64,000 bases of DNA, taken from positions 35,902 to 99,901 of the forward strand of contig NW_007360620.1 in NCBI RefSeq assembly GCF_000192795.1, written 5' to 3'. The stretch's first letter is position 1. Each line of letters begins with the position of its first letter. A model generated the notes under the pieces. That model saw nothing but the letters and a program-made list of their open reading frames with translations, searched no databases and had not been told where the DNA came from. Of the stretch, positions 1 to 64,000 are shown one piece after another. The position numbers and the translations under genes were made by a program. This DNA is from Vavraia culicis subsp. floridensis. Lineage: Eukaryota > Microsporidia > Pleistophoridae.

Positions 1-380
1 ACGAGTTGCGATTATTTCAGACTTTCTTATCCACTAGCCGTGTACTTAGCTGCCTGTACTGGTCAACACAATTTACTTGACATTCCTGCTGAAGCATATT
101 GCCGTATCACGTTGTGCCGCAGCTACAAATCGCATTAATGAAAAAGTGAGGAGAACCTGTCCAAAAAAGTGTTGCAGTTCGTACCACGTCCACCTGATGG
201 AACAGCTCGTCCGTAGAGACTGAGATATAAAATTTTACTCTCCATTTCATGAACACTCCGCCATTACCAACTGTGCATCTCCTTAACCGCATTTAACCGC
301 GGTACTTCAACCATCCGATTTTCATTTCCTTTTTCAATGTTTACAATTTTTTATAAATATGAGCACCATTGCCATCCCCG
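1..380. other. Leading region, no gene seen
   Basis: No convincing open frame on either strand. The last 40 bases form the AT-rich upstream region of the first gene, with a TTTTTTATAAATATG stretch about 30 bp before its start. Confidence 0.5.
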
Positions 381-875
381 ATGTCGATCGAAATAGTTAA
401 AATAGCGAAGGAGCGCAACGTTCCGCTTTCACCCCTACTAACGTCATTGGCAATAAACAACCACTCGCCATCCGATCCGCTATCGATAGTGTCCCTCGCG
501 TGCAAAATACACAACCTGCCGTGCGTGTTCAGCCTTCCGCCCAGCCACACGGAGAAGGAAATACTGGAGGCGCTGGAGTACAACGTGAACATCCCCGATA
601 CTGCGCAGATCATGGTCAACATCTGTCAGGTTATAAATTTAAGCGATAGCGAAATGCTTTACTATTTGGAGAGGCTGCTGGTTGTGCATCTTGATGACCG
701 GATAAATGTTTTTAACTATTTTGGACGTGGACAGGATATGTACAAGGTGTGTTTAGCGCTGCTGAAAGAGGAGGATTTGGTGTTCTATGAGATTATCAGT
801 GCTGAGAGCAGAAGCAGCGATGTCGATGCCATAAGAGAGAAGCTGAGGAGCGGTGTGAAGGAAGGTTCGTATTAG
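381..875 (+). CDS. Hypothetical protein, 164 aa
   Basis: I do not recognise the family. The first in-frame ATG is at 381, directly preceded by CCCCG, which fits the ACCCC-type start context seen on other genes here; a TTG twelve bases earlier is not a plausible eukaryotic start. The protein is mixed alpha/beta in composition with no signal peptide or membrane segment. It has an acidic, helix-like C-terminal third (around residues 90-164). An AATAAA at 883-888, just after the stop, looks like a polyadenylation signal. The coding call rests on an open frame of normal amino-acid balance and on these flanking signals. Confidence 0.65.
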   Translation: MSIEIVKIAKERNVPLSPLLTSLAINNHSPSDPLSIVSLACKIHNLPCVFSLPPSHTEKEILEALEYNVNIPDTAQIMVNICQVINLSDSEMLYYLERLLVVHLDDRINVFNYFGRGQDMYKVCLALLKEEDLVFYEIISAESRSSDVDAIREKLRSGVKEGSY

Positions 876-2304
876 GAGTATAAATAAATGTAACACATTG
901 TTCTAGCACGGTAATGTTTGTTTGTTCAGCTTGCGGCGCACTTCTGCCGTTCGATCACCAACCTGTTCGCGTATTTGACCGGAATATCTGCTTTAGAAAG
1001 AGCGTATCAGATCTGAATTGATATTGAACGCATATGGAAGCCGAAATAAAGCAGCCTGCAGCAAAGCTGTCATTCCCTATCGATCGATATGCTATCTGCA
1101 CAAGAGATTAAGGGCAGGTGCGGAATGAGCCGAGTAGCAAGGAGGGCTAACAAAGCAGGCGTAACGCATCGTACATGAGCATGCGGTTAAGAGTCGTACG
1201 AATGGACAGGTTATACCAATTGGTGTAGATCTGCTGAACGGTCTCTTCGCTATGAAGCGATCATGCACCAGCATGCTTTTTAAGAAGCGTAGTTCTCGCG
1301 GTACCTGGTACTGTCACTGCGTACCATCTCAAACATTCTTCGTAGTAAAATGCAGTGTTTTCCTTCTTGCTGAAGGAAAGTAAAACAGGCCACACCTACA
1401 ATTCTAACGAATTATGCGCCAATTCATCATGAACTTGTAAATGAAATGCATAGTTGGTGCTTTGTAACTCTGGACCAGTCTACCACGGTGTTTCTATGCT
1501 ACCTTGTATCAATGCAGGGTGATACCGTCATTACCACTCTTTTTCTCTTTGTACCGTGTTATTGCTCATCAGCACGCCTTACACCTCTACCAATGAACTT
1601 ACCTGGCACGCTGTATGTTTGTTATGCCCTTATCAACTTTTGTTTTTCAAGTCATCATTTTCCTGCACAAAACTTCTGAATGGGGTGAACCAGGTACATT
1701 AAAATCACTTCTTTGGTTTGCACATTTCTGTTTCTCTTGCCTCGAGCCAGCCATTAAATTTTTATTGGTAGTGTCCTTCTATGCTATGCTTATGTTGAGT
1801 CCAACACATGGTGCTTTTCATCATGGGGCACTAAAGTACAACGCAGATGAACATGAAAAACATATTTACGTGCCATGTTACGATTTAACGATTCGTATCA
1901 TGTGCAAATAATAAATGCTTTCCATTTTGTTCGTTATTTTCTTTTAAGCGAATATTTCCTTAAACAGTCATATTAAAGGAAGAAGCGTAATTCTGTAAAC
2001 ACTCAGGAACCGAAGAATAAACACTGATTCACGGGAATGATAGGTCAATACAAGGAATACGTCTATAATAACTTGTATTACCATAACATACGCACTCATC
2101 GGCAGCGGAACAAATGCACCAATTATCGATTAATAAGGAATTATTCCTTCATTCACGCGCTCTGAACCATTCTACATATTCCCTATTAATCTAAAATATC
2201 TATACAAACCATAATACCTCTAAACGGACAGTAAAACAGCCCTGCCATTACCTGTACCGGCCGTCTCCACCACATTCTCTAATTCCTTTACTTTTGTACC
2301 CCTC
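876..2304. other. Intergenic region, no gene seen
   Basis: Holds the AATAAA signal of the upstream gene and otherwise only short open frames of random character. Two overlapping hydrophobic frames at 1446-1911 lack a believable start context. No RNA gene was recognised. Confidence 0.5.
2292..2302 (+). promoter_or_regulatory. TTTTGTACCCC element before CysRS
   Basis: TTTTGTACCCC ends two bases before the CysRS ATG. Almost the same string precedes SAR1 (18740-18752) and eS1 (60247-60257). ACCCC near the ATG is the CCC-type signal known from microsporidian genes. Confidence 0.6.
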
Positions 2305-4152
2305 ATGACAGAAAGCGCAAACACGGCAAAACAATCGTTGCACATAAAGAACACGCTCACCAACACGGTAGAGCCGTTCACACCGATTACCCCGTCACAG
2401 ATAAAAATGTACATTTGTGGGCCCACAGTGTACGACAGCGCACATCTCGGTCATGCTCGCACGTACATCTGCTTTGACGTGATACGACGCATCCTTGAGG
2501 AGCACTTCCACTACGATGTTACCTTTGTTATGAACATAACAAACATTGACGATAAGATTGTTAAGAAGGCTGAGGCTATCTTTAGCGAGTTCCTGAAGAG
2601 CAACGTAAAGTACGTGAATGCGGACAGCCTGGGGCAGGAGCAGAAGAGGAATGCATTTGTGGAGTGTGTTGAGTTTGTGACGAGGAAATACGAAGAGGAG
2701 TTTTTTGAGGATATGAGACGGTTGAATGTAAAGATGCCTTCCTTTGTTACGAAGGTTACCGATTATATGGGCGAAATCATACAATTTGTAGAGAAATTGG
2801 TTGAGAAGGGCCGAGCGTATGTTTCGAATGGCAGCGTATACTTTGACATGGTTAAATTTGTGGAGGAGGGCGGACAAAGGCACTTCCGCGATGATGATGC
2901 TGTGATAAACGAGGCGGAAGAGGGCAGCGAGAAAAGACATCGAACCGACTTTGCGCTGTGGAAGCGGTGCAAGGAGGGTGATCTGTACTATTTTAAATCG
3001 CCCTGGTCTAACGGCCGGCCCGGCTGGCACATCGAGTGCTCGGCAATGGGCATGGACGTGCTTGGACTAACGATGGACATACATGCGGGTGGCATAGACC
3101 TGCAGTTCCCCCACCATGAGAATGAGCTGATACAGTCGCGTGCACTTACCGACAGACAGTACGTCAACTATTTCATGCACACCGGTCATCTGCACATCGA
3201 GGGGTTGAAGATGAGCAAGAGCCTCAAGAATTTTATCACCATCCAGGACTGCCTCAAGAAATTTACAGCACGACAGATAAGAGTGATGTTTCTTAATAAC
3301 TGCTATGATAGCACGGTTACGTATCGGTACGAGGCAATGGAGTACGCAGAGAAGATCGAAAAGAAGCTGTTCAACTTTGTGAGCATGGCTGAGGCTGAGA
3401 TTGCGGGCAGGGAACGGTTCGCTGGAGATAAAGCTGAGACGAGCAATGCTGATAGTGCACACAATACCACTGACACGAGCGGTGTGGATGGCCGTGTTCA
3501 ACGCAGCACTAATATGGAAAGAAGCGTGACACGTGTTGAGCAGGAGCAGACACACAAGACCGAGATTGTCATTGATAACGGTGAGGGTGGAGAGTACGAT
3601 AATAGACCACTTACGGACGATGATGACGTAGTGTACAGGGACGAGAGCACTGAGGAAGATGCGAACGACAGGACTGACCAGGTCAACAATACTGCGAAGG
3701 ATCCGTATTATGTGATAAACAAGAGAATGTATGGGCCTTTGGATCAGAATGATAGGATGGTGCTGAGGATGCTTGAAATAGCAAAGAAGGAGGTACACGA
3801 GTCATTCTGTGACAATTTCAACACATACAAGACCCTCACCGCCATACTCAACCTAGTAACAATCATGCATCAGAAAATGTACAACTGCTCAGGACAGATT
3901 GTCCAGCTGGTACTCGATTATATCAAGAAGATACTTTCAATGCTTGGTTTGGAGGCCAAGCAAGAGATGGAGGAGAGCATGCTTCCGAATATAATATGCA
4001 ATTTCAGGAGTGAGGTACGAAGGTTGTGCAAAGAGAAAAAGGGTGCACAGGAACTGTTTCATGCATGTGATGTTGTGAGAGACGAAATGGTTGATGCGGG
4101 GTATGTAATTGAAGATAAGGGGAGTGAAAGTGTGATAAGGAAGAAACAGTGA
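2305..4152 (+). CDS. Cysteinyl-tRNA synthetase
   Basis: Charges tRNA-Cys with cysteine in the cytosol (class I synthetase). The N-terminal catalytic fold is clear: a CGPTVYD segment with the first zinc-ligand Cys at residue 38, the HIGH-type signature HLGH at 47-50, a GWHIECSAM segment, HHENE downstream (zinc ligands) and the KMSKS loop at residues 302-306. The protein is 615 aa, longer than a bacterial enzyme (about 460). The extra length includes a strongly acidic, low-complexity stretch at roughly residues 370-465, between the KMSKS region and the anticodon-binding helical domain. The start is the first ATG, directly behind TTTTGTACCCC. There is no targeting peptide, so this is expected to be the cytosolic enzyme. 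Confidence 0.95.
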   Translation: MTESANTAKQSLHIKNTLTNTVEPFTPITPSQIKMYICGPTVYDSAHLGHARTYICFDVIRRILEEHFHYDVTFVMNITNIDDKIVKKAEAIFSEFLKSNVKYVNADSLGQEQKRNAFVECVEFVTRKYEEEFFEDMRRLNVKMPSFVTKVTDYMGEIIQFVEKLVEKGRAYVSNGSVYFDMVKFVEEGGQRHFRDDDAVINEAEEGSEKRHRTDFALWKRCKEGDLYYFKSPWSNGRPGWHIECSAMGMDVLGLTMDIHAGGIDLQFPHHENELIQSRALTDRQYVNYFMHTGHLHIEGLKMSKSLKNFITIQDCLKKFTARQIRVMFLNNCYDSTVTYRYEAMEYAEKIEKKLFNFVSMAEAEIAGRERFAGDKAETSNADSAHNTTDTSGVDGRVQRSTNMERSVTRVEQEQTHKTEIVIDNGEGGEYDNRPLTDDDDVVYRDESTEEDANDRTDQVNNTAKDPYYVINKRMYGPLDQNDRMVLRMLEIAKKEVHESFCDNFNTYKTLTAILNLVTIMHQKMYNCSGQIVQLVLDYIKKILSMLGLEAKQEMEESMLPNIICNFRSEVRRLCKEKKGAQELFHACDVVRDEMVDAGYVIEDKGSESVIRKKQ

Positions 4153-5192
4153 GCAGGGAGCACTTTATTAAATACCTTTAGGTTTTATGCAATTCGGGGT
4201 TCTAGAACCTAATTTAAGCTGGAAAATAGTTATTCGTTCATGCATCAGCGATAATATTCAAGTACATACATGTTAAAGTGCTATTTATGCATAAATATTT
4301 GGCATCAGACCGTGATAATAATCGAAATTATTCCTTGTACACAAGCGCAAAGATATAAACTGCCATGAGGATGCTTGCAGTGCAATGGACATCCGCAAAA
4401 ATAACAGAAATGAACAGTGACAGGTTTTGTACGTGCCTGCAGTTCGTGAACCGGTTAGGTATTTTGTGATGAACGCAATGATTGAACAGAAGGAGTATTA
4501 TTTTACAGCAATACATTCATTGATAGAAGATGCGGTGGTGCAAGTACTCATATGTATGACATGAGTACTATATTATACTCTTCGTTGCAGGCACTGTCCA
4601 AGGATCTTCAATTACCCGCAAATTAATTAAACTGTAAAAATGCACAGTACCAGCTCGAACCGATAGAGGTACGCTGCATGAAAATCCTGCATCCAAGTTC
4701 CTTAGAGTAAGCTGTGCCAATGCAAACAAATCAAAATACTACGCCCAGAACAACAATTTAGATTTTAGTCTCTCAAATCGTTAGGTACGACTTATATTTC
4801 TTTATGCACGCATGAAATACGTTTAAATCAGTTTATTTGATCTATTTTAAATGACGCGCTTATCGATTGAACGTGTGCACTCGGTGATTAAATACAGATT
4901 TGCCAGGGAAGAGCACCTCGTCCAGGAATCGGTAAACACAGTCAAGCATAGCATGCCGAGAAGTACATCTGTAGCACCAGGTGTATGGCATGAACAAATA
5001 AGCTTGCTTGATAGAAGTAAGGAAACAAAGCATGAGCACGGACAAAAAGCGTTCAGAAAAGATGCACGGCTTCGTGCATTGGTATGATAATTTGGAGGGC
5101 TCGTCTGTATAACACGGTAAAGGTACGAGATCAACATGCACAAACTGTTCATGCATCATTGGTATAAATACGTTCAACCCGTGCATAAACAG
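4153..5192. other. Intergenic region between convergent genes
   Basis: Separates CysRS and the kinesin gene, whose 3' ends face each other. One 78-codon frame begins with ATG at 4851 (plus) but shows no recognised domain and no ACCCC or TATA context. I leave it uncalled. No tRNA or rRNA was found. Confidence 0.45.
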
Positions 5193-7811
5193 TCATTCAC
5201 CGAGAAAATACACCTTCCCATCACTCCCACCAACCACCACACCATCACCGGTACCATCCATGCACACCACACTGCACGGCACTCTTTCATTGCCGCGCTC
5301 CTCCATCTCAGCACTCCACCTCTTCACAACACCGTCCTTACAGCCTGTGTAAAGATACTCCGCGTTTGACGCTCCTGCCCGTATAAAAGAGGAGTGTGTA
5401 CCCTTGCACTCCTTGATCAGCTGGTGGTTCTTCCATTTTCTGATGTTCCCCTCCTTTGAGGCACTGAACAGGAATCCCTCATGCATGAGAATGAGATTAA
5501 CAGGGCTGTTATGCGCAGGCAATAGGCACTGGGCCCTTATATCGTCCACAGCACCGTGCACCATCTCAGCGTAACACACCGTGCTATCAACACTGCCCGT
5601 ATAGATCACGCCATCATGCATCCTCACCGCATTTACATACCCCTTGTGCCATACTCCCTCGTACAGCACACCCATCCTCACATCGCATACACACACCTGT
5701 CCATTGATGTGGCCCGTTACCACGTACGTGCCCTGGTAGCACATACTGGTAATGCCCGTATCGTACCGCCTGATAAGCGGGCCATCAACGAAGTACAGCC
5801 CATCGTTGGTGCTGTACAGCACCTCAGAGTGTTCATTACGGGCAAGAAGCGAAAGAAAAAGGCATCGTTTGAGAGTGACCGTCCTGCCTGCCACGGTGCG
5901 TCTGAGCGTGTTATCTGAGCTTATCGTGTACAGCCCGTCGTTAAGGTACGTGATTGAGAGTACTGTTGAGGAATGCACTGCCAGCTCGCGTATACGTCTT
6001 AGACCGTTGAGTGCTCGCACTCTTTTCGCATTTAGCGGTGTAATACGTGTACGCTCTGTGGCCGTGGTACTGATACATTGGCGTGTTCTCTTAGCAGTGA
6101 TTTTGTTACATGGGGGTTTATCGGTGATTAATCCGTGAGGATGCGGTTTGTTGAGGACAGGCTTGACTGGGATTGACACAGCGGGTGCTTCTGGTTTGCT
6201 GGGGAACGGTCTATCAGCAAATGCCTCGCTAGAGAATGATTTGCCATGTACCACATCCTCCGTAGCTATCGGTCTGACAGGTATCGTTCCATCCATTACA
6301 TCAACAGATTCATCTCCAATGCACGACTTACCACCATGACTAATGATCCTACGCACCTTCCTCTGCCCCACGTCTAGTGTTAAGTTCTTGCTCAGATCAA
6401 AGTTTATCTTTCGTATGGGCGTAGGTGTATGTACGTTTTTTGCATCTTCGTTTCTTCTTACGGGTGTAAGAACGGTGTTTGTTACCTTATTTCTTATCGG
6501 TGTGCTGGCCATGGGGTACATGCACGTATCGGTAAGGAGGAGCGTATCATTTCTGCCACCAATCGCTCCGTTTTTCAAATTCTCATCCCCTTGTCCGATC
6601 GGGCTGTGGCGTGTGCTCACCGATACATCCGCATTGATGCCTGTCTTAACGCTTCTATCGTTTAATGCGCTAGTACTGCTCATCGTATCGGTGGCACTCT
6701 CTTCCTTGTTACTGCATGCCACCTCTGCGCTGCTGGCCTTAGTGCATGCGGTTGATTGTTCTTCACGCTTGGTCTTACCGTCCGTGCTACGCTCCTTCTC
6801 GTAACATCTGCATATTCCCCTCCCAGTTTTGTCCTTAAGCTCCTTCCTCAACCACTCATTTTCTCTCCTCAGCCGGCCTATTTCCTCTCTCAGCCGTATA
6901 ACTTCGCCTTGCTCCCTCCCAACCACGGGCTCCCTCTTCACCACCGTTCTCAGACAGCCTGCCCTATTCGCGTACTCAAGCGTGTTCATCGTTTCGTTCG
7001 CATCCTGGTAGCTGTCACTCACGCATGCGATCATACGCACGATCGTGTTGTCGTTCAGGATCGGCTTGAGAATGCGTGTGAGCTTGCTGTCGCGGTACGG
7101 CACGAACTTCTTTTTGTTGTACAGCGCATTGATCACGTTGCCGAGGGCAAGCAGTCCTGTGTTAATGCTGATCGCCTCTTTCATCGTGTCATTGCTCACG
7201 CCCGTGCGTTTTGTACGTTCGGATCCCGCCAGGTCAACAAACACGAGCGATGCCCTGTCAGTGCACACGCGTATCACAGCATGCGATCGGCTGCTCCCTG
7301 CATTCATTCTCGTACACTTCGTAATGCGAAGTGCAATCGCATCTGTAACAACGCTCCTAAACTGCTCATACGTGCGCACTTCCCGTTCATGCGCATTAAT
7401 AACGAGCTCAGATCGGTTATTCCTCAAAATAATGCGTTCACGCCCATTAAGTAGGTCATACACCTCCTCATTATAAATTTCGAACATAGCCATCCTCACA
7501 CACTCCTTCCCAACCACCGTGCACATGCTCACGGGCACAATGCCCGTGCACGCATCAATCTGATCGGCCGTTAGGCCCATGGTGTACGTCTTGCCAGAAC
7601 CGGTCTGACCGTAGCATACTATGCTGGTGTTATAGCCGTTCAGGAATGCATTGACGGTTGGTTGAAGATGTGCCGATATGTCGGGATCGGTGTGGATGTG
7701 GGTGAACGTGAATTTATAGGCGTTGATTGTTATGGTGGGTGGTGATGATAGGAGGTATGGGGTTGGGGATGAACGTATTTTTATGTGTACCTGGAGGTTT
7801 TGGGATGACAT
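5193..7811 (-). CDS. Kinesin motor protein with C-terminal WD40 repeats
   Basis: Microtubule motor ATPase, 872 aa. The motor domain is N-terminal: P-loop GQTGSGKT at 68-75, switch I NAGSSRSH at 170-177, switch II DLAGSE at 193-198, and the closing LEYANRA near 278-284. A heptad-like coiled coil rich in R, E and L follows at about 300-328. Residues 330-590 are low-complexity linker. From about 590 to the end, repeated blades with GH...V, TG..DG and KW/RW endings are degenerate WD40 repeats. A motor-first, WD40-last layout is that of the KIF21 branch of kinesin-4. In microsporidia a short, divergent version of that layout is unexpected. ATG 7811 is the first Met, with ACCCCT 8-14 bp upstream on the minus strand. 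Its cargo or microtubule-end role cannot be read from sequence. Confidence 0.92.
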   Translation of the reverse strand: MSSQNLQVHIKIRSSPTPYLLSSPPTITINAYKFTFTHIHTDPDISAHLQPTVNAFLNGYNTSIVCYGQTGSGKTYTMGLTADQIDACTGIVPVSMCTVVGKECVRMAMFEIYNEEVYDLLNGRERIILRNNRSELVINAHEREVRTYEQFRSVVTDAIALRITKCTRMNAGSSRSHAVIRVCTDRASLVFVDLAGSERTKRTGVSNDTMKEAISINTGLLALGNVINALYNKKKFVPYRDSKLTRILKPILNDNTIVRMIACVSDSYQDANETMNTLEYANRAGCLRTVVKREPVVGREQGEVIRLREEIGRLRRENEWLRKELKDKTGRGICRCYEKERSTDGKTKREEQSTACTKASSAEVACSNKEESATDTMSSTSALNDRSVKTGINADVSVSTRHSPIGQGDENLKNGAIGGRNDTLLLTDTCMYPMASTPIRNKVTNTVLTPVRRNEDAKNVHTPTPIRKINFDLSKNLTLDVGQRKVRRIISHGGKSCIGDESVDVMDGTIPVRPIATEDVVHGKSFSSEAFADRPFPSKPEAPAVSIPVKPVLNKPHPHGLITDKPPCNKITAKRTRQCISTTATERTRITPLNAKRVRALNGLRRIRELAVHSSTVLSITYLNDGLYTISSDNTLRRTVAGRTVTLKRCLFLSLLARNEHSEVLYSTNDGLYFVDGPLIRRYDTGITSMCYQGTYVVTGHINGQVCVCDVRMGVLYEGVWHKGYVNAVRMHDGVIYTGSVDSTVCYAEMVHGAVDDIRAQCLLPAHNSPVNLILMHEGFLFSASKEGNIRKWKNHQLIKECKGTHSSFIRAGASNAEYLYTGCKDGVVKRWSAEMEERGNERVPCSVVCMDGTGDGVVVGGSDGKVYFLGE

Positions 7812-8646
7812 TTTGTGGTAGGGGTTGGTGAAATGGTGGTTTAGTTATGGGGGCAGGGGTGGGGTACTGGTAATAGTGAGAGTGAAGTGTAGGTACTGAT
7901 AGCAATGAGAATGAAGTGTACGTACTGATGGGGTAGCTAAGAAAGGTGAAAAAGGGAATAAATATAGTGTTAAGGACCTTAGACGGGAAAAAGTGTGAAA
8001 AAAAATTAAGGGCAAGGAATTAGTGCAGTTACGGCTCAACAACAGCTGATGCATAAACAAATAAGATTAGAAACGTTTATGCAGCGCATAAATAAATAAG
8101 AATACTAAAGATATAAATAGAGAAGAGCAATTGTGAAAATAAAAATTGCAGAGCGATCGTGCTAGATGAAGAATTGTATGAAGGCATTGCAATGATGATT
8201 ATTTGATACTCGTGATTAAGATTGAAAGCACAGATCCTATGTGTTGCTGTGTATGAAGGGTAGAAGAAATGCTTTGCGGTAACCATTAATGGAAATAATG
8301 CATAATAAGATATGATGTGCATGACAGGTAGTAATGCATGAATGAGCAGTAGTGAGATATGAAGTGGTACTGTTGTACCAGAAATATTCACAACGTTGCT
8401 CAATAATAGGTACTTTGTTTGCTGTTACGGTTACCAACAATACCGGGATGTCCAGTACCAGTATCGTAATAGTTACCAATATCAGAATATGCAGTGCTAC
8501 TTTTCACACCACAGCGATACAAGCATCAATAGAATACCGCAATAACTATCAACGGTACAGATGCCACAATAACTGCAGTTCATCATGTCTTGCTAATCTA
8601 TCACCTCGTGCACACCTCCTTAATTTGAAATTTCGATACCCCTACG
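7812..8646. other. Divergent intergenic region
   Basis: Shared upstream region of the kinesin (minus) and NTE-like (plus) genes, AT-rich. It contains the ACCCC element for each. The open frames here are random in character. Confidence 0.5.
8628..8643 (+). promoter_or_regulatory. AAATTT...ACCCCT element before NTE-like gene
   Basis: AAATTT followed after four bases by ACCCCT, with the ATG three bases further on. The pairing of an AAATTT tract with ACCC also occurs before SAR1 and eS1. Confidence 0.55.
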
Positions 8647-11600
8647 ATGTTCTACCACTGCATCTTTTTATTGGTCCTTACTATACTTTCCTACTTCTTG
8701 TACTTCCGTAAGAAGTACAACACAAAGACACATGCCCATATACAAAAGAAAGAGTACGTTAGGCTTAGTATTGAAGATGATAATACGTTATTTGCACTGC
8801 TGTGCGTGAATAGAAGCGAGCCAAGGATTGTTGAATATAAAAAGGGAGAATTGGTGAATGTTGTTGGAGTCATATTGGAAGGAAAGGTTTGTTTGGAGAT
8901 TAGAGGAAGGTGCTATGGAACGAAGAGTGGGGGTGAGTTTACGATCGGGTTAGATGAGATGATACGACGGATTGGTCATAATGAGGAAGAAGGAGTTGAT
9001 AATGAGGAAGAAGGAGTTGATAATGAGGGAAAAAAAGTTGATAATGAGGGAGAAGGAGTTGATAATGAGGGAGAAGGAGTTGATAATGAGGGAGAAGAAG
9101 TTGATGTGAAGATAGGAAAGATAAAGATTATTAACGGTGAAGAAAGGGTTGATGAGAAGGAGACAGACGAACTGAAGGGGAGGTGGTACAATAAGAACAG
9201 AGGAGATGATACCATGCAGTGTGGAAGGAACATCTTGAAAGAACATAAAAAAAAACTATGGACAAAGGACCGGTCAAGCAGGAATAGAAAGAAAGTAGAA
9301 CAGACTGATCATCATGTTACAACAGGTGTAAGGCTTATCGCTAAGACCGAACTAAAAGTACTCGTTAGCAACGAACGTTTTAATTCGTATGCTGTGTTTT
9401 TGTACTTAAAAAAGATTATGCATTTATGCACAAAACATTTCAAATTAAAACGCTTGCTCATGAAGCAGGACGTGATAGCACGTGCCAGGATCACTAAGGA
9501 GTTCACGTACGAAGAGAGCACCGTGAGGAACGAGTTTATACGAGAGGGCGTGATATGGGTGGTACACGGACAGGTTGAGGTACGTGCAGGAAATTCTTGC
9601 ATAATCGTACGTAGGGGTGTGTATGGCATGGTAAATCACTTCTTGAGAAACATGCAATGCACCTTAAAAGCGTGTGGCACCGTAACATACAGACGTATAA
9701 ACATGGACACATTCTCACACGATGATTTGCTTGCATTCATGCGTATGACATACACGATGCGTGCGATATGTGCATGCATAGATTGGCAGGTACATGGCAG
9801 GTGCACCAAAAAATTTAAAGATCTTGTATTCCTTGATTGTGGTCGTGTACATTGCAATGGTGCGTACTACACCAAGGGCTGTCTGAATACACACGAGCTG
9901 ATGGAGTATAAGACGAGTACTGTAAGATTTGTAAAGAGGAGTTACGTGCTGGTAATGAAAAGAAGGATGTTTAGAAACCTGGTGAAGAAGTGCTACGGGC
10001 GAAGATTTATTAAAAGAATGGGAGCTGAGAATGAGAGGAGAAAGGTTGTGGTGGTGATTGGAAGGGAGAGAGAAGAGAGTTTGAGGTTCTTTGGGTGTTT
10101 GGAGAAGGAGATGATGGTTAAGGAAGGTAACGAAGCTGATGATGAGTATGGCGGTAATGTATATGATGATAAAGATGGGGATAGAAAAGGCGAGCAGAAA
10201 ACAGTGAGTGCTAACAGTACTATAAAAAGGAGGCGCGCTGTCAATGAAGAAATTAATGAAAAAAATGATGAGGAAGAAAAGATAACTGCAGAATACACTG
10301 AAAATATAAATATGGAAAATGTAGAGGAGAGCTGTACTGCCAGTATTAATTATCTTAAACCGTTCCATACGGATACACGGTGCAACGGGCAAGGTAATAC
10401 CAAGCACACCACGGTATGCACATCGCTACAGGTGCGGACACCAAAACACAGCAGCAAAAAGAACGCTAAAAGGTTCTTAGCAATAAGACACTGCAATTTT
10501 AGCAAAATGGGCGAGCTACGATTCCTTGAACTGATCAAGGATGTGGAGATTGTCTTGATATACGTAGAAAACTACTTCAGCAGGTTGATGAGTTTCTTGG
10601 TGAATTATGGCGATTTAATCTTGGCGGTGAATTTGGAAAATGCTACTTTTGACTTTGAGGTGGAAGACGTGGTACTTTACGAAGAGCGTAGCAGTTCAGG
10701 GGTATCAATGGGTAATGGCAGAAAGGGTCACAAGATATACAGTCCGAGCGATAAGAGCACATTCTGCATGAAGGACTACGAGCGACTCTGCAGGTACATA
10801 CGTGACGAGTGTGTTGGTTTGGTGCTGGGCGGGGGTGGTGCGCGGGGCCTTGCGCACGTAGGCATAATCGAGGCCCTTCTCGAGTACAACGTGCCAATTG
10901 ACATGGTGGGCGGTACATCGATGGGTGCATTCATTGCCGGTTTGTACTCGATCAGCATGGACAACTTTATCGTGTTTTCGCGTGTTGCCCACTTCTGCAA
11001 GCGCATAAGTTCGCGTTGGCGTGTTTTTATGGATCTTACCCTTCCACTGTGCTCGTTCTTCACCGGACATTCGTTCAACCGCGTATTGTACACCATCTTT
11101 GACAAACGGCGCATCGAAGACACGTGGATACAATTCTTTTGCATAACTACAAATTTATGCACATACGAGGAAATAAAACATGTAAGCGGTCTCATGTGGC
11201 GGTACATACGTGCAAGCATGAGCATAGCAACCATTCTACCACCCGTGTGTGACAAGGATGCGCTACTGCTCGATGGCGGATACACAAACAACGTGCCCGT
11301 CGATAGAATGCTTGAGCAGTGCAGCCGTATAATAGCGGTAGATGTAGGCAGCGTATCTGACAATGAATTTACACCGTACGGTGATGCGCTGTCCGGTACA
11401 TACGTACTGCTCAATAAGATGTTCACATCCAGCAAGTACATCTCGTACAATGAGGTACAGTACAGATTAGCATTTTTATCATCGGCGTACAAACAGAAGA
11501 AGATTGTGCAGGATGGTAATGTTGTGCTTATTACGCCTAAGATACCGTACAGAACGGATGATTTTGATAAGTATAGTGAGATTATTAGTGTGGGGTACGA

Positions 11601-11694
11601 ATGTGGTAAAAGAGAAATTGGGAAAATGAAAGATAGGGGTGAGTATAGGCAGTTCTTTGGAAAGATGAAGAGAAAGAGACGTATGAGTATTTGA
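8647..11694 (+). CDS. Patatin/NTE-type lysophospholipase
   Basis: Predicted membrane-bound phospholipase B / lysophospholipase of the neuropathy-target-esterase family (fungal NTE1 type), deacylating phosphatidylcholine at the ER. 1015 aa. An N-terminal membrane anchor spans about residues 3-20 and is followed by KKYNTK. Degenerate cyclic-nucleotide-binding-like beta domains follow, one near 40-100 and another near 280-360. The C-terminal patatin domain has the oxyanion loop GGGGARG at about 727, the nucleophile elbow GTSMG with Ser758, and the catalytic Asp in DGG at residue 876, so the Ser-Asp dyad is intact. Between the first beta domain and the rest lies an acidic array with a 7-residue unit like EEEGVDN (8980-9107). 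A second Lys/Glu-rich stretch (about 490-570) separates the regulatory part from the patatin part. The start is supported by the ACCCCT element. Confidence 0.92.
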   Translation: MFYHCIFLLVLTILSYFLYFRKKYNTKTHAHIQKKEYVRLSIEDDNTLFALLCVNRSEPRIVEYKKGELVNVVGVILEGKVCLEIRGRCYGTKSGGEFTIGLDEMIRRIGHNEEEGVDNEEEGVDNEGKKVDNEGEGVDNEGEGVDNEGEEVDVKIGKIKIINGEERVDEKETDELKGRWYNKNRGDDTMQCGRNILKEHKKKLWTKDRSSRNRKKVEQTDHHVTTGVRLIAKTELKVLVSNERFNSYAVFLYLKKIMHLCTKHFKLKRLLMKQDVIARARITKEFTYEESTVRNEFIREGVIWVVHGQVEVRAGNSCIIVRRGVYGMVNHFLRNMQCTLKACGTVTYRRINMDTFSHDDLLAFMRMTYTMRAICACIDWQVHGRCTKKFKDLVFLDCGRVHCNGAYYTKGCLNTHELMEYKTSTVRFVKRSYVLVMKRRMFRNLVKKCYGRRFIKRMGAENERRKVVVVIGREREESLRFFGCLEKEMMVKEGNEADDEYGGNVYDDKDGDRKGEQKTVSANSTIKRRRAVNEEINEKNDEEEKITAEYTENINMENVEESCTASINYLKPFHTDTRCNGQGNTKHTTVCTSLQVRTPKHSSKKNAKRFLAIRHCNFSKMGELRFLELIKDVEIVLIYVENYFSRLMSFLVNYGDLILAVNLENATFDFEVEDVVLYEERSSSGVSMGNGRKGHKIYSPSDKSTFCMKDYERLCRYIRDECVGLVLGGGGARGLAHVGIIEALLEYNVPIDMVGGTSMGAFIAGLYSISMDNFIVFSRVAHFCKRISSRWRVFMDLTLPLCSFFTGHSFNRVLYTIFDKRRIEDTWIQFFCITTNLCTYEEIKHVSGLMWRYIRASMSIATILPPVCDKDALLLDGGYTNNVPVDRMLEQCSRIIAVDVGSVSDNEFTPYGDALSGTYVLLNKMFTSSKYISYNEVQYRLAFLSSAYKQKKIVQDGNVVLITPKIPYRTDDFDKYSEIISVGYECGKREIGKMKDRGEYRQFFGKMKRKRRMSI
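8980..9107 (+). repeat. 21-bp tandem repeat inside NTE-like gene
   Basis: About six copies of a 21-bp unit encoding N-E-G/E-E-G-V-D. The period is a multiple of three, so copy changes keep the frame. Confidence 0.85.
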
Positions 11695-12339
11695 TGATGT
11701 ATGAGGTGTTGAGCGGGAAGGTAGGATGGATGAGATGTTGAGCGGGAAGGTAGGATGGATGAGATGTTGAGTGGGAAGGTAGGATGGATGGGCAAGTAAA
11801 GTTGGCAAGATAAACGGGATGAATAGGATGGGGGTAATAGCAATACGTTGCATGTCACATTGGAGACGATGGCAATACGCTGAGCAATGAAAGAAGGAAA
11901 TATGCTATATTCATGGGGAGTAACGCACTGATCATGGCTAGGGCTGGTTTAATGAGCAAATGCATGCTATTTAAGGATTAAGCATAAAGATAATGCGTTT
12001 ATGGTATGATTAAGCTTATTAGGGGGTGTGCTTGAACAGGAGCATAATTTGGAAACAGTAAGCATTAGTTAAGGAGAATACTACACGTAATGTTTGTGTA
12101 AAAGATAGTAATTTAAGCTAAAAGAATGCCACACGGTAATAATACGGCACGTAATTAAGCTGGTTTGCACGGTACTACGTACTAGGAGTGACACGAAGAG
12201 GGCTCGTGAAGCAAAATAAAAGTAAGAGACATACCACTTATTAGACGTGGTATGCCCTCACATCAAGACTTACACATAAGAAGTACCTTACAATGCATGA
12301 AGCAAAGTATTACTGGTTAAATCACTTTTAACTTCGTAC
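11695..12339. other. Intergenic region with 29-bp repeat
   Basis: Starts with the 29-bp array and is otherwise AT-rich without a believable gene. It separates convergent genes. Confidence 0.5.
11708..11794 (+). repeat. 29-bp tandem repeat, three copies
   Basis: GTTGAGCGGGAAGGTAGGAT-type unit repeated three times with one substitution, beginning 14 bases after the stop of the NTE-like gene. Confidence 0.85.
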
Positions 12340-13290
12340 TCAACTACGCATTAGCGACATCCTGGCTTGGTAAGCAGATCTTTGTGCTGCAGATTCATCC
12401 ACACGGTACTGCAAATGCTTTCTAAACTCATTCACACGTTCAAAAACATTCTTCGCAATATCCACAGGCACGTCACTCCCTGTACCAATGCTTTTATTCA
12501 TGGAGTTGATCTGGTTGATCATATACAAGCTTAACTGTGTAAAGAATTCGATGTCAAGATCATCATCTGAACAGTGATGGGCTGATTCACGAGAGCGCAC
12601 ATCGCAAGCCCAAATTGGTAGTTCAGGAGCGGAGCACTCTCTTCCGTTCGGTAGCGATAGTTTGCTTGGTGATGCACTTTCCGGTTGCACTTCCTCTTCG
12701 TTTTCAAGTATTTGTTCATTACCACTGCGATCGATGCAGCAATTTCCTTGGTCAGCATCATTCCCGTCAACAGTCTCCTCAAATTGAGCATCATTCCCAT
12801 CAACAGACTCCTCAAATTGAGCATCATTCCCATCAACAGACTCCTCAAATTGAGCATCATTCCCATCAACAGTCTCCTCAAATTGAGCATCATTCCCATC
12901 AACAGACTCCTCAAATTGAGCATCATTCCCATCAACAGACTCCTCAACTTGAGCATCATTCTCGCTAACAACACAATCACCACTTACCATCCCCTGCGCA
13001 GCAGCACTATGCTCATTACTTTCCTTTACCGTAGGATGTACCCTACTATCACGCACCTCCTCACCACTTACCGTCCCCTCACTACTCACCCTACCATCAT
13101 CGATAAACTCTCCCGCATCACCATCCACAAATTCTCCCATACGTATCCCACCATTACTCACAGCCACACTCATCACATCTCTGCTACGCATAAACACACA
13201 CGCTGTAATTACCAACGATACTAGCGCACATGCAAACAGCATAAGAAGGAGCGAATATTTGGATGGCATGCAACCTTTGATGTACGGCAT
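12340..13290 (-). CDS. Membrane-anchored acidic repeat protein
   Basis: 316 aa, family not recognised. A hydrophobic segment at about residues 12-33 (LLLMLFACALVSLVITACVF) acts as signal peptide or signal anchor. The rest is an acidic, Ser/Glu/Asp-rich chain. The centre holds six near-identical 11-residue repeats of the form NDAQFEE(S/T)VDG (33-bp DNA unit). The C-terminal 90 residues are less biased, contain Cys and Trp, and end in a helical basic stretch. ATG 13290 is the first Met and has ACCC about ten bases upstream; Met8 (13269) is an alternative. The layout suggests a surface or endomembrane protein with an extended acidic stalk. This is inference from composition only. Confidence 0.75.
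   Translation of the reverse strand: MPYIKGCMPSKYSLLLMLFACALVSLVITACVFMRSRDVMSVAVSNGGIRMGEFVDGDAGEFIDDGRVSSEGTVSGEEVRDSRVHPTVKESNEHSAAAQGMVSGDCVVSENDAQVEESVDGNDAQFEESVDGNDAQFEETVDGNDAQFEESVDGNDAQFEESVDGNDAQFEETVDGNDADQGNCCIDRSGNEQILENEEEVQPESASPSKLSLPNGRECSAPELPIWACDVRSRESAHHCSDDDLDIEFFTQLSLYMINQINSMNKSIGTGSDVPVDIAKNVFERVNEFRKHLQYRVDESAAQRSAYQARMSLMRS
12757..12956 (-). repeat. 33-bp tandem repeat inside coding sequence
   Basis: Six copies of a 33-bp unit, nearly identical at the DNA level, encoding the NDAQFEESVDG array. Confidence 0.9.
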
Positions 13291-15885
13291 TATGAAGGGT
13301 AGCTCAGCTAGAGTTGTTTTACCGATGTGATAGAATAAATGAAATGATAAGAAGAGCGAACGTGTTCTTGGTTGAGAGAGTGATAATGAAATGTTAGGAT
13401 GTAAAATTGTGAGTAGTACTTTTATGGAACTTTCCTTTTATGAAAGTACCTGCCGTACTTATGAACAGTAATTACTTAGTTAGTGTTTAAAAGAGTGTAA
13501 CTCAGAAAAGAATAGCATCTCAAGGAGCGGTACTTCGTGATTGATGCTAGCAAACGGTTAGATATGCTTGTTGAATGGTGCTGTGCACGTTGAGAGTGGT
13601 AGGTAAAGTATTTGAGGCTGTGTATGGTACGTTACCACTGCTGTACGTACTTTTATTTGCTTTTTTGTTCAATTTACTCCTTTTTTCTGATAAGTAAGAT
13701 ATTCTTATCTTTTTTGTGCGTTGACACGTGACAGATGAATTAAATTGATGAGTACGAAGCTGAGAATGAACCGTGGTTGAGCTGTTAAAGTACTTAATTG
13801 CGAATATGTGGTAGAAATGGTTTGTTGAATGAGTGCACACATCGTAAAGTAGGGCATTGTGCAACGGTTGAATGAAACGCATTAATGTACGTATTGGGTT
13901 GAGAGTGGTGTGTAGGACTATTGCTGTGGTGTGGGGGTATTTACTTGGGTAGAGATTGTTGGTACTGTACTACGCGGAAGAAAGAAAATGTAGGTGTTGG
14001 ATTGTTAATATGTTTGTTTAAGACTGGTACTTTTATTTTTATGAATGAAATGAAGAATTGANNNNNNNNNNNNNNNNNNNNNNNNNNNNNNNNNNNNNNN
14101 NNNNNNNNNNNNNNNNNNNNNNNNNNNNNNNNNNNNNNNNNNNNNNNNNNNNNNNNNNNNNNNNNNNNNNNNNNNNNNNNNNNNNNNNNNNNNNNNNNNN
14201 NNNNNNNNNNNNNNNNNNNNNNNNNNNNNNNNNNNNNNNNNNNNNNNNNNNNNNNNNNNNNNNNNNNNNNNNNNNNNNNNNNNNNNNNNNNNNNNNNNNN
14301 NNNNNNNNNNNNNNNNNNNNNNNNNNNNNNNNNNNNNNNNNNNNNNNNNNNNNNNNNNNNNNNNNNNNNNNNNNNNNNNNNNNNNNNNNNNNNNNNNNNN
14401 NNNNNNNNNNNNNNNNNNNNNNNNNNNNNNNNNNNNNNNNNNNNNNNNNNNNNNNNNNNNNNNNNNNNNNNNNNNNNNNNNNNNNNNNNNNNNNNNNNNN
14501 NNNNNNNNNNNNNNNNNNNNNNNNNNNNNNNNNNNNNNNNNNNNNNNNNNNNNNNNNNNNNNNNNNNNNNNNNNNNNNNNNNNNNNNNNNNNNNNNNNNN
14601 NNNNNNNNNNNNNNNNNNNNNNNNNNNNNNNNNNNNNNNNNNNNNNNNNNNNNNNNNNNNNNNNNNNNNNNNNNNNNNNNNNNNNNNNNNNNNNNNNNNN
14701 NNNNNNNNNNNNNNNNNNNNNNNNNNNNNNNNNNNNNNNNNNNNNNNNNNNNNNNNNNNNNNNNNNNNNNNNNNTTCTTTTGTGCACGTTCGGTATAAAA
14801 GCGAGCAATTCACGTTAAAAGCATTTCATTTTAAATATTTGTTGTAAACGGTGGAGTAGCAGTTTTGCCCATTTTTTGGTATAAAATACGTTAAATTGCA
14901 CTGCACATGCTTTATGTTCTTTTTGTACGGTAGGGATTAGGGAAAGGGAAATTGTGGTGAGGAATTGTTTACATCAGGAACTGCGGATTAAACGTGATGA
15001 GGAAGTGAAGCGGTAAATTGCCAGCTCTACCATTCTTTTGCATTTTTTACCGTTCATCTGCGGCACTCCAATCTTTTCTCTCACACGGTCTACCCCATGA
15101 TATTTCTTTGGCACACGCACAGCACCATTTCCGCCTATGAGCCGTGTTCATTGCTGCGAAGCACGTAATCCCTAGGGCGCAATTTTTCCTCCTTGGTTTT
15201 CGCTTCCGGACACGAATAGACCCTCTCCTGTCCCCGCGGTGATCTTTCCGCCGTCATTCCCACTGCTCCACCGGTACCGGTAGAAAGGCTGAACGGCACG
15301 TTCCACAGGTAAAAGGTGTTTTTACCACGGCTGGCAGCAGCCCGTCAGAAAGTTTGTAAAATGTTTGGTGAACACGTGCGTGCTTAACAACTGCCGATAT
15401 GAGTGCCACGGAAAAAAAGGAAAATCGTGATTTGTTCGTGGTACCGTTCTCGTATTTTTGTGCAGGTACGTTTTTACAGACCTGGCAGAAACACCAAGTT
15501 GAACAAAAACGCACCCTTGCAAAATACCGGAGCAACAGCACGCATGCACCGCGATAATTCACCATTTGCTTAGGACCGGTCCGTAGGAGCGCAATGCTGT
15601 TCCCGTTCTGCTAATTTTTGTCTTTCGCCATCAGCACATAACCCACGCATTGCCATGCTACGCATGTTTCCGTGCTAACTCTGCCATCAGGCTCCTTTAA
15701 GCATCACAAAGATCAAAAAACACCGATTTGATATCACAAGCCAAAAAATTAACAAACAATTCACCAAATTAACATCCTTTTTAATTACAAGAACAGATTT
15801 GCTCAGTAAGATCGTTAAACGGACACCCCTTATTCATCGGCAACACATAAAAATACAGAAAACGTACGAAAGCACCGAAACTGCA
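13291..15885. other. Gene-poor region containing an assembly gap
   Basis: Apart from the N run at 14062-14774, no believable gene. A TATAAAAG box lies at 14794-14801, just right of the gap, but no clear frame follows it. Sequence from about 15000 to 15700 is richer in GC than the flanks yet has no frame I trust. ACCCCT at 15827-15832 may belong to the following gene. Confidence 0.5.
14062..14774. other. Assembly gap (713 N)
   Basis: Unbroken run of N. Open frames reported across it are artefacts. Confidence 1.
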
Positions 15886-16494
15886 ATGAAAGACTCAGCT
15901 GCACACAACAAGTCCCCGTTGCTGTCCGTGCTCCTAACCGAGCTGTACTACCTTCTGCTTGCCTTTGTGTTCGTGCCACCCCCGGTCTCCGACAGCAACT
16001 ACAGCGTAGTCCTAGATTTTTTTGTGTTTCCACCGCTGATGGCCCTGCTAACACTCGCAGCATCCCTTGCATTTGTGGACAATGCTGTGCCCGCGCACCT
16101 CCTGTTCGGCATAATACTCGTGCTCTCGTATGTTTTTACGGTCCTGCTGTGCGCTCTTCACACCGTTGTGTTCCGGAACGAAAATGAGTTTACCGATCAC
16201 CTGCATGCACTGAAATTCACGCTTGCGTTCCTGGCGCCGTCTTTCCTGCTGATTGGCGCTGTGCCGCAGGTCAGCGCCATCGTGGCCCTGATCTGTGCGA
16301 TGTGCCAGGCCATCTACGCGTGCAGGGTGTACATAAATAATTTGAGGGCCAGGATTAATATTTTGGGGTGCTGCGTGTATTCCATCTGCTGTGGCGCGTT
16401 CTGCTTGTTCTTCGTGACAGTTCTCGGAAAGGTTGTTTATCCAAGCTATTTTACGGGCCAGCACGTGATAGAAAGCCTTAAAATGGCAGCGTGA
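15886..16494 (+). CDS. Multipass membrane protein, 202 aa
   Basis: Family not securely recognised. First in-frame ATG is 15886; the frame is open upstream but without an ATG. About six hydrophobic segments are visible: roughly residues 14-32, 42-62, 68-90, 105-125, 128-145 and 160-185. Charged loops are short, and one loop between segments three and four reads RNENEFTDHLHA. Small size with about six helices resembles ER enzymes such as the PIG-F/GPI11 family, but I see no diagnostic motif, so that is only a suggestion. ACCCCT about 55 bp upstream is further away than in other genes here, so a longer 5' leader or a different start cannot be excluded. Confidence 0.65.
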   Translation: MKDSAAHNKSPLLSVLLTELYYLLLAFVFVPPPVSDSNYSVVLDFFVFPPLMALLTLAASLAFVDNAVPAHLLFGIILVLSYVFTVLLCALHTVVFRNENEFTDHLHALKFTLAFLAPSFLLIGAVPQVSAIVALICAMCQAIYACRVYINNLRARINILGCCVYSICCGAFCLFFVTVLGKVVYPSYFTGQHVIESLKMAA

Positions 16495-17116
16495 GAGTGA
16501 GCACGGTATCATGCGGATGGATGTAAAGCACTTTTACGGCATGGCGGTCGCATTGTGCCGTATTTTAGATCGGTGCGGCCTGCGAAGCGTTTATTGAACG
16601 GAAACGGAGCGCTGCTGCAATAAAGGATGAAATTTTTGATAGTAAACCGTTCCTTAGCACCGCACTAGCACGGTGATTTATTGCACGAACAAACATTCAA
16701 ATCGTGCCTGATGCAAAATATTTAATTTACCTTAATTTTATGCCTTTCACCATTTTATTTTCTACAGCGAGCACGTAGCTTTGCTGCGGTACGGCATTAC
16801 CGGCAACTGCCTTACTTTACCTCTGGTCTGCCGTGCCTGCACTTGAACCATCTCTTCTCGTTCTTATCTTCTTCTTCACCCCTCTCTTTGTTCCCATATC
16901 TGCCATTCACCTCACCCATTATTTTCTTGTCATTCACCTCACCCATTATTTTCTTGCCATTCACCTCGCTCATCATTTTCTTGTCATTCACCTCGCTCAT
17001 CATTTTCTTGCCATTCACCTCGCTCATCATTTTCTTGCCATTCTCATTACCGCCCTCCTCACCCTTCTCCTCACCCATCTCCTCACCCACATTTCTTTAA
17101 ATCGCCAAAAGCATGC
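16495..17116. other. Intergenic region with 27-bp minisatellite
   Basis: Left half is AT-rich and empty. The right half is the 27-bp array that runs almost to the start of the next gene. Read on the minus strand the array gives an open frame (16812-17090), but this frame has no recognisable domain and matches the variable insert of DPH1. I treat it as repeat DNA. Confidence 0.6.
16870..17090 (-). repeat. 27-bp minisatellite homologous to the DPH1 insert
   Basis: About six copies of a 27-bp unit whose minus-strand translation is NGKKMMSEV. Both edges match DPH1: the GGCAGATATGGGAACAAAGA side matches about 56664-56683, and the GAGATGGGTGA...GAGGGCGGTAATGAGAA side matches about 56320-56349. Exact matches of about 30 nt or more exist at the [17 protein letters not shown] end. 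Confidence 0.85.
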
Positions 17117-17122
17117 ACCCCT

Positions 17123-17602
17123 ATGCACGACTATCTCAAGCAGCTCAACCACGTGTTCACATCACCAACGTTTCCAAACATCCTCGCAGTATTCGAAAAG
17201 GACTCGTTCATCCGCTTCAACATGATTTACATCTCTCCGATAACACTTCCGCACCTCAAGGCCAAGCTTGAGAACCTGGGCATGCTCTCGTGGGAGATAA
17301 CACCGACAGGCATAAATTTCTTCTTTGTTGATTTCCAGCTGCAATTCCGCGGGCACCTAACCGTGCATCGCATGCAGCGCGTCTTCGCCGTTGAGCTGGA
17401 CTTTGAGCCGGTGATAAGCCGCACAGAGAGGAGCAGCATTCTGAACGAGCTGGAGAGCTACCTGAAGGGATGCGATAGCGTGTTCTTCATGAGCTACTTC
17501 ATCAACTCGGACTACGAGATTCTTAGCAACTCGCTGGCCAACTCGGTTTCCTATCTTGGAAGGCGGGTGGTGGAGAAGCGCAAAGAGGGCGAAAAGATGT
17601 AG
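17123..17602 (+). CDS. Hypothetical protein, 159 aa
   Basis: I do not recognise the family. The protein is globular in appearance, with alternating hydrophobic beta-like stretches (residues 30-95) and a helical C-terminal part (105-155) ending in basic RKEGEK. It has no signal peptide or membrane helix. The start ATG at 17123 is preceded immediately by ACCCCT (17117-17122), the housekeeping-type element of this window. That and the balanced composition make it a confident gene without a function. A small subunit of a larger complex would fit, but nothing in the sequence says which. Confidence 0.75.
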   Translation: MHDYLKQLNHVFTSPTFPNILAVFEKDSFIRFNMIYISPITLPHLKAKLENLGMLSWEITPTGINFFFVDFQLQFRGHLTVHRMQRVFAVELDFEPVISRTERSSILNELESYLKGCDSVFFMSYFINSDYEILSNSLANSVSYLGRRVVEKRKEGEKM

Positions 17603-18736
17603 TGGGTGGTATGCGTGTGTTAAAGTGCTATATTTCATCAGCTTTTTTATGTTGTTGGGCGCGTGCGAGCGTGCTTTTCATCTCCAAGCGCTACGTTCTG
17701 AGCACCACCCGATTTTATGGGACAAAACGGTGCAACCGGATTGATTTCTTGGCGGAAAGGGTTGTTTTGGTGGCGCGGGGAGGACAAACGTACTTGTGGT
17801 GTAGAACTGGGTGATATACTTTGCATAAATAATGCTTTTGCATAAATAATGCTTTTGCATAAATAGTGCTTTTGCATAAATAGTGCTTTTGCATAAATAG
17901 TGCTTTTGCATGAATAGTGCTTTTGCATGAATAATCTACTTTGCATGAATAATGAACTAGGCCTGGACACAAGCACGGGTACGTTTTTAATGGATGATCA
18001 GGCTCATCGCCAAGCAGATGAACAAAACACGGTAAAACATGTTTGAGTGCTTTGCACGGATACTTCCGTTTTTAATGGATGATTGCCGTTTTAACGAGTG
18101 AAGGGAACAAATCGCACCTTTGATCTGACATGGCGCGGAATTGCAAGAAAATCTTACGGTTGCTGCACAACGTGCAAAGCAGAAGGAGTGCTGCTGGTGC
18201 GCGCACCTCTTTTCATGCAAAACGTGTTCATTTATTCGAGGTGGCCGTGTAAAAATGGTGAAAAGGTGTGCCAGCAATGAAATTACCGGTAACAATGCGC
18301 AGCCGGACAGCAGAGAAGGACTAAACTGCGGATTGAATCTACAAAAAGTACCTGCCGCGGTTGAAGAGGGTTTGTTGATGTGACACGAACGAACGGTCAT
18401 TTAACACGTACTCACGGTTGAACGGGCCGTGCACCGTTCCGGTATTGAACACGGGAGCGGTGCTGTTCCATGAAAACGTTTGCTTCATCGGTTCGATCAG
18501 CAAACGCTCCGTGTTGGTACGTCTGAACGGCTTAGCTTGCCACCAAATTTAATTCAGCAGCTACTTTTGCGGTGCGGGCACGTCACACCGAATTTGAAAC
18601 ACAAAAATTACAAAACACGTTCGTTGCAGGAGGCACCACAAGCGTGTCCGTTTATCAGAACACGTGCAGGAAGCGGTGTGTTGTGATCGTTGGCTGCCGC
18701 TCATTGCACGGCGTGGCACGTGATAGATTAAAAAAT
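17603..18736. other. Intergenic region with 18-bp array
   Basis: Contains the 18-bp TGCATAAATA array at 17818-17945. Otherwise there are only short frames without start context. No RNA gene seen. Confidence 0.5.
17818..17945 (+). repeat. 18-bp tandem repeat, about seven copies
   Basis: Unit TTTGCATAAATAGTGCTT with few substitutions. It resembles the TGCATAAAAATAAATGG array at 46586-46671 in length and core. Confidence 0.9.
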
Positions 18737-18752
18737 AAATTTTTGTTACCCC
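18737..18752 (+). promoter_or_regulatory. AAATTTTTGTTACCCC element before SAR1
   Basis: Nearly the same string as before eS1 (60244-60257). It ends four bases before the ATG. Confidence 0.6.
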
Positions 18753-18756
18753 TGGA

Positions 18757-19416
18757 ATGGCCACGGTTCAGACATTTTTCGCAAATCTAAAGAATCGTAT
18801 TCTTGAGGTGTACGAGAATACGATAGCAGGCTTTATACGCTCGATATTCAGCAAGCCGTCCAGCATTCTATTCCTTGGCATAGACAATGCCGGAAAGACC
18901 ACTCTCCTGCACAAGCTGAAGGAGGACGTGACGAACACGTACGAGCCGACACACCACCCCATGAACAGCGAGATTGAGATCGGCAACATGAAGGCGAACA
19001 TAATGGACCTGGGCGGGCACACGAGTGCACGGCTTGCATGGCAGGAGTTCTTCTACAACTGCGATGGCATCGTGTTCATAGTGGATGTGAACGACACGAA
19101 GCGGTACTGCTTGGTCCAGGAGGTGTACCAGAGCGTGAGAGAAATACAGGTTGGGAAGAAGAAGCCGCCCATAGCAGTGCTTATGAATAAGATAGACCTG
19201 ATCAAGCACGACTCCAACAGCATTCTGCAGAACCAAGATGTGATGGATCAGATACAGAAGGAGACGGGGATAGAGAATGATGACAGCATGGAGCAGCCGG
19301 TTCTGGTGACGTATGTTAGTCTGCTGAACGAGAGCATCACCGATATGAGCAGCCCTATTTTGCAGTCTTTTCAGTGGTTGGACAAGATGATACATAGAAG
19401 ACCGGAGGAGCTGTAA
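18757..19416 (+). CDS. SAR1: Small GTPase SAR1 (COPII)
   Basis: Starts COPII coat assembly at ER exit sites. All GTPase motifs are present: G1 GIDNAGKT at 41-48, the switch I threonine in TYEPTHHP (Thr65), the switch II DLGGHTSAR at 84-92 with the catalytic-region His88, and NKID at 144-147. The N-terminal 30 residues form the membrane-inserting amphipathic helix typical of SAR1, which has no myristoylation glycine. The TYEPTHHP and GGHTSARLAW strings separate it from ARF proteins. At 219 aa it is slightly longer than usual (about 190-200), mainly at the N-terminus and in an insert around residues 150-185. The start lies directly behind the AAATTTTTGTTACCCC element. Confidence 0.95.
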   Translation: MATVQTFFANLKNRILEVYENTIAGFIRSIFSKPSSILFLGIDNAGKTTLLHKLKEDVTNTYEPTHHPMNSEIEIGNMKANIMDLGGHTSARLAWQEFFYNCDGIVFIVDVNDTKRYCLVQEVYQSVREIQVGKKKPPIAVLMNKIDLIKHDSNSILQNQDVMDQIQKETGIENDDSMEQPVLVTYVSLLNESITDMSSPILQSFQWLDKMIHRRPEEL

Positions 19417-21371
19417 TTAAAGGAAGTGTGCTGTTGGGAAAATGTTTTTAGCTCTTGCCCGGCTCTGCTGGGCAGAAACGTAATTTTGTGTTTGCTCGGA
19501 GGATGCTTTGCATGGGGATGATCGTTTGAACCATGGTGTAGGGCAGGTTAAATTTGTTTATGGTTTGTGGGGCGCACCTCAGAAGTATGGACGATTTGAC
19601 CTGCTCATCGATTATGGCGAGCACCTCAGAAGTATGGACGATTTGACCGGCTCATCGAACGGGATGGGGACATTTCAAATTTTGTGCTGCCCAGAACACG
19701 ACGTGCAGACGGGACGTGTGAGTAGAAGAGCGTAATCTGTTGTTGGCATGAGGTTTGCATCTTCGCAGCAGCGCTGTGAAGAGCGTTTCAGTTCCATGCG
19801 CGTTTTAGTAAATTTTGGCGCAAATTAACCGTCAAATCCTCTTTGCAAAGCATCAGCCGCTTATTTTGTTGGCGAGTTCTGCTGTCACCAGCTGTTGATC
19901 GCAGTGCTAATGTCCGGTTCCTTCGGCGGTTGAGCCGGGCAAGGAACTGCCGCCACGAATTGTTCTGATCCCCGCTCACAACAGCTTTGGATGTAAAACG
20001 GATGGAAACGCGGTCATATCACGGATCGTTCATGGCTGTAAACTTCGTTATAATCTTTTTGTGGTCGTTCTCAGCAGCGATTAAAGCGCCATGAGCAGCA
20101 GTTAAGTGTTGTTGCAGTCCATCGCATTCTACACGCAGAACGGAGAGCGCTCAATTCTTGCCTTAAACAGTAAATTTGGTTGCGTGTGAGCAGCTTGTAA
20201 TCATGAAAATCGAAGAAAACCTTTAATTAACGTATTGCACCAAGAAAAACGAATAATCACTCATCGAGTGTACGCACAATTGGCGGAGCATCGCTTCAAC
20301 CGCAAGAACTGCGCTTTCTTTCGGTTCGTGTGTCTTTGATTTTCATCCAGCACAAGAAGGAGAATCACGGCACTGAGATCAGCTGATGTGCTTTTCTGCA
20401 AGCGGTTTATTTAGAAGCACGCTCTTCAGCAAATGCTGCTGGAAGACGCGCAGTTCCCCACAACGGTTTGAACCGTGCCGATCAACTTTTGTTGGGCACA
20501 GGCACCGTTCTACATTCACAGAACAATCAGCAATTTCTTTTCATCCACCGCTCCTCTGCCAGGAAACGATTACCGCTGCAACAGTCAGCACCGTTCTTGC
20601 CCGACCATCTGTCAGAAAGGACGAGCGGACCATGCGAGTAAATGACCGGGTAAATGGCGCTTTTGTGGGAAGCTATGAATCGGACCGTGCAAGTTTGAAC
20701 TGAGGAGCGGTATGTTTTGCTTAGACGTGGAAATAACTTGGTTGAATGCACACCTCCTGTTCATGGACAACAGCTCTTTAGAGCACGTAGCCGGCAAACA
20801 GCACAGCAATTCATTCCAAAAATAAATTTTGTCTTAATTATCTGCTAGCCGAGCAATAAACGGTTATGTGATGGATTTAAAAATTAATTGAGCTCTGCAA
20901 ATTTGTGCTGTACGGCACAACGTGGAATGGGAGTTAAGCGGTACTTACGTGCGAATTTGGTGCGTGTTGAGGAGAAAAACACCACATTCTTTCGCAAATG
21001 ATGTTGATATAATAATTTGGAGAGTTACTGCGCACGAGATTTGTGATGGCACCAAACACAAGCTGTTTTGAAAAGGTTATTAGGGCAGGTGGCGTGAGAG
21101 GCACTAAAATGGCACCACGGATCAAAGCAGAAATATTTCTGTAGCAAATTACAGAGCACAAAAAAACGAGCGGAATTTAGGGCGCATCTCAACCGTTGAA
21201 CAGAACCACACTGCGGTTTTGAACCGCTTTACGTGCATTATCACGTGTACCGATCATCAAACAGCGCCATATCTGCTATCGGTTCATCTCCTAACGACAC
21301 GTCATTCTCATACGCAATCAACACATACGGTTTCATCAAAATGCACAAAAGCGACCAAAAGAATACGCGCA
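19417..21371. other. Gene-poor region
   Basis: About 2 kb without a believable gene. It holds a 40-bp direct duplication at 19574-19660. Several frames of 60-105 codons start from TTG or lack any upstream signal. Confidence 0.5.
19574..19660 (+). repeat. Direct duplication, period 47 bp
   Basis: GCACCTCAGAAGTATGGACG and the following 20 bases occur twice with one substitution. Confidence 0.85.
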
Positions 21372-21557
21372 ATGCTGTTCACGCGATTAATCACGCACGT
21401 TCTGCTCGTGAGTGCTGTCTCCAAGAAGGCAGACAGGCTAGAGTTGATTCAAATGGCCATACAACACGAAAAGGAGTCGCTGAGGGATGAGGACAACATG
21501 ATGGCCGAGCATCTGAGACGCGAGGGGTACTTGGTGAAGCCGCCTGCGAACAAGTGA
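21372..21557 (+). CDS. Small predicted secreted protein, 61 aa
   Basis: First in-frame ATG at 21372. The N-terminus MLFTRLITHVLLVSAVSKKA reads as a classic signal peptide with a cleavage site after about residue 16. The mature part is short and highly charged (ERK-rich, helix-like) and has no Cys. No relatives recognised. It lies alone in a gene-poor stretch. Open only 62 codons, so chance is possible, but the signal peptide at the exact N-terminus supports it. Confidence 0.5.
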   Translation: MLFTRLITHVLLVSAVSKKADRLELIQMAIQHEKESLRDEDNMMAEHLRREGYLVKPPANK

Positions 21558-24231
21558 GTGGCGTAACTTGCTGTGAGGAAGCGCTCGAGAACGCTTGGTG
21601 TGCGACTTAGAAATGGAATGGCGCATCGCCAAAAGTATTTTAGTGCTAACCTGCACGAGGATGGAATAGAATAGGTGCCTGACACATCGATGAAGCAACT
21701 CTTTGCGTCCTCTGCTGCCATTTACCAAACAAGAATAATTAAAGCAATTTTGGTTCGTTCATATCACATCGCGTTCTTTTCTTGTTTGTGCGATGTTCAA
21801 AGGCATTTCCTACTTTATCTGGTGTTGTTGCTCGCATTCTTTACGATGCTGGGATCGAAGTAAAGATCCTGTCCTCATGGCTGAACAAACGAGCTGCAAA
21901 CGAAAAATAACTTGCAAAATCGTACAAAGAATTTTATGTGGGGATGCCACCATATCATTGCCTCGTTCTGATACGAAAGGACCCTCTTGTGAATTAAAGG
22001 TGTAACCATTCAAACCGGTGCACCATGCTCATTTTCTACCATATACGGTATGATTGTACCAATGTACGAGTGAGCGCTTCACAGTGGTTTTATACCTGAT
22101 CGATTGATTACTCTGCTGGTTCGTGTTCTTTATTAACCGCTGGTGTTCATACGCGGTAAACAACGTTTAGTGCACTTTAAAAGGTATGCAGCGTAGACAC
22201 GCCTATAAACCGGTTCTCAAAGATAAATCTGCTACATATCGTTGAACTCGTTCTATTCACATGTTTTATTTAAGCTCTTCCCAAACACCATGTCCCCACA
22301 CAATCCGTAGTGCCATTCTCATCTACTTAATTTCTATTCACATGTTTTATTTAAGCTCTTCCCAAACACCATGTCCCCACACAATCCGTAGTGCCATTCT
22401 CATCTACTTAATTCGTATCTTCATCATCCCCAGAAGGTACTTCGCCAGCAGGTCCCTGATACTTAGCACCGGAAATATGGCCATAAACACAAGACTTGAG
22501 CTGTAAACCACACAGCTGTTAAACAGCATGTATGTGTAGTAGAAGCTCATCATGTAAAGGGGACAAAATGGTATTATGACCATTTTATGGACTTGATGTG
22601 ACCAATGAAAACGACAGGCTCGGAAGAATTCAATGAACGTAATTTACGTGCTGTGATGGACGTATGGACTTGTTGTATCAATTGAAAATAGGAAAACATT
22701 TTTGGTAGGAGTCTTGAAGAATGCTCAGAAGGTACAAGTAAGCATCATTCTAGCATTGGGTGAACAGCTCTTAAAAAGGTGAATTATGGATTAATAAAAT
22801 TTTTGCGCGTCTCAGCAATTGAACTTCAGGCACCTCTCAGATGGCGCCTAAAAAGTACAGATGGCAAGAAAGAATGTTTCTTTCAACCATGGAAAAATGA
22901 TGGAGGCACCAATTTAAAATTATTAAGATAAAATTTGTTTAATCACACATTTCATTTCTTTACAGAATAGCGGGACAATTACTGTGTGAAGCAGCACATC
23001 ATACGAAAGAAGTTTATGAAAGAACTTTACGCTTGTTGTTTTGAAGGTTTCACAGGAAACACATCCGTAGTAAAGGTTGTCTTACCTTTCATCAAAGCAG
23101 AGCCTACAGCGCAAATACAAAGCGTATAACAATACCATGAAATGTTGCAATAGCAAATTATATCAGGATGCTCTGCTGCGCTTCTGGTATACGCAGTGTT
23201 GCACCAATTTTACGCAGTATATTTCTCATTTGCCCGTATTTTGCCAAAACCGGAACTAAGTATCCGATATTAAATCCATTTTGCTCAGCATATCAACGAT
23301 ACTAGCAGTGCATTCCGTGTAACCTATAACACATGGTAATGCCGCCAACCTATCACAGCCATCAGATATTGTCCTGGTGATATAATAAATAGCACTGTAC
23401 AGGTGGTACCTCGGCATTCGTTTCAAATCAATGTGATAGACCAATCGCTACCGTTTCAAACAAACGAGAGAGTTACGGAGAATGTGCCGGATGGCAAACA
23501 AAAAAGTGAACGGTTCAAAACCACACCATTGTGGTCGTTGTTAGAGGAACCTGCCATGTTAATGTGAGGAGAACGATTCTGTAAGCAGTTACCTATCCAT
23601 AAGCTGTCCTGTGGAACAACCGAAAGTTCGATGTTCGGGTGCATTTCTTACTCATTGAACTGACGTAGTTGAAATGCGTTCGCAGGGACACTATGAGCTA
23701 CAACGTGGCGTACGTATGAACAGAAATACATTGTAAACCAATTAAACACTCAGATAGAGTACACTTCACTGTTCACATCTTTGCTTTGCATATTTTTACG
23801 TGTATATCCTGGTCTCAAATCATTTCCTCTCAATATACGTCAGAGCGCGTTGAAAATAGAACGTAATTGATTTTAAACGCTTTTTACCGCTCTGACGTGT
23901 TGCCTAGGTTACAAAGTTACCGATCGTGTGACGGAGTAAGAAAAGTAGAACCGGGCAAACAACTTGCGCGTTCCGGATAGGGCTAGAGAAAAGGTAAAAC
24001 AGCTTTTCATCGGTTGTATCTACAACTTGATACGAGGAACGAGTGCTAACGTGGTTAATCTGCTCAAAACCAAAACATTTCACGGCACCATCAGCCTCAG
24101 CAATCACAGAACGATACTTGATTGGTGGTGCACACGAAAAGTACAAATCAGTTCAACACATCAAATCTTGCTGTCAGAACCTGTAAGCCAAATTTACTAC
24201 AACACAAAATTCACCAGAAAGTGAAACATTT
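21558..24231. other. Gene-poor region with 81-bp duplication
   Basis: No believable gene over 2.6 kb. Contains a perfect-looking 81-bp tandem duplication at 22251-22412, inside an 81-codon open frame beginning with ATG at 22261. I do not call that frame, because it has no upstream signal and no recognised domain. Confidence 0.5.
22251..22412 (+). repeat. 81-bp tandem duplication
   Basis: Two essentially identical 81-bp copies. The unit length is divisible by three, so a 27-residue block is repeated in the open frame across it. Confidence 0.9.
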
Positions 24232-24282
24232 ATGTCACATATCAAACTCGATGTATTTAAAAACGCAAAAAGCTATAATTCC

Positions 24283-24699
24283 ATGAATCACTCTACGATT
24301 ATTTGCATTTACATGCTCAGCACGCTAGCAATGTCATGGCCATTTTCGTCCGGCATGGACGATCCCCTAGCTTCGGAGGCGGCTGCCGCTAAGGCGCAGG
24401 AAGGAATTTTATCGGATGCGCTGACTAATGAAAGCGTGAAGGACGCAATTGCGAGGAAAGCGGCAGCAACCGAAAGTGTAAAGAAAGCTGCCAGGGATCA
24501 GGCCATGGCAGAAGAGCTTGCCAAGCCCACGCTGAAGCCAACCCATGCGGAAAAATCGTTTGCCAGCTGGTTGACAAGCGGAAAACAAGATATTATGCCG
24601 ACCCTATTAGAACGAGAGAGCATGAAGACCAACAACCCGGTCACTTTCAACTATTTGGTGAGGCCCAAACAGATGTTGGAGTTGATGCAACATGACTAA
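24283..24699 (+). CDS. Predicted secreted alanine-rich protein, 138 aa
   Basis: Frame is open from ATG 24232, but Met18 at 24283 gives a proper signal peptide (MNHSTIICIYMLSTLAMSW) and has a TATTTAAAAA box 20-29 bp upstream, so I start there. The mature protein has an Ala/Lys/Glu-rich helical centre (about residues 30-80, ASEAAAAKAQ, AIARKAAATE). A less biased C-terminus follows. No Cys, no membrane segment, no recognised family. An AATAAA lies about 10 bp after the stop. A structural or host-exposed role is possible but not shown. Confidence 0.65.
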   Translation: MNHSTIICIYMLSTLAMSWPFSSGMDDPLASEAAAAKAQEGILSDALTNESVKDAIARKAAATESVKKAARDQAMAEELAKPTLKPTHAEKSFASWLTSGKQDIMPTLLERESMKTNNPVTFNYLVRPKQMLELMQHD

Positions 24700-25523
24700 G
24701 GAATCGTGAATAAAAGTTTCAGATGGACCATTCGTGTTTTTACCTTTTGAACCGGACATAGCAGTGGCCGAAACTGTTAGAAGGTTCTCTCATAAATGTA
24801 GTAGCGTTCCCCTATGTATTCCGTGTACCTGTTCACCATGGACACAGTTCTCATGTATCAACCACTATCGAAACGTCTTCTTGATCTAAGAACAGTGTAG
24901 AATGTTCCAAACGAACAACATATTAAAAAAATACAAAGTTATGGCGTATAATACAAAATGGTTGTGCTAATTACGATTTTTTACTTTAAAGGAAAATGAG
25001 TGACGGGCCGATCAGCCGTACGAGGACCAGAATACAATGAAACAAAGCATAGTAGCTTCAGCTCATTGTTCAGGTTTGCTGATGATGCACAATATTTTTA
25101 CACATTTGTTCATTTTTGGTGTAGTTTTGAGTGTCGATTGCCACCATCTAAATGGTGGTATTGGCAAAATGCCAATTAGCAGGTAATTAGGGACAAAATC
25201 ACAGCACCAAGTTTTTTAATGGCAAAGCATTTTTACTCAGATGTTTTGCACGGATATTTTCATAGGCAAACTCATTATTTGTTAGGAATCGTTTATGTAC
25301 TACCACAACAAACACCTTCATCCAAGCTAACTCTCCCGTCTCGCTGGTACTCTCTCAATGTTTAAGTCCAAGTACGTCATATTCTTTCTTCTCTATGCTT
25401 TGGCTGTTGGTCCCAGTGTATGATGTGAATGGCATTTACTTTATAAGGCAACATTTTAATTAATAATGACTTTAATTTTCCGTAAAGGCTCGTACCAATA
25501 CGGTAAATTTGATATAATAAAAG
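24700..25523. other. Intergenic region, nothing seen
   Basis: AT-rich. No open frame of note until the TATA box of the next gene. Confidence 0.5.
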
Positions 25524-25531
25524 TATAAAAG
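25524..25531 (+). promoter_or_regulatory. TATAAAAG box before LRR-like gene
   Basis: TATAAAAG ends 19 bp before ATG 25551. The same octamer occurs before the genes at 36726 and 40008. Confidence 0.6.
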
Positions 25532-25550
25532 AACACTCGCACACCACGCC

Positions 25551-26960
25551 ATGCGAGTCAACTTACATAGCTGTGTTGAAATTACTTTGAAGTACATTCT
25601 GCTGTTTCAAACCACTTCAAACGAGCAGCCTCAGGATTACATGGTTTTTGAGACCTTGGAAAGTACAAGAATGAAGAATTTTTTGGAAACATGTGCATCG
25701 ATACCACCGACAGAAACACTCTGCGATACCAAGAAATGCGATCCAGGACATGACTCCAAGAAAATGAAGCAGACGAACGAATATACCGGTTACAGTACTG
25801 CGTATGTGAGCAAAATCTTTCATGACAGAGATATCAAGAACAAGTCGTACCAAGACATAATCCAGGACGAATGCGATACGAGCTTCAAAATTATAAGCGT
25901 GCCGTTTTCCAAGGCTACGTTCGAAAAAATTTACTATCTATCGGCAGAAAAGGATACGGTGTTCACGGACGAAGAAATCTGTTCGATATTTGCTCACTTA
26001 TTTCCATACAACGATGATGTTCTTTTACTGTTATCATGGACAATCTGTCTACATCTTCATAACAACCCCGTGTTCCTCCAAGAACTGCTCGACATTGCCC
26101 GTTATCCCGGCAGCTCTACCCAACAGCTCAAACACCTATCAACGATTGTTGCCGGCACTAGTGACAGCGCAAAAATCTTCAGAGAAATGGTGAACTCGAA
26201 CATGATTTCCGCTTTGAAGAATAAAAGTGAATTGACAGCAATGGCACTCAAAATGAGAGTCAATTATATGGATTTTTGGAAAAAGTTCACGCTAGACAAA
26301 TTAGTGATAGCGTGTTTAATTGAGAAATTAACCATCTCGTATGACTGGTTCGCTTCCAAGTGCGACGTTCTCCATGAAAAATTCCAAGGAGTTGCAGCCA
26401 AATCCTCGCTAGTAGTAACAATATGTGATATTCGTGATAATTACGATGCGACAAAACCTGAGCTGACCTCAGAGAGCGAAATATTGAACAACAAACTTGC
26501 GTTCATTTCTGAGTGCAAGTTTTTACAAAATGAATGCATTCGTGAGGTCGTTTTGGAATTTGATGGCATACACAGTTCGCTTAACCCAGGCATTTTAAGT
26601 ACCATAGGAAATTTATCCACAGTGATAGCCAAGTCTGTATCCGTTGACTTCGTTAAATCAATGCGTGAGGATGTTAAAAATGTTGAGGTTGTCTTCAGCC
26701 ACAAGCAGCTCGGTTCAGCCTGTATTATTCCTCATACTGTAAAGCAATTATCATTTGTTCAATCACAATTTCATGAAAATATTACGTTTCCAGACCATAT
26801 TCGCTCTATCAGCGTACTGAAGTCAAAAGTTAACGAGAACGTTACTTTCACGTTTGATCAAAGCTGTGAAAGCGTTAATCTGAATGATACCTCAGTAAGA
26901 GTTAAGATCCTTGAACACGCTGATCTTAACCATATAACTTTGATTAAAGAATCGAGTTAG
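25551..26960 (+). CDS. Leucine-rich-repeat-like protein, N-terminal part
   Basis: 469 aa up to a TAG at 26958. Begins with a moderately hydrophobic segment (residues 9-20, EITLKYILLFQT) that may be a signal peptide. A helical region follows (about 100-300). From about residue 310 there are short repeats of the kind VKQLSFVQSQFHENITFP and IRSISVLKSKVNENVTF, resembling LRR/FNIP-type repeats with hydrophobic beta strands every 22-25 residues. The repeats continue without interruption in the same reading frame after the TAG (see 27042-28463). The full unit would be 970 codons with one internal stop. LRR-like secreted families are expanded in several microsporidia. A TATAAAAG box lies 20 bp upstream. 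Confidence 0.7.
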   Translation: MRVNLHSCVEITLKYILLFQTTSNEQPQDYMVFETLESTRMKNFLETCASIPPTETLCDTKKCDPGHDSKKMKQTNEYTGYSTAYVSKIFHDRDIKNKSYQDIIQDECDTSFKIISVPFSKATFEKIYYLSAEKDTVFTDEEICSIFAHLFPYNDDVLLLLSWTICLHLHNNPVFLQELLDIARYPGSSTQQLKHLSTIVAGTSDSAKIFREMVNSNMISALKNKSELTAMALKMRVNYMDFWKKFTLDKLVIACLIEKLTISYDWFASKCDVLHEKFQGVAAKSSLVVTICDIRDNYDATKPELTSESEILNNKLAFISECKFLQNECIREVVLEFDGIHSSLNPGILSTIGNLSTVIAKSVSVDFVKSMREDVKNVEVVFSHKQLGSACIIPHTVKQLSFVQSQFHENITFPDHIRSISVLKSKVNENVTFTFDQSCESVNLNDTSVRVKILEHADLNHITLIKESS

Positions 26961-27041
26961 AGTGGTTCTCTAAAATATTGCAAGGGAAAAGATTCCAGTG
27001 GTGGACGCTATTACATTTTTGGCGCAGAAATTGATGGCTCA

Positions 27042-28463
27042 ATGCATTTTAACAGTGATTTTGAGAGCGTGAGGATTCTGTCTGTTACTTTGTGTGCAGA
27101 TTCTAAAATCACGCTGTGTGCCCAAAACAAATATTTTGAGATTGCCTACTCGGCCGGACTCTTTGACCTGACGCTATCGGTAGGAACAACTTTATATTTT
27201 ACAAAGAATATGAAGATAAAGACAGAACCTGTCGAAGGATCACAAAATCTTTCGAGTCTCTCCATCCAAAATATGGAACTGAACGAACAAGTGATGTTCC
27301 AGGACCATTTTGAGCACGTCAAACTGAGGAATGTCACCATGAAAGACAGCTCATGTATCGTGTTAAACAAGATGTGTAAAAGGCTTGTAATTGAAAATTT
27401 TAGCGGTAGCATTGATGTCAAAAACTTAGCGTGTCTTGAGGAAGTAGAAATACGCTTTTCAATGGAAGAAACCGCTGATATTAACATCATTGGTTCGGTT
27501 CGTGTGGATAATTTGTGCTTTAAAAACGTGTGTCGAAGTGTTAACATGGTCCAATCCATGCTTTCTAGTTTTATCTACATTAGAAATCTAAAATTTGAGA
27601 GCGAGTTTATTTATAACTCAGGGCTAACTGCTGAAGCATACGTTAACATCATGAAATTGATTCCTGGATATGAAAACGCTTCTAAAAAATATGCAAGCTT
27701 CCTATCAAGCGAATATCCGCAAAGGTGCAGTAGGCAGGAGATTTTGTTCTACGAAACTGCGAATGCAGCGGTGAATTACATCCTTGGGCATATTTTAAAT
27801 ACCTTGAAGGCAGCAACAATTCAAAAGATTGAATTAGCATCCGTTGCACTCTCCGCGACTAACTATGGCAGTCTTAAAGCGTTAAATAACCTGCAGATTC
27901 TTGATATTGGCACTAAAAAGTTCTCTGGTGCACTCTTCAATTGCTTGCCGCCAAATCTTAGGTTATTGAACATTTCTGAGCCTAGCAAACACATCATGAA
28001 CGAGAATACCAGCTATAATATTGCTGATCTGAGACGAATGACCAGGTGTTGCAATCTTAAGGTCCTAATAATCAATGCAGACCTTGTTTTTGAAACCTGC
28101 ACACTCAGTTTCTTACCATCATCCGTTAAAGTTCTTAAAATATATTTTGAGTCTATGCCTGAGGAAATACCACAAATACGAGACCAGATAGCGCATATAC
28201 GTGAACTTTACATTGAAGGCAATGGCAACCTGTTTGAAGACCGGTATTGCACCGTGATGCACAAAACCAAAGCCGCGCCTTTCGTCAAAATGTTATCAAA
28301 ATGCATTAAATTCAAGTCACTTGAACATTTCGCCTTTATTTCTTCCTATGTGCTGGTAGAAATTGATCCCAACACGCTGGAATTTACCAAAGCAAGGCAT
28401 GGTAAATCCTTCGAGCGTGTTGGACCTATTTATGACGAGGTAGATGCTTGCTTTCGAGTGTGA
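27042..28463 (+). CDS. Leucine-rich-repeat-like protein, C-terminal part after in-frame stop
   Basis: 473 codons from ATG 27042, in the same frame as the preceding ORF. The 27 codons between the TAG and this ATG are also open. The sequence continues the LRR-like pattern (LSSLSIQNMELNEQ, LRNVTMKDSS, LVIENFSGSI, LEEVEIRF) and has further LRR-like strands near residues 280-390 (LQILDIGTK, NLRLLNISE, LKVLIINADL, VKVLKIYFE). No ACCCC or TATA signal precedes 27042, so it is unlikely to be an independent gene. Best reading: the 3' half of one LRR gene interrupted by a single stop (pseudogene, allele, sequencing error or read-through). Confidence 0.65.
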   Translation: MHFNSDFESVRILSVTLCADSKITLCAQNKYFEIAYSAGLFDLTLSVGTTLYFTKNMKIKTEPVEGSQNLSSLSIQNMELNEQVMFQDHFEHVKLRNVTMKDSSCIVLNKMCKRLVIENFSGSIDVKNLACLEEVEIRFSMEETADINIIGSVRVDNLCFKNVCRSVNMVQSMLSSFIYIRNLKFESEFIYNSGLTAEAYVNIMKLIPGYENASKKYASFLSSEYPQRCSRQEILFYETANAAVNYILGHILNTLKAATIQKIELASVALSATNYGSLKALNNLQILDIGTKKFSGALFNCLPPNLRLLNISEPSKHIMNENTSYNIADLRRMTRCCNLKVLIINADLVFETCTLSFLPSSVKVLKIYFESMPEEIPQIRDQIAHIRELYIEGNGNLFEDRYCTVMHKTKAAPFVKMLSKCIKFKSLEHFAFISSYVLVEIDPNTLEFTKARHGKSFERVGPIYDEVDACFRV

Positions 28464-28478
28464 TTCAATTAAAAAGTT

Positions 28479-28960
28479 ATGAAATATCGGCTATTTCAAC
28501 GTATTGATCTTTCCGTTCCTTTTCGTTGTTGTGACATTGTTTTAAAATGCATCTTTATTGTTATATCTGAATTTTTGAATGATTCTGCTGAGTATCGAAG
28601 CATTGTTATTTAGGACGTGCTTCTTTGATTCTGTTTGTAAAACGGAGTAGAAGCTTTTGTTTTTGTACGAAGTTGTTTTTACCTCCTTACACACGAAAGA
28701 TAAGCTTGATGACCCATTCAATACGACTTCTTGGTGGGAGTTAGAAGCATTGGTTGCTGCGATGTACGGTGAAAATGCATTCTTCGAGAAGAATGGAAGG
28801 AAAACTGCATGGCATCTTTTCTGGAGATGCCCAAGATAAATCCAATTTTTGACGCATTCCTCTGGCAGGTGAATATTAAGTTGCTGGAAACTATCTTTAT
28901 CCGAAGAGCTCCTCGGAATGGGTGCCCGTGGGAGAGGCTGTTGCACAAGTTATGGCCTGT
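28479..28960 (+). pseudogene. Degenerate coding fragment, possibly RNase III-like
   Basis: Protein-like stretches occur in three plus frames in order: ATG 28479 to about 28610, then 28651-28839, then about 28812-28960. They are separated by stops and frame changes. The middle piece contains WWELEALVAAMYGENAFF, which resembles the second conserved helix of RNase III domains (EALxGAxYxD). No intact catalytic ERLEFLGD motif is visible upstream. The match is short and the assignment tentative. The minus-strand frame over the same bases lacks an ATG. Confidence 0.3.
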
Positions 28961-30556
28961 GTGTTGCGACTACCGCTGCGGTCGCAGCATACCTCTGTGC
29001 TGAGTTCGTTGTGCTGAGTTCGTTGTGCGAGTCAGTGCATCGATTCCCGTCTGATCCAAAGGTCTTTGGATCAAGGTCAGTTCTGCGAACAAGAACGGCA
29101 TGCTATTCAAGTGCTGCTGTATGAGGAGATTCAATAAATAAATTTCTTTCAAATCAAAAAAAGATATGCAAAACTCATGTCAGTTCCACTGTTACATCAT
29201 AGATGCACCATCAAACGAGTTTCACATAGCATCACAACGTTGTGTGCAACGATGAACCACAAATTAACGGGAACAAGGAATTGCTCCACACACCTATCAT
29301 CAGCCGTTTTATCATTGATAACACTCTTCGTAATTGAGTTACGCTCTAAAAGATTTCTGTCTCATGGTTTTGTCCCCAGCGTCCCTGCCCAAATGATCGC
29401 GGTTAGAATGCTAAACTTTCGTTTTGTAACGGGCACACTTTTACAAAACGGTGCTTTGATCACCAATTCCAACATTAAACACGTTTTTTAATTACTGATC
29501 GTGCAGTGTGTTTCATGAAATGATGTTTTCTGCTTGTGGAAATATTTTATACGTGGGGACACCGTGGTTGTTCCCTGCTAGCGGCTGCCACAACCTTTTG
29601 GTACGCTGCTCAGAACAAATTTAATATCAATGTTTCTAAACGATAGCAGGTTATCATCATTCACCAACTACGAGCTCAGAGATAGTTCTTTATTCGGTAT
29701 GCAATAAAAAATATATAATTTGTGAATCTTTTCAGCATCTAGTCATGTAATTATTCTCATAAGTTTACCTTAGCAGTACATTTTTGGAAATCAGCTTATT
29801 TTCATTTCGCACAAGCTATCCTGGCGCACTGCGAAAGCACGTCAAATTAACAAACAACACAGGAGCGGACTCTCGTATAAAAACGGTACCGATATCTTAA
29901 AAACCTGCCGAATGAAAATTTTAGACGGTCTCCGGCTGCAGCTCCACAAAACTACCCGTTACAAACAAAACAACAACGCGCATGCGACCACACTAGCAGT
30001 GGATAACTCTTCAGCCGTGTTACAAGCAGAAAGGTCAGTTTTTACTATGATTGAATCTCAATACGCCTTTTTCACGAAAGCATCAAGGAGCGAATCTAAA
30101 ACATGAAAGCTGATTCATTTTGTTTTGTGCACTGTAACGTTACGTGGACCGTGATGTGATTCACACAAAACTCGTATGGTTTAGGCCAAAACAGCGCGTA
30201 GACATGTTGATCCTCTTACACCTACGTATTGTTCGGTCATGTAATTGGGTGTTACCGGGTTCAAATGCCTGAACACATCTTTGCAGTGGATAAACCGTAG
30301 ATCGAGCTGCATGTGCCCACAAACACAGTCTTCAGCAATAATTTAATGGTTTAAAGGTCTGAACAGCTATTCCTGCGTTTGTTCCACCGATTGATTGATT
30401 TACCAAAATAATTTTTTGATGAACTAATAATCTTTCACTAAGAGTGACAAAGCCATCACTGTTAATTGGTACGGTTCATTATTTCATAGAACTGTGCTAT
30501 TTATAAATTTATTACACGCCAAACCGGTGTATCCATAAAAATATTTTTTTCCAAAT
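28961..30556. other. Gene-poor region with small doubtful frames
   Basis: Two small ATG frames are noted but not called: 29252-29491 (79 aa, signal-peptide-like start, no upstream signal) and 29912-30106 (64 aa, with TATAAAAAC about 30 bp upstream). Nothing else seen. Confidence 0.4.
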
Positions 30557-30745
30557 ATGCGCTCTTTAACGCACGTGTTACTTATTTTTACTATAAAAGT
30601 ATTTTTTTCCCACAGAGCCGTTTATGATGTCTATCGCAAAAAAGGAAGAGGAACATTTCCAGAAGTATTAGACGGTCATCTCGTTCGTTGGGCAGGGATA
30701 AATGACAGCATTTCTATTTGTGTGACACCCCTACACAAGTATTAA
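30557..30745 (+). CDS. Possible small secreted peptide, 62 aa
   Basis: ATG 30557 is preceded at about -15 by CATAAAAAT. The N-terminus MRSLTHVLLIFTIKVFFSHR reads as a signal peptide. The mature part is about 40 residues, basic near its start (RKKGRG), with a single Cys. No recognised relatives. Could be a chance frame. Confidence 0.35.
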   Translation: MRSLTHVLLIFTIKVFFSHRAVYDVYRKKGRGTFPEVLDGHLVRWAGINDSISICVTPLHKY

Positions 30746-30954
30746 ACCCTAAACGGAAACAAGAAATGACGGCTTTAGCCATTTACTGTAGATTACTCAA
30801 TCAAAATGGTGTATCATGCCAAATCGTTCATTTGTTACGATGTGATTTTTGTTCATTACACTGTCCAACCACAGTCTCGTGCGTAATTAACATAAATTAA
30901 ACTATCTAAAACAATTGGTCTTAAAAATTCAAACCGGTTTCAGATTAAAACAAA

Positions 30955-30961
30955 TATAAAC
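30955..30961 (+). promoter_or_regulatory. TATAAAC box
   Basis: TATA-like box 19 bp before ATG 30981. Confidence 0.45.
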
Positions 30962-30980
30962 ACGGACGAACAGTTCTATA

Positions 30981-32384
30981 ATGTGCATGTTTTTCCTGGT
31001 ATTTTCATTCCTACAGACGGTTTTGTTACAGAACGTTCACAACCCAGGCAGCGGTTTCACACATGGGTATGTCCCGGACGGGCTATACGATGTGAACGGA
31101 AATATGGGCGGTGCCTACTACAACCACAAGGGTTTGGGCACACATGCCGGCGACATTGGTATGAACGGCATTCTCTTCACGGCAGACGCATTGCATCACG
31201 GCGGAGAAGGCGAAATTTTTGTGTCCGGGTCTGCTGCTGACCAGGAAAATCTTATCGGAATGGGCTTGGACCAGCTGCACCAGAAAATGGCAAGTGATGT
31301 GGCGGCAATGCACGATGCAAACATAAAGTCAAAGGAGAAACAGATGGAAATCGCGATGCTTGAGTCACAGATCGCGCAGGAAATGGCGGAAGCAAAGCAA
31401 GAAGAAATATCACGCCTCAAATACTTGGACGATGTCGCTGAAATCAACGAGCACAAGGCGCCCGAGGTGCTTGGGAAGCAGGTAATTCCCGTGGCAACGT
31501 TCACAGAGGAGACAATGCCTCTTCGACATCATGTGCGGTACTTGATCGGCATGATCGGATCCATGCAGGCAACAGAAAACGCTAACATAGAGGCGCAGCG
31601 CAAAATTGCAAGACTAGACGACATTTCAGGGCAGTTCAAATCATACAACTCTGTTCTGAGCGATCCCCAACGGTATAAAGCCTTCCAGAAGGCGGCTGGA
31701 CTCGACGGATACTTTCCGATCGATTTTCCCGTTACAACCATTAATGGCGATTTTTATGTTTCTCATAGCGGACACGAAATCTTTGACCACGACCAGGATA
31801 TGAATTCGCCACCTGCGCCTGACGGTCACACGCACTTTTCCAATCATGGACTTGAAGCCAATCCGGTTCCCGTAGCTCCGGCTTCTGTCTCTCAGATACC
31901 ACCGTCGGCCACGCCAAAGTCACTGCCGGTTCAACGTTCTTCACCACAAGTACCGCCAGCTCATCCTGCAGCACCGTTTTCCCCTCCACCCGCTCCACCA
32001 ATATCGACGCCCCATCCACTGGCGCCTCCTCACCCACTAGCGCCTCCTCATCCACTAGCGCCTCCTCATCCACTAGCGCCTCCTCATCCACTAGCGCCTC
32101 CTCACCCACTGGCGCCCCCTCATCCACTGGCGCCCCCTCACCCACTGGCGCCTCATCTACCACCAATACTACCGATTCTTCCCAACCAGGCGGTACACCC
32201 CAATTCTCTCCCCCACCCCAGCCCATCTCCCTTCAGCACTCCGTTGCCCACGGCATTGCCACCATCATCTCCGCTTGATCTAATCAATAAGCAACAGGAA
32301 GAAGGCAAGAGACTTGCAGCAATGAAAGCCAATTTTGTAAGAAATCTTTCCAGGTCCGTGTTGCCAAATGGCATTTTTGTATGA
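30981..32384 (+). CDS. Secreted proline-rich repeat protein
   Basis: 467 aa. Signal peptide at residues 1-17 (FFLVFSFLQTVLLQ). Residues 20-90 are Gly/His/Asn-rich (GYVPDGLYDVNGNMGG). A long helical, Glu/Met/Ala-rich coiled-coil segment covers about 90-160. A mixed region is followed by a Pro-rich domain from about 300. Within it a six-residue unit PHPLAP is repeated about nine times (32005-32160, 18-bp DNA unit). The C-terminal 40 residues are charged (KQQEEGKRLAAMKANF). Proline-rich, secreted, repeat-bearing proteins are typical of microsporidian polar tube and spore wall. That role is inference, and I see no match to a named PTP or SWP. AATAAA lies 15 bp after the stop. Confidence 0.8.
   Translation: MCMFFLVFSFLQTVLLQNVHNPGSGFTHGYVPDGLYDVNGNMGGAYYNHKGLGTHAGDIGMNGILFTADALHHGGEGEIFVSGSAADQENLIGMGLDQLHQKMASDVAAMHDANIKSKEKQMEIAMLESQIAQEMAEAKQEEISRLKYLDDVAEINEHKAPEVLGKQVIPVATFTEETMPLRHHVRYLIGMIGSMQATENANIEAQRKIARLDDISGQFKSYNSVLSDPQRYKAFQKAAGLDGYFPIDFPVTTINGDFYVSHSGHEIFDHDQDMNSPPAPDGHTHFSNHGLEANPVPVAPASVSQIPPSATPKSLPVQRSSPQVPPAHPAAPFSPPPAPPISTPHPLAPPHPLAPPHPLAPPHPLAPPHPLAPPHPLAPPHPLAPPHPLAPHLPPILPILPNQAVHPNSLPHPSPSPFSTPLPTALPPSSPLDLINKQQEEGKRLAAMKANFVRNLSRSVLPNGIFV
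32005..32160 (+). repeat. 18-bp tandem repeat encoding PHPLAP
   Basis: About nine copies with scattered silent changes (CTAGCG/CTGGCG/CTGGCC), which suggests the peptide repeat is maintained. Confidence 0.85.
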
Positions 32385-32722
32385 AAAGTATGTATGGACT
32401 AAATAAAATTGTTTGGTTGTAAGCGGTTGTACAACTAAAAAGAGGTGCCACGGCACGCCAATTACATGATATGCTGCCACCAAATCACACACATTTTCTA
32501 CGAGGAAGCGTTCGCGTTTTACTGCGCACCTGAATGTTTTACGAGTTTTGATAATTGTTTCTTCTACTGATGAAGGAGCTGATCGTATTCTGGCACCGTT
32601 CGTATTGTGCGTGTGTTTTGCATCACTTATATTCGTAATGACCGATCTGTGTTCGATTACCGAATCAATGATCTGATGCCAAATAGCGTATCAATTGATA
32701 TCAACGTCAAACACATCAAAAG
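32385..32722. other. Intergenic region, nothing seen
   Basis: AT-rich spacer between two plus-strand genes. Confidence 0.5.
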
Positions 32723-32731
32723 TATTTATAA
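32723..32731 (+). promoter_or_regulatory. TATTTATAA box
   Basis: TATA-like box 19 bp before ATG 32751. Confidence 0.4.
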
Positions 32732-32750
32732 TTACCATTTTTGAAGTAAC

Positions 32751-34031
32751 ATGGTTGTGATTTTAGCTCCATTATTGCTCTTGAAGATGGGAACTGGTGA
32801 GTGTGGCGGAATTGCTAACTCAGAGAATTATTCAAACACAGCGGGTGATCAGCACGGGGGTCAAGACGTCGATTCATCGGTAGGAGATGGTGATTTGGGC
32901 ACTACAACACACAAGGATAAGATGTATGGTGCAGAAATAAACAACATGGAAACGAGTGAAGATCGAGTGTACGGTTGCCAGGCTGCCGACCAAAAGTTTT
33001 GCAGTATTATTGGAGGACGCGAATTGCTCGATCACGAGTACGTGGACGAACCGATTCAAGCATCTTTACAACCAAAGAACAAAAAAACAGAAGAAGATGT
33101 TCAAACCAACGACATGATTTATAACCCGCCATATCAAGTATCTGCTAATTACACAGAAAATCAAAGCTTAATTCGTGATGGTGCTGGTTTACCTGAACAA
33201 TTAGGTAGCTGTCGCAAAACAACAGGTCAAATTACCATCGAGGAGATGAATGGCTGGAGTTCTGCGCTTGAAGCCATGCCTTGCAGCGAAGGAGCATTGA
33301 GCGAACATACCAATCTTGGCAAAGCGTCTTTTAAGAGCTCAACAAGTGAAGTGAGCAATCTTTTGGGAAAGGATAACGATGCACATGTCCAAGAACATTC
33401 TGAGGAACTCAAAAAACATACTTACTCGTCTCCCAGTGCTAGTGATTCAGAGTGCAATCCAAATATAACGGTATACAGCCCAATATACCCTAAATTACCA
33501 TTACTGGAAAATGAATTTGCAGTCGATACTTATCTTTGGTACGATGACCAGGCTAATACGATTGATAATAATTTTTCTGTGCAATTTACGACCTGGAAAG
33601 AATCTCAGTCCAATGGTTACAGCAATGTGCTTGAACCGTTTAACGGGGTTGTTGTGACCGAAGTACTGCCAGAGTTGCATGTAAGTGCTGAATGTACAGA
33701 CACGCGTACTTCACTGAGTGATCGCGGTTCGCAGTCGAACGATGGAAATGGTGCACATAGCAGTGAAATACACCAATCAGAGGGCATGCAATCTTTATTG
33801 GCCGAGCCCTACGATGCTACCACCTCAGATAACCATTCCACAAGCACCGGTGTAAAGAACAATGAGCGAAAAAACATCGTGGCGAACACAAAAGTTAAAA
33901 ACATGGTGAAGAAAAAAACGTATTCGAACCAAAAAATAATTTTGGTTCTGTTCGTTATTCTGGTTCTGTGTGTGTGTATCGTAGCTTTCATAGTTGTTAA
34001 ATTATTTTTACATACTTTGAGAATGAAGTGA
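32751..34031 (+). CDS. Membrane protein of unknown function, 426 aa
   Basis: No family recognised. The N-terminus MVVILAPLLLLKMGTGECGG may be a short signal peptide. A long hydrophilic region follows, rich in Ser, Asn, Thr, Glu and Asp, with several N-glycosylation-type sites. A strong transmembrane helix lies near the C-terminus (about 394-420, LVLFVILVLCVCIVAFIVVKLFL) with only five residues after it. A basic stretch (KNERKN...KVKNMVKKK) directly precedes the helix. Under the positive-inside rule that would put the large domain in the cytosol, as in a tail-anchored protein, which conflicts with the N-terminal signal. Topology is therefore unresolved. Confidence 0.7.
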   Translation: MVVILAPLLLLKMGTGECGGIANSENYSNTAGDQHGGQDVDSSVGDGDLGTTTHKDKMYGAEINNMETSEDRVYGCQAADQKFCSIIGGRELLDHEYVDEPIQASLQPKNKKTEEDVQTNDMIYNPPYQVSANYTENQSLIRDGAGLPEQLGSCRKTTGQITIEEMNGWSSALEAMPCSEGALSEHTNLGKASFKSSTSEVSNLLGKDNDAHVQEHSEELKKHTYSSPSASDSECNPNITVYSPIYPKLPLLENEFAVDTYLWYDDQANTIDNNFSVQFTTWKESQSNGYSNVLEPFNGVVVTEVLPELHVSAECTDTRTSLSDRGSQSNDGNGAHSSEIHQSEGMQSLLAEPYDATTSDNHSTSTGVKNNERKNIVANTKVKNMVKKKTYSNQKIILVLFVILVLCVCIVAFIVVKLFLHTLRMK

Positions 34032-34948
34032 TCTTCCAAATTCACTGCTTTGGTCAGTCCAAGTGTAAAATAAAAGCTCAATTAAAAAATGATTCAAGAT
34101 TTATTGGCTCGTGGACAACCATCAAGAGCATCGTGCATGCCATTGCTCAATGTCTATTACATGTGGTAAATTATTGGTGTGTAAGGATTTTATACAAAAC
34201 ATGTTTAGGTGCTAGTGCACACATTCCATACAAACACCACCTAATGCGGCATTCACTATGTGTTAGTACCTATCATGGCCTGTTCAGCCTTTGATCCGTA
34301 ATATAAAGTTCTTCATCTTTGAACTGGTGCTAAAAATACATTTCTTAGAGCTATGCCTGAGCAAATATATTTGTGTGAGAGCAATCGGTCCTAGTGATTG
34401 CAGAGCACACCACCCTCTCATCTCAACATATAATATTATTTGCCAAAATTGCTATTTCTTCATTTCAGCCTAAATACGGTATGTTCCATTTTCATCACAA
34501 GGATGCCTGATTAACGGCTCTGAACCTAAAGTATCCTTCCTAGAGAATAAAAATTAACAAATATGCTTTGCATCGCGGTTGCGCTTCAGATCAGGATGCT
34601 TTAAGTGTATGTACGGTTTTTTGCCTACGAGGTGTGGCATTTGCTGAGCGAGGCAAACTGCCCATAAAACAGCAAATAACGTAAGTTAAGTACAAGAGGA
34701 GCATCAAAGCAACAAAAATTGTGTAAAACAGCAGGTAATGTCACCAAAAGTATGTCGTGCTGTGTTATCTTTCGTTGATTACAAACATGCACACGAATCT
34801 TATCGCTGCACGATTGCAAAATCCAATAGAAATGTACGTGATGTATGACGTGTAATTTGATGCGATAAATCACTGCTGACGAATCAAAGATGGTGTCCTC
34901 TCCTTTTCACCGCACTTAAAACATAAATTGCGATCAAGAGAATTTTGA
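34032..34948. other. Intergenic region, nothing seen
   Basis: AT-rich with an AATAAA about 35 bp after the upstream stop. No credible gene. Confidence 0.5.
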
Positions 34949-35257
34949 ATGTCCTTTTACAAAGTACGATACTTCCTAGCCAACGATTCGTTGACCTCGA
35001 TGGGATCAAAATGGTCAAACAGGTTGATGCTGTGCAACCGCTGTGGGCTGAAAAGCAATCCCTTGTTCGTTGTGAAATATCACACCGTGCAACTCTGTAA
35101 CATTCAGCTTTTGAGCTACAGAAATGCAGGGACCTTTATTGCGTGTAAGGGGTGCTTTGCTGTTTCGGCTGCTAGCGGTGCACGTTTTTGCAAGATTTGT
35201 GGGAACCTTGTGCAACACAAAAATATACACTGTGCATCGTGTAAGGGGGATAAGTGA
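34949..35257 (+). CDS. Zinc-ribbon-like small protein, 102 aa
   Basis: Four CxxC pairs are visible: CNRC (about 29-32), CKGC (about 68-71), CKIC (about 82-85) and CASC near the C-terminus. Spacing allows two treble-clef or ribbon zinc sites. There is no signal peptide. The middle (residues 38-60) is hydrophobic and beta-like. The pattern resembles cytosolic zinc ribbons in RNA polymerase or ribosome-associated proteins, but no family can be named. Start is the first ATG; no ACCCC or TATA element is obvious. Confidence 0.6.
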   Translation: MSFYKVRYFLANDSLTSMGSKWSNRLMLCNRCGLKSNPLFVVKYHTVQLCNIQLLSYRNAGTFIACKGCFAVSAASGARFCKICGNLVQHKNIHCASCKGDK

Positions 35258-36707
35258 GATGGGCAGCACATAGTTGTACCTGAGAAACGTGCGGAATGCC
35301 GAATTGGATGCTTCTGAACTATTCGTAGAGAATCGGTAGTGCGAGATGAAGTAGTACGGAGAAAAGGCCTTTGTTCTCTTGCGGTAAAAAGACCAACGAT
35401 GCATACGTTCATATGTGTGATGCCCGATATCAGTTCTACAGGTAGCGATATGTCATGTGTATTACAAGTATTGGGAAGGAGCGAGGTAGGTTGAAAACGA
35501 GTACGGTGGGATAGTGCAGACTAAAGGCCATCAACAAACCGTTTGAATGGTCATTTCTGCTTTATGGCCGGATAAAGTTGTGATGTATGTATTTTGAGGT
35601 ATAAGCAACCTTGCACATCCATTTCATAGGTTCTTCGTTGCACATCCATTTCATAGGTTCTTCGTTGCACACCGTGTTAAATTTTATATTTTTTGCACAA
35701 ACTGCTACTCTCGCCTTGTAAAACCTATTTGTCGTGGTATAACCAACAATAACAGCTCATTCATTGATCACGACCAGAATTATTTGCAAAGCATTTGGTA
35801 CGGAGATCTACGTATTTGATTGAGGAATCGGATGGCGGACGGTGTAATTCGAGCAATGCGTCGTTAAAATCTCCATTGTGTGAATGAGCAGGTATTTTGT
35901 TTGTCTGTATTTGGTATAGAAATCAATATTTATAATTTGTATGCTAGATCAAGATATTTATCACATACCTTGAATATGTTGCCAATTTAATTTTTATTTG
36001 ATAAATTTACTGATCATATTAACATTCTATCGCTCGGCTGCGCTGTTTATCATCAAGAGGTGGTAAAGAACGTTTCATCGCTCATTGCTGCTAAATTAAA
36101 TGAATTCAACTGAATGAACGCTTCGATACTACGACATGGAGTAATAAGCACCTTTTTCTGTGCACTTAAGTAACGGGTGATGTGATCGTGCCTGTTAGGG
36201 CAATACGGTGTTTTTGGTATGGAATAAGCACTTCGTAGCCTGCAAAACCTGTTAATAAGCGTATTGATCCTGATCAGATAATACGTCCTAATATTTGTGA
36301 GTGATGGTATTGTAGGTGGGAAAGAAGTTGTGCAGCTTCCTGATAAACCGTTCTGAACTGTGTACGCTTGTCGACCATACGATGGCTGTCCTGCATGTGA
36401 TCTGTTAATCACGTGGAAGCAACGGACAAACAAAATGGTGATGCTCCGAAGCGGAGAGAAATACCATCTCACACAACCATGGATGTGCGTGTAATATACA
36501 CGGGTGTTTATCACATCATCTGTATTTATCATTTGTGTGCAGATGCGATCACGTCCGGTGCCGATATCCTATGCTCAAATTCTTACGGTAAAGCGCATTT
36601 CAGGTTTATGTCGATGTGTGCATGTCATGCTGTGCGATAGCTCCTTAAATTCAAGAGCTGGCAGATTAAAAAAAACTGATAGATTTGAAACAACATACAA
36701 ATTGAAC
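35258..36707. other. Gene-poor region
   Basis: Contains a 27-bp direct repeat (35611-35664). A 159-codon minus-strand frame at 36053-36532 starts with ATG but is almost free of Lys and Glu and looks like chance. The frame leading into the next gene is open from 36504 on non-ATG codons. Confidence 0.5.
35611..35664 (+). repeat. 27-bp direct repeat, two copies
   Basis: TTGCACATCCATTTCATAGG plus seven bases, repeated once, with the beginning of a third copy. Confidence 0.85.
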
Positions 36708-36715
36708 TATAAAAG
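36708..36715 (+). promoter_or_regulatory. TATAAAAG box before Erv-like gene
   Basis: Ends 10 bp before ATG 36726 and decides the start against earlier in-frame Met codons. Confidence 0.55.
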
Positions 36716-36725
36716 GAAATTAAAA

Positions 36726-38552
36726 ATGTTTATTATGAAAAGTTCGGGTATCTTGAGGATGGTGTCAAGAGCAATTCTTTTGGTCTCGTTGGTGTGCTTT
36801 TACAGGCAGCAGAAGGACGATGTGCTGATGCCGATTGCGCTAGAGGGGAGACGAGGAAGTGCTCTGAACGAGGATAGTACGCCGGGAACAGTAAATGGCG
36901 TTGGCAAGCTGCAGAGAGGAATAATCGGCAGTTTGAGGGGATGTGCGAATGATGATAGGATAAAAGCAGCGCTGCGCGGCATTAGGTGGTTTGATGAGCT
37001 GGCAAAGAGTGGCATAACCAAATGCATGGAGGATAGGAGGATCAAAGCATTCATACACGTATTTGGATGGTTAGACAAGTTGATGAGCAAAGGAATGGAC
37101 AGGTGCACGAATAATAGTGGCGTACAGGCGGTCAAGCGCGGCATTAAGCGTTCGTTGACTTGGGCGGTGAAGGGCATGGCTAAGTGTTTGGAGAGTAACA
37201 AAGTGCAAGCGGCCTGGCACGGTGTTACAAGGTCGAAGGAATGGATAACCAACAAAACTGCTGGTTTTGTTACAATTGACGTGCCATCGATGGTTACGTG
37301 TAGTTTTAACAAGTCGCGGCATAGGATTGTGGCATGGACCACGAGGTACGGTAACGCGGCGAAGATGAAAAATATCGTTGTTTTCTCCCTAGCATGGAGC
37401 AAAACGGCATGCAAAAATGTGTACAAGTGGTTTAACATGGGCAATTTCTGGAACATCATTCTCAGAATCAAAGATTGGCAAACAAAACTGACAAGCCGCC
37501 TCATTTACCGTGCAAAAAAAGTTGAAATGAGCGCTGTACAACAGAACGCTAAGAATTGGCTGGCGAATACGGCATACGTGGTGTGTGGGTATGTGAACTG
37601 GGGAATTCTTCGAGGACCGATCGAGAGCATAAGGCGCGCACATGTAGTGGTTGCCGATAAAATTGCTGTTGGCGTAGAGAGGAGTGGGATAAAAGAAATA
37701 GCGGTTAAGATAGTGAAACTTGGGGAGGGAAGAGCTTGCACCGGGATGGTTGAAATGCTACGAGCGCTGGAGAAGAGGGCATCCGTAGATTGGATACGGC
37801 ACAGAATTCTGGGAATGCGCATCTCTTACGTCAAAAAGGAAATTAAATTTAAACAAACACGAGGAATGAGAACAGCGATTGATGAAGAACTAAAGCAAGA
37901 GATGGACGGTTTCTTGAAGGGCAATTGGAACGCGAGCGTGCATACCGACGAAAATGGTGTTGCTATGAGGGATGGCGGGGAAGTGCTCGATCGTGGGATC
38001 AACGATTGGATAAAGAAGCACGTGCATACACCTATTTCAATAAGACATAGGGTCTACGGGGCATTTGGCTTGATGGGAAAGAGAGCATCCATATGGTGGC
38101 GTTGGGTTGGGCAAAGATTGGCAAAGAACCTGGGCAGAATTATGAGACATGCACGAAATAGCCAAAAAAAGGTACCACAAGGAAGGAAAACGGATGGAAA
38201 CGGCTGTGCAATAAGCAAAAGTGCGCAAAACAGAGAAATAAGGGAAGAACTTGGAAGGGGCACATGGCGACTACTTCATACGATGGCCTCGAAGTTTCCG
38301 GTTGATCCCAGCGAACAGGACAAAAAGAACGTTATTCAGTTTCTTTCGTTGCTGGCCAAGCTATTCCCGTGTGAGGAGTGCAGCATGCACTTTCAAAAAC
38401 TACTGAATGACCATGTGCCTGTGGTTAGCTCGAGAAAGGAATTCGAGCTTTGGTTGTGCAGCGCACACAACGTCGTTAACAAACGTTTGGGAAAGCCTAT
38501 TTTTGATTGTGAAGGGATAAGCGATGTTTGGGGCTGTGGGTGTGAAATATAG
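36726..38552 (+). CDS. Erv2-like FAD sulfhydryl oxidase with 27-residue repeat N-terminus
   Basis: Catalyses disulfide formation with FAD and oxygen. The C-terminal 100 residues are an Erv/ALR domain: GRGTWRLLHTMASKFP, active-site C549-E-E-C552, FAD-site WLCSAHNVVNKRLGKP (His581), and FDC. A final C604-G-C606 corresponds to the mobile shuttle pair of yeast Erv2, so an ER-lumen enzyme is likely. A hydrophobic segment near residues 14-25 (AILLVSLVCFY) serves as signal or anchor. Unlike the roughly 190-aa family members this protein is 608 aa. Residues 73-180 hold four 27-residue repeats, each starting with Cys and containing IKA/VQA..G..W. The rest, to about 505, is basic, helical and Trp-rich without recognised domain. 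The start 36726 follows a TATAAAAG box. Confidence 0.88.
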   Translation: MFIMKSSGILRMVSRAILLVSLVCFYRQQKDDVLMPIALEGRRGSALNEDSTPGTVNGVGKLQRGIIGSLRGCANDDRIKAALRGIRWFDELAKSGITKCMEDRRIKAFIHVFGWLDKLMSKGMDRCTNNSGVQAVKRGIKRSLTWAVKGMAKCLESNKVQAAWHGVTRSKEWITNKTAGFVTIDVPSMVTCSFNKSRHRIVAWTTRYGNAAKMKNIVVFSLAWSKTACKNVYKWFNMGNFWNIILRIKDWQTKLTSRLIYRAKKVEMSAVQQNAKNWLANTAYVVCGYVNWGILRGPIESIRRAHVVVADKIAVGVERSGIKEIAVKIVKLGEGRACTGMVEMLRALEKRASVDWIRHRILGMRISYVKKEIKFKQTRGMRTAIDEELKQEMDGFLKGNWNASVHTDENGVAMRDGGEVLDRGINDWIKKHVHTPISIRHRVYGAFGLMGKRASIWWRWVGQRLAKNLGRIMRHARNSQKKVPQGRKTDGNGCAISKSAQNREIREELGRGTWRLLHTMASKFPVDPSEQDKKNVIQFLSLLAKLFPCEECSMHFQKLLNDHVPVVSSRKEFELWLCSAHNVVNKRLGKPIFDCEGISDVWGCGCEI

Positions 38553-39978
38553 GAGTGGCAGCAGTCTTGGGTAGGTGAAAACTGTTGTGGGTGTGTAAAG
38601 GCATTGTGGGTGATTTGGGTCTGTTTCAGAACAGCGAATAGTAGGGATGTGTGCGAGCCGTGAATCATTCAACGACGATCTTGCTGGGGGAACGGATTAT
38701 GTATCGAATGGGAACGCGATACATGATGAGTAGCAGATTCGTGGGATGAGAGTGCAGTTCAATATGTGAAGTATAGACAAGTAAATACCATTTGGTAATT
38801 CGTCCTTTTGCATCGGTTTATATCCACGATGCTTTACTAGCCTGATCCCTTCTGGTCTGCGTCAATGTTTTTGTTCGATTCATCGCAACCACATTTTACG
38901 GTTCATCGCTACAAATAGTAAATATCGTGCAGTGCCTACAGCTAAGTGCTCGTCGTACAACACCACGTAAACCACACGTGCAAAGACTTGCGCTCCAATT
39001 GCTGCCTGCCAGCAACTTCCTTTATCTGTTGCTGTATAACGCTACAGTAAATCAACGAAAACTTTGTTTTGAGGCCATTAACCGTAAGATCGTGGTAATT
39101 TTACTGTTTTTAGAAAATATCATAGTTACGTGTACACTTCTTTTTCCAGTGCGGTACTTCAACTGATTATGGTCAGCGGCCCGTATAAACGTAGCTATGG
39201 TCAGAAACAGTGGCCCTCCATATCCAGCTGACCGTTCATTCTGTTGGTGTTTGCAGGTCACGCCCTCATTTTTTAATGAGCCCATCTCTTCTGGACAGAG
39301 ATATCATATGATGTAAGGCACGCTGTACCTCTAGCCAAGGATTCCATGTTTTGCTCATTGGCATGCCGCAACACTTGTGGTTCATAACATTGATGCCCGG
39401 CTTGCAATATTGATCGAATTAATTTTGTTTCGTAATCGGTTCACCTGATAAAGTAATCAGAAACATTTTCGATCGGCCAAAAGATATTTTAACACAAAAC
39501 TTACACGAAAAAATTGATCCAGCGACACGGAACGGACATTTAATGAAGTTGCGTATTTCCGCACGTACTCTGCAGAATGCCAGGATCAAATTACCGTATG
39601 AAACAGTAGCAGAATGACCGTAGTTAATTACCGTGTTTTATCTTATAATACGGATCGCTTGCCTTGTCCTTGTTTTTATCCAAAGGGAGAATGGTACTCG
39701 CCCGTTTTTGTGATACTTGATGAGAGCATGGCACGAACTGCAACAAGTGCAGCGCAGCAGCGCATCACATATTCGCGTTCATCGCGGTGCGCTCTAATGC
39801 CCTCACATCCTCACCATGGTTATGCCCGTTTTGAAACGGTTTGGTTTTACCGATTGTGTGAGTCAATCAAATGAAAACCGCAACCAATTACTTTTGTGTC
39901 AGCATTCCTCCCAAACCGTACTTAAAACAATACATGGCTCAAAACTTGGTATCAGAAACATCGTATGCATTACCAACA
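38553..39978. other. Gene-poor region
   Basis: No credible gene. Several frames of 60-90 codons lack signals. Confidence 0.5.
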
Positions 39979-39986
39979 TATAAAAG
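39979..39986 (+). promoter_or_regulatory. TATAAAAG box
   Basis: Ends 21 bp before ATG 40008. Confidence 0.6.
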
Positions 39987-40007
39987 CAAATGTAACAAAA
40001 TTTTACT

Positions 40008-40247
40008 ATGTACCTTTTTTTTCCGGGATTGATAACAGCGATGTCGTACGGATTGGTAAGAAGAAATTTTGAACCGGGATTTGATTCGGTGGGCAGCCAC
40101 CAATACAGCGTGCACGGTTCCCAAATGGAACACGTTCCGGGAGCCGTACTTTTTATGAAACCTACCCCGATTTTACCCGATGTGGATATTGTAGATGCCT
40201 ATGGATACTACGGGGACTACTCGTCGGTGGATAACTATGGTTATTGA
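40008..40247 (+). CDS. Small predicted secreted protein, 79 aa
   Basis: Signal peptide MYLFFPGLITAMSYG, then a short mature chain with a Tyr/Asp/Gly-rich tail (DAYGYYGDYSSVDNYGY). No Cys. Aromatic low-complexity tails of this kind occur in structural spore-wall or polar-tube material, but no family is recognised. TATAAAAG at -29 to -22 and an AATAAA 17 bp after the stop make a complete transcription unit. Confidence 0.6.
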   Translation: MYLFFPGLITAMSYGLVRRNFEPGFDSVGSHQYSVHGSQMEHVPGAVLFMKPTPILPDVDIVDAYGYYGDYSSVDNYGY

Positions 40248-42153
40248 TGGTGTACAGCGATATAAATAAAAATTTTGAAGATGAGAGTAATACGTGTAAA
40301 AGTTTGGACAGCTAAGTTTTGAAAAAAGGTTAAAATTTTTGGTTGGACGAGTGGGTGAAACACCGTCTTGTGCTTAAAAATTTGATACGTGGGCACACAC
40401 GTTTATGCTGCTGGCTGGAACGATTGTCCTGCAGCGATGCGTGTTTAACTGACAGAGCCGTTTTTTGCGGTTTGGTTTGATTATCATCCTCTTGACCGGA
40501 CCTTTCTTTGAGAAAGTCCTGCGATTTGCATATTGAGGGCGTGTTACGGGAAATATCACGCTGCGCGGGTAACAAATGTACTTTAGGTGCGCCACAACCA
40601 CATTCCACATCACTGCGTGTGTTTGCACCAACCGTTCGCCACGACGTGTAGAACTGCCACAGAAGTAACAGGCGAATGCCTGTTGATAAAGTGACTTTAC
40701 TGCTTTGCTACCGTGAAAAATGGTTGAAAGGCATTCACATGAGAGATCGTAGTTTAAAACAGCATTTTAGATCGATTTATCAACCTTTTACAACAATTAC
40801 GTTTAATTTGCATTCTTTGATTACCGCAAGTACGTTTGAGGGCATGCCAAGGGCATCGTTCCTCGATTACGCAATTGGGCAAGTACAGGGTAAAGCGTAA
40901 CAATGGCAGGTATAAATTTAACTTGTACCTGACCACATGTACCGGTAGGTATTTGTGCTTCTTTACACGCACAATAAATGTAGGAGCAATAAATGTAGGA
41001 GCAATAAATGTAGGAGCAATAAATGTAGGAGCAATAAATGTAAGATAGCACAAATATTCTTACATCTCATCGTAAATTACCAGCAACCATGAACTACCAA
41101 AATAAATTTATCTAACACACTTCGGCATTCAAAACAGTTATGAGCATCTACGATGTTCTACCTTTGCCGTAAAACACGCCCTGACCTATTTGAGTGATTT
41201 ATTCGTTAAGTGGTGTAAATCGCACCATTTGCATTGGTGGTTTGGCTTGATTGCAGCTGGGACAGGAATTGGGGTGTAAGCAGCAATAAGGCCCGTTTAA
41301 GGGCTTTCATACGCATTCATTTGAATTATTCCTCTGATGATATATTTTCTGGCGGATAACAGTTATTTGCTTGCCAGGTGAACCTTGCATCGTACATGAT
41401 TTTCTGTTCAGGCAGAAGGTTTGAAACGAGAGCGGCATCATTATGGCGTAAGGCCTTTGGCCTACATAGAGAAACAAAGGTTCTATTTCTTCTCCGTTAC
41501 ATGTACATTGCCTAATTAGATGGGGCCTATATCTGAGCTTTGATACTATTTTTGGTTGTTCTGCCAACCAAATTGTTACGATATCACTGAGAAATTTGCA
41601 CAGGCATATTACGATTGACAGCCCGTTGCTATAAAACAACCATCGATAAGTGCTTTATCTGTTTTTTGCACGATAAAATGTGCAGACTCTCTTGACGTGG
41701 AGCACAGAACACGCATCTTTTGCACAGCAAGTTTGTTAAACTGAAATGTTTGTGAAGGTACCGTTTTGCTGCCTGTCACAAATACATTAGGAAAGTTTTC
41801 TTGTCTCTTGAATTATTTCTGTATCAGTTCGTACGTTGAGCGTAAATTTAAGACTTTTGCACCAAGCTCATGAAGTACTACGGTTCGTGATCGCTAAATA
41901 ATAATGCTGAACGCTGCAGGGCACAGACTAGGGGAAGTTATGATCTGATTCTGTGTTAAGTTTAAAATTTAACGGTCGAACAAGTAGTATAATTTTTACC
42001 CAGCACCAATGTTCAATTATTATTACGTCTGTTGCAACAACCTACGTACGGTGCTCCTGTATCGTACGAAAGAGAGCCGAAGTGATTGGGACCACCGCTA
42101 TTTCATGTCACAACGCTGAGATGCTACTCGGTTCATCGTTGGACGAACATTTT
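40248..42153. other. Gene-poor region with 15-bp array
   Basis: Holds the AATAAA-bearing 15-bp array at 40972-41043. Frames at 40676-40900 (plus) and 41307-41639 (minus) have no supporting signal. Confidence 0.45.
40972..41043 (+). repeat. 15-bp tandem repeat, five copies
   Basis: Unit CAATAAATGTAGGAG. Every copy carries AATAAA. Confidence 0.9.
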
Positions 42154-42185
42154 TTTATAATTCAAATCAACGCTCACCCTCCCAC

Positions 42186-43916
42186 ATGAAGGAAGTACTC
42201 AAGATTAAGCGTGTTGTCGGGTGCATTCTGAAGGATGAAAAGGTGTTTGTAAGAATTTTATGGGAGGATAAGCTTGTGACTTGGGAATCGCCCGAGACTT
42301 TGCGCTGTCCCCTTCTATTCACCAACTTCTTGAACAAAGTGGACGGCTTACTGCAGAAAAAAGCTTTTGAAGAAGAAAGAATCAGAAGAAAAGTGGAAGA
42401 GAAAAGTTTTATTTCCAGCATACGGTCCAAAGAATCTATCACAGGGCGCACAACAGCGCCAAGGGCCGCTGTTTTGGAACACAATAGAATTAATCGGCAC
42501 ATAATTAAAACAGCAGGCCAACGCACCGATGAGCTTGAAAAACATAGGGAATTTCAACACGCATACATAGCTAATCAAAAGATCGTTAAAGAAGGAAATC
42601 GCTCAGCGAAGCAACAATCAGAGTCTTTTGGCCAAAAACTGAACCTTGGGCCATATAAATCTTCGTTCAGAGCATCAAACAAAATTTTTTTGAACAGTCA
42701 AAGATACTTTGAGGCGCCGCTGAGCAAACAGACAGGCTATATAGAGAAAGAAGAGGTTGACATACAATCAAAGGAGAACGATTTCGTAGTTTTAATCGAT
42801 TCTGTAAAAATTGCCACGTTTTCCTACGTATGCATTCTTGGTAATCTCGCCATGCCTTTTGGTAAGCAATTCAACGTATCTCGTACCATAGGTTTTGCTG
42901 AATTTGAGAATATTATGTTCTCGGCACGGCAAAACGTGAACTTTGGAGATTATGATGTGTATAATTTGAAATTGCTGAATAACAATGACAAATTTCGTGA
43001 CCTGCTTCTACAAGGTAAAGAGAATCATGTGTTTGTGGACATTTCTGGTGAAATTTCTTTTGTATTGTTTCTCGTGTTTAACAGCAACAAATTAAAGAAA
43101 TACAATATATGTGGATATTACAATCTTGTGAGAATTCCTGCCAAAACGATAAGATACGCCATCAATCCCAGACTCGACAAATCCCTGTGCGATTCGTACA
43201 ATCTATGGCAGAAGAATACTTACCAATACGTTGATCGTGTATTCAGGCATTTTCTCATCTCCGGTCCCAACCTGACAGAGGATAAAATTCTAAAATTCTC
43301 CATCTTTGCTAGCAGTTCGAATTTTCTGGCCAATGAAATAAGGAAGTTTTTAACTTCTAGAGGTAAAAAATATGTGAGCATGGATCACACAGAAATTGAC
43401 ACGATATTCGTACATGTGGAGTATCTGCAGTTTCTCAATAACATGCCGTTCTATTTTATGCTCATAGAGTCGAATTGTTCGTTTTATTTTTTCGGCACGT
43501 CGATCCTGAAGAGAGAAGGCTACTTCGTAGCGCCTATGCTGAAGGAAGGTGGCGTTCTGCTACTTGCTGACAGTATTGCTACTCAGATCGACGATCAGCA
43601 GCTTTCACAGGTTATGGCATTCTTGAGGAAGGATAACATGTCCAAGTGGCAGCTAGTGATAGGATCAAGTTTAGCCAAAAAGCTTGAATCGATGCTCTGT
43701 CAGATGCCACAAAACGATACGGTAAGAAACGTCCTGTTTCTCTCTCAGAATAACGTAGTTGGGTCGTCCAATTTTGTTCCCGAGGAATACATAAGGAATC
43801 TCAGAAAAAAACACCTCATTGAAAAGCGGCACTTCTACATATTAGATCCGAAGATAAACGATAATCTGCACAAGACACCGAAGCAATTCATTAATATTAT
43901 TAATAACCACAAATAG
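42186..43916 (+). CDS. Chromodomain protein, 576 aa
   Basis: The N-terminal 50 residues fit a chromodomain: VVGCILKDEKVFVRILWED, then VTWESPETLRCPLLF and a helix FLNKV. This matches the chromo pattern of VxxIL...YLVKW...TWEPxENL...LIxxF. Aromatic positions of the methyl-lysine cage are only partly conserved (W26, W33 region). Residues 55-200 are charged, mostly helical linker. Residues 200-330 and 340-560 look globular. The last contains a strand-rich stretch (GGVLLLADSIATQ, KWQLVIGSSLAKKL) of a type also seen in the C-terminus of silencing factors such as Chp1/TASOR. That link is speculative. Likely a chromatin reader. TTTATAATT is at about -30 and ACCCTCCC is directly before the ATG. Confidence 0.6.
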   Translation: MKEVLKIKRVVGCILKDEKVFVRILWEDKLVTWESPETLRCPLLFTNFLNKVDGLLQKKAFEEERIRRKVEEKSFISSIRSKESITGRTTAPRAAVLEHNRINRHIIKTAGQRTDELEKHREFQHAYIANQKIVKEGNRSAKQQSESFGQKLNLGPYKSSFRASNKIFLNSQRYFEAPLSKQTGYIEKEEVDIQSKENDFVVLIDSVKIATFSYVCILGNLAMPFGKQFNVSRTIGFAEFENIMFSARQNVNFGDYDVYNLKLLNNNDKFRDLLLQGKENHVFVDISGEISFVLFLVFNSNKLKKYNICGYYNLVRIPAKTIRYAINPRLDKSLCDSYNLWQKNTYQYVDRVFRHFLISGPNLTEDKILKFSIFASSSNFLANEIRKFLTSRGKKYVSMDHTEIDTIFVHVEYLQFLNNMPFYFMLIESNCSFYFFGTSILKREGYFVAPMLKEGGVLLLADSIATQIDDQQLSQVMAFLRKDNMSKWQLVIGSSLAKKLESMLCQMPQNDTVRNVLFLSQNNVVGSSNFVPEEYIRNLRKKHLIEKRHFYILDPKINDNLHKTPKQFINIINNHK

Positions 43917-44983
43917 AAACATGAAGTTCTTGCTGTTTCGCTCCTTGCCGTTACTTAGACTGATCGTACTACAAGACGGACGAACAAAGCGAAATCAAGC
44001 CTATAGCATTAAATCTTTTCATCCTTGTACCTCAACCTAACCTTTGAATCACCACCAATATTTTCTAATTACAATCATTGCGCACTTGCAGTTATCGACT
44101 TGGACACTTTTGCCACACTCATCAAATATCGTTGTTCACCAGTACTTTGATCGCAGAATATTTCATGGATGCGACTCCTCAAACTGCGGTATCTCGCGTG
44201 GTTATAAACCTAATAAATGCATCGGCACCTCAATTATGACTGTTTATAGGTAGTGGAGTGACATTTTTACGTGATATATCCCATGCATCTTTACTCCATG
44301 ATGTTCATTCATTACTGTCTCAAGAATCTGCCTGTGGATAGCAGCCAAATATTGCGTATTCCATTTCTTGAATGATTAGCCGTAATATGCGAAAACTCGG
44401 ATCTCATACAGGGGTAGCAGCCAAATATTGCGTATTCCATTTCTTGAATGATTAGCCGTAATATGCGAAAACTCGGATCTCATACAGGGGTAGCTAAAAA
44501 ATAAATGGTATTTACCGATTATAAAGGCATTTATGCTAATCCATCCAAAAACATTTTATTCCTCTTGAATGTGATATAACGATTAAAATTGCAATAAAGC
44601 TGTGGAATAAACCATAATATATTTTGAACACCATTCAACACGTGATACCTCAAATTTGAATTTAGATCAACTAAGCGGTCTTATGAACAAAATGGCCTTT
44701 CCTACTAAATAATATTATCATGTACCGATATACCACGTGTTTTCGTCCTTAAGGAAGGAAAGTAAAGTTTGAAGACATGTTCATCAAGAACTGCAACGAA
44801 AGCATGCAAATGGAATGTAAAACATGAAAGTGGGCATCGTGGTATCCATTTTACACAGCTTGTACAAAATAGTGCCTTTCTGTTGCATGTCCACCACATA
44901 TCTACGGACGGCACAGTCATCTCTTCGGCCTTGCAAAATAGTCGGCAGACGAGTTATTTTTTCTTATGTTTAGCCGATCAAAA
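43917..44983. other. Gene-poor region with 76-bp duplication
   Basis: Apart from the 76-bp duplication, no gene seen. Confidence 0.5.
44341..44492 (+). repeat. 76-bp tandem duplication
   Basis: Two apparently identical copies of a 76-bp unit beginning GCAGCCAAATATTGCGTATT. Confidence 0.9.
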
Positions 44984-45143
44984 CCAATGAACGGCACGAT
45001 TACGCATCTTCATCTCATTTTTCTGTGTATCCCCCGATTTCTTTTCCTTTTTCTTTATCCCTTCCAATGAACGGCACGATTACGCATCTTCATCTCATTT
45101 TTCTGCGTATCCCTCGATTTCTCTTCCTTTTTCTTTATCCCTT
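44984..45143 (+). repeat. 80-bp tandem duplication abutting a start codon
   Basis: Two 80-bp copies with a few C/T changes. Each begins CCAATGAACGGCACGATTAC and ends CTTTATCCCTT. A third CCAATG then supplies the ATG at 45147, so the leader and promoter region is duplicated. Confidence 0.9.
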
Positions 45144-45146
45144 CCA

Positions 45147-46193
45147 ATGTCCAAAGACGATGTGTTTCAAGTGATCAGTCTCATCTCCAAGACAACAAAT
45201 GCCCCACTGATCCTTCATCTGCCATTGAATACCACCAAGAATCATTTGCAGTCCATTTTGAACGATCATTTCAACACCCGCAAATTTTACAAGTTCTATT
45301 CGGAAAAGTCTTTCAACGAGTTAAGAGATGTACACAAGGATGAGAGCAGGCTGGAGATCTTTTACGAGGAGGTTAGTGTGTTTAGCGTGGATGATGATGT
45401 ACTGAGAGCAAGAGATGGTTATCTGCTCTGCAGGAATGGCTTTTACCGTGGGTTTAACAAAATATCGGACCTGCAGAAAAGAGATTTTTCAGTGGATGGG
45501 AATCGAGTAGCATTCTTGGCAGGGCTAGACTGCATTGAGGTGTATGACATGGACAAGCGCTTAGATCCGCACCGCGATAGCGCCACTAAAAACCGTGCTG
45601 ATGATCAGCATGCACCGTCAGAAAGTGCCGCTGGGCTAGCCGGTAACAAGGACTTTGCTTTAGATCGTACGTATAAATTTAGCGAGGCTATCGCAGCATT
45701 TCTGCTGCGGAACAACATCATGCTCGTTGCCTGCACCGATGGAAGTGTACACGTGATCGACAGCCAAAAGCATCTGTTGGCACGTCTTGCAGCCGCAGTA
45801 GCAAACGTGGAGTACCACGATGCCATCTTTCATTTAATTTCCAGGAATGGCACGTATTTGCGCTACCAATACGATGAAAACGACGTACAAGCAAATTTAA
45901 CGACAATTTACCACGACAGACCGGTCACAGCCTTTGCTGCTGCTCCCTTGTTCGTGGTGGCCACGACAAATAAGCTGCTTGTAGGAGATGATGAGATTCA
46001 GCTCGGCATTCGCTACGTAAAAGATGTAAAGACGTACTTAGACAGGATTTACGTGTGTGGGCAGCACCGTTTGATTGTGCTTGAGCAGCTGAAAGTGGTG
46101 AATAGCTTTCAATACGAAAACGAAATAGTGGGTGTTACCATGGTTGGTGGAAAGGTGTACCTCATAGAGGGAAACCGTGTGCATGAGCTGTGA
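45147..46193 (+). CDS. Predicted beta-propeller protein, 348 aa
   Basis: No family recognised. Residues 1-60 are alpha/beta. From about 60 to the end, beta-rich repeats of 35-45 residues (NRVAFLAGLDCIEVYDMDK, NNIMLVACTDGSVHVIDSQK, PLFVVATTNKLLVGDDE, DRIYVCGQHRLIVLEQ, GGKVYLIEGNRVHEL) resemble degenerate WD40 or propeller blades. A short low-complexity loop (about 130-165) interrupts them. No signal peptide. The ATG is formed at the end of the 80-bp duplication with TTTATCCC just upstream. Probably a scaffold subunit of some complex; which one is unknown. Confidence 0.7.
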   Translation: MSKDDVFQVISLISKTTNAPLILHLPLNTTKNHLQSILNDHFNTRKFYKFYSEKSFNELRDVHKDESRLEIFYEEVSVFSVDDDVLRARDGYLLCRNGFYRGFNKISDLQKRDFSVDGNRVAFLAGLDCIEVYDMDKRLDPHRDSATKNRADDQHAPSESAAGLAGNKDFALDRTYKFSEAIAAFLLRNNIMLVACTDGSVHVIDSQKHLLARLAAAVANVEYHDAIFHLISRNGTYLRYQYDENDVQANLTTIYHDRPVTAFAAAPLFVVATTNKLLVGDDEIQLGIRYVKDVKTYLDRIYVCGQHRLIVLEQLKVVNSFQYENEIVGVTMVGGKVYLIEGNRVHEL

Positions 46194-46903
46194 TGAGGCC
46201 ACCATCATTTTGAAGTATTGTTGGGCATACGAAACGAATTTGTGCTGCACAAGCACACCAAACGAGGTTTTCCGGTGTGGAGCGAGGAAACAACCCGAGC
46301 TGGTGCGAGCGATTGATTATAATGGCACTGGTGGTGAGGATAACCCGTAAAACGAAAACATTGAGTAAAATGTTCTGAGACAAAGACGTGGTACTTTTAA
46401 TTTTGTGCGATTCGTTGCTGTACGGCCACGCACTTCCTAATTCATGTTCAGTTACCAGCAGAGCACGCTCTGCTCAATGCTGCTGGGTAGGATTTGCCTG
46501 TATGAGGGTTCTCATTGTGGTTTGACCAACCTTAGTTCGTGGGACGGTGCCGTAGTCAACTCAGAACTGAGCGGCACGTATGTGATGCATAAAAATAAAT
46601 GGTGCATAAAAATAAATGGTGCATAAAAATAAATGATGCATAAAAATAAATGGTGCATAAAAATAAATGACGAATTTTCTGGCCATTACGTACAACAATT
46701 CACTAACAGGCCCTTGTACCACGATATATCCTAAGCATAGCACCGTGTTGAATTGCCGTGTTTCATAGCTGGCGGTCAGCACTCATTCAGTTGTAATCAG
46801 GACATCAAACTCTGTTCACAGTAAACGGCACGGTTTGCAGGGCTGCTATGGTTCTGTCTCCTGGTACACCGTGCCCACCACCTTTAAGCCGTAGCTGGCA
46901 CGG
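46194..46903. other. Intergenic region with 18-bp AATAAA array
   Basis: Only the 18-bp array at 46586-46671 stands out. Confidence 0.5.
46586..46671 (+). repeat. 18-bp tandem repeat, five copies
   Basis: Unit TGCATAAAAATAAATGGT. Each copy contains AATAAA and an ATG. Confidence 0.9.
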
Positions 46904-46908
46904 ACCCC
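46904..46908 (+). promoter_or_regulatory. ACCCC element deciding start at 46914
   Basis: ACCCC lies five bases before ATG 46914 and argues against the earlier ATG at 46848 as the start. Confidence 0.5.
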
Positions 46909-46913
46909 TATCG

Positions 46914-47117
46914 ATGTCGTACTCGGCAGAAATCAAGAAAATATTTATTATGGCAATGGAAAGTTCGTACAGAAAAAAGGAAATAAACGAAACGATCGCA
47001 CGAATTGCAGGTAAAATTGATAAATTGATGGTAGAAGAGGGTGACCTGGAAAGTTTGAAGAGAGAGTTTGAGTCCATTCGAAAAGACTTCGACAGCACTG
47101 CCAATCACATCAAGTAG
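46914..47117 (+). CDS. Small coiled-coil protein, 67 aa
   Basis: Begins MSYSAEIKKIF. The frame is open from ATG 46848, but the ACCCC element sits directly before 46914. Almost the whole chain is a charged amphipathic helix with heptad-like spacing (INETIARIAGKIDKLMVEEG, LESLKREFESIRKDF). There is no membrane segment or Cys. Small helical proteins of this type are often subunits of prefoldin, kinetochore or tethering complexes, but there is no basis for choosing one. Confidence 0.6.
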   Translation: MSYSAEIKKIFIMAMESSYRKKEINETIARIAGKIDKLMVEEGDLESLKREFESIRKDFDSTANHIK

Positions 47118-47467
47118 GAGCAGCTTGTAGCGGTCCACGATTGAATAAACTTGTTTGGTCCTAAAAAGCGTTACGGCAGCAAGAAATGTTTGCCTGTTCG
47201 ATTGATCACCAAACGGAAGGAGAACGGGCAGATAGCGAGACGTGATCGCCTGTTGAATGTTATGCATGTTCTCTCGTCGTATACCTGTGGGCGGTGCTCA
47301 TCACACGGCAATGCCGTTCTCTCCCGCTACCGAACTTTTAAGCCGGGCAGGCATCCTCAGAAGACACGGTCCCAATAATTGCTAAAATTTTGCCCCCATT
47401 CCAACGTGGTATTCCCAGCAACGCCGGCCCATTTTCCTAAAGACTCGTAATTTAAAGGAGTGTTTAA
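47118..47467. other. Intergenic spacer, nothing seen
   Basis: Lies between the small coiled-coil gene and the 3' end of the cyclin gene. Confidence 0.5.
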
Positions 47468-48016
47468 CTAAGCAGTGCTGCTTTTCATCATTTCCGTGTA
47501 AAACACCGTTTCCTTCCCTGTATTGCCGTTCTCAATGCCATTCATTGTCCTCCTTGCTTCTTCCAGCACACACCCCCATTCCGTTGCCTTCATGCCCTCC
47601 AGCACGATCACAACGGCAATTTTCATCTTCTCGTCCTCAATTTCGATCAGCGGTATTTCAAAGTCAAGGCACTCCAAGATCATCTTCTCCACACCCACCA
47701 TGTCCTCCTCGGTACAAGCACCGCCCGTCACACATGCATATTCGCACGCACGGCGCATGTTAACCTCGAAAACTTTGCTCGCCAAGAAGAGCGCGCAGAC
47801 CCCCACCTTCTGCATTTCACCCGTGTCCACGTTGGCCCTCGCCACATAGTGATCAAAGATCCGTATGGCCAGTATGTGCGTGTCGAGCGTTAGCCTGAAG
47901 TCTATTGTTACCTCAAAGAGCCACCGGAGAAGCTTCGTGCGGTTTGTTGATCTGTGAATGGTCAGCTTGAACCTCTTGGTGGGTATTTGCGGCAGGTTTG
48001 ATATGTCGATGAGCAT
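47468..48016 (-). CDS. Cyclin-box protein, 182 aa
   Basis: Predicted CDK regulatory subunit. Residues 28-90 match a cyclin N-box: RTKLLRWLFEVTIDFRLTLD, then HILAIRIFDHYV and VGVCALFLASKVFEV (the A/G-LFLASKxxE signature). The five-helix fold would be completed by residues 95-140 (CEYACVTGGACTEEDMVGVE, then MILECLDFEI). After that only about 45 residues remain, so a second cyclin fold is absent or reduced. The protein is much shorter than typical B-type cyclins (over 400 aa) and has no destruction box at the N-terminus. A TATAAAA-like stretch lies about 25-30 bp upstream on the minus strand. Confidence 0.85.
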   Translation of the reverse strand: MLIDISNLPQIPTKRFKLTIHRSTNRTKLLRWLFEVTIDFRLTLDTHILAIRIFDHYVARANVDTGEMQKVGVCALFLASKVFEVNMRRACEYACVTGGACTEEDMVGVEKMILECLDFEIPLIEIEDEKMKIAVVIVLEGMKATEWGCVLEEARRTMNGIENGNTGKETVFYTEMMKSSTA

Positions 48017-49939
48017 TGGTGTGCAAGGCTTTTTGGTGTTTTATATTTTTTTGAGATTTTGGGAGTACTGAGAGGTAAAAATTTGGGCATGCGTAAAAAC
48101 GGCAAATGAGGTTTTACGGTTTATTGGCGAGATAAATCGGGTGTGCCGTGTTTTGGTGTTTAGTGCGAGGCGACAAGCGTTTTAGAACGGTGCTCTAATC
48201 GTGCGGAGAGCGTGTGATCGTATCTGAGCAATTTGTTGCGGAGGGAATAACTGGCAAGTGCTGTAAAAGGCTGCTTGCGCAGGAACGCAGCACGAACCTA
48301 CCCATGTACGGCCAACGCACCTTTAAAGATCCAAATAAACAGCATTTGATAGATAAGCGCAGTTCAGCGAAGAACAGCGTTTGTGCGTGGCGCTCCTTCC
48401 AGTGCACGCCAATGTTCCAAATTTTACATTTTGCTGCCCCAATTGGTTTTTAGACACGTTCTAAACGCAGATGCGTATTTGCACCCGCCTCACAGCGCTG
48501 TTGATGTGCACCCCAGCAAAAATTGATACTTCCTCAAAACAACACGTTTATGAGCAGCACTGCGCATTTCCTGGCCTAAAAGTATTTCACCTGCAACCAC
48601 TAAGCGCACCAACAGGAAACGGTCGTTCACTAAAATCTTTTCTTCTTCCCGCGCACCAACAACATTCTTGGACCTGTGCCCGTTTCCGGCACACCTGCCA
48701 CGATAAAGGGAAGGTAACGCGCTCATCGTTGGCTCAGTGCACGCACGGCCTTTTTCATTGCATGTCTTAGCACGGAGCAGCCACCGAAGTATTGCAGTTA
48801 AAGTACTGCCCGTAAAAACGTGCACGTACCGATTCAGGCCAATGAAAGGTGCGAAACACCACATGGCGTGTTAAACGTGTCTTAGTGACAAAAGTGCAGG
48901 GCAGTGCGCCAGAGCACCGCAAATTGAACGCTTCCAGCAAACGATTTACTTATTCTGTGAGATGAGCTATGTGGTGGGATCCTTCTGTCTTGCCCGGCAG
49001 AACACCACGATGCTGCGAACATGCATATCCCGCGTGATGTATAAATCCTTGGTGTGCCAGCACCACCATCAGAACAGCGATGAGCAGCAACATTCGCCAT
49101 TGCACGGTACTTCGAATATAAAGAGTGGTTCGTGATTGTTTGATGGTGATCATTGGCGTGTAACGAATTGAGCAGAGGAATGAATAAATTGCCTTTGGCC
49201 TTGGTTTGCACCTCGGGGTACCGGAGTAGGTGGTGATGGCCTGCAAGAAGATGATAAATTGCATACGTGCGGTGGTGAAGTGAAGTATTGCGGTTGGAAG
49301 AAATGCATTCGTACGTTTGGTGGTCTATGACAGACCTACCATGCTGTGATAGGTAAATTTGCTTTTCCTGCTTTGCTGCCACGGGAAGGCGAGCAAAAGG
49401 GTAGAGGAAGGCGAGCAAAAGGGTAGAGAAAGGCGAGCAAAAGGGTAGAGAAAGGCGAGCAAAAGGGTAGAGGAAGGAGGACGTACCGCTAAAATAATTG
49501 TGGGGGCATGGCTCGTTGTAAGGGGAAGGTAATCGTTTCAACAACCGTGACGTGGCGTAGTGCTGATTTGATTAGAATGCCCGTTTATTGCTCAAGCATT
49601 TTTGCAGGTAAAGCTGCATATGACCGAATACTTTGCTTAAATACGAGGTATGGCGTGCTTGCACGCTGCTACACCATTCATCACCGAGCTGTGCTCAAAT
49701 CATTGCTTAGGAGGTGTTTCTTACGGTTATGGTCCTTAGCAGCGCCTTCTAACGCGTACGTTTGCTGACGGCCATCCAAAATACTGCCAGTGCTATTTTC
49801 ATCCACCACGTACTGCCTGAGAAACACGCGCAGTCCAAAGAAAATGATAAATCTATTTTACTATACGCGGTGCACAACGAATAGCAAATTTATCTCAGCA
49901 CATGCCACACCACGCTCATACACAGCACACCAACTCATC
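48017..49939. other. Gene-poor region with 22-bp array
   Basis: Nearly 2 kb without a credible gene. The long minus-strand frame at 48882-49544 runs through the 22-bp array and is not supported. Confidence 0.45.
49382..49471 (+). repeat. 22-bp tandem repeat, four copies
   Basis: Unit GGAAGGCGAGCAAAAGGGTA plus GA, with A/G variants. Confidence 0.9.
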
Positions 49940-50227
49940 CTACGCCCTGTCATTAAACTTCCATTTCCTGTAGTGGTAGCTGTGATAGTTGTAATTATTG
50001 TGCTTGTCACCGTGCTTACCATGGCAGTAGAACACCCTCTTCCTATGCTTTTGGTAGGGCGATAAGTGTCTTTGATAAACCTTTGAGTCGTAAAAGTCTA
50101 CCAGGTACTCCTCGCTCGAGGTATGCGAGCTATCATCAATCGTATTTACCTGTTCTATCGTGTAGGAGGGAACAAAGTGGGAGAACCGGCACAGTGCGAA
50201 TGAAATGTACAGAAGAAATGCGTACAT
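49940..50227 (-). CDS. Small secreted His/Tyr-rich protein, 95 aa
   Basis: ATG 50227 gives an N-terminal signal peptide (MYAFLLYISFALCRFSHFVP). The mature chain has an acidic Ser/Thr part and then a basic His/Tyr/Asn/Lys-rich tail (KHGDKHNNYNYHSYHYRKW). That tail could bind metal or other wall polymers. A CATAAATAG box lies about 20 bp upstream on the minus strand, as for other secreted genes in this window. No family recognised. Confidence 0.55.
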   Translation of the reverse strand: MYAFLLYISFALCRFSHFVPSYTIEQVNTIDDSSHTSSEEYLVDFYDSKVYQRHLSPYQKHRKRVFYCHGKHGDKHNNYNYHSYHYRKWKFNDRA

Positions 50228-50330
50228 GGATGGAATGAATGCGTTCTATTTATGTTTTGCTATCTAAGAAATGGTTTTAGATGGAGGAGATGATTGGGCA
50301 GCATATGACAGTTTAACAGATGGAAATGAT

Positions 50331-50410
50331 TTATTTGAGGGTGCGGGTTAATCATGGGGAGTGGTTTATTTGAGGGTACGGGTTAATCATGGGGAGTGGT
50401 TTATTTGAGG
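50331..50410 (+). repeat. 35-bp tandem repeat
   Basis: TTATTTGAGGGTACGGGTTA plus 15 bases, two full copies and the first 10 bases of a third, running up to the hairpin at 50426. Confidence 0.85.
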
Positions 50411-50425
50411 GTACGATGCCCTTTT

Positions 50426-50462
50426 TACGCATGGTGTATGACAGCCCCATACACCATGCGTA
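50426..50462 (+). repeat. Perfect 15-bp inverted repeat (hairpin)
   Basis: TACGCATGGTGTATG at 50426-50440 and its exact reverse complement at 50448-50462, with a 7-nt loop ACAGCCC. The right arm contains the ATG at 50457. Confidence 0.9.
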
Positions 50463-50772
50463 GAGCAGATTGGGTAAAAAAGTAAATTTATTTGGCACGG
50501 TGCCGTGCGAAGAGCATAAAAATTATTACAAGCAAATTTTACGGGCTCGAACGTTTTTAACACGTACGGAATGCTTGGATGCAGCTGGGTGCGAGGAAAA
50601 AATAAAATTAGCAAAAAAAGAATGCTGGTCATACGAGGATGAACAACGAACATGCACTTTTAAGCTACGGAGTTATCACAGCTTTGAATTGCAGCCCCTC
50701 AAAACGCTTTTACCAGAAAGTTTTTGGTGCCCGGAAAGCGTGCTGAAGCACGGGTTGCAACAGCCGCACTGA
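50457..50772 (+). pseudogene. Cys-containing small protein with frameshift in a 6-A run
   Basis: From 50482 to the stop at 50772 a frame of good composition is open but has no ATG. ATG 50457, with CCCC about ten bases before it, reads MRRADWVKK and stops just after the run of six A at 50476-50481. A one-base change in that run would join them into about 105 residues. The main frame has Cys in PCEE, TEC, AGC, KEC and RTC, including one C-x9-C pair (CWSYEDEQRTC), then FWCPES. Either a sequencing error, slippage or a decayed gene. Function unknown. Confidence 0.4.
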
Positions 50773-51664
50773 GGAGAAAGGCATCAAACCAAGCTTATCC
50801 AGCACCAGAGCAAGGATGGCACAGCTGCGATGTGCAACAGCCTTGCACAGAAGTGCTGTTTGATTCGGAAGGGTCCACCTCATTTTTTACCGGTACACTT
50901 TCCCTCCCATTATTTTGTGCGAATTGTTTTCTTTGCAAGGACCAATGCTCAAATTCTGGTCCTAAATTAGCAATTCATTTAATCACACCACCCTTCATAT
51001 GAGCACGTCACTTCATGATCAGTCAGGTGTAACACCATTTACATCTCAACATTTTGATTTCATCCGTGATTTAAGGAACGTTAAAATCGGTTACCGCGTG
51101 TGCTGCCAAATCTACCGCTATTAAAAAGGTGTACCGAAATGATTGGCCGTAAAGAACGTTTACATTGTTTTGAATTTAAATATTTGTACGGATCAGCTCG
51201 TACGTGCGATCCCTGTTCTTGTGAGTACCCGCTCATCTTTGGCAAGCGCTCATCAAATTATTTATCTAGTGCTTGTTTGCTTGCGATCAAAAGCTTTACA
51301 ATTGTTGAGGTGTGTGCTACAACGATTATTGCTGCATATTTTGCACCAACTTGGTTTTATTTATCGGTGTTAGTTCAACGGTTGCTGTTCCATTTCATTT
51401 GGTAGTGCTAACACCTCAAGTATTTATTGTTTCTTCTCCTGCTCCTCAAAAATACTGCACCCTTCCCCGCTCCTCAAAAATACTGCACCCTTCCCCGCTC
51501 CTCAAAAATACTGCACCCTTCCCCGCTCCTCAAAAATACTGCACCCTTCCCCGCTCCTCAAACCCATTATTTCTCACCCTTCCCCGCTCATCATCCAAAA
51601 TATTCCATAAAACACTTCCATCACCACAATTAGTTTCAAATCCATCACAAACAACAGTCCCATC
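50773..51664. other. Gene-poor region ending in 28-bp array
   Basis: An ATG frame at 51139-51405 (88 aa, several Cys, hydrophobic end) has no upstream signal and is not called. The right part is the 28-bp array. Confidence 0.45.
51441..51560 (+). repeat. 28-bp tandem repeat upstream of a gene
   Basis: About four copies of GCTCCTCAAAAATACTGCAC plus CCTTCCCC, then truncated CCTTCCCCGCTC pieces to about 51595. Confidence 0.9.
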
Positions 51665-51673
51665 ACATAAAAA
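51665..51673 (+). promoter_or_regulatory. CATAAAAAG box
   Basis: TATA-like box 19 bp before ATG 51693. Confidence 0.45.
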
Positions 51674-51692
51674 GAGTGTCAATCCGCACATA

Positions 51693-52529
51693 ATGTTAAT
51701 TCTGCACGTTCTTGGCATACTCGCATGCACAACCGGTACGCACTACGAAGTACCAATAGACGTAATATTTGAGGATGCAGCGTTCCAAAAAGCGGTGGGT
51801 GAGCTGCTAAGGAACAGGGACTTGCCGCACGAGTACAACGATTCAATGGAATATTCGGTGGGTGAAAATCTGATTGAGGAGGTGTTGGAGAGCGTTGAGA
51901 ACTACGTGAATGCCCTGCTGTTTGATCTGGAGGTGAGCGTGCTCCTGAGTTTCGTGTACGAAGACACGAACAGAGTATCGCAGCAGGTATGTGCCAATCC
52001 CTACAGAATGCACGGCATTCTAAAGCAACTGCCGGCGTATAAGAACACCATTTATGTGGCGGGGTGTGCGGACCAACCACAGGAGCGTGCACGAACGGAC
52101 TTTCCGGAGGGCCACGTGAAGGGAGCAGAGCTGTCGGTGTATACCAACACACGTGACCGGCCAGGCAACAAAACCATGCTGAGCACGTCGTTCAATTCGT
52201 TTAGCGTGCTGAAAAGGCACAAAATGTCACCGTATGAGTTTAGGAAGGCCGCACAGATGCGTGATATGGCAATTATGAACAGCATACGGTTGCAGCGCGA
52301 GAAGAGAAAGCCTATGCCGTTTAGAAAGCAGTACACCACGAATGCGTCTAGGTGTGTGATCTTGTCCGGTGTGTACCTGGATGAGCACTATGTGTACAAT
52401 TTGAGGAAGGCGGTTATGGAGATAGTGGGGGGCGGAGCTGTCAGAGCAAATGTGGATGCGGATATTCGGAGGGGCATTTGTGAATACGTGAGGAGTTGCT
52501 ACGAGGGAGAGGTGCTTGAAGAAATGTGA
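51693..52529 (+). CDS. Predicted secreted protein, 278 aa
   Basis: The frame is open from 51312 through the 28-bp array, but the first useful ATG is 51693. This gives a signal peptide MLILHVLGILACTTGTHYEV and a TATA-like box at -20. The mature protein is mixed alpha/beta with a basic centre (KRHKMSPYEFRKAAQMRD, REKRKPMPFRKQ) and four or five scattered Cys. It has no transmembrane segment and no known domain. The product is probably exported to the spore surface or the host interface, as inferred from the signal peptide only. Confidence 0.7.
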   Translation: MLILHVLGILACTTGTHYEVPIDVIFEDAAFQKAVGELLRNRDLPHEYNDSMEYSVGENLIEEVLESVENYVNALLFDLEVSVLLSFVYEDTNRVSQQVCANPYRMHGILKQLPAYKNTIYVAGCADQPQERARTDFPEGHVKGAELSVYTNTRDRPGNKTMLSTSFNSFSVLKRHKMSPYEFRKAAQMRDMAIMNSIRLQREKRKPMPFRKQYTTNASRCVILSGVYLDEHYVYNLRKAVMEIVGGGAVRANVDADIRRGICEYVRSCYEGEVLEEM

Positions 52530-52846
52530 ATAGGAGGTGATGATGAGGAGGTGAAGAGGAGATGAGGAGGAGATGATGAGGAGATGATGAGGAGATGATG
52601 AGGAGATGATGAGGAGGTGAAGAGGAGGTGAAGAGGAGGTGAAGAGGAGATGATGAGGAGGTGAAGAGGAGATGAGGTGATGAGGAGGAGGTGAAGTGTG
52701 GAATGAGCAGATGATGAGGTGATGAGCAGGTGAGTGCAAATTAAATTTAATGTAAGAGAACGTAACTGAAACGAACTGTGAAAACATCGCAAAATTAATT
52801 TAATCGCTGCACAAAGAAAGTGAGCGGTAAAAAACAACAAAATTAA
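52530..52846. repeat. GA-rich minisatellite and spacer
   Basis: 52533-52733 is a purine-rich array of GAGGAGATGAT and GAGGTGAAGA units starting four bases after a stop codon. The rest is AT-rich spacer. Confidence 0.75.
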
Positions 52847-53305
52847 CGGTCCTTACTACGAATCAGAACGGTAACAAACGCACCAAGGAAGGATACGGTA
52901 ACACCCATCGTTTTGATCATCTACCACTCACCCAGCAGTGTAAACAAACGTACGTATGGTAAATTCTTGCGTATTCCTACGGCTCGTAATTCCTATCGTT
53001 CTAACTACGCCATTGTTTTTGAGCGTTGCACTGAGCCGTGTGACCGGTGTGTTGGCTGGGTAAGGCTGAACAAACGCAATTCCGTTGAAAGTACAGAACC
53101 GTACGAATTTGCCACCCCCACACGAACAGGCATGAAAGAAAAGCGGAAGACCTTAAAAGATGTAACCAACAGCACTGTAAAGCTGAAGTACCCCAAAGAA
53201 ATTGAAAACGGCTACGTAACGGATGATAGGGAGATTGTTGGCATGGTGGTCAGTGATGAGGAGTGTGGCGTGTTTATGTACGACGAGGTGAGTGATGGCG
53301 CGTAG
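52847..53305 (+). CDS. Open frame without upstream ATG, about 130-150 codons
   Basis: A frame of protein-like composition runs from the stop at 52844 to 53305. It contains two CxxC-type groups (ERCTEPCDRC) and a charged C-terminal half (YPKEIENGYVTDDREIV). The only in-frame ATG is at 53132, deep inside. ACACCC at 52902-52907 could be a start-proximal element. A second frame from ATG 52956 codes a hydrophobic, signal-like peptide and stops at about 53063. A lost or non-AUG start, a small 5' exon, or a frameshift are all possible. Unknown function. Confidence 0.4.
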   Translation, partial: RSLLRIRTVTNAPRKDTVTPIVLIIYHSPSSVNKRTYGKFLRIPTARNSYRSNYAIVFERCTEPCDRCVGWVRLNKRNSVESTEPYEFATPTRTGMKEKRKTLKDVTNSTVKLKYPKEIENGYVTDDREIVGMVVSDEECGVFMYDEVSDGA

Positions 53306-53889
53306 TTGTGTATTAGGCTGGGGTGTTCTCATCACTTCGGGCCGTGTGTCAGAAACGAGCACGAGCGTATTAAAGGTGTTGAATTTGTATTTTAGAATTT
53401 AAATGTGAATGTTTAGCTATTGCTTGCCGTGTTGGCGGCATATTCATGATTAGGTGCATTTTATTGGTTCGTATTTAAGGTGCTGTTCCTTGCCAAGTAA
53501 CACATTTGTTAAAGATGCGTTTTTATGCATTTTACCCGGCATTGCACAGCGAAGTTGTGCTTTATTCTGCGAACCACCTAACCCTAAAAAGACAATGCGT
53601 AAGCTGATTGGCCAGTTCATAAAAATAATAATTTTTGTACAAAGCCGTTTGCTCTCTTTGGTTTGAGTGATAAGACAGCATCCCTTGCAAAGCGGAGCAT
53701 AAAAATATTTTCATCACTTCCCCTTCTCATCCTCACACCCCCTTCACACCCTTTTCACACCCTTTTCACACCCTTTTCACACCCTTTTCACACCCTTTTC
53801 ACCCTCTTCTCACCCCCTTCTCGTCCTCACACCCCCTTCTTACACCCTTCACACCCCCTTCACTTCCCCTTATACACACTCAAATCGCT
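53306..53889. other. Intergenic region with CACACCCTTTT array
   Basis: Left half empty. The right half (53720-53875) is a pyrimidine/CA-rich array leading into the PTH2 gene. Confidence 0.55.
53740..53806 (+). repeat. 11-bp tandem repeat
   Basis: CACACCCTTTT repeated about five to six times, then degenerate CACCCCCTTCT units to about 53875. Confidence 0.9.
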
Positions 53890-53895
53890 ACCCCT

Positions 53896-54357
53896 ATGTC
53901 ACAAATCGATCATTCAATGTACAAACCGCTATTTCTAATTCTGCTGACCCTAAACATCTCCTTCCTGCTCTACAAGCTCATTCGTGCCATCATGCGCAGT
54001 ACAAGGCGTAGATCGCCACCAAGCGATCTTGTGCTCGTTATAATAGTGAACAAGGACCTGAAAATGTCTAAGGGAAAGGTGATTGCACAGGTGGGCCATA
54101 TGGTATCAAAGGTTGTTAGAAAGGCTGTGAATGTGGATGAGTGGGTGGACAATGGAGAGGCTAAGATTGTGCTGAAGGCTGGTTATGAGGAGATGAGGAG
54201 CATTGGACGGGGTGCGAAGAGTGCAGGAGTGCCTGTTAACAGCATTTATGACGCGGGGCGAACGCAGGTACCTGCTGGCAGTAACACCTTGATTGGTTTG
54301 GGGCCGTGGAGCAAAGCGGAAGTATCGGTTTATACAAAAGATTTGAAAATGTATTAG
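53896..54357 (+). CDS. Peptidyl-tRNA hydrolase 2 (PTH2), membrane anchored
   Basis: Releases peptidyl groups from stalled peptidyl-tRNA. Residues 43-153 form the PTH2 domain: LVLVIIVNKDLKMSKGKVIAQVGH (catalytic Lys and the MSKGK.AAQ.GH signature), KIVLKAGYEEM, then VPVNSIYDAGRTQVPAGSNT and LIGLGPW. All of these are family hallmarks. Residues 11-33 (LFLILLTLNISFLLYKLIRAIM) are a transmembrane anchor, as in the mitochondrial-outer-membrane PTRH2 of animals, followed by RSTRRR. ACCCC at 53890-53894 lies directly before the ATG and supports the start that includes the anchor. Location on the mitosome or ER is inference. Confidence 0.93.
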   Translation: MSQIDHSMYKPLFLILLTLNISFLLYKLIRAIMRSTRRRSPPSDLVLVIIVNKDLKMSKGKVIAQVGHMVSKVVRKAVNVDEWVDNGEAKIVLKAGYEEMRSIGRGAKSAGVPVNSIYDAGRTQVPAGSNTLIGLGPWSKAEVSVYTKDLKMY

Positions 54358-54625
54358 AACGGTTGTGGGCAGGGATAGGAGCTGCGTGCATAGTGGGCAG
54401 AGCTGGTGAAGTGCTACAAAATGCTGGCCGTGCTATCCGTTCATAGAACGGACCTAAAAATATTAAAAACGTTCTAAAAAGATAAATTAATCGAAAATAA
54501 GGAAAAGCGCATTACCGAACAATTCAAATGTTTGAAGGGCGCACCTCACACGTAGCGGTACCAATTTTAGTTGAAATTGCTCATTTATGACCGGGTAGTA
54601 AAATAACGCTCATCCCAAATTAAAA

Positions 54626-54997
54626 TCAGCTTAAAACGTCCCAAAACTTACGACAGTAGCGCAGCATTGCTTGTCCCAATCTGCGCGCAAGAGCAGATAC
54701 AAAGCCGATGATCGCTGACCCAGCAGCTTTGATCATGGATGCGGGACCGGTACCTGCTAGCTGCTTTTCTTGCGGTTCGCTCATGTCCTTAGTGTGTTCG
54801 TGCTCACACCCGTTCCTCTCCACTTCAGCACCTTCACATTCCAGCGACATTTCCTCATCGTTGTCCGAGCTGTCGAATCCTTTGCTCGTTTCATCAGGCC
54901 GTTTAAAACTATCGCTCGTGCTTATGCATGTGCCTGCCGTGCATGCAAACAGGCCGAAAAGCACAAGTCCTAGGACTGCAGCAGTTCTTGACAGCAT
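54626..54997 (-). CDS. Predicted secreted acidic protein, 123 aa
   Basis: Signal peptide MLSRTAAVLGLVLFGLFACTAG. The middle is acidic and Ser-rich with two Cys (SLECEG, ERNGCEHEH). The C-terminal 40 residues form an Ala/Gly-rich amphipathic helix (MIKAAGSAIIGFVSALARRL) ending basic (RYCRKFWDVLS). This resembles a membrane-active or membrane-associating helix, but no family is recognised. No clear TATA box at the usual distance. Confidence 0.55.
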   Translation of the reverse strand: MLSRTAAVLGLVLFGLFACTAGTCISTSDSFKRPDETSKGFDSSDNDEEMSLECEGAEVERNGCEHEHTKDMSEPQEKQLAGTGPASMIKAAGSAIIGFVSALARRLGQAMLRYCRKFWDVLS

Positions 54998-55921
54998 GGA
55001 CGGTTTATGCCCTCAGATTGAAATGGTTTATTTGTTTGACAGCCTGTCGTGCGATAGGACTGTCCGCAGAAACTGCAACAACCAAAAATAAGTAAACATT
55101 TCACCTCCTGCACTCATCTGTACGTCACGTAGTGCATTGCGCTAAGCTTAGCGGTACGGTTTCGCTTTGTTCGGCCACAGTGCACTGTAATTACCTTTTA
55201 ATCGCCTCAAAGTGCCTGCTCGGTTCGGCACGTAGTAAATGCTGTTCTGCACTTCGATCGTTGCTCGTTTTATGCCGGTGCTTAGCCGCCGTGTCGAAAC
55301 CTTTCATTCAGAAAATCATCACGAAATCACAAGCAACGGGACAGGCAGCGCTTAACCGCCACACCACGAACATAATTTGCAGGTGGTGCGCACTTCAAGC
55401 AGCAACTAAGTCTGCTGACCGGTCAATGAACGGTACACCCCGTTGTTGCACCAGATGTTTGTGTACTCAGCTTGAATGGCACAGCGCATCAATTCGGTTA
55501 TCATCCCGGCGTTCAAACGTAGCCAGAAACGGTCACAGAACAGAGCGGTGCTCGGCATGGTAAATGCGGAGAGCACGTCCTTCTCTTTCTAATCGCTGAT
55601 AATGTCAAAATATCAATTTATTGATTAAGCACGTTCCTGCGTTTATTTCAGGCCGGGTACGCTGCGCATATCCGTGCCAGGTGTTTGAGCGTGATGCATG
55701 ATCAGCAGCGATGTACCAGCACTTTAATCCTATGCAGCGTACACGTGCCGTAATTAAATGATGGCACGTTCTATGGGGTGATTGCCATATCATGGTAATA
55801 ATTTTCATTCTCTCTCCTCATTCTCTCCTCATTCTCTCTCCTCATTCTCTCTCCTCATTCCTCTCCTCATTCCTCTCCTCATTCTCTCTCCTCATTCTTT
55901 ATATCACCCCTCCCAGCACCA
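54998..55921. other. Intergenic region with pyrimidine repeat
   Basis: No gene seen. 55803-55895 is a CTCATTCTCTCT repeat just upstream of DPH1. Confidence 0.5.
55803..55895 (+). repeat. Pyrimidine-rich repeat upstream of DPH1
   Basis: About eight copies of CTCATTCTCTCT/CTCATTCCTCT units, ending about 30 bp before the ATG. Confidence 0.85.
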
Positions 55922-55927
55922 ACCCCA

Positions 55928-57373
55928 ATGGTAAAACTATCAAAACCAATTACCCACTTTCCCAACCTCGCCCATCCCCTCTCTCTGCTACCTCCCAACT
56001 ACAACTTCGAACTCAAAAAAGTGCTATCAACCATAGCACGCCACAACGTGCAAAAGGTGGGCCTGCAATTGCCGGATGGTCTGTTAAAGTACAGCACCAT
56101 TCTGTCGGATGCAATTGAGGGTAACACCACAGCACGTGTGGTAACACTTGCTGATGTTGTTTATGGAGCGTGCTGCGTTGATACGGATGCGGATGTTGAG
56201 CTGATTGTGCATTATGGACATTCCTGTATTGTGGGATGTGGGGTGAAGGTGCTTTATGTTTTTGTGGACGTGTTTTTTGAGAGCGAACATTTGGAAGGAA
56301 TGGTGGGACGGATGATTGAGGAGATGGGTGAAGAGGGCGGTAATGAGAAGGGTGAAGAGAAGGGTGAGGTGAAGGGTGAGGTGAAGGGTGAAGAGAAGGG
56401 TGAAGAGAAGGGTGAGGTGAAGGGTGAGGTGAAGGGTGAGGAGAAGGGTGAAGAGAAGGGTGAGGTGAAGGGTGAGGTGAAGGGTGAGGTGAAGGGTGAG
56501 GTGAAGGGTGAGGTGAAGGGTGAGGAGAAGGGTGAAGAGAAGGGTGAGGAGAGGGGTGAAGAGAGGGGTGAAGAGAGGGGTGAAGAGAGGGGTGAAGAGA
56601 GGGGTGAAGAGAGGGGTGAAGAGAGGGGTGAAGAGAATGGCAAGAAAATGATGAGCGAGGTGAATGGCAGATATGGGAACAAAGAGAAGGGTGGTAATAG
56701 CAATTCAACCACCTCTACCATCTTAAGCACTCCAACCACGTGTAACAAATCAATCACAGTGCTAGGAACAGTGCAATACCGCCACATCGTATACAAACTC
56801 AACAAAATGTTCAACCTGCCCACCTACCAGGTAAAGCCCCTAAGCACCGGGGAAGTGCTCGGCTGCACAAGTCCAAAGGTGCACACCCCCAACGTGGTGT
56901 TCATAAGCGATGGCCGTTTTCACCTCGAATCGCTGATGATCGCAAATCCAACCGTGCGATTCTTCCGGTACTGCCCGTTCAACAAGCGCATGTACCGCGA
57001 GCACTACGATCATGCACGTATGCACCGCGTACGTGCACAGCAGCGCTGTGCATTCATGCGCTCAAGAACAGTGGGCATAATTAACGGCACACTCGGTGCG
57101 CAGGGCAACAGCCGTATCGTGGACAACGTGCACGACGCGCTTGTACGTATGGGAAAGGAGGTGTACGTGTTTAATATGGAGGAGGTGAAGGAGAGCAATT
57201 TAAGGTTTCCGTTCGTTGAAGGGTACGTGCAGGTGTGCTGTCCACGGCTTAGCATCGATTGGGGGCATCTTTACGGCACGTTCATGCTGTGTGCGTATGA
57301 AGTGTTTAACGAGAGGATAAAGGAGATGGACTTCTACAGCAAGGAGGAGATAAGGCCGTGGAACAATCACTGA
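55928..57373 (+). CDS. DPH1: Diphthamide synthase subunit DPH1
   Basis: First step of diphthamide formation on eEF2: transfer of the 3-amino-3-carboxypropyl group from SAM to His, using a 4Fe-4S cluster with DPH2. Conserved segments are [28 protein letters not shown] (Cys82/83), HYGHSC (Cys100), LYVFVDV, the central [17 protein letters not shown], and [13 protein letters not shown] (Cys437/438). YGACCVD and the ending fit DPH1 rather than DPH2. The family core is split by a low-complexity insert at about residues 130-250 made of GEVKGE, GEEKGE and GEERGE units, ending [17 protein letters not shown]. The equivalent cluster cysteines are present, so the enzyme may be active. ACCCC at 55922-55926 supports the start. 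Confidence 0.92.
56318..56692 (+). repeat. Variable minisatellite inside DPH1
   Basis: GGTGAGGTGAAG and GGTGAAGAGAGG 12-bp units, about 25 copies, all in frame. The last 60 bases match the 16870-17040 array. Confidence 0.9.
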
Positions 57374-57749
57374 TCAAGGATGAAGTGCAGGGTGCGATAA
57401 TTTGGGCTGGTAGCGGAGTAAATGATCGTACTGGTCACCAACCTACAGCAATGCTGTGGTGCAAGCCTTCTCAACTCTTACCCCACCACTTCAAGCATCT
57501 GCCGAACAACTGCTCATTCATACGCCACATCCCCATCGCTCTATGCGCAATAAAATTATTTTTACATCTTCAGCCCACGCGTGAGTACAAAGAATGGAAC
57601 GTAAGAAAATGAGCACAAAATACGCAATAAATGGTAAAAAAAACATTCATTTGGTAATGAGTGCGATTACCTGAATGGTTGTGTAATATGAACCTAACAA
57701 AAATGTTCTGACAGGTTCAACTTTTCAAAGGTACTTTTACTTAAATCTC
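57374..57749. other. Intergenic spacer
   Basis: Between convergent DPH1 and the Cys-rich protein gene. AATAAATGG at about 57625. No gene seen. Confidence 0.5.
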
Positions 57750-58532
57750 CTATTCCTTCTTCTTAATTTCCTCCTTTTTGTTCTTATCACAGCAGCTCTT
57801 GCACTCTTCATCCTTGCATTCCTTGTTCTTACGCTCCTTCTCGTCCTTGCACACCTCGTCCTTGCACACTTTTCCCTTTGCATCGCATACTTTTCCCTTC
57901 TCATCCTTGCACACCTCGTCCTTGCATACTTTTCCCTTCTCATCGCATACTTTTCCCTTCTCGTCCTTGCACACTTTTCCCTTCTCGTCCTTGCACACTT
58001 CACCAGCACATACCTTTCCCTTCTCGTCCTTGCACACTTCACCAGCACATACCTTTCCTTTCTTCTCATCTTTAGTCACACTCTCTTCACCTTTCTTCAT
58101 ACCACTCACCTTACTACCCTTCTCTCCACTCCTCATCTCATCATCCTTCTTTCCCTGTCCACACGTGCCACAAATCGCTTCCTTATCCTTCTTATCCGCA
58201 CATAACTCAATAATGCGAACATTCTTCAACTGATTAGCAATATCACTTCCTCTCTTGAAAACAAGCGAGAACCCGCCATCCTTAGCCACGCACACCGGTT
58301 CCTTAATCTTGAACGGTAACGTACCCTCAATGCATCCCGAAACAGCACACGCATACCAACCGCCATCCTTTTCATTTTCATATCCTCTGGCGTATTTTAT
58401 GCGGTAAGAATTATCCGTGTATTGCAGCATTACGTCCTTCATGGTGACATGCTCAGGGAGTGTTATGTCGATGGTGAGTTTGTCTTTTTCAACTTTTTCT
58501 TTCTTGTGAGCGCTTGATGGTTTTATATGCAT
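57750..58532 (-). CDS. Small-heat-shock-like protein with Cys-rich repeat tail
   Basis: 260 aa from the first ATG at 58532 (ACCC immediately upstream on the minus strand). Residues 15-105 look like an alpha-crystallin/CS-type beta sandwich: DKLTIDITLPEHVTMKDVML, then DNSYRIKYARGY, GGWYACAVSG, GTLPFKIKEP and VAKDGGFSLVFKR. This is the order of sHsp strands, with the A.kdGvL-type ending. Residues 110-260 are a Lys/Glu/Asp-rich tail with about 20 Cys in repeats such as GKVCKDE and AGEVCKDE, recalling metallothioneins. Possible roles are a chaperone with a metal- or redox-sensing tail. This is inference, and either half could be misassigned. Confidence 0.65.
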   Translation of the reverse strand: MHIKPSSAHKKEKVEKDKLTIDITLPEHVTMKDVMLQYTDNSYRIKYARGYENEKDGGWYACAVSGCIEGTLPFKIKEPVCVAKDGGFSLVFKRGSDIANQLKNVRIIELCADKKDKEAICGTCGQGKKDDEMRSGEKGSKVSGMKKGEESVTKDEKKGKVCAGEVCKDEKGKVCAGEVCKDEKGKVCKDEKGKVCDEKGKVCKDEVCKDEKGKVCDAKGKVCKDEVCKDEKERKNKECKDEECKSCCDKNKKEEIKKKE

Positions 58533-60243
58533 GGGTTGCACTCGTTCTTTTTCTATTTATAGGGAAGTAAAGGAGAAAGGTTTGATGTGTCATTGGTGAG
58601 ATGATAAAAAGGTACTGATAGTGAAAAGGGAGTGATGTTAGCATCACTTGTTGTAGAACAATGCAATAAATGGTATTATGTTTGTTATGGCAGATCATAT
58701 CATTATATACTGCCATTTTCATTATAATGGTAATATTCCCATTTAAGTAATACTATTCCAATTATAGTATTGTTCCTACTACAGCGGTACGATATAACCA
58801 TTCCATACCAATCAAAAGCAGTTCCTGCCACAATTAATCATTTCAATCTATAAATAGAACATTATTTCTTTTTGAACTTCTAACCATAACCGAATGTATT
58901 ACAGCTATTGCAAGAAGATGATGGTATAACACGTACTATTCATTACAAGTACGAGCAATGAACTGCTCTTCCTCGTTAATCTATTGTGATACGGTGTGGT
59001 ATTTCTAATTACTTGGACAGGTAAGTAAAGTATTGGCAATGATTAGGAGTACCTAATCATTACAGCAACACGCCATCTACACCAAAACATGTTTAAAGGG
59101 ACTGAAAAACACCAATAAAATCATCAATACTAAGATATGCACTAATAAAGGTATTACCCTCTATTTGAGATCATTCCCTGCACCAATACATTGTTGATGC
59201 TCTTTTATATCACCGTGACTGCTCCTTTTTAACGTAGTACCGTTTTTACATACGGTGACAATTATCGTGTGATTGGAGATAAGTAAATACACAAAGTGGT
59301 AACAAATCTACCCTACCATATCAACAACATAAATTGTATTAAGTAGCATGAATGTGCTCTACTCATACAAATGAGTAGAATACACCGATAGGTACATTCA
59401 TATAGATCATGATGAGTGTACGTAAAGCCTTACTAACTTTCTGTTACTCACAATCAGACATCACGTGATTTGTAATACCGGTAAGGGTGCACTGCTGTTA
59501 TGATACGTACTCTTAGTGTGAGCTAATTATGAGTGATAGATTTTCCTGTAAATCATTTCGATATTTTATCTTGATAAATGGTTCTATGCTGTTATTTGTT
59601 ATGTAGAGCGTGTACTGTTGCGAAAGAAACGAATCTTTCCAAACAAATACCAAATTGAACAACATTCTATTCTAACAATTGTTGTATGGACTGTCTTCTT
59701 TGAAGTACTGTTACTCAACTTTAACGATTATTGTTCAAACACTGGTTCATTGTACGTATTGATAATGTGGCACCAGCATTGTTTAGAGAGACTGTGGTGT
59801 ACAAGGATGTATGATTTGATGTGTTGCTGTTTTACCATTGTATATATTTTTGATGGCATTGTCGTAATGTGATAATTATTGCTGTTCTGTTATAGCATAT
59901 GTCTTTGATAACATCATCTTTGCGTATTACTTAATGATAAAATACAGCATAGTAGTACGTGTTGATGCGTTATTATTGTGTGTACCGCTATGATCAATGT
60001 ATTGCTTTATGATAATTCTATTAATACGTGTTAACAATGTTTGCATTAAGCGGAGTAATACGTGCCTGTAAATGCCGTATACTTCCTTGAAATCGTATTT
60101 TGAAACCGTTCAATAACAGTTTATAGTACCGCTATTAAAATGCACTGCTTGCAACACTTAATTCACGTTGCACCAGCATCACGTCAGCAATAACACCCCC
60201 ATTCAAAATACGTACCTTTTGCTCCACCAACACTTTATCATAA
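58533..60243. other. Gene-poor AT-rich region
   Basis: 1.7 kb with no credible gene on either strand. An 84-codon plus frame at 59618-59872 has no supporting signal. No RNA gene recognised. Confidence 0.5.
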
Positions 60244-60257
60244 AAATTTTTGTACCC
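60244..60257 (+). promoter_or_regulatory. AAATTTTTGTACCC element before eS1
   Basis: Same string type as before SAR1, nine bases before ATG 60267. Confidence 0.6.
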
Positions 60258-60266
60258 TAAAAATAA

Positions 60267-60947
60267 ATGGCAATAAAAGCAGACAATAAGAAGCTGCACA
60301 AAGCATCAAAAAAGCAATCTAAGAAGAAAGAGAAGGACTCATTCACCAAAAAAGAGACATATAACCTGACTGTGCCATCGTCTATGTTCATGACAACAAA
60401 CGTGGGTACAACCATACTAACGAAGCAGAGTACGGCGGCAATAACGGAACGAAAGCTGCGTGGTCGTGTGTTTGAGGTGAATCAGGGTGAATTGCAGGGT
60501 GATGGCACGTTCCGCAAGTACAAGTTCGTATGTACTAAGCTGGTGGGCAGGGACCTGAAGGGCGTGTTCAACGGCATGGAACTTACCACCGATAAGCAGA
60601 AAGGGATAGTACGAAAGTGGCACACGCTGATTGAAGCTGTTTCGGACGTAACAACAAGCGATGATGTCAAGCTGCGTATATTTACCGTTGCGGTCACGAA
60701 AAAGTCTGCAGCATTGACTAAAAAGCACTGCTATGCGAAAAGCAGTCAGGTCAAGGAAATACGCAAGGCAATGTTTGATGTCGTAAAGGAAGAGATGGAT
60801 GGGCAGAGCGTGGTTGAGATTGTCAAGAAGATCGCAAGTGATAAAATTGATAAAAGGATAGAGGAGATGGGCAGTTTGATCTATCCGCTGCAAAACTGCT
60901 TTGTTAGCAAGGTTAAGGTGCTGAAGAGGCCCAAGGAAGAGGAATAA
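60267..60947 (+). CDS. RPS3A: 40S ribosomal protein eS1 (S3Ae)
   Basis: Small-subunit ribosomal protein at the platform near the mRNA exit. The family is shown by LRGRVFEVNQGELQGD, KYKFVCTKLVGRDLKGVFNG, RKWHTLIEAVSDVTTSDD, LRIFTVAVTKK, CYAKSSQVKEIRKAM and the ending IYPLQNCFVSKVKVLKRPK. These are all diagnostic of eS1. 226 aa against about 255 in other eukaryotes; the shortening lies mainly in the C-terminal tail and N-terminal region. Basic N-terminus KKLHKASKKQSKKKEK. Start follows AAATTTTTGTACCC. Confidence 0.95.
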   Translation: MAIKADNKKLHKASKKQSKKKEKDSFTKKETYNLTVPSSMFMTTNVGTTILTKQSTAAITERKLRGRVFEVNQGELQGDGTFRKYKFVCTKLVGRDLKGVFNGMELTTDKQKGIVRKWHTLIEAVSDVTTSDDVKLRIFTVAVTKKSAALTKKHCYAKSSQVKEIRKAMFDVVKEEMDGQSVVEIVKKIASDKIDKRIEEMGSLIYPLQNCFVSKVKVLKRPKEEE

Positions 60948-61507
60948 AGGATCGTTAGTTATAAATGCGCAGTGCTTGTCTTTTTATACTTTTTTTGAAA
61001 AGCGTTCTAGACCGCATTAATATTTTATTTATTTAAACAAGCTTATTACGCATAAACAGTAACATTATAGTAGCACTGTTGCTGTGTATTACCGATTTAA
61101 TAGTAATGTTTGAGGTCGTACCGCTAATTTAATTACGTTTATTATGAGCGTACTGATCAGGTGTTATCTCTCCACTGATCAAATATGCATAAATTACGCA
61201 TACCCATTCTGATGATTACGTTCTACAGCACGGTATAAGAACGGCATGTGAAGTACGCATCAAATGGTGGATAATACCGGAATGTAGGTTGAACAAAACG
61301 TACCAATTTAAGTATAGTACGGTGTGTAGAACAAGATATAAAATACGTATCGATTTACGTTCTGTACCGTGCAATGCACCATGACAGCGTGTAGAAGGCT
61401 AACACAATAGTGGTAACCCTGAAAATGAACAGAAAAACATACGAAACCATAAAAAACAAATATTTTAAATGCATAACCGAATAAGAATATTTATGCACTA
61501 ACACCGA
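60948..61507. other. Intergenic region, nothing seen
   Basis: AT-rich, between the plus-strand eS1 gene and the minus-strand reductase-like gene. Confidence 0.5.
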
Positions 61508-62017
61508 TCATTCCTTCCAATTTCCTTCGATGTATTCGTTGCACTTGATAGCAGCCATGCAACCACTTCCTATGGCAATAATTGCTTCATCACCACCACA
61601 TGTAAACACGCTATGCATGTTTACGCCGATATCATGGTCAATTATCAATGCCAAGCATTTTTCTCCATTTACCCTCAACACTTTGTCATTTATGCGCTGT
61701 TCATTTTCCACCTCGTCTACCCCATACGCATCCACACCATCCTCATCTACCTTACCCTCATCATCCACCCCATTTCCCGTAACAACCTCAACGCTCTCAA
61801 CCACACGCATTTCCACCCCAAATCGTTCCAATTGTGCACGCATCAAACATCCAAATTTATCCTTCGTCATACCGGGCAGCCCAGCAATCTTTTCGTAATT
61901 TCTTATGTTGTACGTAACGGAGGGCATTAAAAGAACAGGTTTGTGATTTGCTGTTGCGGTGTACAGCGCAGCTGTGTATGCTGCTGGTGAACTACCGATT
62001 ATTATCACTTTATGCAT
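61508..62017 (-). CDS. Thioredoxin-reductase-like protein lacking the NADPH domain
   Basis: 169 aa against about 310-330 for the low-Mr thioredoxin reductase family. The N-terminal FAD dinucleotide fold is present: KVIIIGSSPAAYTAALYTA (normally GSGPAG), then NYEKIAGLPGMTKDKFGCLM and LERFGVEMR. The C-terminal FAD-closing segment is also present: VFTCGGDEAIIAIGSGCMAA and NEYI (normally GVFAAGD...AAGSGCMAAL). The whole NADPH-binding domain with the redox CxxC, which lies between these two parts in the family, is missing. A short acidic linker (GVDDEGKVDEDGVDAYGVDE) takes its place. The frame is intact and ACCCCC lies 5-10 bases before the ATG, so it may be expressed. It cannot reduce thioredoxin by the normal mechanism. 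Confidence 0.8.
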   Translation of the reverse strand: MHKVIIIGSSPAAYTAALYTATANHKPVLLMPSVTYNIRNYEKIAGLPGMTKDKFGCLMRAQLERFGVEMRVVESVEVVTGNGVDDEGKVDEDGVDAYGVDEVENEQRINDKVLRVNGEKCLALIIDHDIGVNMHSVFTCGGDEAIIAIGSGCMAAIKCNEYIEGNWKE

Positions 62018-62293
62018 GCGAGGGGGTAAAGTAAGAGGGTGGTGTTTTGTTTTTGTGGTTTGTGTTGAATGCGTTTATTTAAAGAACAGAACTTGTGCAT
62101 TGCATAAATTTATGCATTACATCCTTCTACGTAAGTCAGAACCTGCAGCACAATACGATACCGCACGGTCACAAGCTGCAGTTTATATCAGCCATTAACT
62201 TAACGGCCACTTTTTTTCATTTTCTATATTTGTGGTAATACATTGTTAAAAGCGCAATCATAGTGTTATCGTAATAATGATTTTAATGATTTA
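62018..62293. other. Spacer up to the Helitron end
   Basis: Upstream region of the reductase-like gene. No gene seen. Confidence 0.4.
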
Positions 62294-62306
62294 CTAGCAG
62301 TGCTAT

Positions 62307-62324
62307 CCCGTTTTTCAAAACGGG
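62307..62324 (-). terminator. Helitron 3' hairpin
   Basis: 18-nt palindrome with a 2-nt centre, nine bases from the CTAG end. In rolling-circle elements this hairpin marks the end of transfer. Confidence 0.7.
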
Positions 62325-62430
62325 TGTATGAATGGATAGTATACCAAAATAGCGCTTTTGAATACAACTGCAACATCAGGTCATTCCTTTCTACTAACTG
62401 TTTTGTGGTTACAAAATCAATAAATCACTT

Positions 62431-63564
62431 TCATTCCAGTAGCTCATTGTACACAACATTTCTTGTGTATACTTTACCATTCTCACGCTTTCCTTGGTGT
62501 CCATTGTCAGCAACATACACCCTTAGACCGTTTGCATAGTGCACTCTCCACAGAGCTACATACAACTGACCATGCACAGAGACAGAGCTGTGCAGATAAA
62601 CACCTACCTTGTCAAATGACTGGCCCTGTGACTTGTGGATTGTCATCGCAAACGAAAGAAGAGCCAGAAACTGTCTTCTCTTGAGTATGAATGGCAGCTG
62701 TGTTTCGCTGAATATCATCGCGATCTCGCCCGTTGTAGGAACATTGTACCTGTTCATGTCACGATGAATGTTCTTGTTGAACACCACATTCACCATCAAC
62801 ATATTTCCTTCACGCACTGCATTTCTCTCAACTTCAGCATACGGGTTGACTTCTCTTATTGTCCTGTCAAGATTGTGTAGTATTGCTCTGTCACACTTCT
62901 CATTTGCAGGATTTCTCGATCTCAGATCTGTGGCATCGTTTGTATCAATCACATACAACTGCGAGTATCTCCTGTTAGTGTTTTCAAGCGGGTTTATGTT
63001 GTATGTGTTGTGGTAGACCTGACCATGCACCTTGAAGAAATACACTCCTCGTGTGAATTGCTCCACATTTGCACCCATTGACGCAAACGACAGGGCACTG
63101 TTGTACGATCGTATATTGGTCTTGAAGTTTTTATGATCGCTGCTTGCTGTATCGGTGAACAGCGATCTGAGATACTCTGGATAGCTATCTCGTGGTGTGT
63201 AGGCTAGCTTGCCGAAGTGACAGCAGCTCTTGTACGCACGTCTACGGTGAGCCTCGTCTTTAAAGTGCATTGCCATACAATTTGCACAAATATGGTTGAG
63301 CTCACCAGCATAGTGCTCGGCTGTTTCACTTTGTACATGATAGCCGTTACTATCAGTACTTTCATCAGATCCATCGCCACCGGCAAGACGATCATCTGAT
63401 GACTGATCATCGTGATGAGATTTGTCACTGCACTCACCCATGAAAGTGATGCTGTCCTTATGGCTATGTAAACCACTTTTTGTATCACCTTGGTTTTGGT
63501 TGTTCACCAAACCATTAGTGTTTAGTTTATTTTTATTTTCAATCTTCAGTTTTTCCTGCTCCAT
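62431..63564 (-). pseudogene. Helitron Rep-helicase remnant with internal deletion
   Basis: 377 codons from ATG 63564. Residues about 85-285 are the Helitron-like N region: CCHFGKLAY, YLRSLFTD, NIRSYNSALSFASMGA, GVYFFKVHGQVYH, IREVNPYAEV and YNVPTTGEIAMIF. At about position 62706 the sequence jumps to the far C-terminus of the Pif1-type helicase: LPFILKRRQFLALLSFAMTI, HKSQGQSFDKVGVYL and HGQLYVALWRV. The HUH nuclease with its tyrosines and helicase motifs I to IV are absent, so this copy cannot move on its own. The upstream reading continues in another frame (63585-63983). Confidence 0.85.
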
Positions 63565-63584
63565 TGCCAACTTGTATTTGGAAA

Positions 63585-63983
63585 TTAACTTCTGAAAATT
63601 ACTACATTTATTTTAAATTCCTCGACTTCCTTTTTAATCGACGTTACATTTTTGCCACTCTTCATCTTGTCGATCCAAGTCTCCATAATAAATTTTTGCA
63701 GCCTTGTAAACGGCTTAGCAAATGGTTTAACAACAGCTTCCTTGATGGAAGAAGATGATTTATCAGAAGAATTATAATTTTTAAAAGTGTGTGCAAACTT
63801 TCGGCTTCCACCTCGGCTACACCACTTGGTGTGCCCGTTTACTTTTTTTGTTTTTTTGTTATTTTTATTTTTTACTGTTTTTTTGGTTTTATATTTTTTT
63901 TTAGAACATGCACAATACCGAAGTGCTTTTTTAAGAACTGTGCACGGAGCACAGGAACATTTTGCAGACTCTCGTAGGTCCGA
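63585..63983 (-). pseudogene. Upstream part of the Helitron ORF, frameshifted, no ATG at its start
   Basis: 132 open codons between a TGA (63986-63984) and a TAA (63587-63585). The reading starts with a Cys-rich piece (AKCSCAPCTVLKKALRYCAC), passes a poly-Lys stretch and ends in a charged helix (RLQKFIMETWIDKMKSG...IKKEVEEFKI). Switching frame between 63588 and 63612 continues smoothly into the helical start of the Helitron ORF (SKYKLAMEQEKLKIENKN), so the two are probably one broken coding region. Cys pairs suggest a zinc-binding segment. The only in-frame ATGs are late. Confidence 0.45.
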
Positions 63984-64000
63984 TCAATAAATAAAGCTTT

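Follow-up and report, generated by a model that had tools for sequence, protein, structure and literature searches.

The window analyzed here, a stretch of 64,000 nucleotides from Vavraia culicis subsp. floridensis whose numbering is used below, carries a gene for an Erv2-like sulfhydryl oxidase (P0001) at positions 36726..38552 on the plus strand, with an open frame of 608 amino acids and orthologues in P0003 and P0004. This protein is a real, conserved and lineage-specific Erv variant with an unusual helical-repeat stalk. Approximately 450 stalk residues separate a hydrophobic N-terminal segment from the C-terminal Erv domain, and a 27-residue period runs through much of this region.

An Erv domain fused to a long novel region had been the core of the original prediction, and this part was borne out. 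The P0001 reading frame is open throughout 36726-38552 (+), the genome-level open frame comprising 685 codons. A protein search returned two full-length orthologues, namely P0003 (611 aa, 85% identity) and P0004 (628 aa, 47% identity, labelled partial), and both share the complete layout of anchor, stalk, Erv domain and CGC. When residues 496-608 were used as the query against proteins of 0.55-1.75 times the full length, P0001, P0003 and P0004 were recovered from 115 candidates. Since the two orthologues carry the same layout, the fusion is real and shared by all three proteins, and a gene-model error separating the oxidase from the upstream region is ruled out as its source. The invariant residues of the alignment of the three proteins first appear at Met4, and a TATAAA box (36708..36713, +) is located 27 bases 5' of the Met4 codon (36735), a spacing that fits the range of -26 to -29 at which TATAAA was found in 4 of the 20 other window genes examined. 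Therefore, the start of P0001 is more likely to be at 36735 (605 aa) than at 36726 (608 aa).

The TATA-type promoter had been taken to place the gene with the secreted ones. However, this promoter class does not tell secreted genes from others, because both kinds of exception are found in the window: no signal sequence is visible in two of the four other TATA genes (a cyclin-like gene and a 260-aa protein at 57750-58532, judged by eye), while four genes that look secreted by eye (starts at 24232, 13290, 32751 and 51693) have no TATAAA within 80 bases. Across the window, CCC occurs a few bases 5' of the start codon in housekeeping-looking genes (CysRS, Sar1, PTH2 and Dph; labels by eye) and also in a secreted-looking 316-aa gene, with TATAAA at -26 to -29 in a few others; the window genes show two promoter-like classes, CCC and TATAAA.

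The Erv1/Alr catalytic domain spans residues 511-602 (38256..38531, +) and was identified by its match to Pfam PF04777 (Evr1_Alr; E 6.6e-32, 92 of 93 model positions) and to the PDB entries 2hj3, 1oqc and 1jr8. No Pfam family besides Evr1_Alr matched P0001 up to E 1. All 17 aligned Ervs keep, without exception, both Cys residues of the CEEC motif (residues 549-552, 38370..38381, +), the FAD-proximal redox pair, as well as the structural pair C578/C595 and the CGC motif (residues 604-606, 38535..38543, +), the C-terminal shuttle pair. P0001 has the Evr1_Alr domain and the FAD-proximal CxxC by which membership of the Erv1/Alr family is defined, and is predicted to bind FAD and to act as a thiol oxidase. 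Yeast Erv2 has a C-terminal CGC, and the C-terminal CxC shuttle characteristic of Erv2-type enzymes is likewise present in P0001 as CGC. A QSOX-type N-terminal thioredoxin domain is absent (Pfam to E 1 for the protein and to E 5 for residues 1-495). P0001 is the sole Erv match detected in the 5.63 Mb assembly, and no paralogue of the protein or of its stalk was found elsewhere in the genome at E 1, the single match being P0001 itself.

At the N-terminus, residues 7-25 (36744..36800, +) form a hydrophobic segment with a mean Kyte-Doolittle value of 1.79, the next best segment of the protein reaching 1.08. By the same measure of hydropathy, the segment scores 1.79 in P0003 and 1.44 in P0004, and residues 1-45 of P0001 are 56% identical to P0004. 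It is a probable signal anchor, and residues 7-25 probably act as a membrane anchor.

The stalk that follows matches no known domain: no Pfam family matched residues 1-495 of P0001 up to E 5, known helical repeat families included, and the 21 PDB matches obtained at E 0.1 lie on the Erv domain, with a marginal match to 3axy (E 0.073) that starts earlier, at residue 475. Four exact 27-residue units had been described at residues 73-180 (36942..37265, +). The first four units are indeed each headed by a Cys residue, at 73, 100, 127 and 154 and thus in exact spacing, and the period is real. Self-similarity at offset 27 was reached by none of 5000 shuffles, offset 27 gave the best mean self-score among offsets 5-79, and none of 1000 shuffles reached the offset-27 score at any offset of 15-59. 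However, the units are exact in length alone, with 4 to 10 of 27 residues identical between pairs, and the pattern is probably not confined to four units but runs on in phase to about residue 342, with weaker support beyond unit 4.

This longer region, residues 73-342 (36942..37751, +), appears to hold about ten in-phase 27-residue helical units, of which units 5-10 are likely but uncertain. Here, 27 is the top hydrophobicity period among 12-60 (F 4.62, 0 of 300 shuffles), compared with a highest F of 2.68 in 13 control window proteins (362 windows). In residues 181-342 alone, 27 is again the top period, with F values of 2.60 in P0001, 2.60 in P0003 and 3.55 in P0004; these were reached at any period by 8, 3 and 0 of 300 shuffles, respectively, and at period 27 by 0 of 300 in each protein, while an F of 2.60 was attained in 5 of 18 control proteins when maximized over windows and periods. 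A profile HMM built from units 1-4 yielded no further units, giving sub-zero scores alone outside the four, so that the wider array rests on the periodicity of its hydrophobic columns. Against units 1-4, phase 12 scored better than phase 0 both for residues 181-342 (-12.8 vs -13.0) and for residues 181-369 (-13.8 vs -16.0), and the phase-0 value past unit 4 was reached by 0 of 500 shuffles in phase 0 and by 11 of 500 in some phase. Four 27-residue units are certain, and an array of about ten, covering residues 73-342, is likely. The remaining residues 343-495 (37752..38210, +) form a further basic stretch that is partly helical in the model and does not show the period (F27 0.84, reached in 210 of 300 shuffles).

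The period is also found in the orthologues. Offset 27 ranks top in P0001, P0003 and P0004 when the N-terminal part is taken as a whole. In the stretch of P0004 that matches units 1-4, offset 27 was reached by 1 of 5000 shuffles, although the best mean score belonged to offset 54, with 27 second. Over the ten unit rows, hydrophobic residues fall in columns 1, 2, 7, 10, 11, 14, 17, 20-21 and 25-26, and this spacing of 3-4 is the pattern of an amphipathic helix.

Structure prediction of the repeat region suggested one helix per unit, at low confidence in both models. The AlphaFold2 model, built with 16 sequences, had a mean pLDDT of 49.5 and a whole-model pTM of 0.29, and block means in the stalk ranged from 29 to 69, mostly below 50. 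At this low pLDDT, helices were placed at residues 77-99, 104-126, 131-152, 160-178, 186-207, 211-236, 240-263, 268-291 and 300-319, that is, one in each of the first nine units, the helices being interrupted at or close to the unit boundaries. A single-sequence model of residues 46-378 (mean pLDDT 35.6) agreed on the helices of units 1-3 and 7-8, while units 4-6 were modelled as coil and short strands. In the AlphaFold2 model, each unit looks like a single helix of about 22 residues.

The repeat cysteines had been regarded as the functional point of this domain, and here the original prediction was not supported. The ten units carry C, C, C, C, F, Y, W, R, Y, G in column 1, so that Cys heads only 4 of 10 units, namely units 1-4, and the corresponding heads in P0004 are V, Y, C and C. 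Among the nine stalk Cys residues of P0001 (residues 46-495), all nine are kept in P0003 and five in P0004, those common to the three orthologues being C127, C154, C192, C338 and C494; at Cys494 (38205..38207, +), the aligned residue of P0005, a shorter relative described below, is likewise Cys. The 18 stalk Trp residues are kept in 16 cases in P0003 and in 10 in P0004, which places the conservation of Cys (5/9) in P0004 no higher than that of Trp (10/18), though above the stalk average of 32-40%. The original prediction had named, as a result that would speak against it, a known fold explaining the repeats without Cys conservation in orthologues; the part on missing Cys conservation is largely borne out by P0004, while the Pfam search offered no known fold.

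These data bear directly on the proposal that the stalk cysteines serve as an internal substrate or relay of the oxidase, or form a disulfide-bonded scaffold for the spore wall or polar tube. The exact 27-residue spacing of four Cys residues in both P0001 and P0003 speaks for it, as does the retention of five of nine in P0004 against a stalk identity of 32-40%. However, Trp is retained to the same extent, V and Y replace two of the four unit-head cysteines in P0004, and column 1 lacks Cys in all six of the later units. Furthermore, if the units were arranged as up-down helices, neighboring heads would lie at opposite helix ends, and the Leishmania Erv carries an accessory domain, KISS, that has no Cys according to PMC8557897. 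Because column 1 varies both along the array and in P0004, neither a conserved Cys relay nor self-cross-linking finds support, and we consider this proposal very improbable. The Cys column looks like a mainly hydrophobic position at the helix junction that accepts mostly bulky hydrophobic residues, and the five kept stalk cysteines may leave room for a structural disulfide. The composition of the stalk suggests another arrangement, in which basic, Trp-rich amphipathic helices, strung one after another, would lie flat on the lumenal membrane rather than form a solenoid or bundle. The stalk of P0001 has a net charge of +47 over 450 residues (+47, +41 and +30 in the three long forms) and contains 18 Trp, and several units combine a high hydrophobic moment with a charge of +2 to +5. 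Yet only 3 of 16 unit segments have a moment above the 95th percentile of shuffles, and packed helical bundles likewise contain amphipathic helices, which leaves this arrangement improbable.

As to the compartment, published and database labels disagree. According to PMC5216125, Erv1 was found in neither T. hominis nor E. cuniculi, and the gene is assigned to the ER enzyme Erv2, whereas the N. ceranae genome paper lists its homologue as Erv1, and the NCBI name of P0004 is mitochondrial. P0001 could accordingly be thought of as a mitosomal Erv1 acting in Fe/S export or in an intermembrane-space relay, with the basic region as a targeting or membrane-binding device. Besides these names, the hydrophobic segment after a basic N-terminus would suit such a role, and the top PDB scores are those of plant Erv1 (107 bits) and ALR (100.8), ahead of yeast Erv1 (98.8) and yeast Erv2 (95.5). 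The CGC tail, however, is that of yeast Erv2, and the genome offers little of the expected partners: no CHCH domain (Mia40-type, PF06747) was found at E 0.1 in a six-frame search of the draft assembly with this short model, and no small-Tim match passed the cut-off, one sub-threshold match reaching 18.4 bits. Three Ero1-like open frames were detected, all with CxxCxxC kept (L002:967-1779, +, 270 aa; L003:1399-2166, -, 255 aa; L004:751-1827, +, 358 aa), together with four thioredoxin-like (thioredoxin/PDI-like) matches. The presence of Ero1-like and thioredoxin-like proteins, where CHCH and small-Tim were not found, is consistent with an ER oxidase acting alongside Ero1. A mitosomal role is unlikely, and P0001 is probably an ER-type, Erv2-like oxidase. 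The three Ero1-like frames would give this small genome several oxidases of the ER.

We therefore favor, as reasonably probable, the reading that P0001 is an ER membrane-anchored type II Erv2 with a lineage-specific helical stalk that serves as a spacer or scaffold, the unit-head cysteines being dispensable for redox transfer. Residues 7-25 would hold the type II oxidase in the membrane of the ER or secretory pathway. A reduced substrate, most likely PDI, would pass electrons to the C-terminal CGC shuttle, from where they would reach the CEEC pair beside FAD and finally oxygen, a path taken from the known mechanism of the family. The putatively helix-rich, basic and Trp-rich stalk would set the distance between enzyme and membrane, and it may in addition, or instead, dock the oxidase to a partner or to the membrane surface. 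The Cys residues of units 1-4 would belong to a hydrophobic column where the helices join, without being needed for redox transfer. A more specific role, which we regard as improbable, is that of a membrane-tethered platform on which the stalk would capture Cys-rich precursors of the spore wall or polar tube beside the CGC in the ER lumen. If this were true, the protein would give the infection apparatus a disulfide-assembly machine of its own.

Comparison of the long forms with other Ervs suggests how the stalk arose. The Erv domain of P0001 is 98% identical to that of P0003 and 81% to that of P0004, while stalk identities amount to 79-83% and 32-40%, respectively, a difference that a loosely constrained spacer would be expected to show. 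With residues 430-608 as the query, 14 relatives were obtained at E 1e-12 among 74 candidates. The named microsporidian short Ervs among them, from Nematocida and Binucleata, are 160-179 aa long; in these, a hydrophobic N-terminus (measured in P0009 and P0012) is joined through a short linker to the Erv domain with its CGC. An N-terminal hydrophobic segment was recognized by eye in 9 of the 14 relatives and was missing in P0006, P0013, P0015, P0017 and P0018, some of which are perhaps fragments. The closest Erv relative outside the long clade is P0005 (258 aa, 62% identity over the aligned part), and a repeat in its stalk of about 118 residues is not significant, as 467 of 500 shuffles reach the best self-score. 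The 27-residue pattern is thus found in relatives as a period in P0003 and P0004, but not with constant Cys heads in P0004, and no significant repeat is seen in P0005.

As the short microsporidian Ervs have only a short linker where the array is located, the stalk is most likely an expansion of the linker that joins the anchor to the Erv domain, and this growth would account for a long-clade Erv more than three times as long as the named microsporidian ones. Ancient duplication of a 27-residue one-helix unit is the best explanation for a large part of the stalk. Tandem Repeats Finder detected no DNA array inside the P0001 gene, which indicates that the unit duplications are old.

Repeats are also seen elsewhere in the window. 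Over positions 1-64000, 39 tandem repeat array rows were recorded, some of them overlapping, and many lie inside open frames and have periods divisible by three. The open frame at 55928-57373 (+), which we take to encode a Dph1/Dph2-like protein, contains about 27 copies of a 12-base repeat encoding KGE/EKGE-type sequence. The 260-aa protein at 57750-58532 (-), for which Pfam gave no match at E 0.01, ends in a Lys/Cys-rich tandem repeat. A 467-aa protein at 30981-32384 (+) has an N-terminal hydrophobic segment (by eye), an 18-base Pro-rich repeat and TATAAA at -26; it has no Pfam match at E 0.01 and looks secreted.

The architecture of P0001 is not described in the titles and abstract parts of the open-licence literature on microsporidian or repeat-containing Ervs that we consulted, including PMC5216125, PMC2685015 and PMC5731054, and the terms 'sulfhydryl' and 'Erv' are absent from the main text of the T. 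hominis papers PMC4654818 and PMC10618108. Yeast Erv2 (1jr8) and the short microsporidian Ervs share with P0001 the Erv fold, the CxxC and the structural Cys pair, and the microsporidian ones also share the CGC and the N-terminal membrane segment. However, their linker comprises a few tens of residues, compared with about 450 in P0001, and has no helical array. P0005 resembles P0001 in its DVWGCGCEI end, its N-terminal hydrophobic segment and its basic stalk, but this stalk is much shorter and shows no significant repeat.

More distant Ervs have acquired extra domains of their own. Mimivirus R596 combines the Erv domain with a helical ORFan domain (residues 180-292, six helices, novel fold), and the cleft of its dimer is basic and aromatic and was proposed to bind targets or to localize the enzyme (PMC3509050). 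R596 and P0001 have both gained a helical extra domain, that of R596 being C-terminal and accompanied by a CX9C shuttle (PMC3509050). In the mitochondrial Erv of Leishmania tarentolae, the Cys-free KISS domain (residues 122-275) is dispensable under standard growth but influences redox state and heat tolerance (PMC8557897). Like the P0001 stalk, KISS is a lineage-specific addition to a parasite Erv, but it is inserted between the flavodomain and the shuttle arm (PMC8557897). Neither the ORFan domain nor KISS consists of arrayed repeats placed in the N-terminal linker. QSOX is a multi-domain protein with a C-terminal Erv domain like P0001, but its defining N-terminal thioredoxin-fold domain (PMC3616962) was not found in P0001. 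The analysis corrects the reading of the stalk as a Cys relay and probably also the 'mitochondrial' database name. Added to the ORFan domain of mimivirus, the KISS domain of kinetoplastids and QSOX, the P0001 stalk indicates that Ervs gain accessory domains repeatedly.
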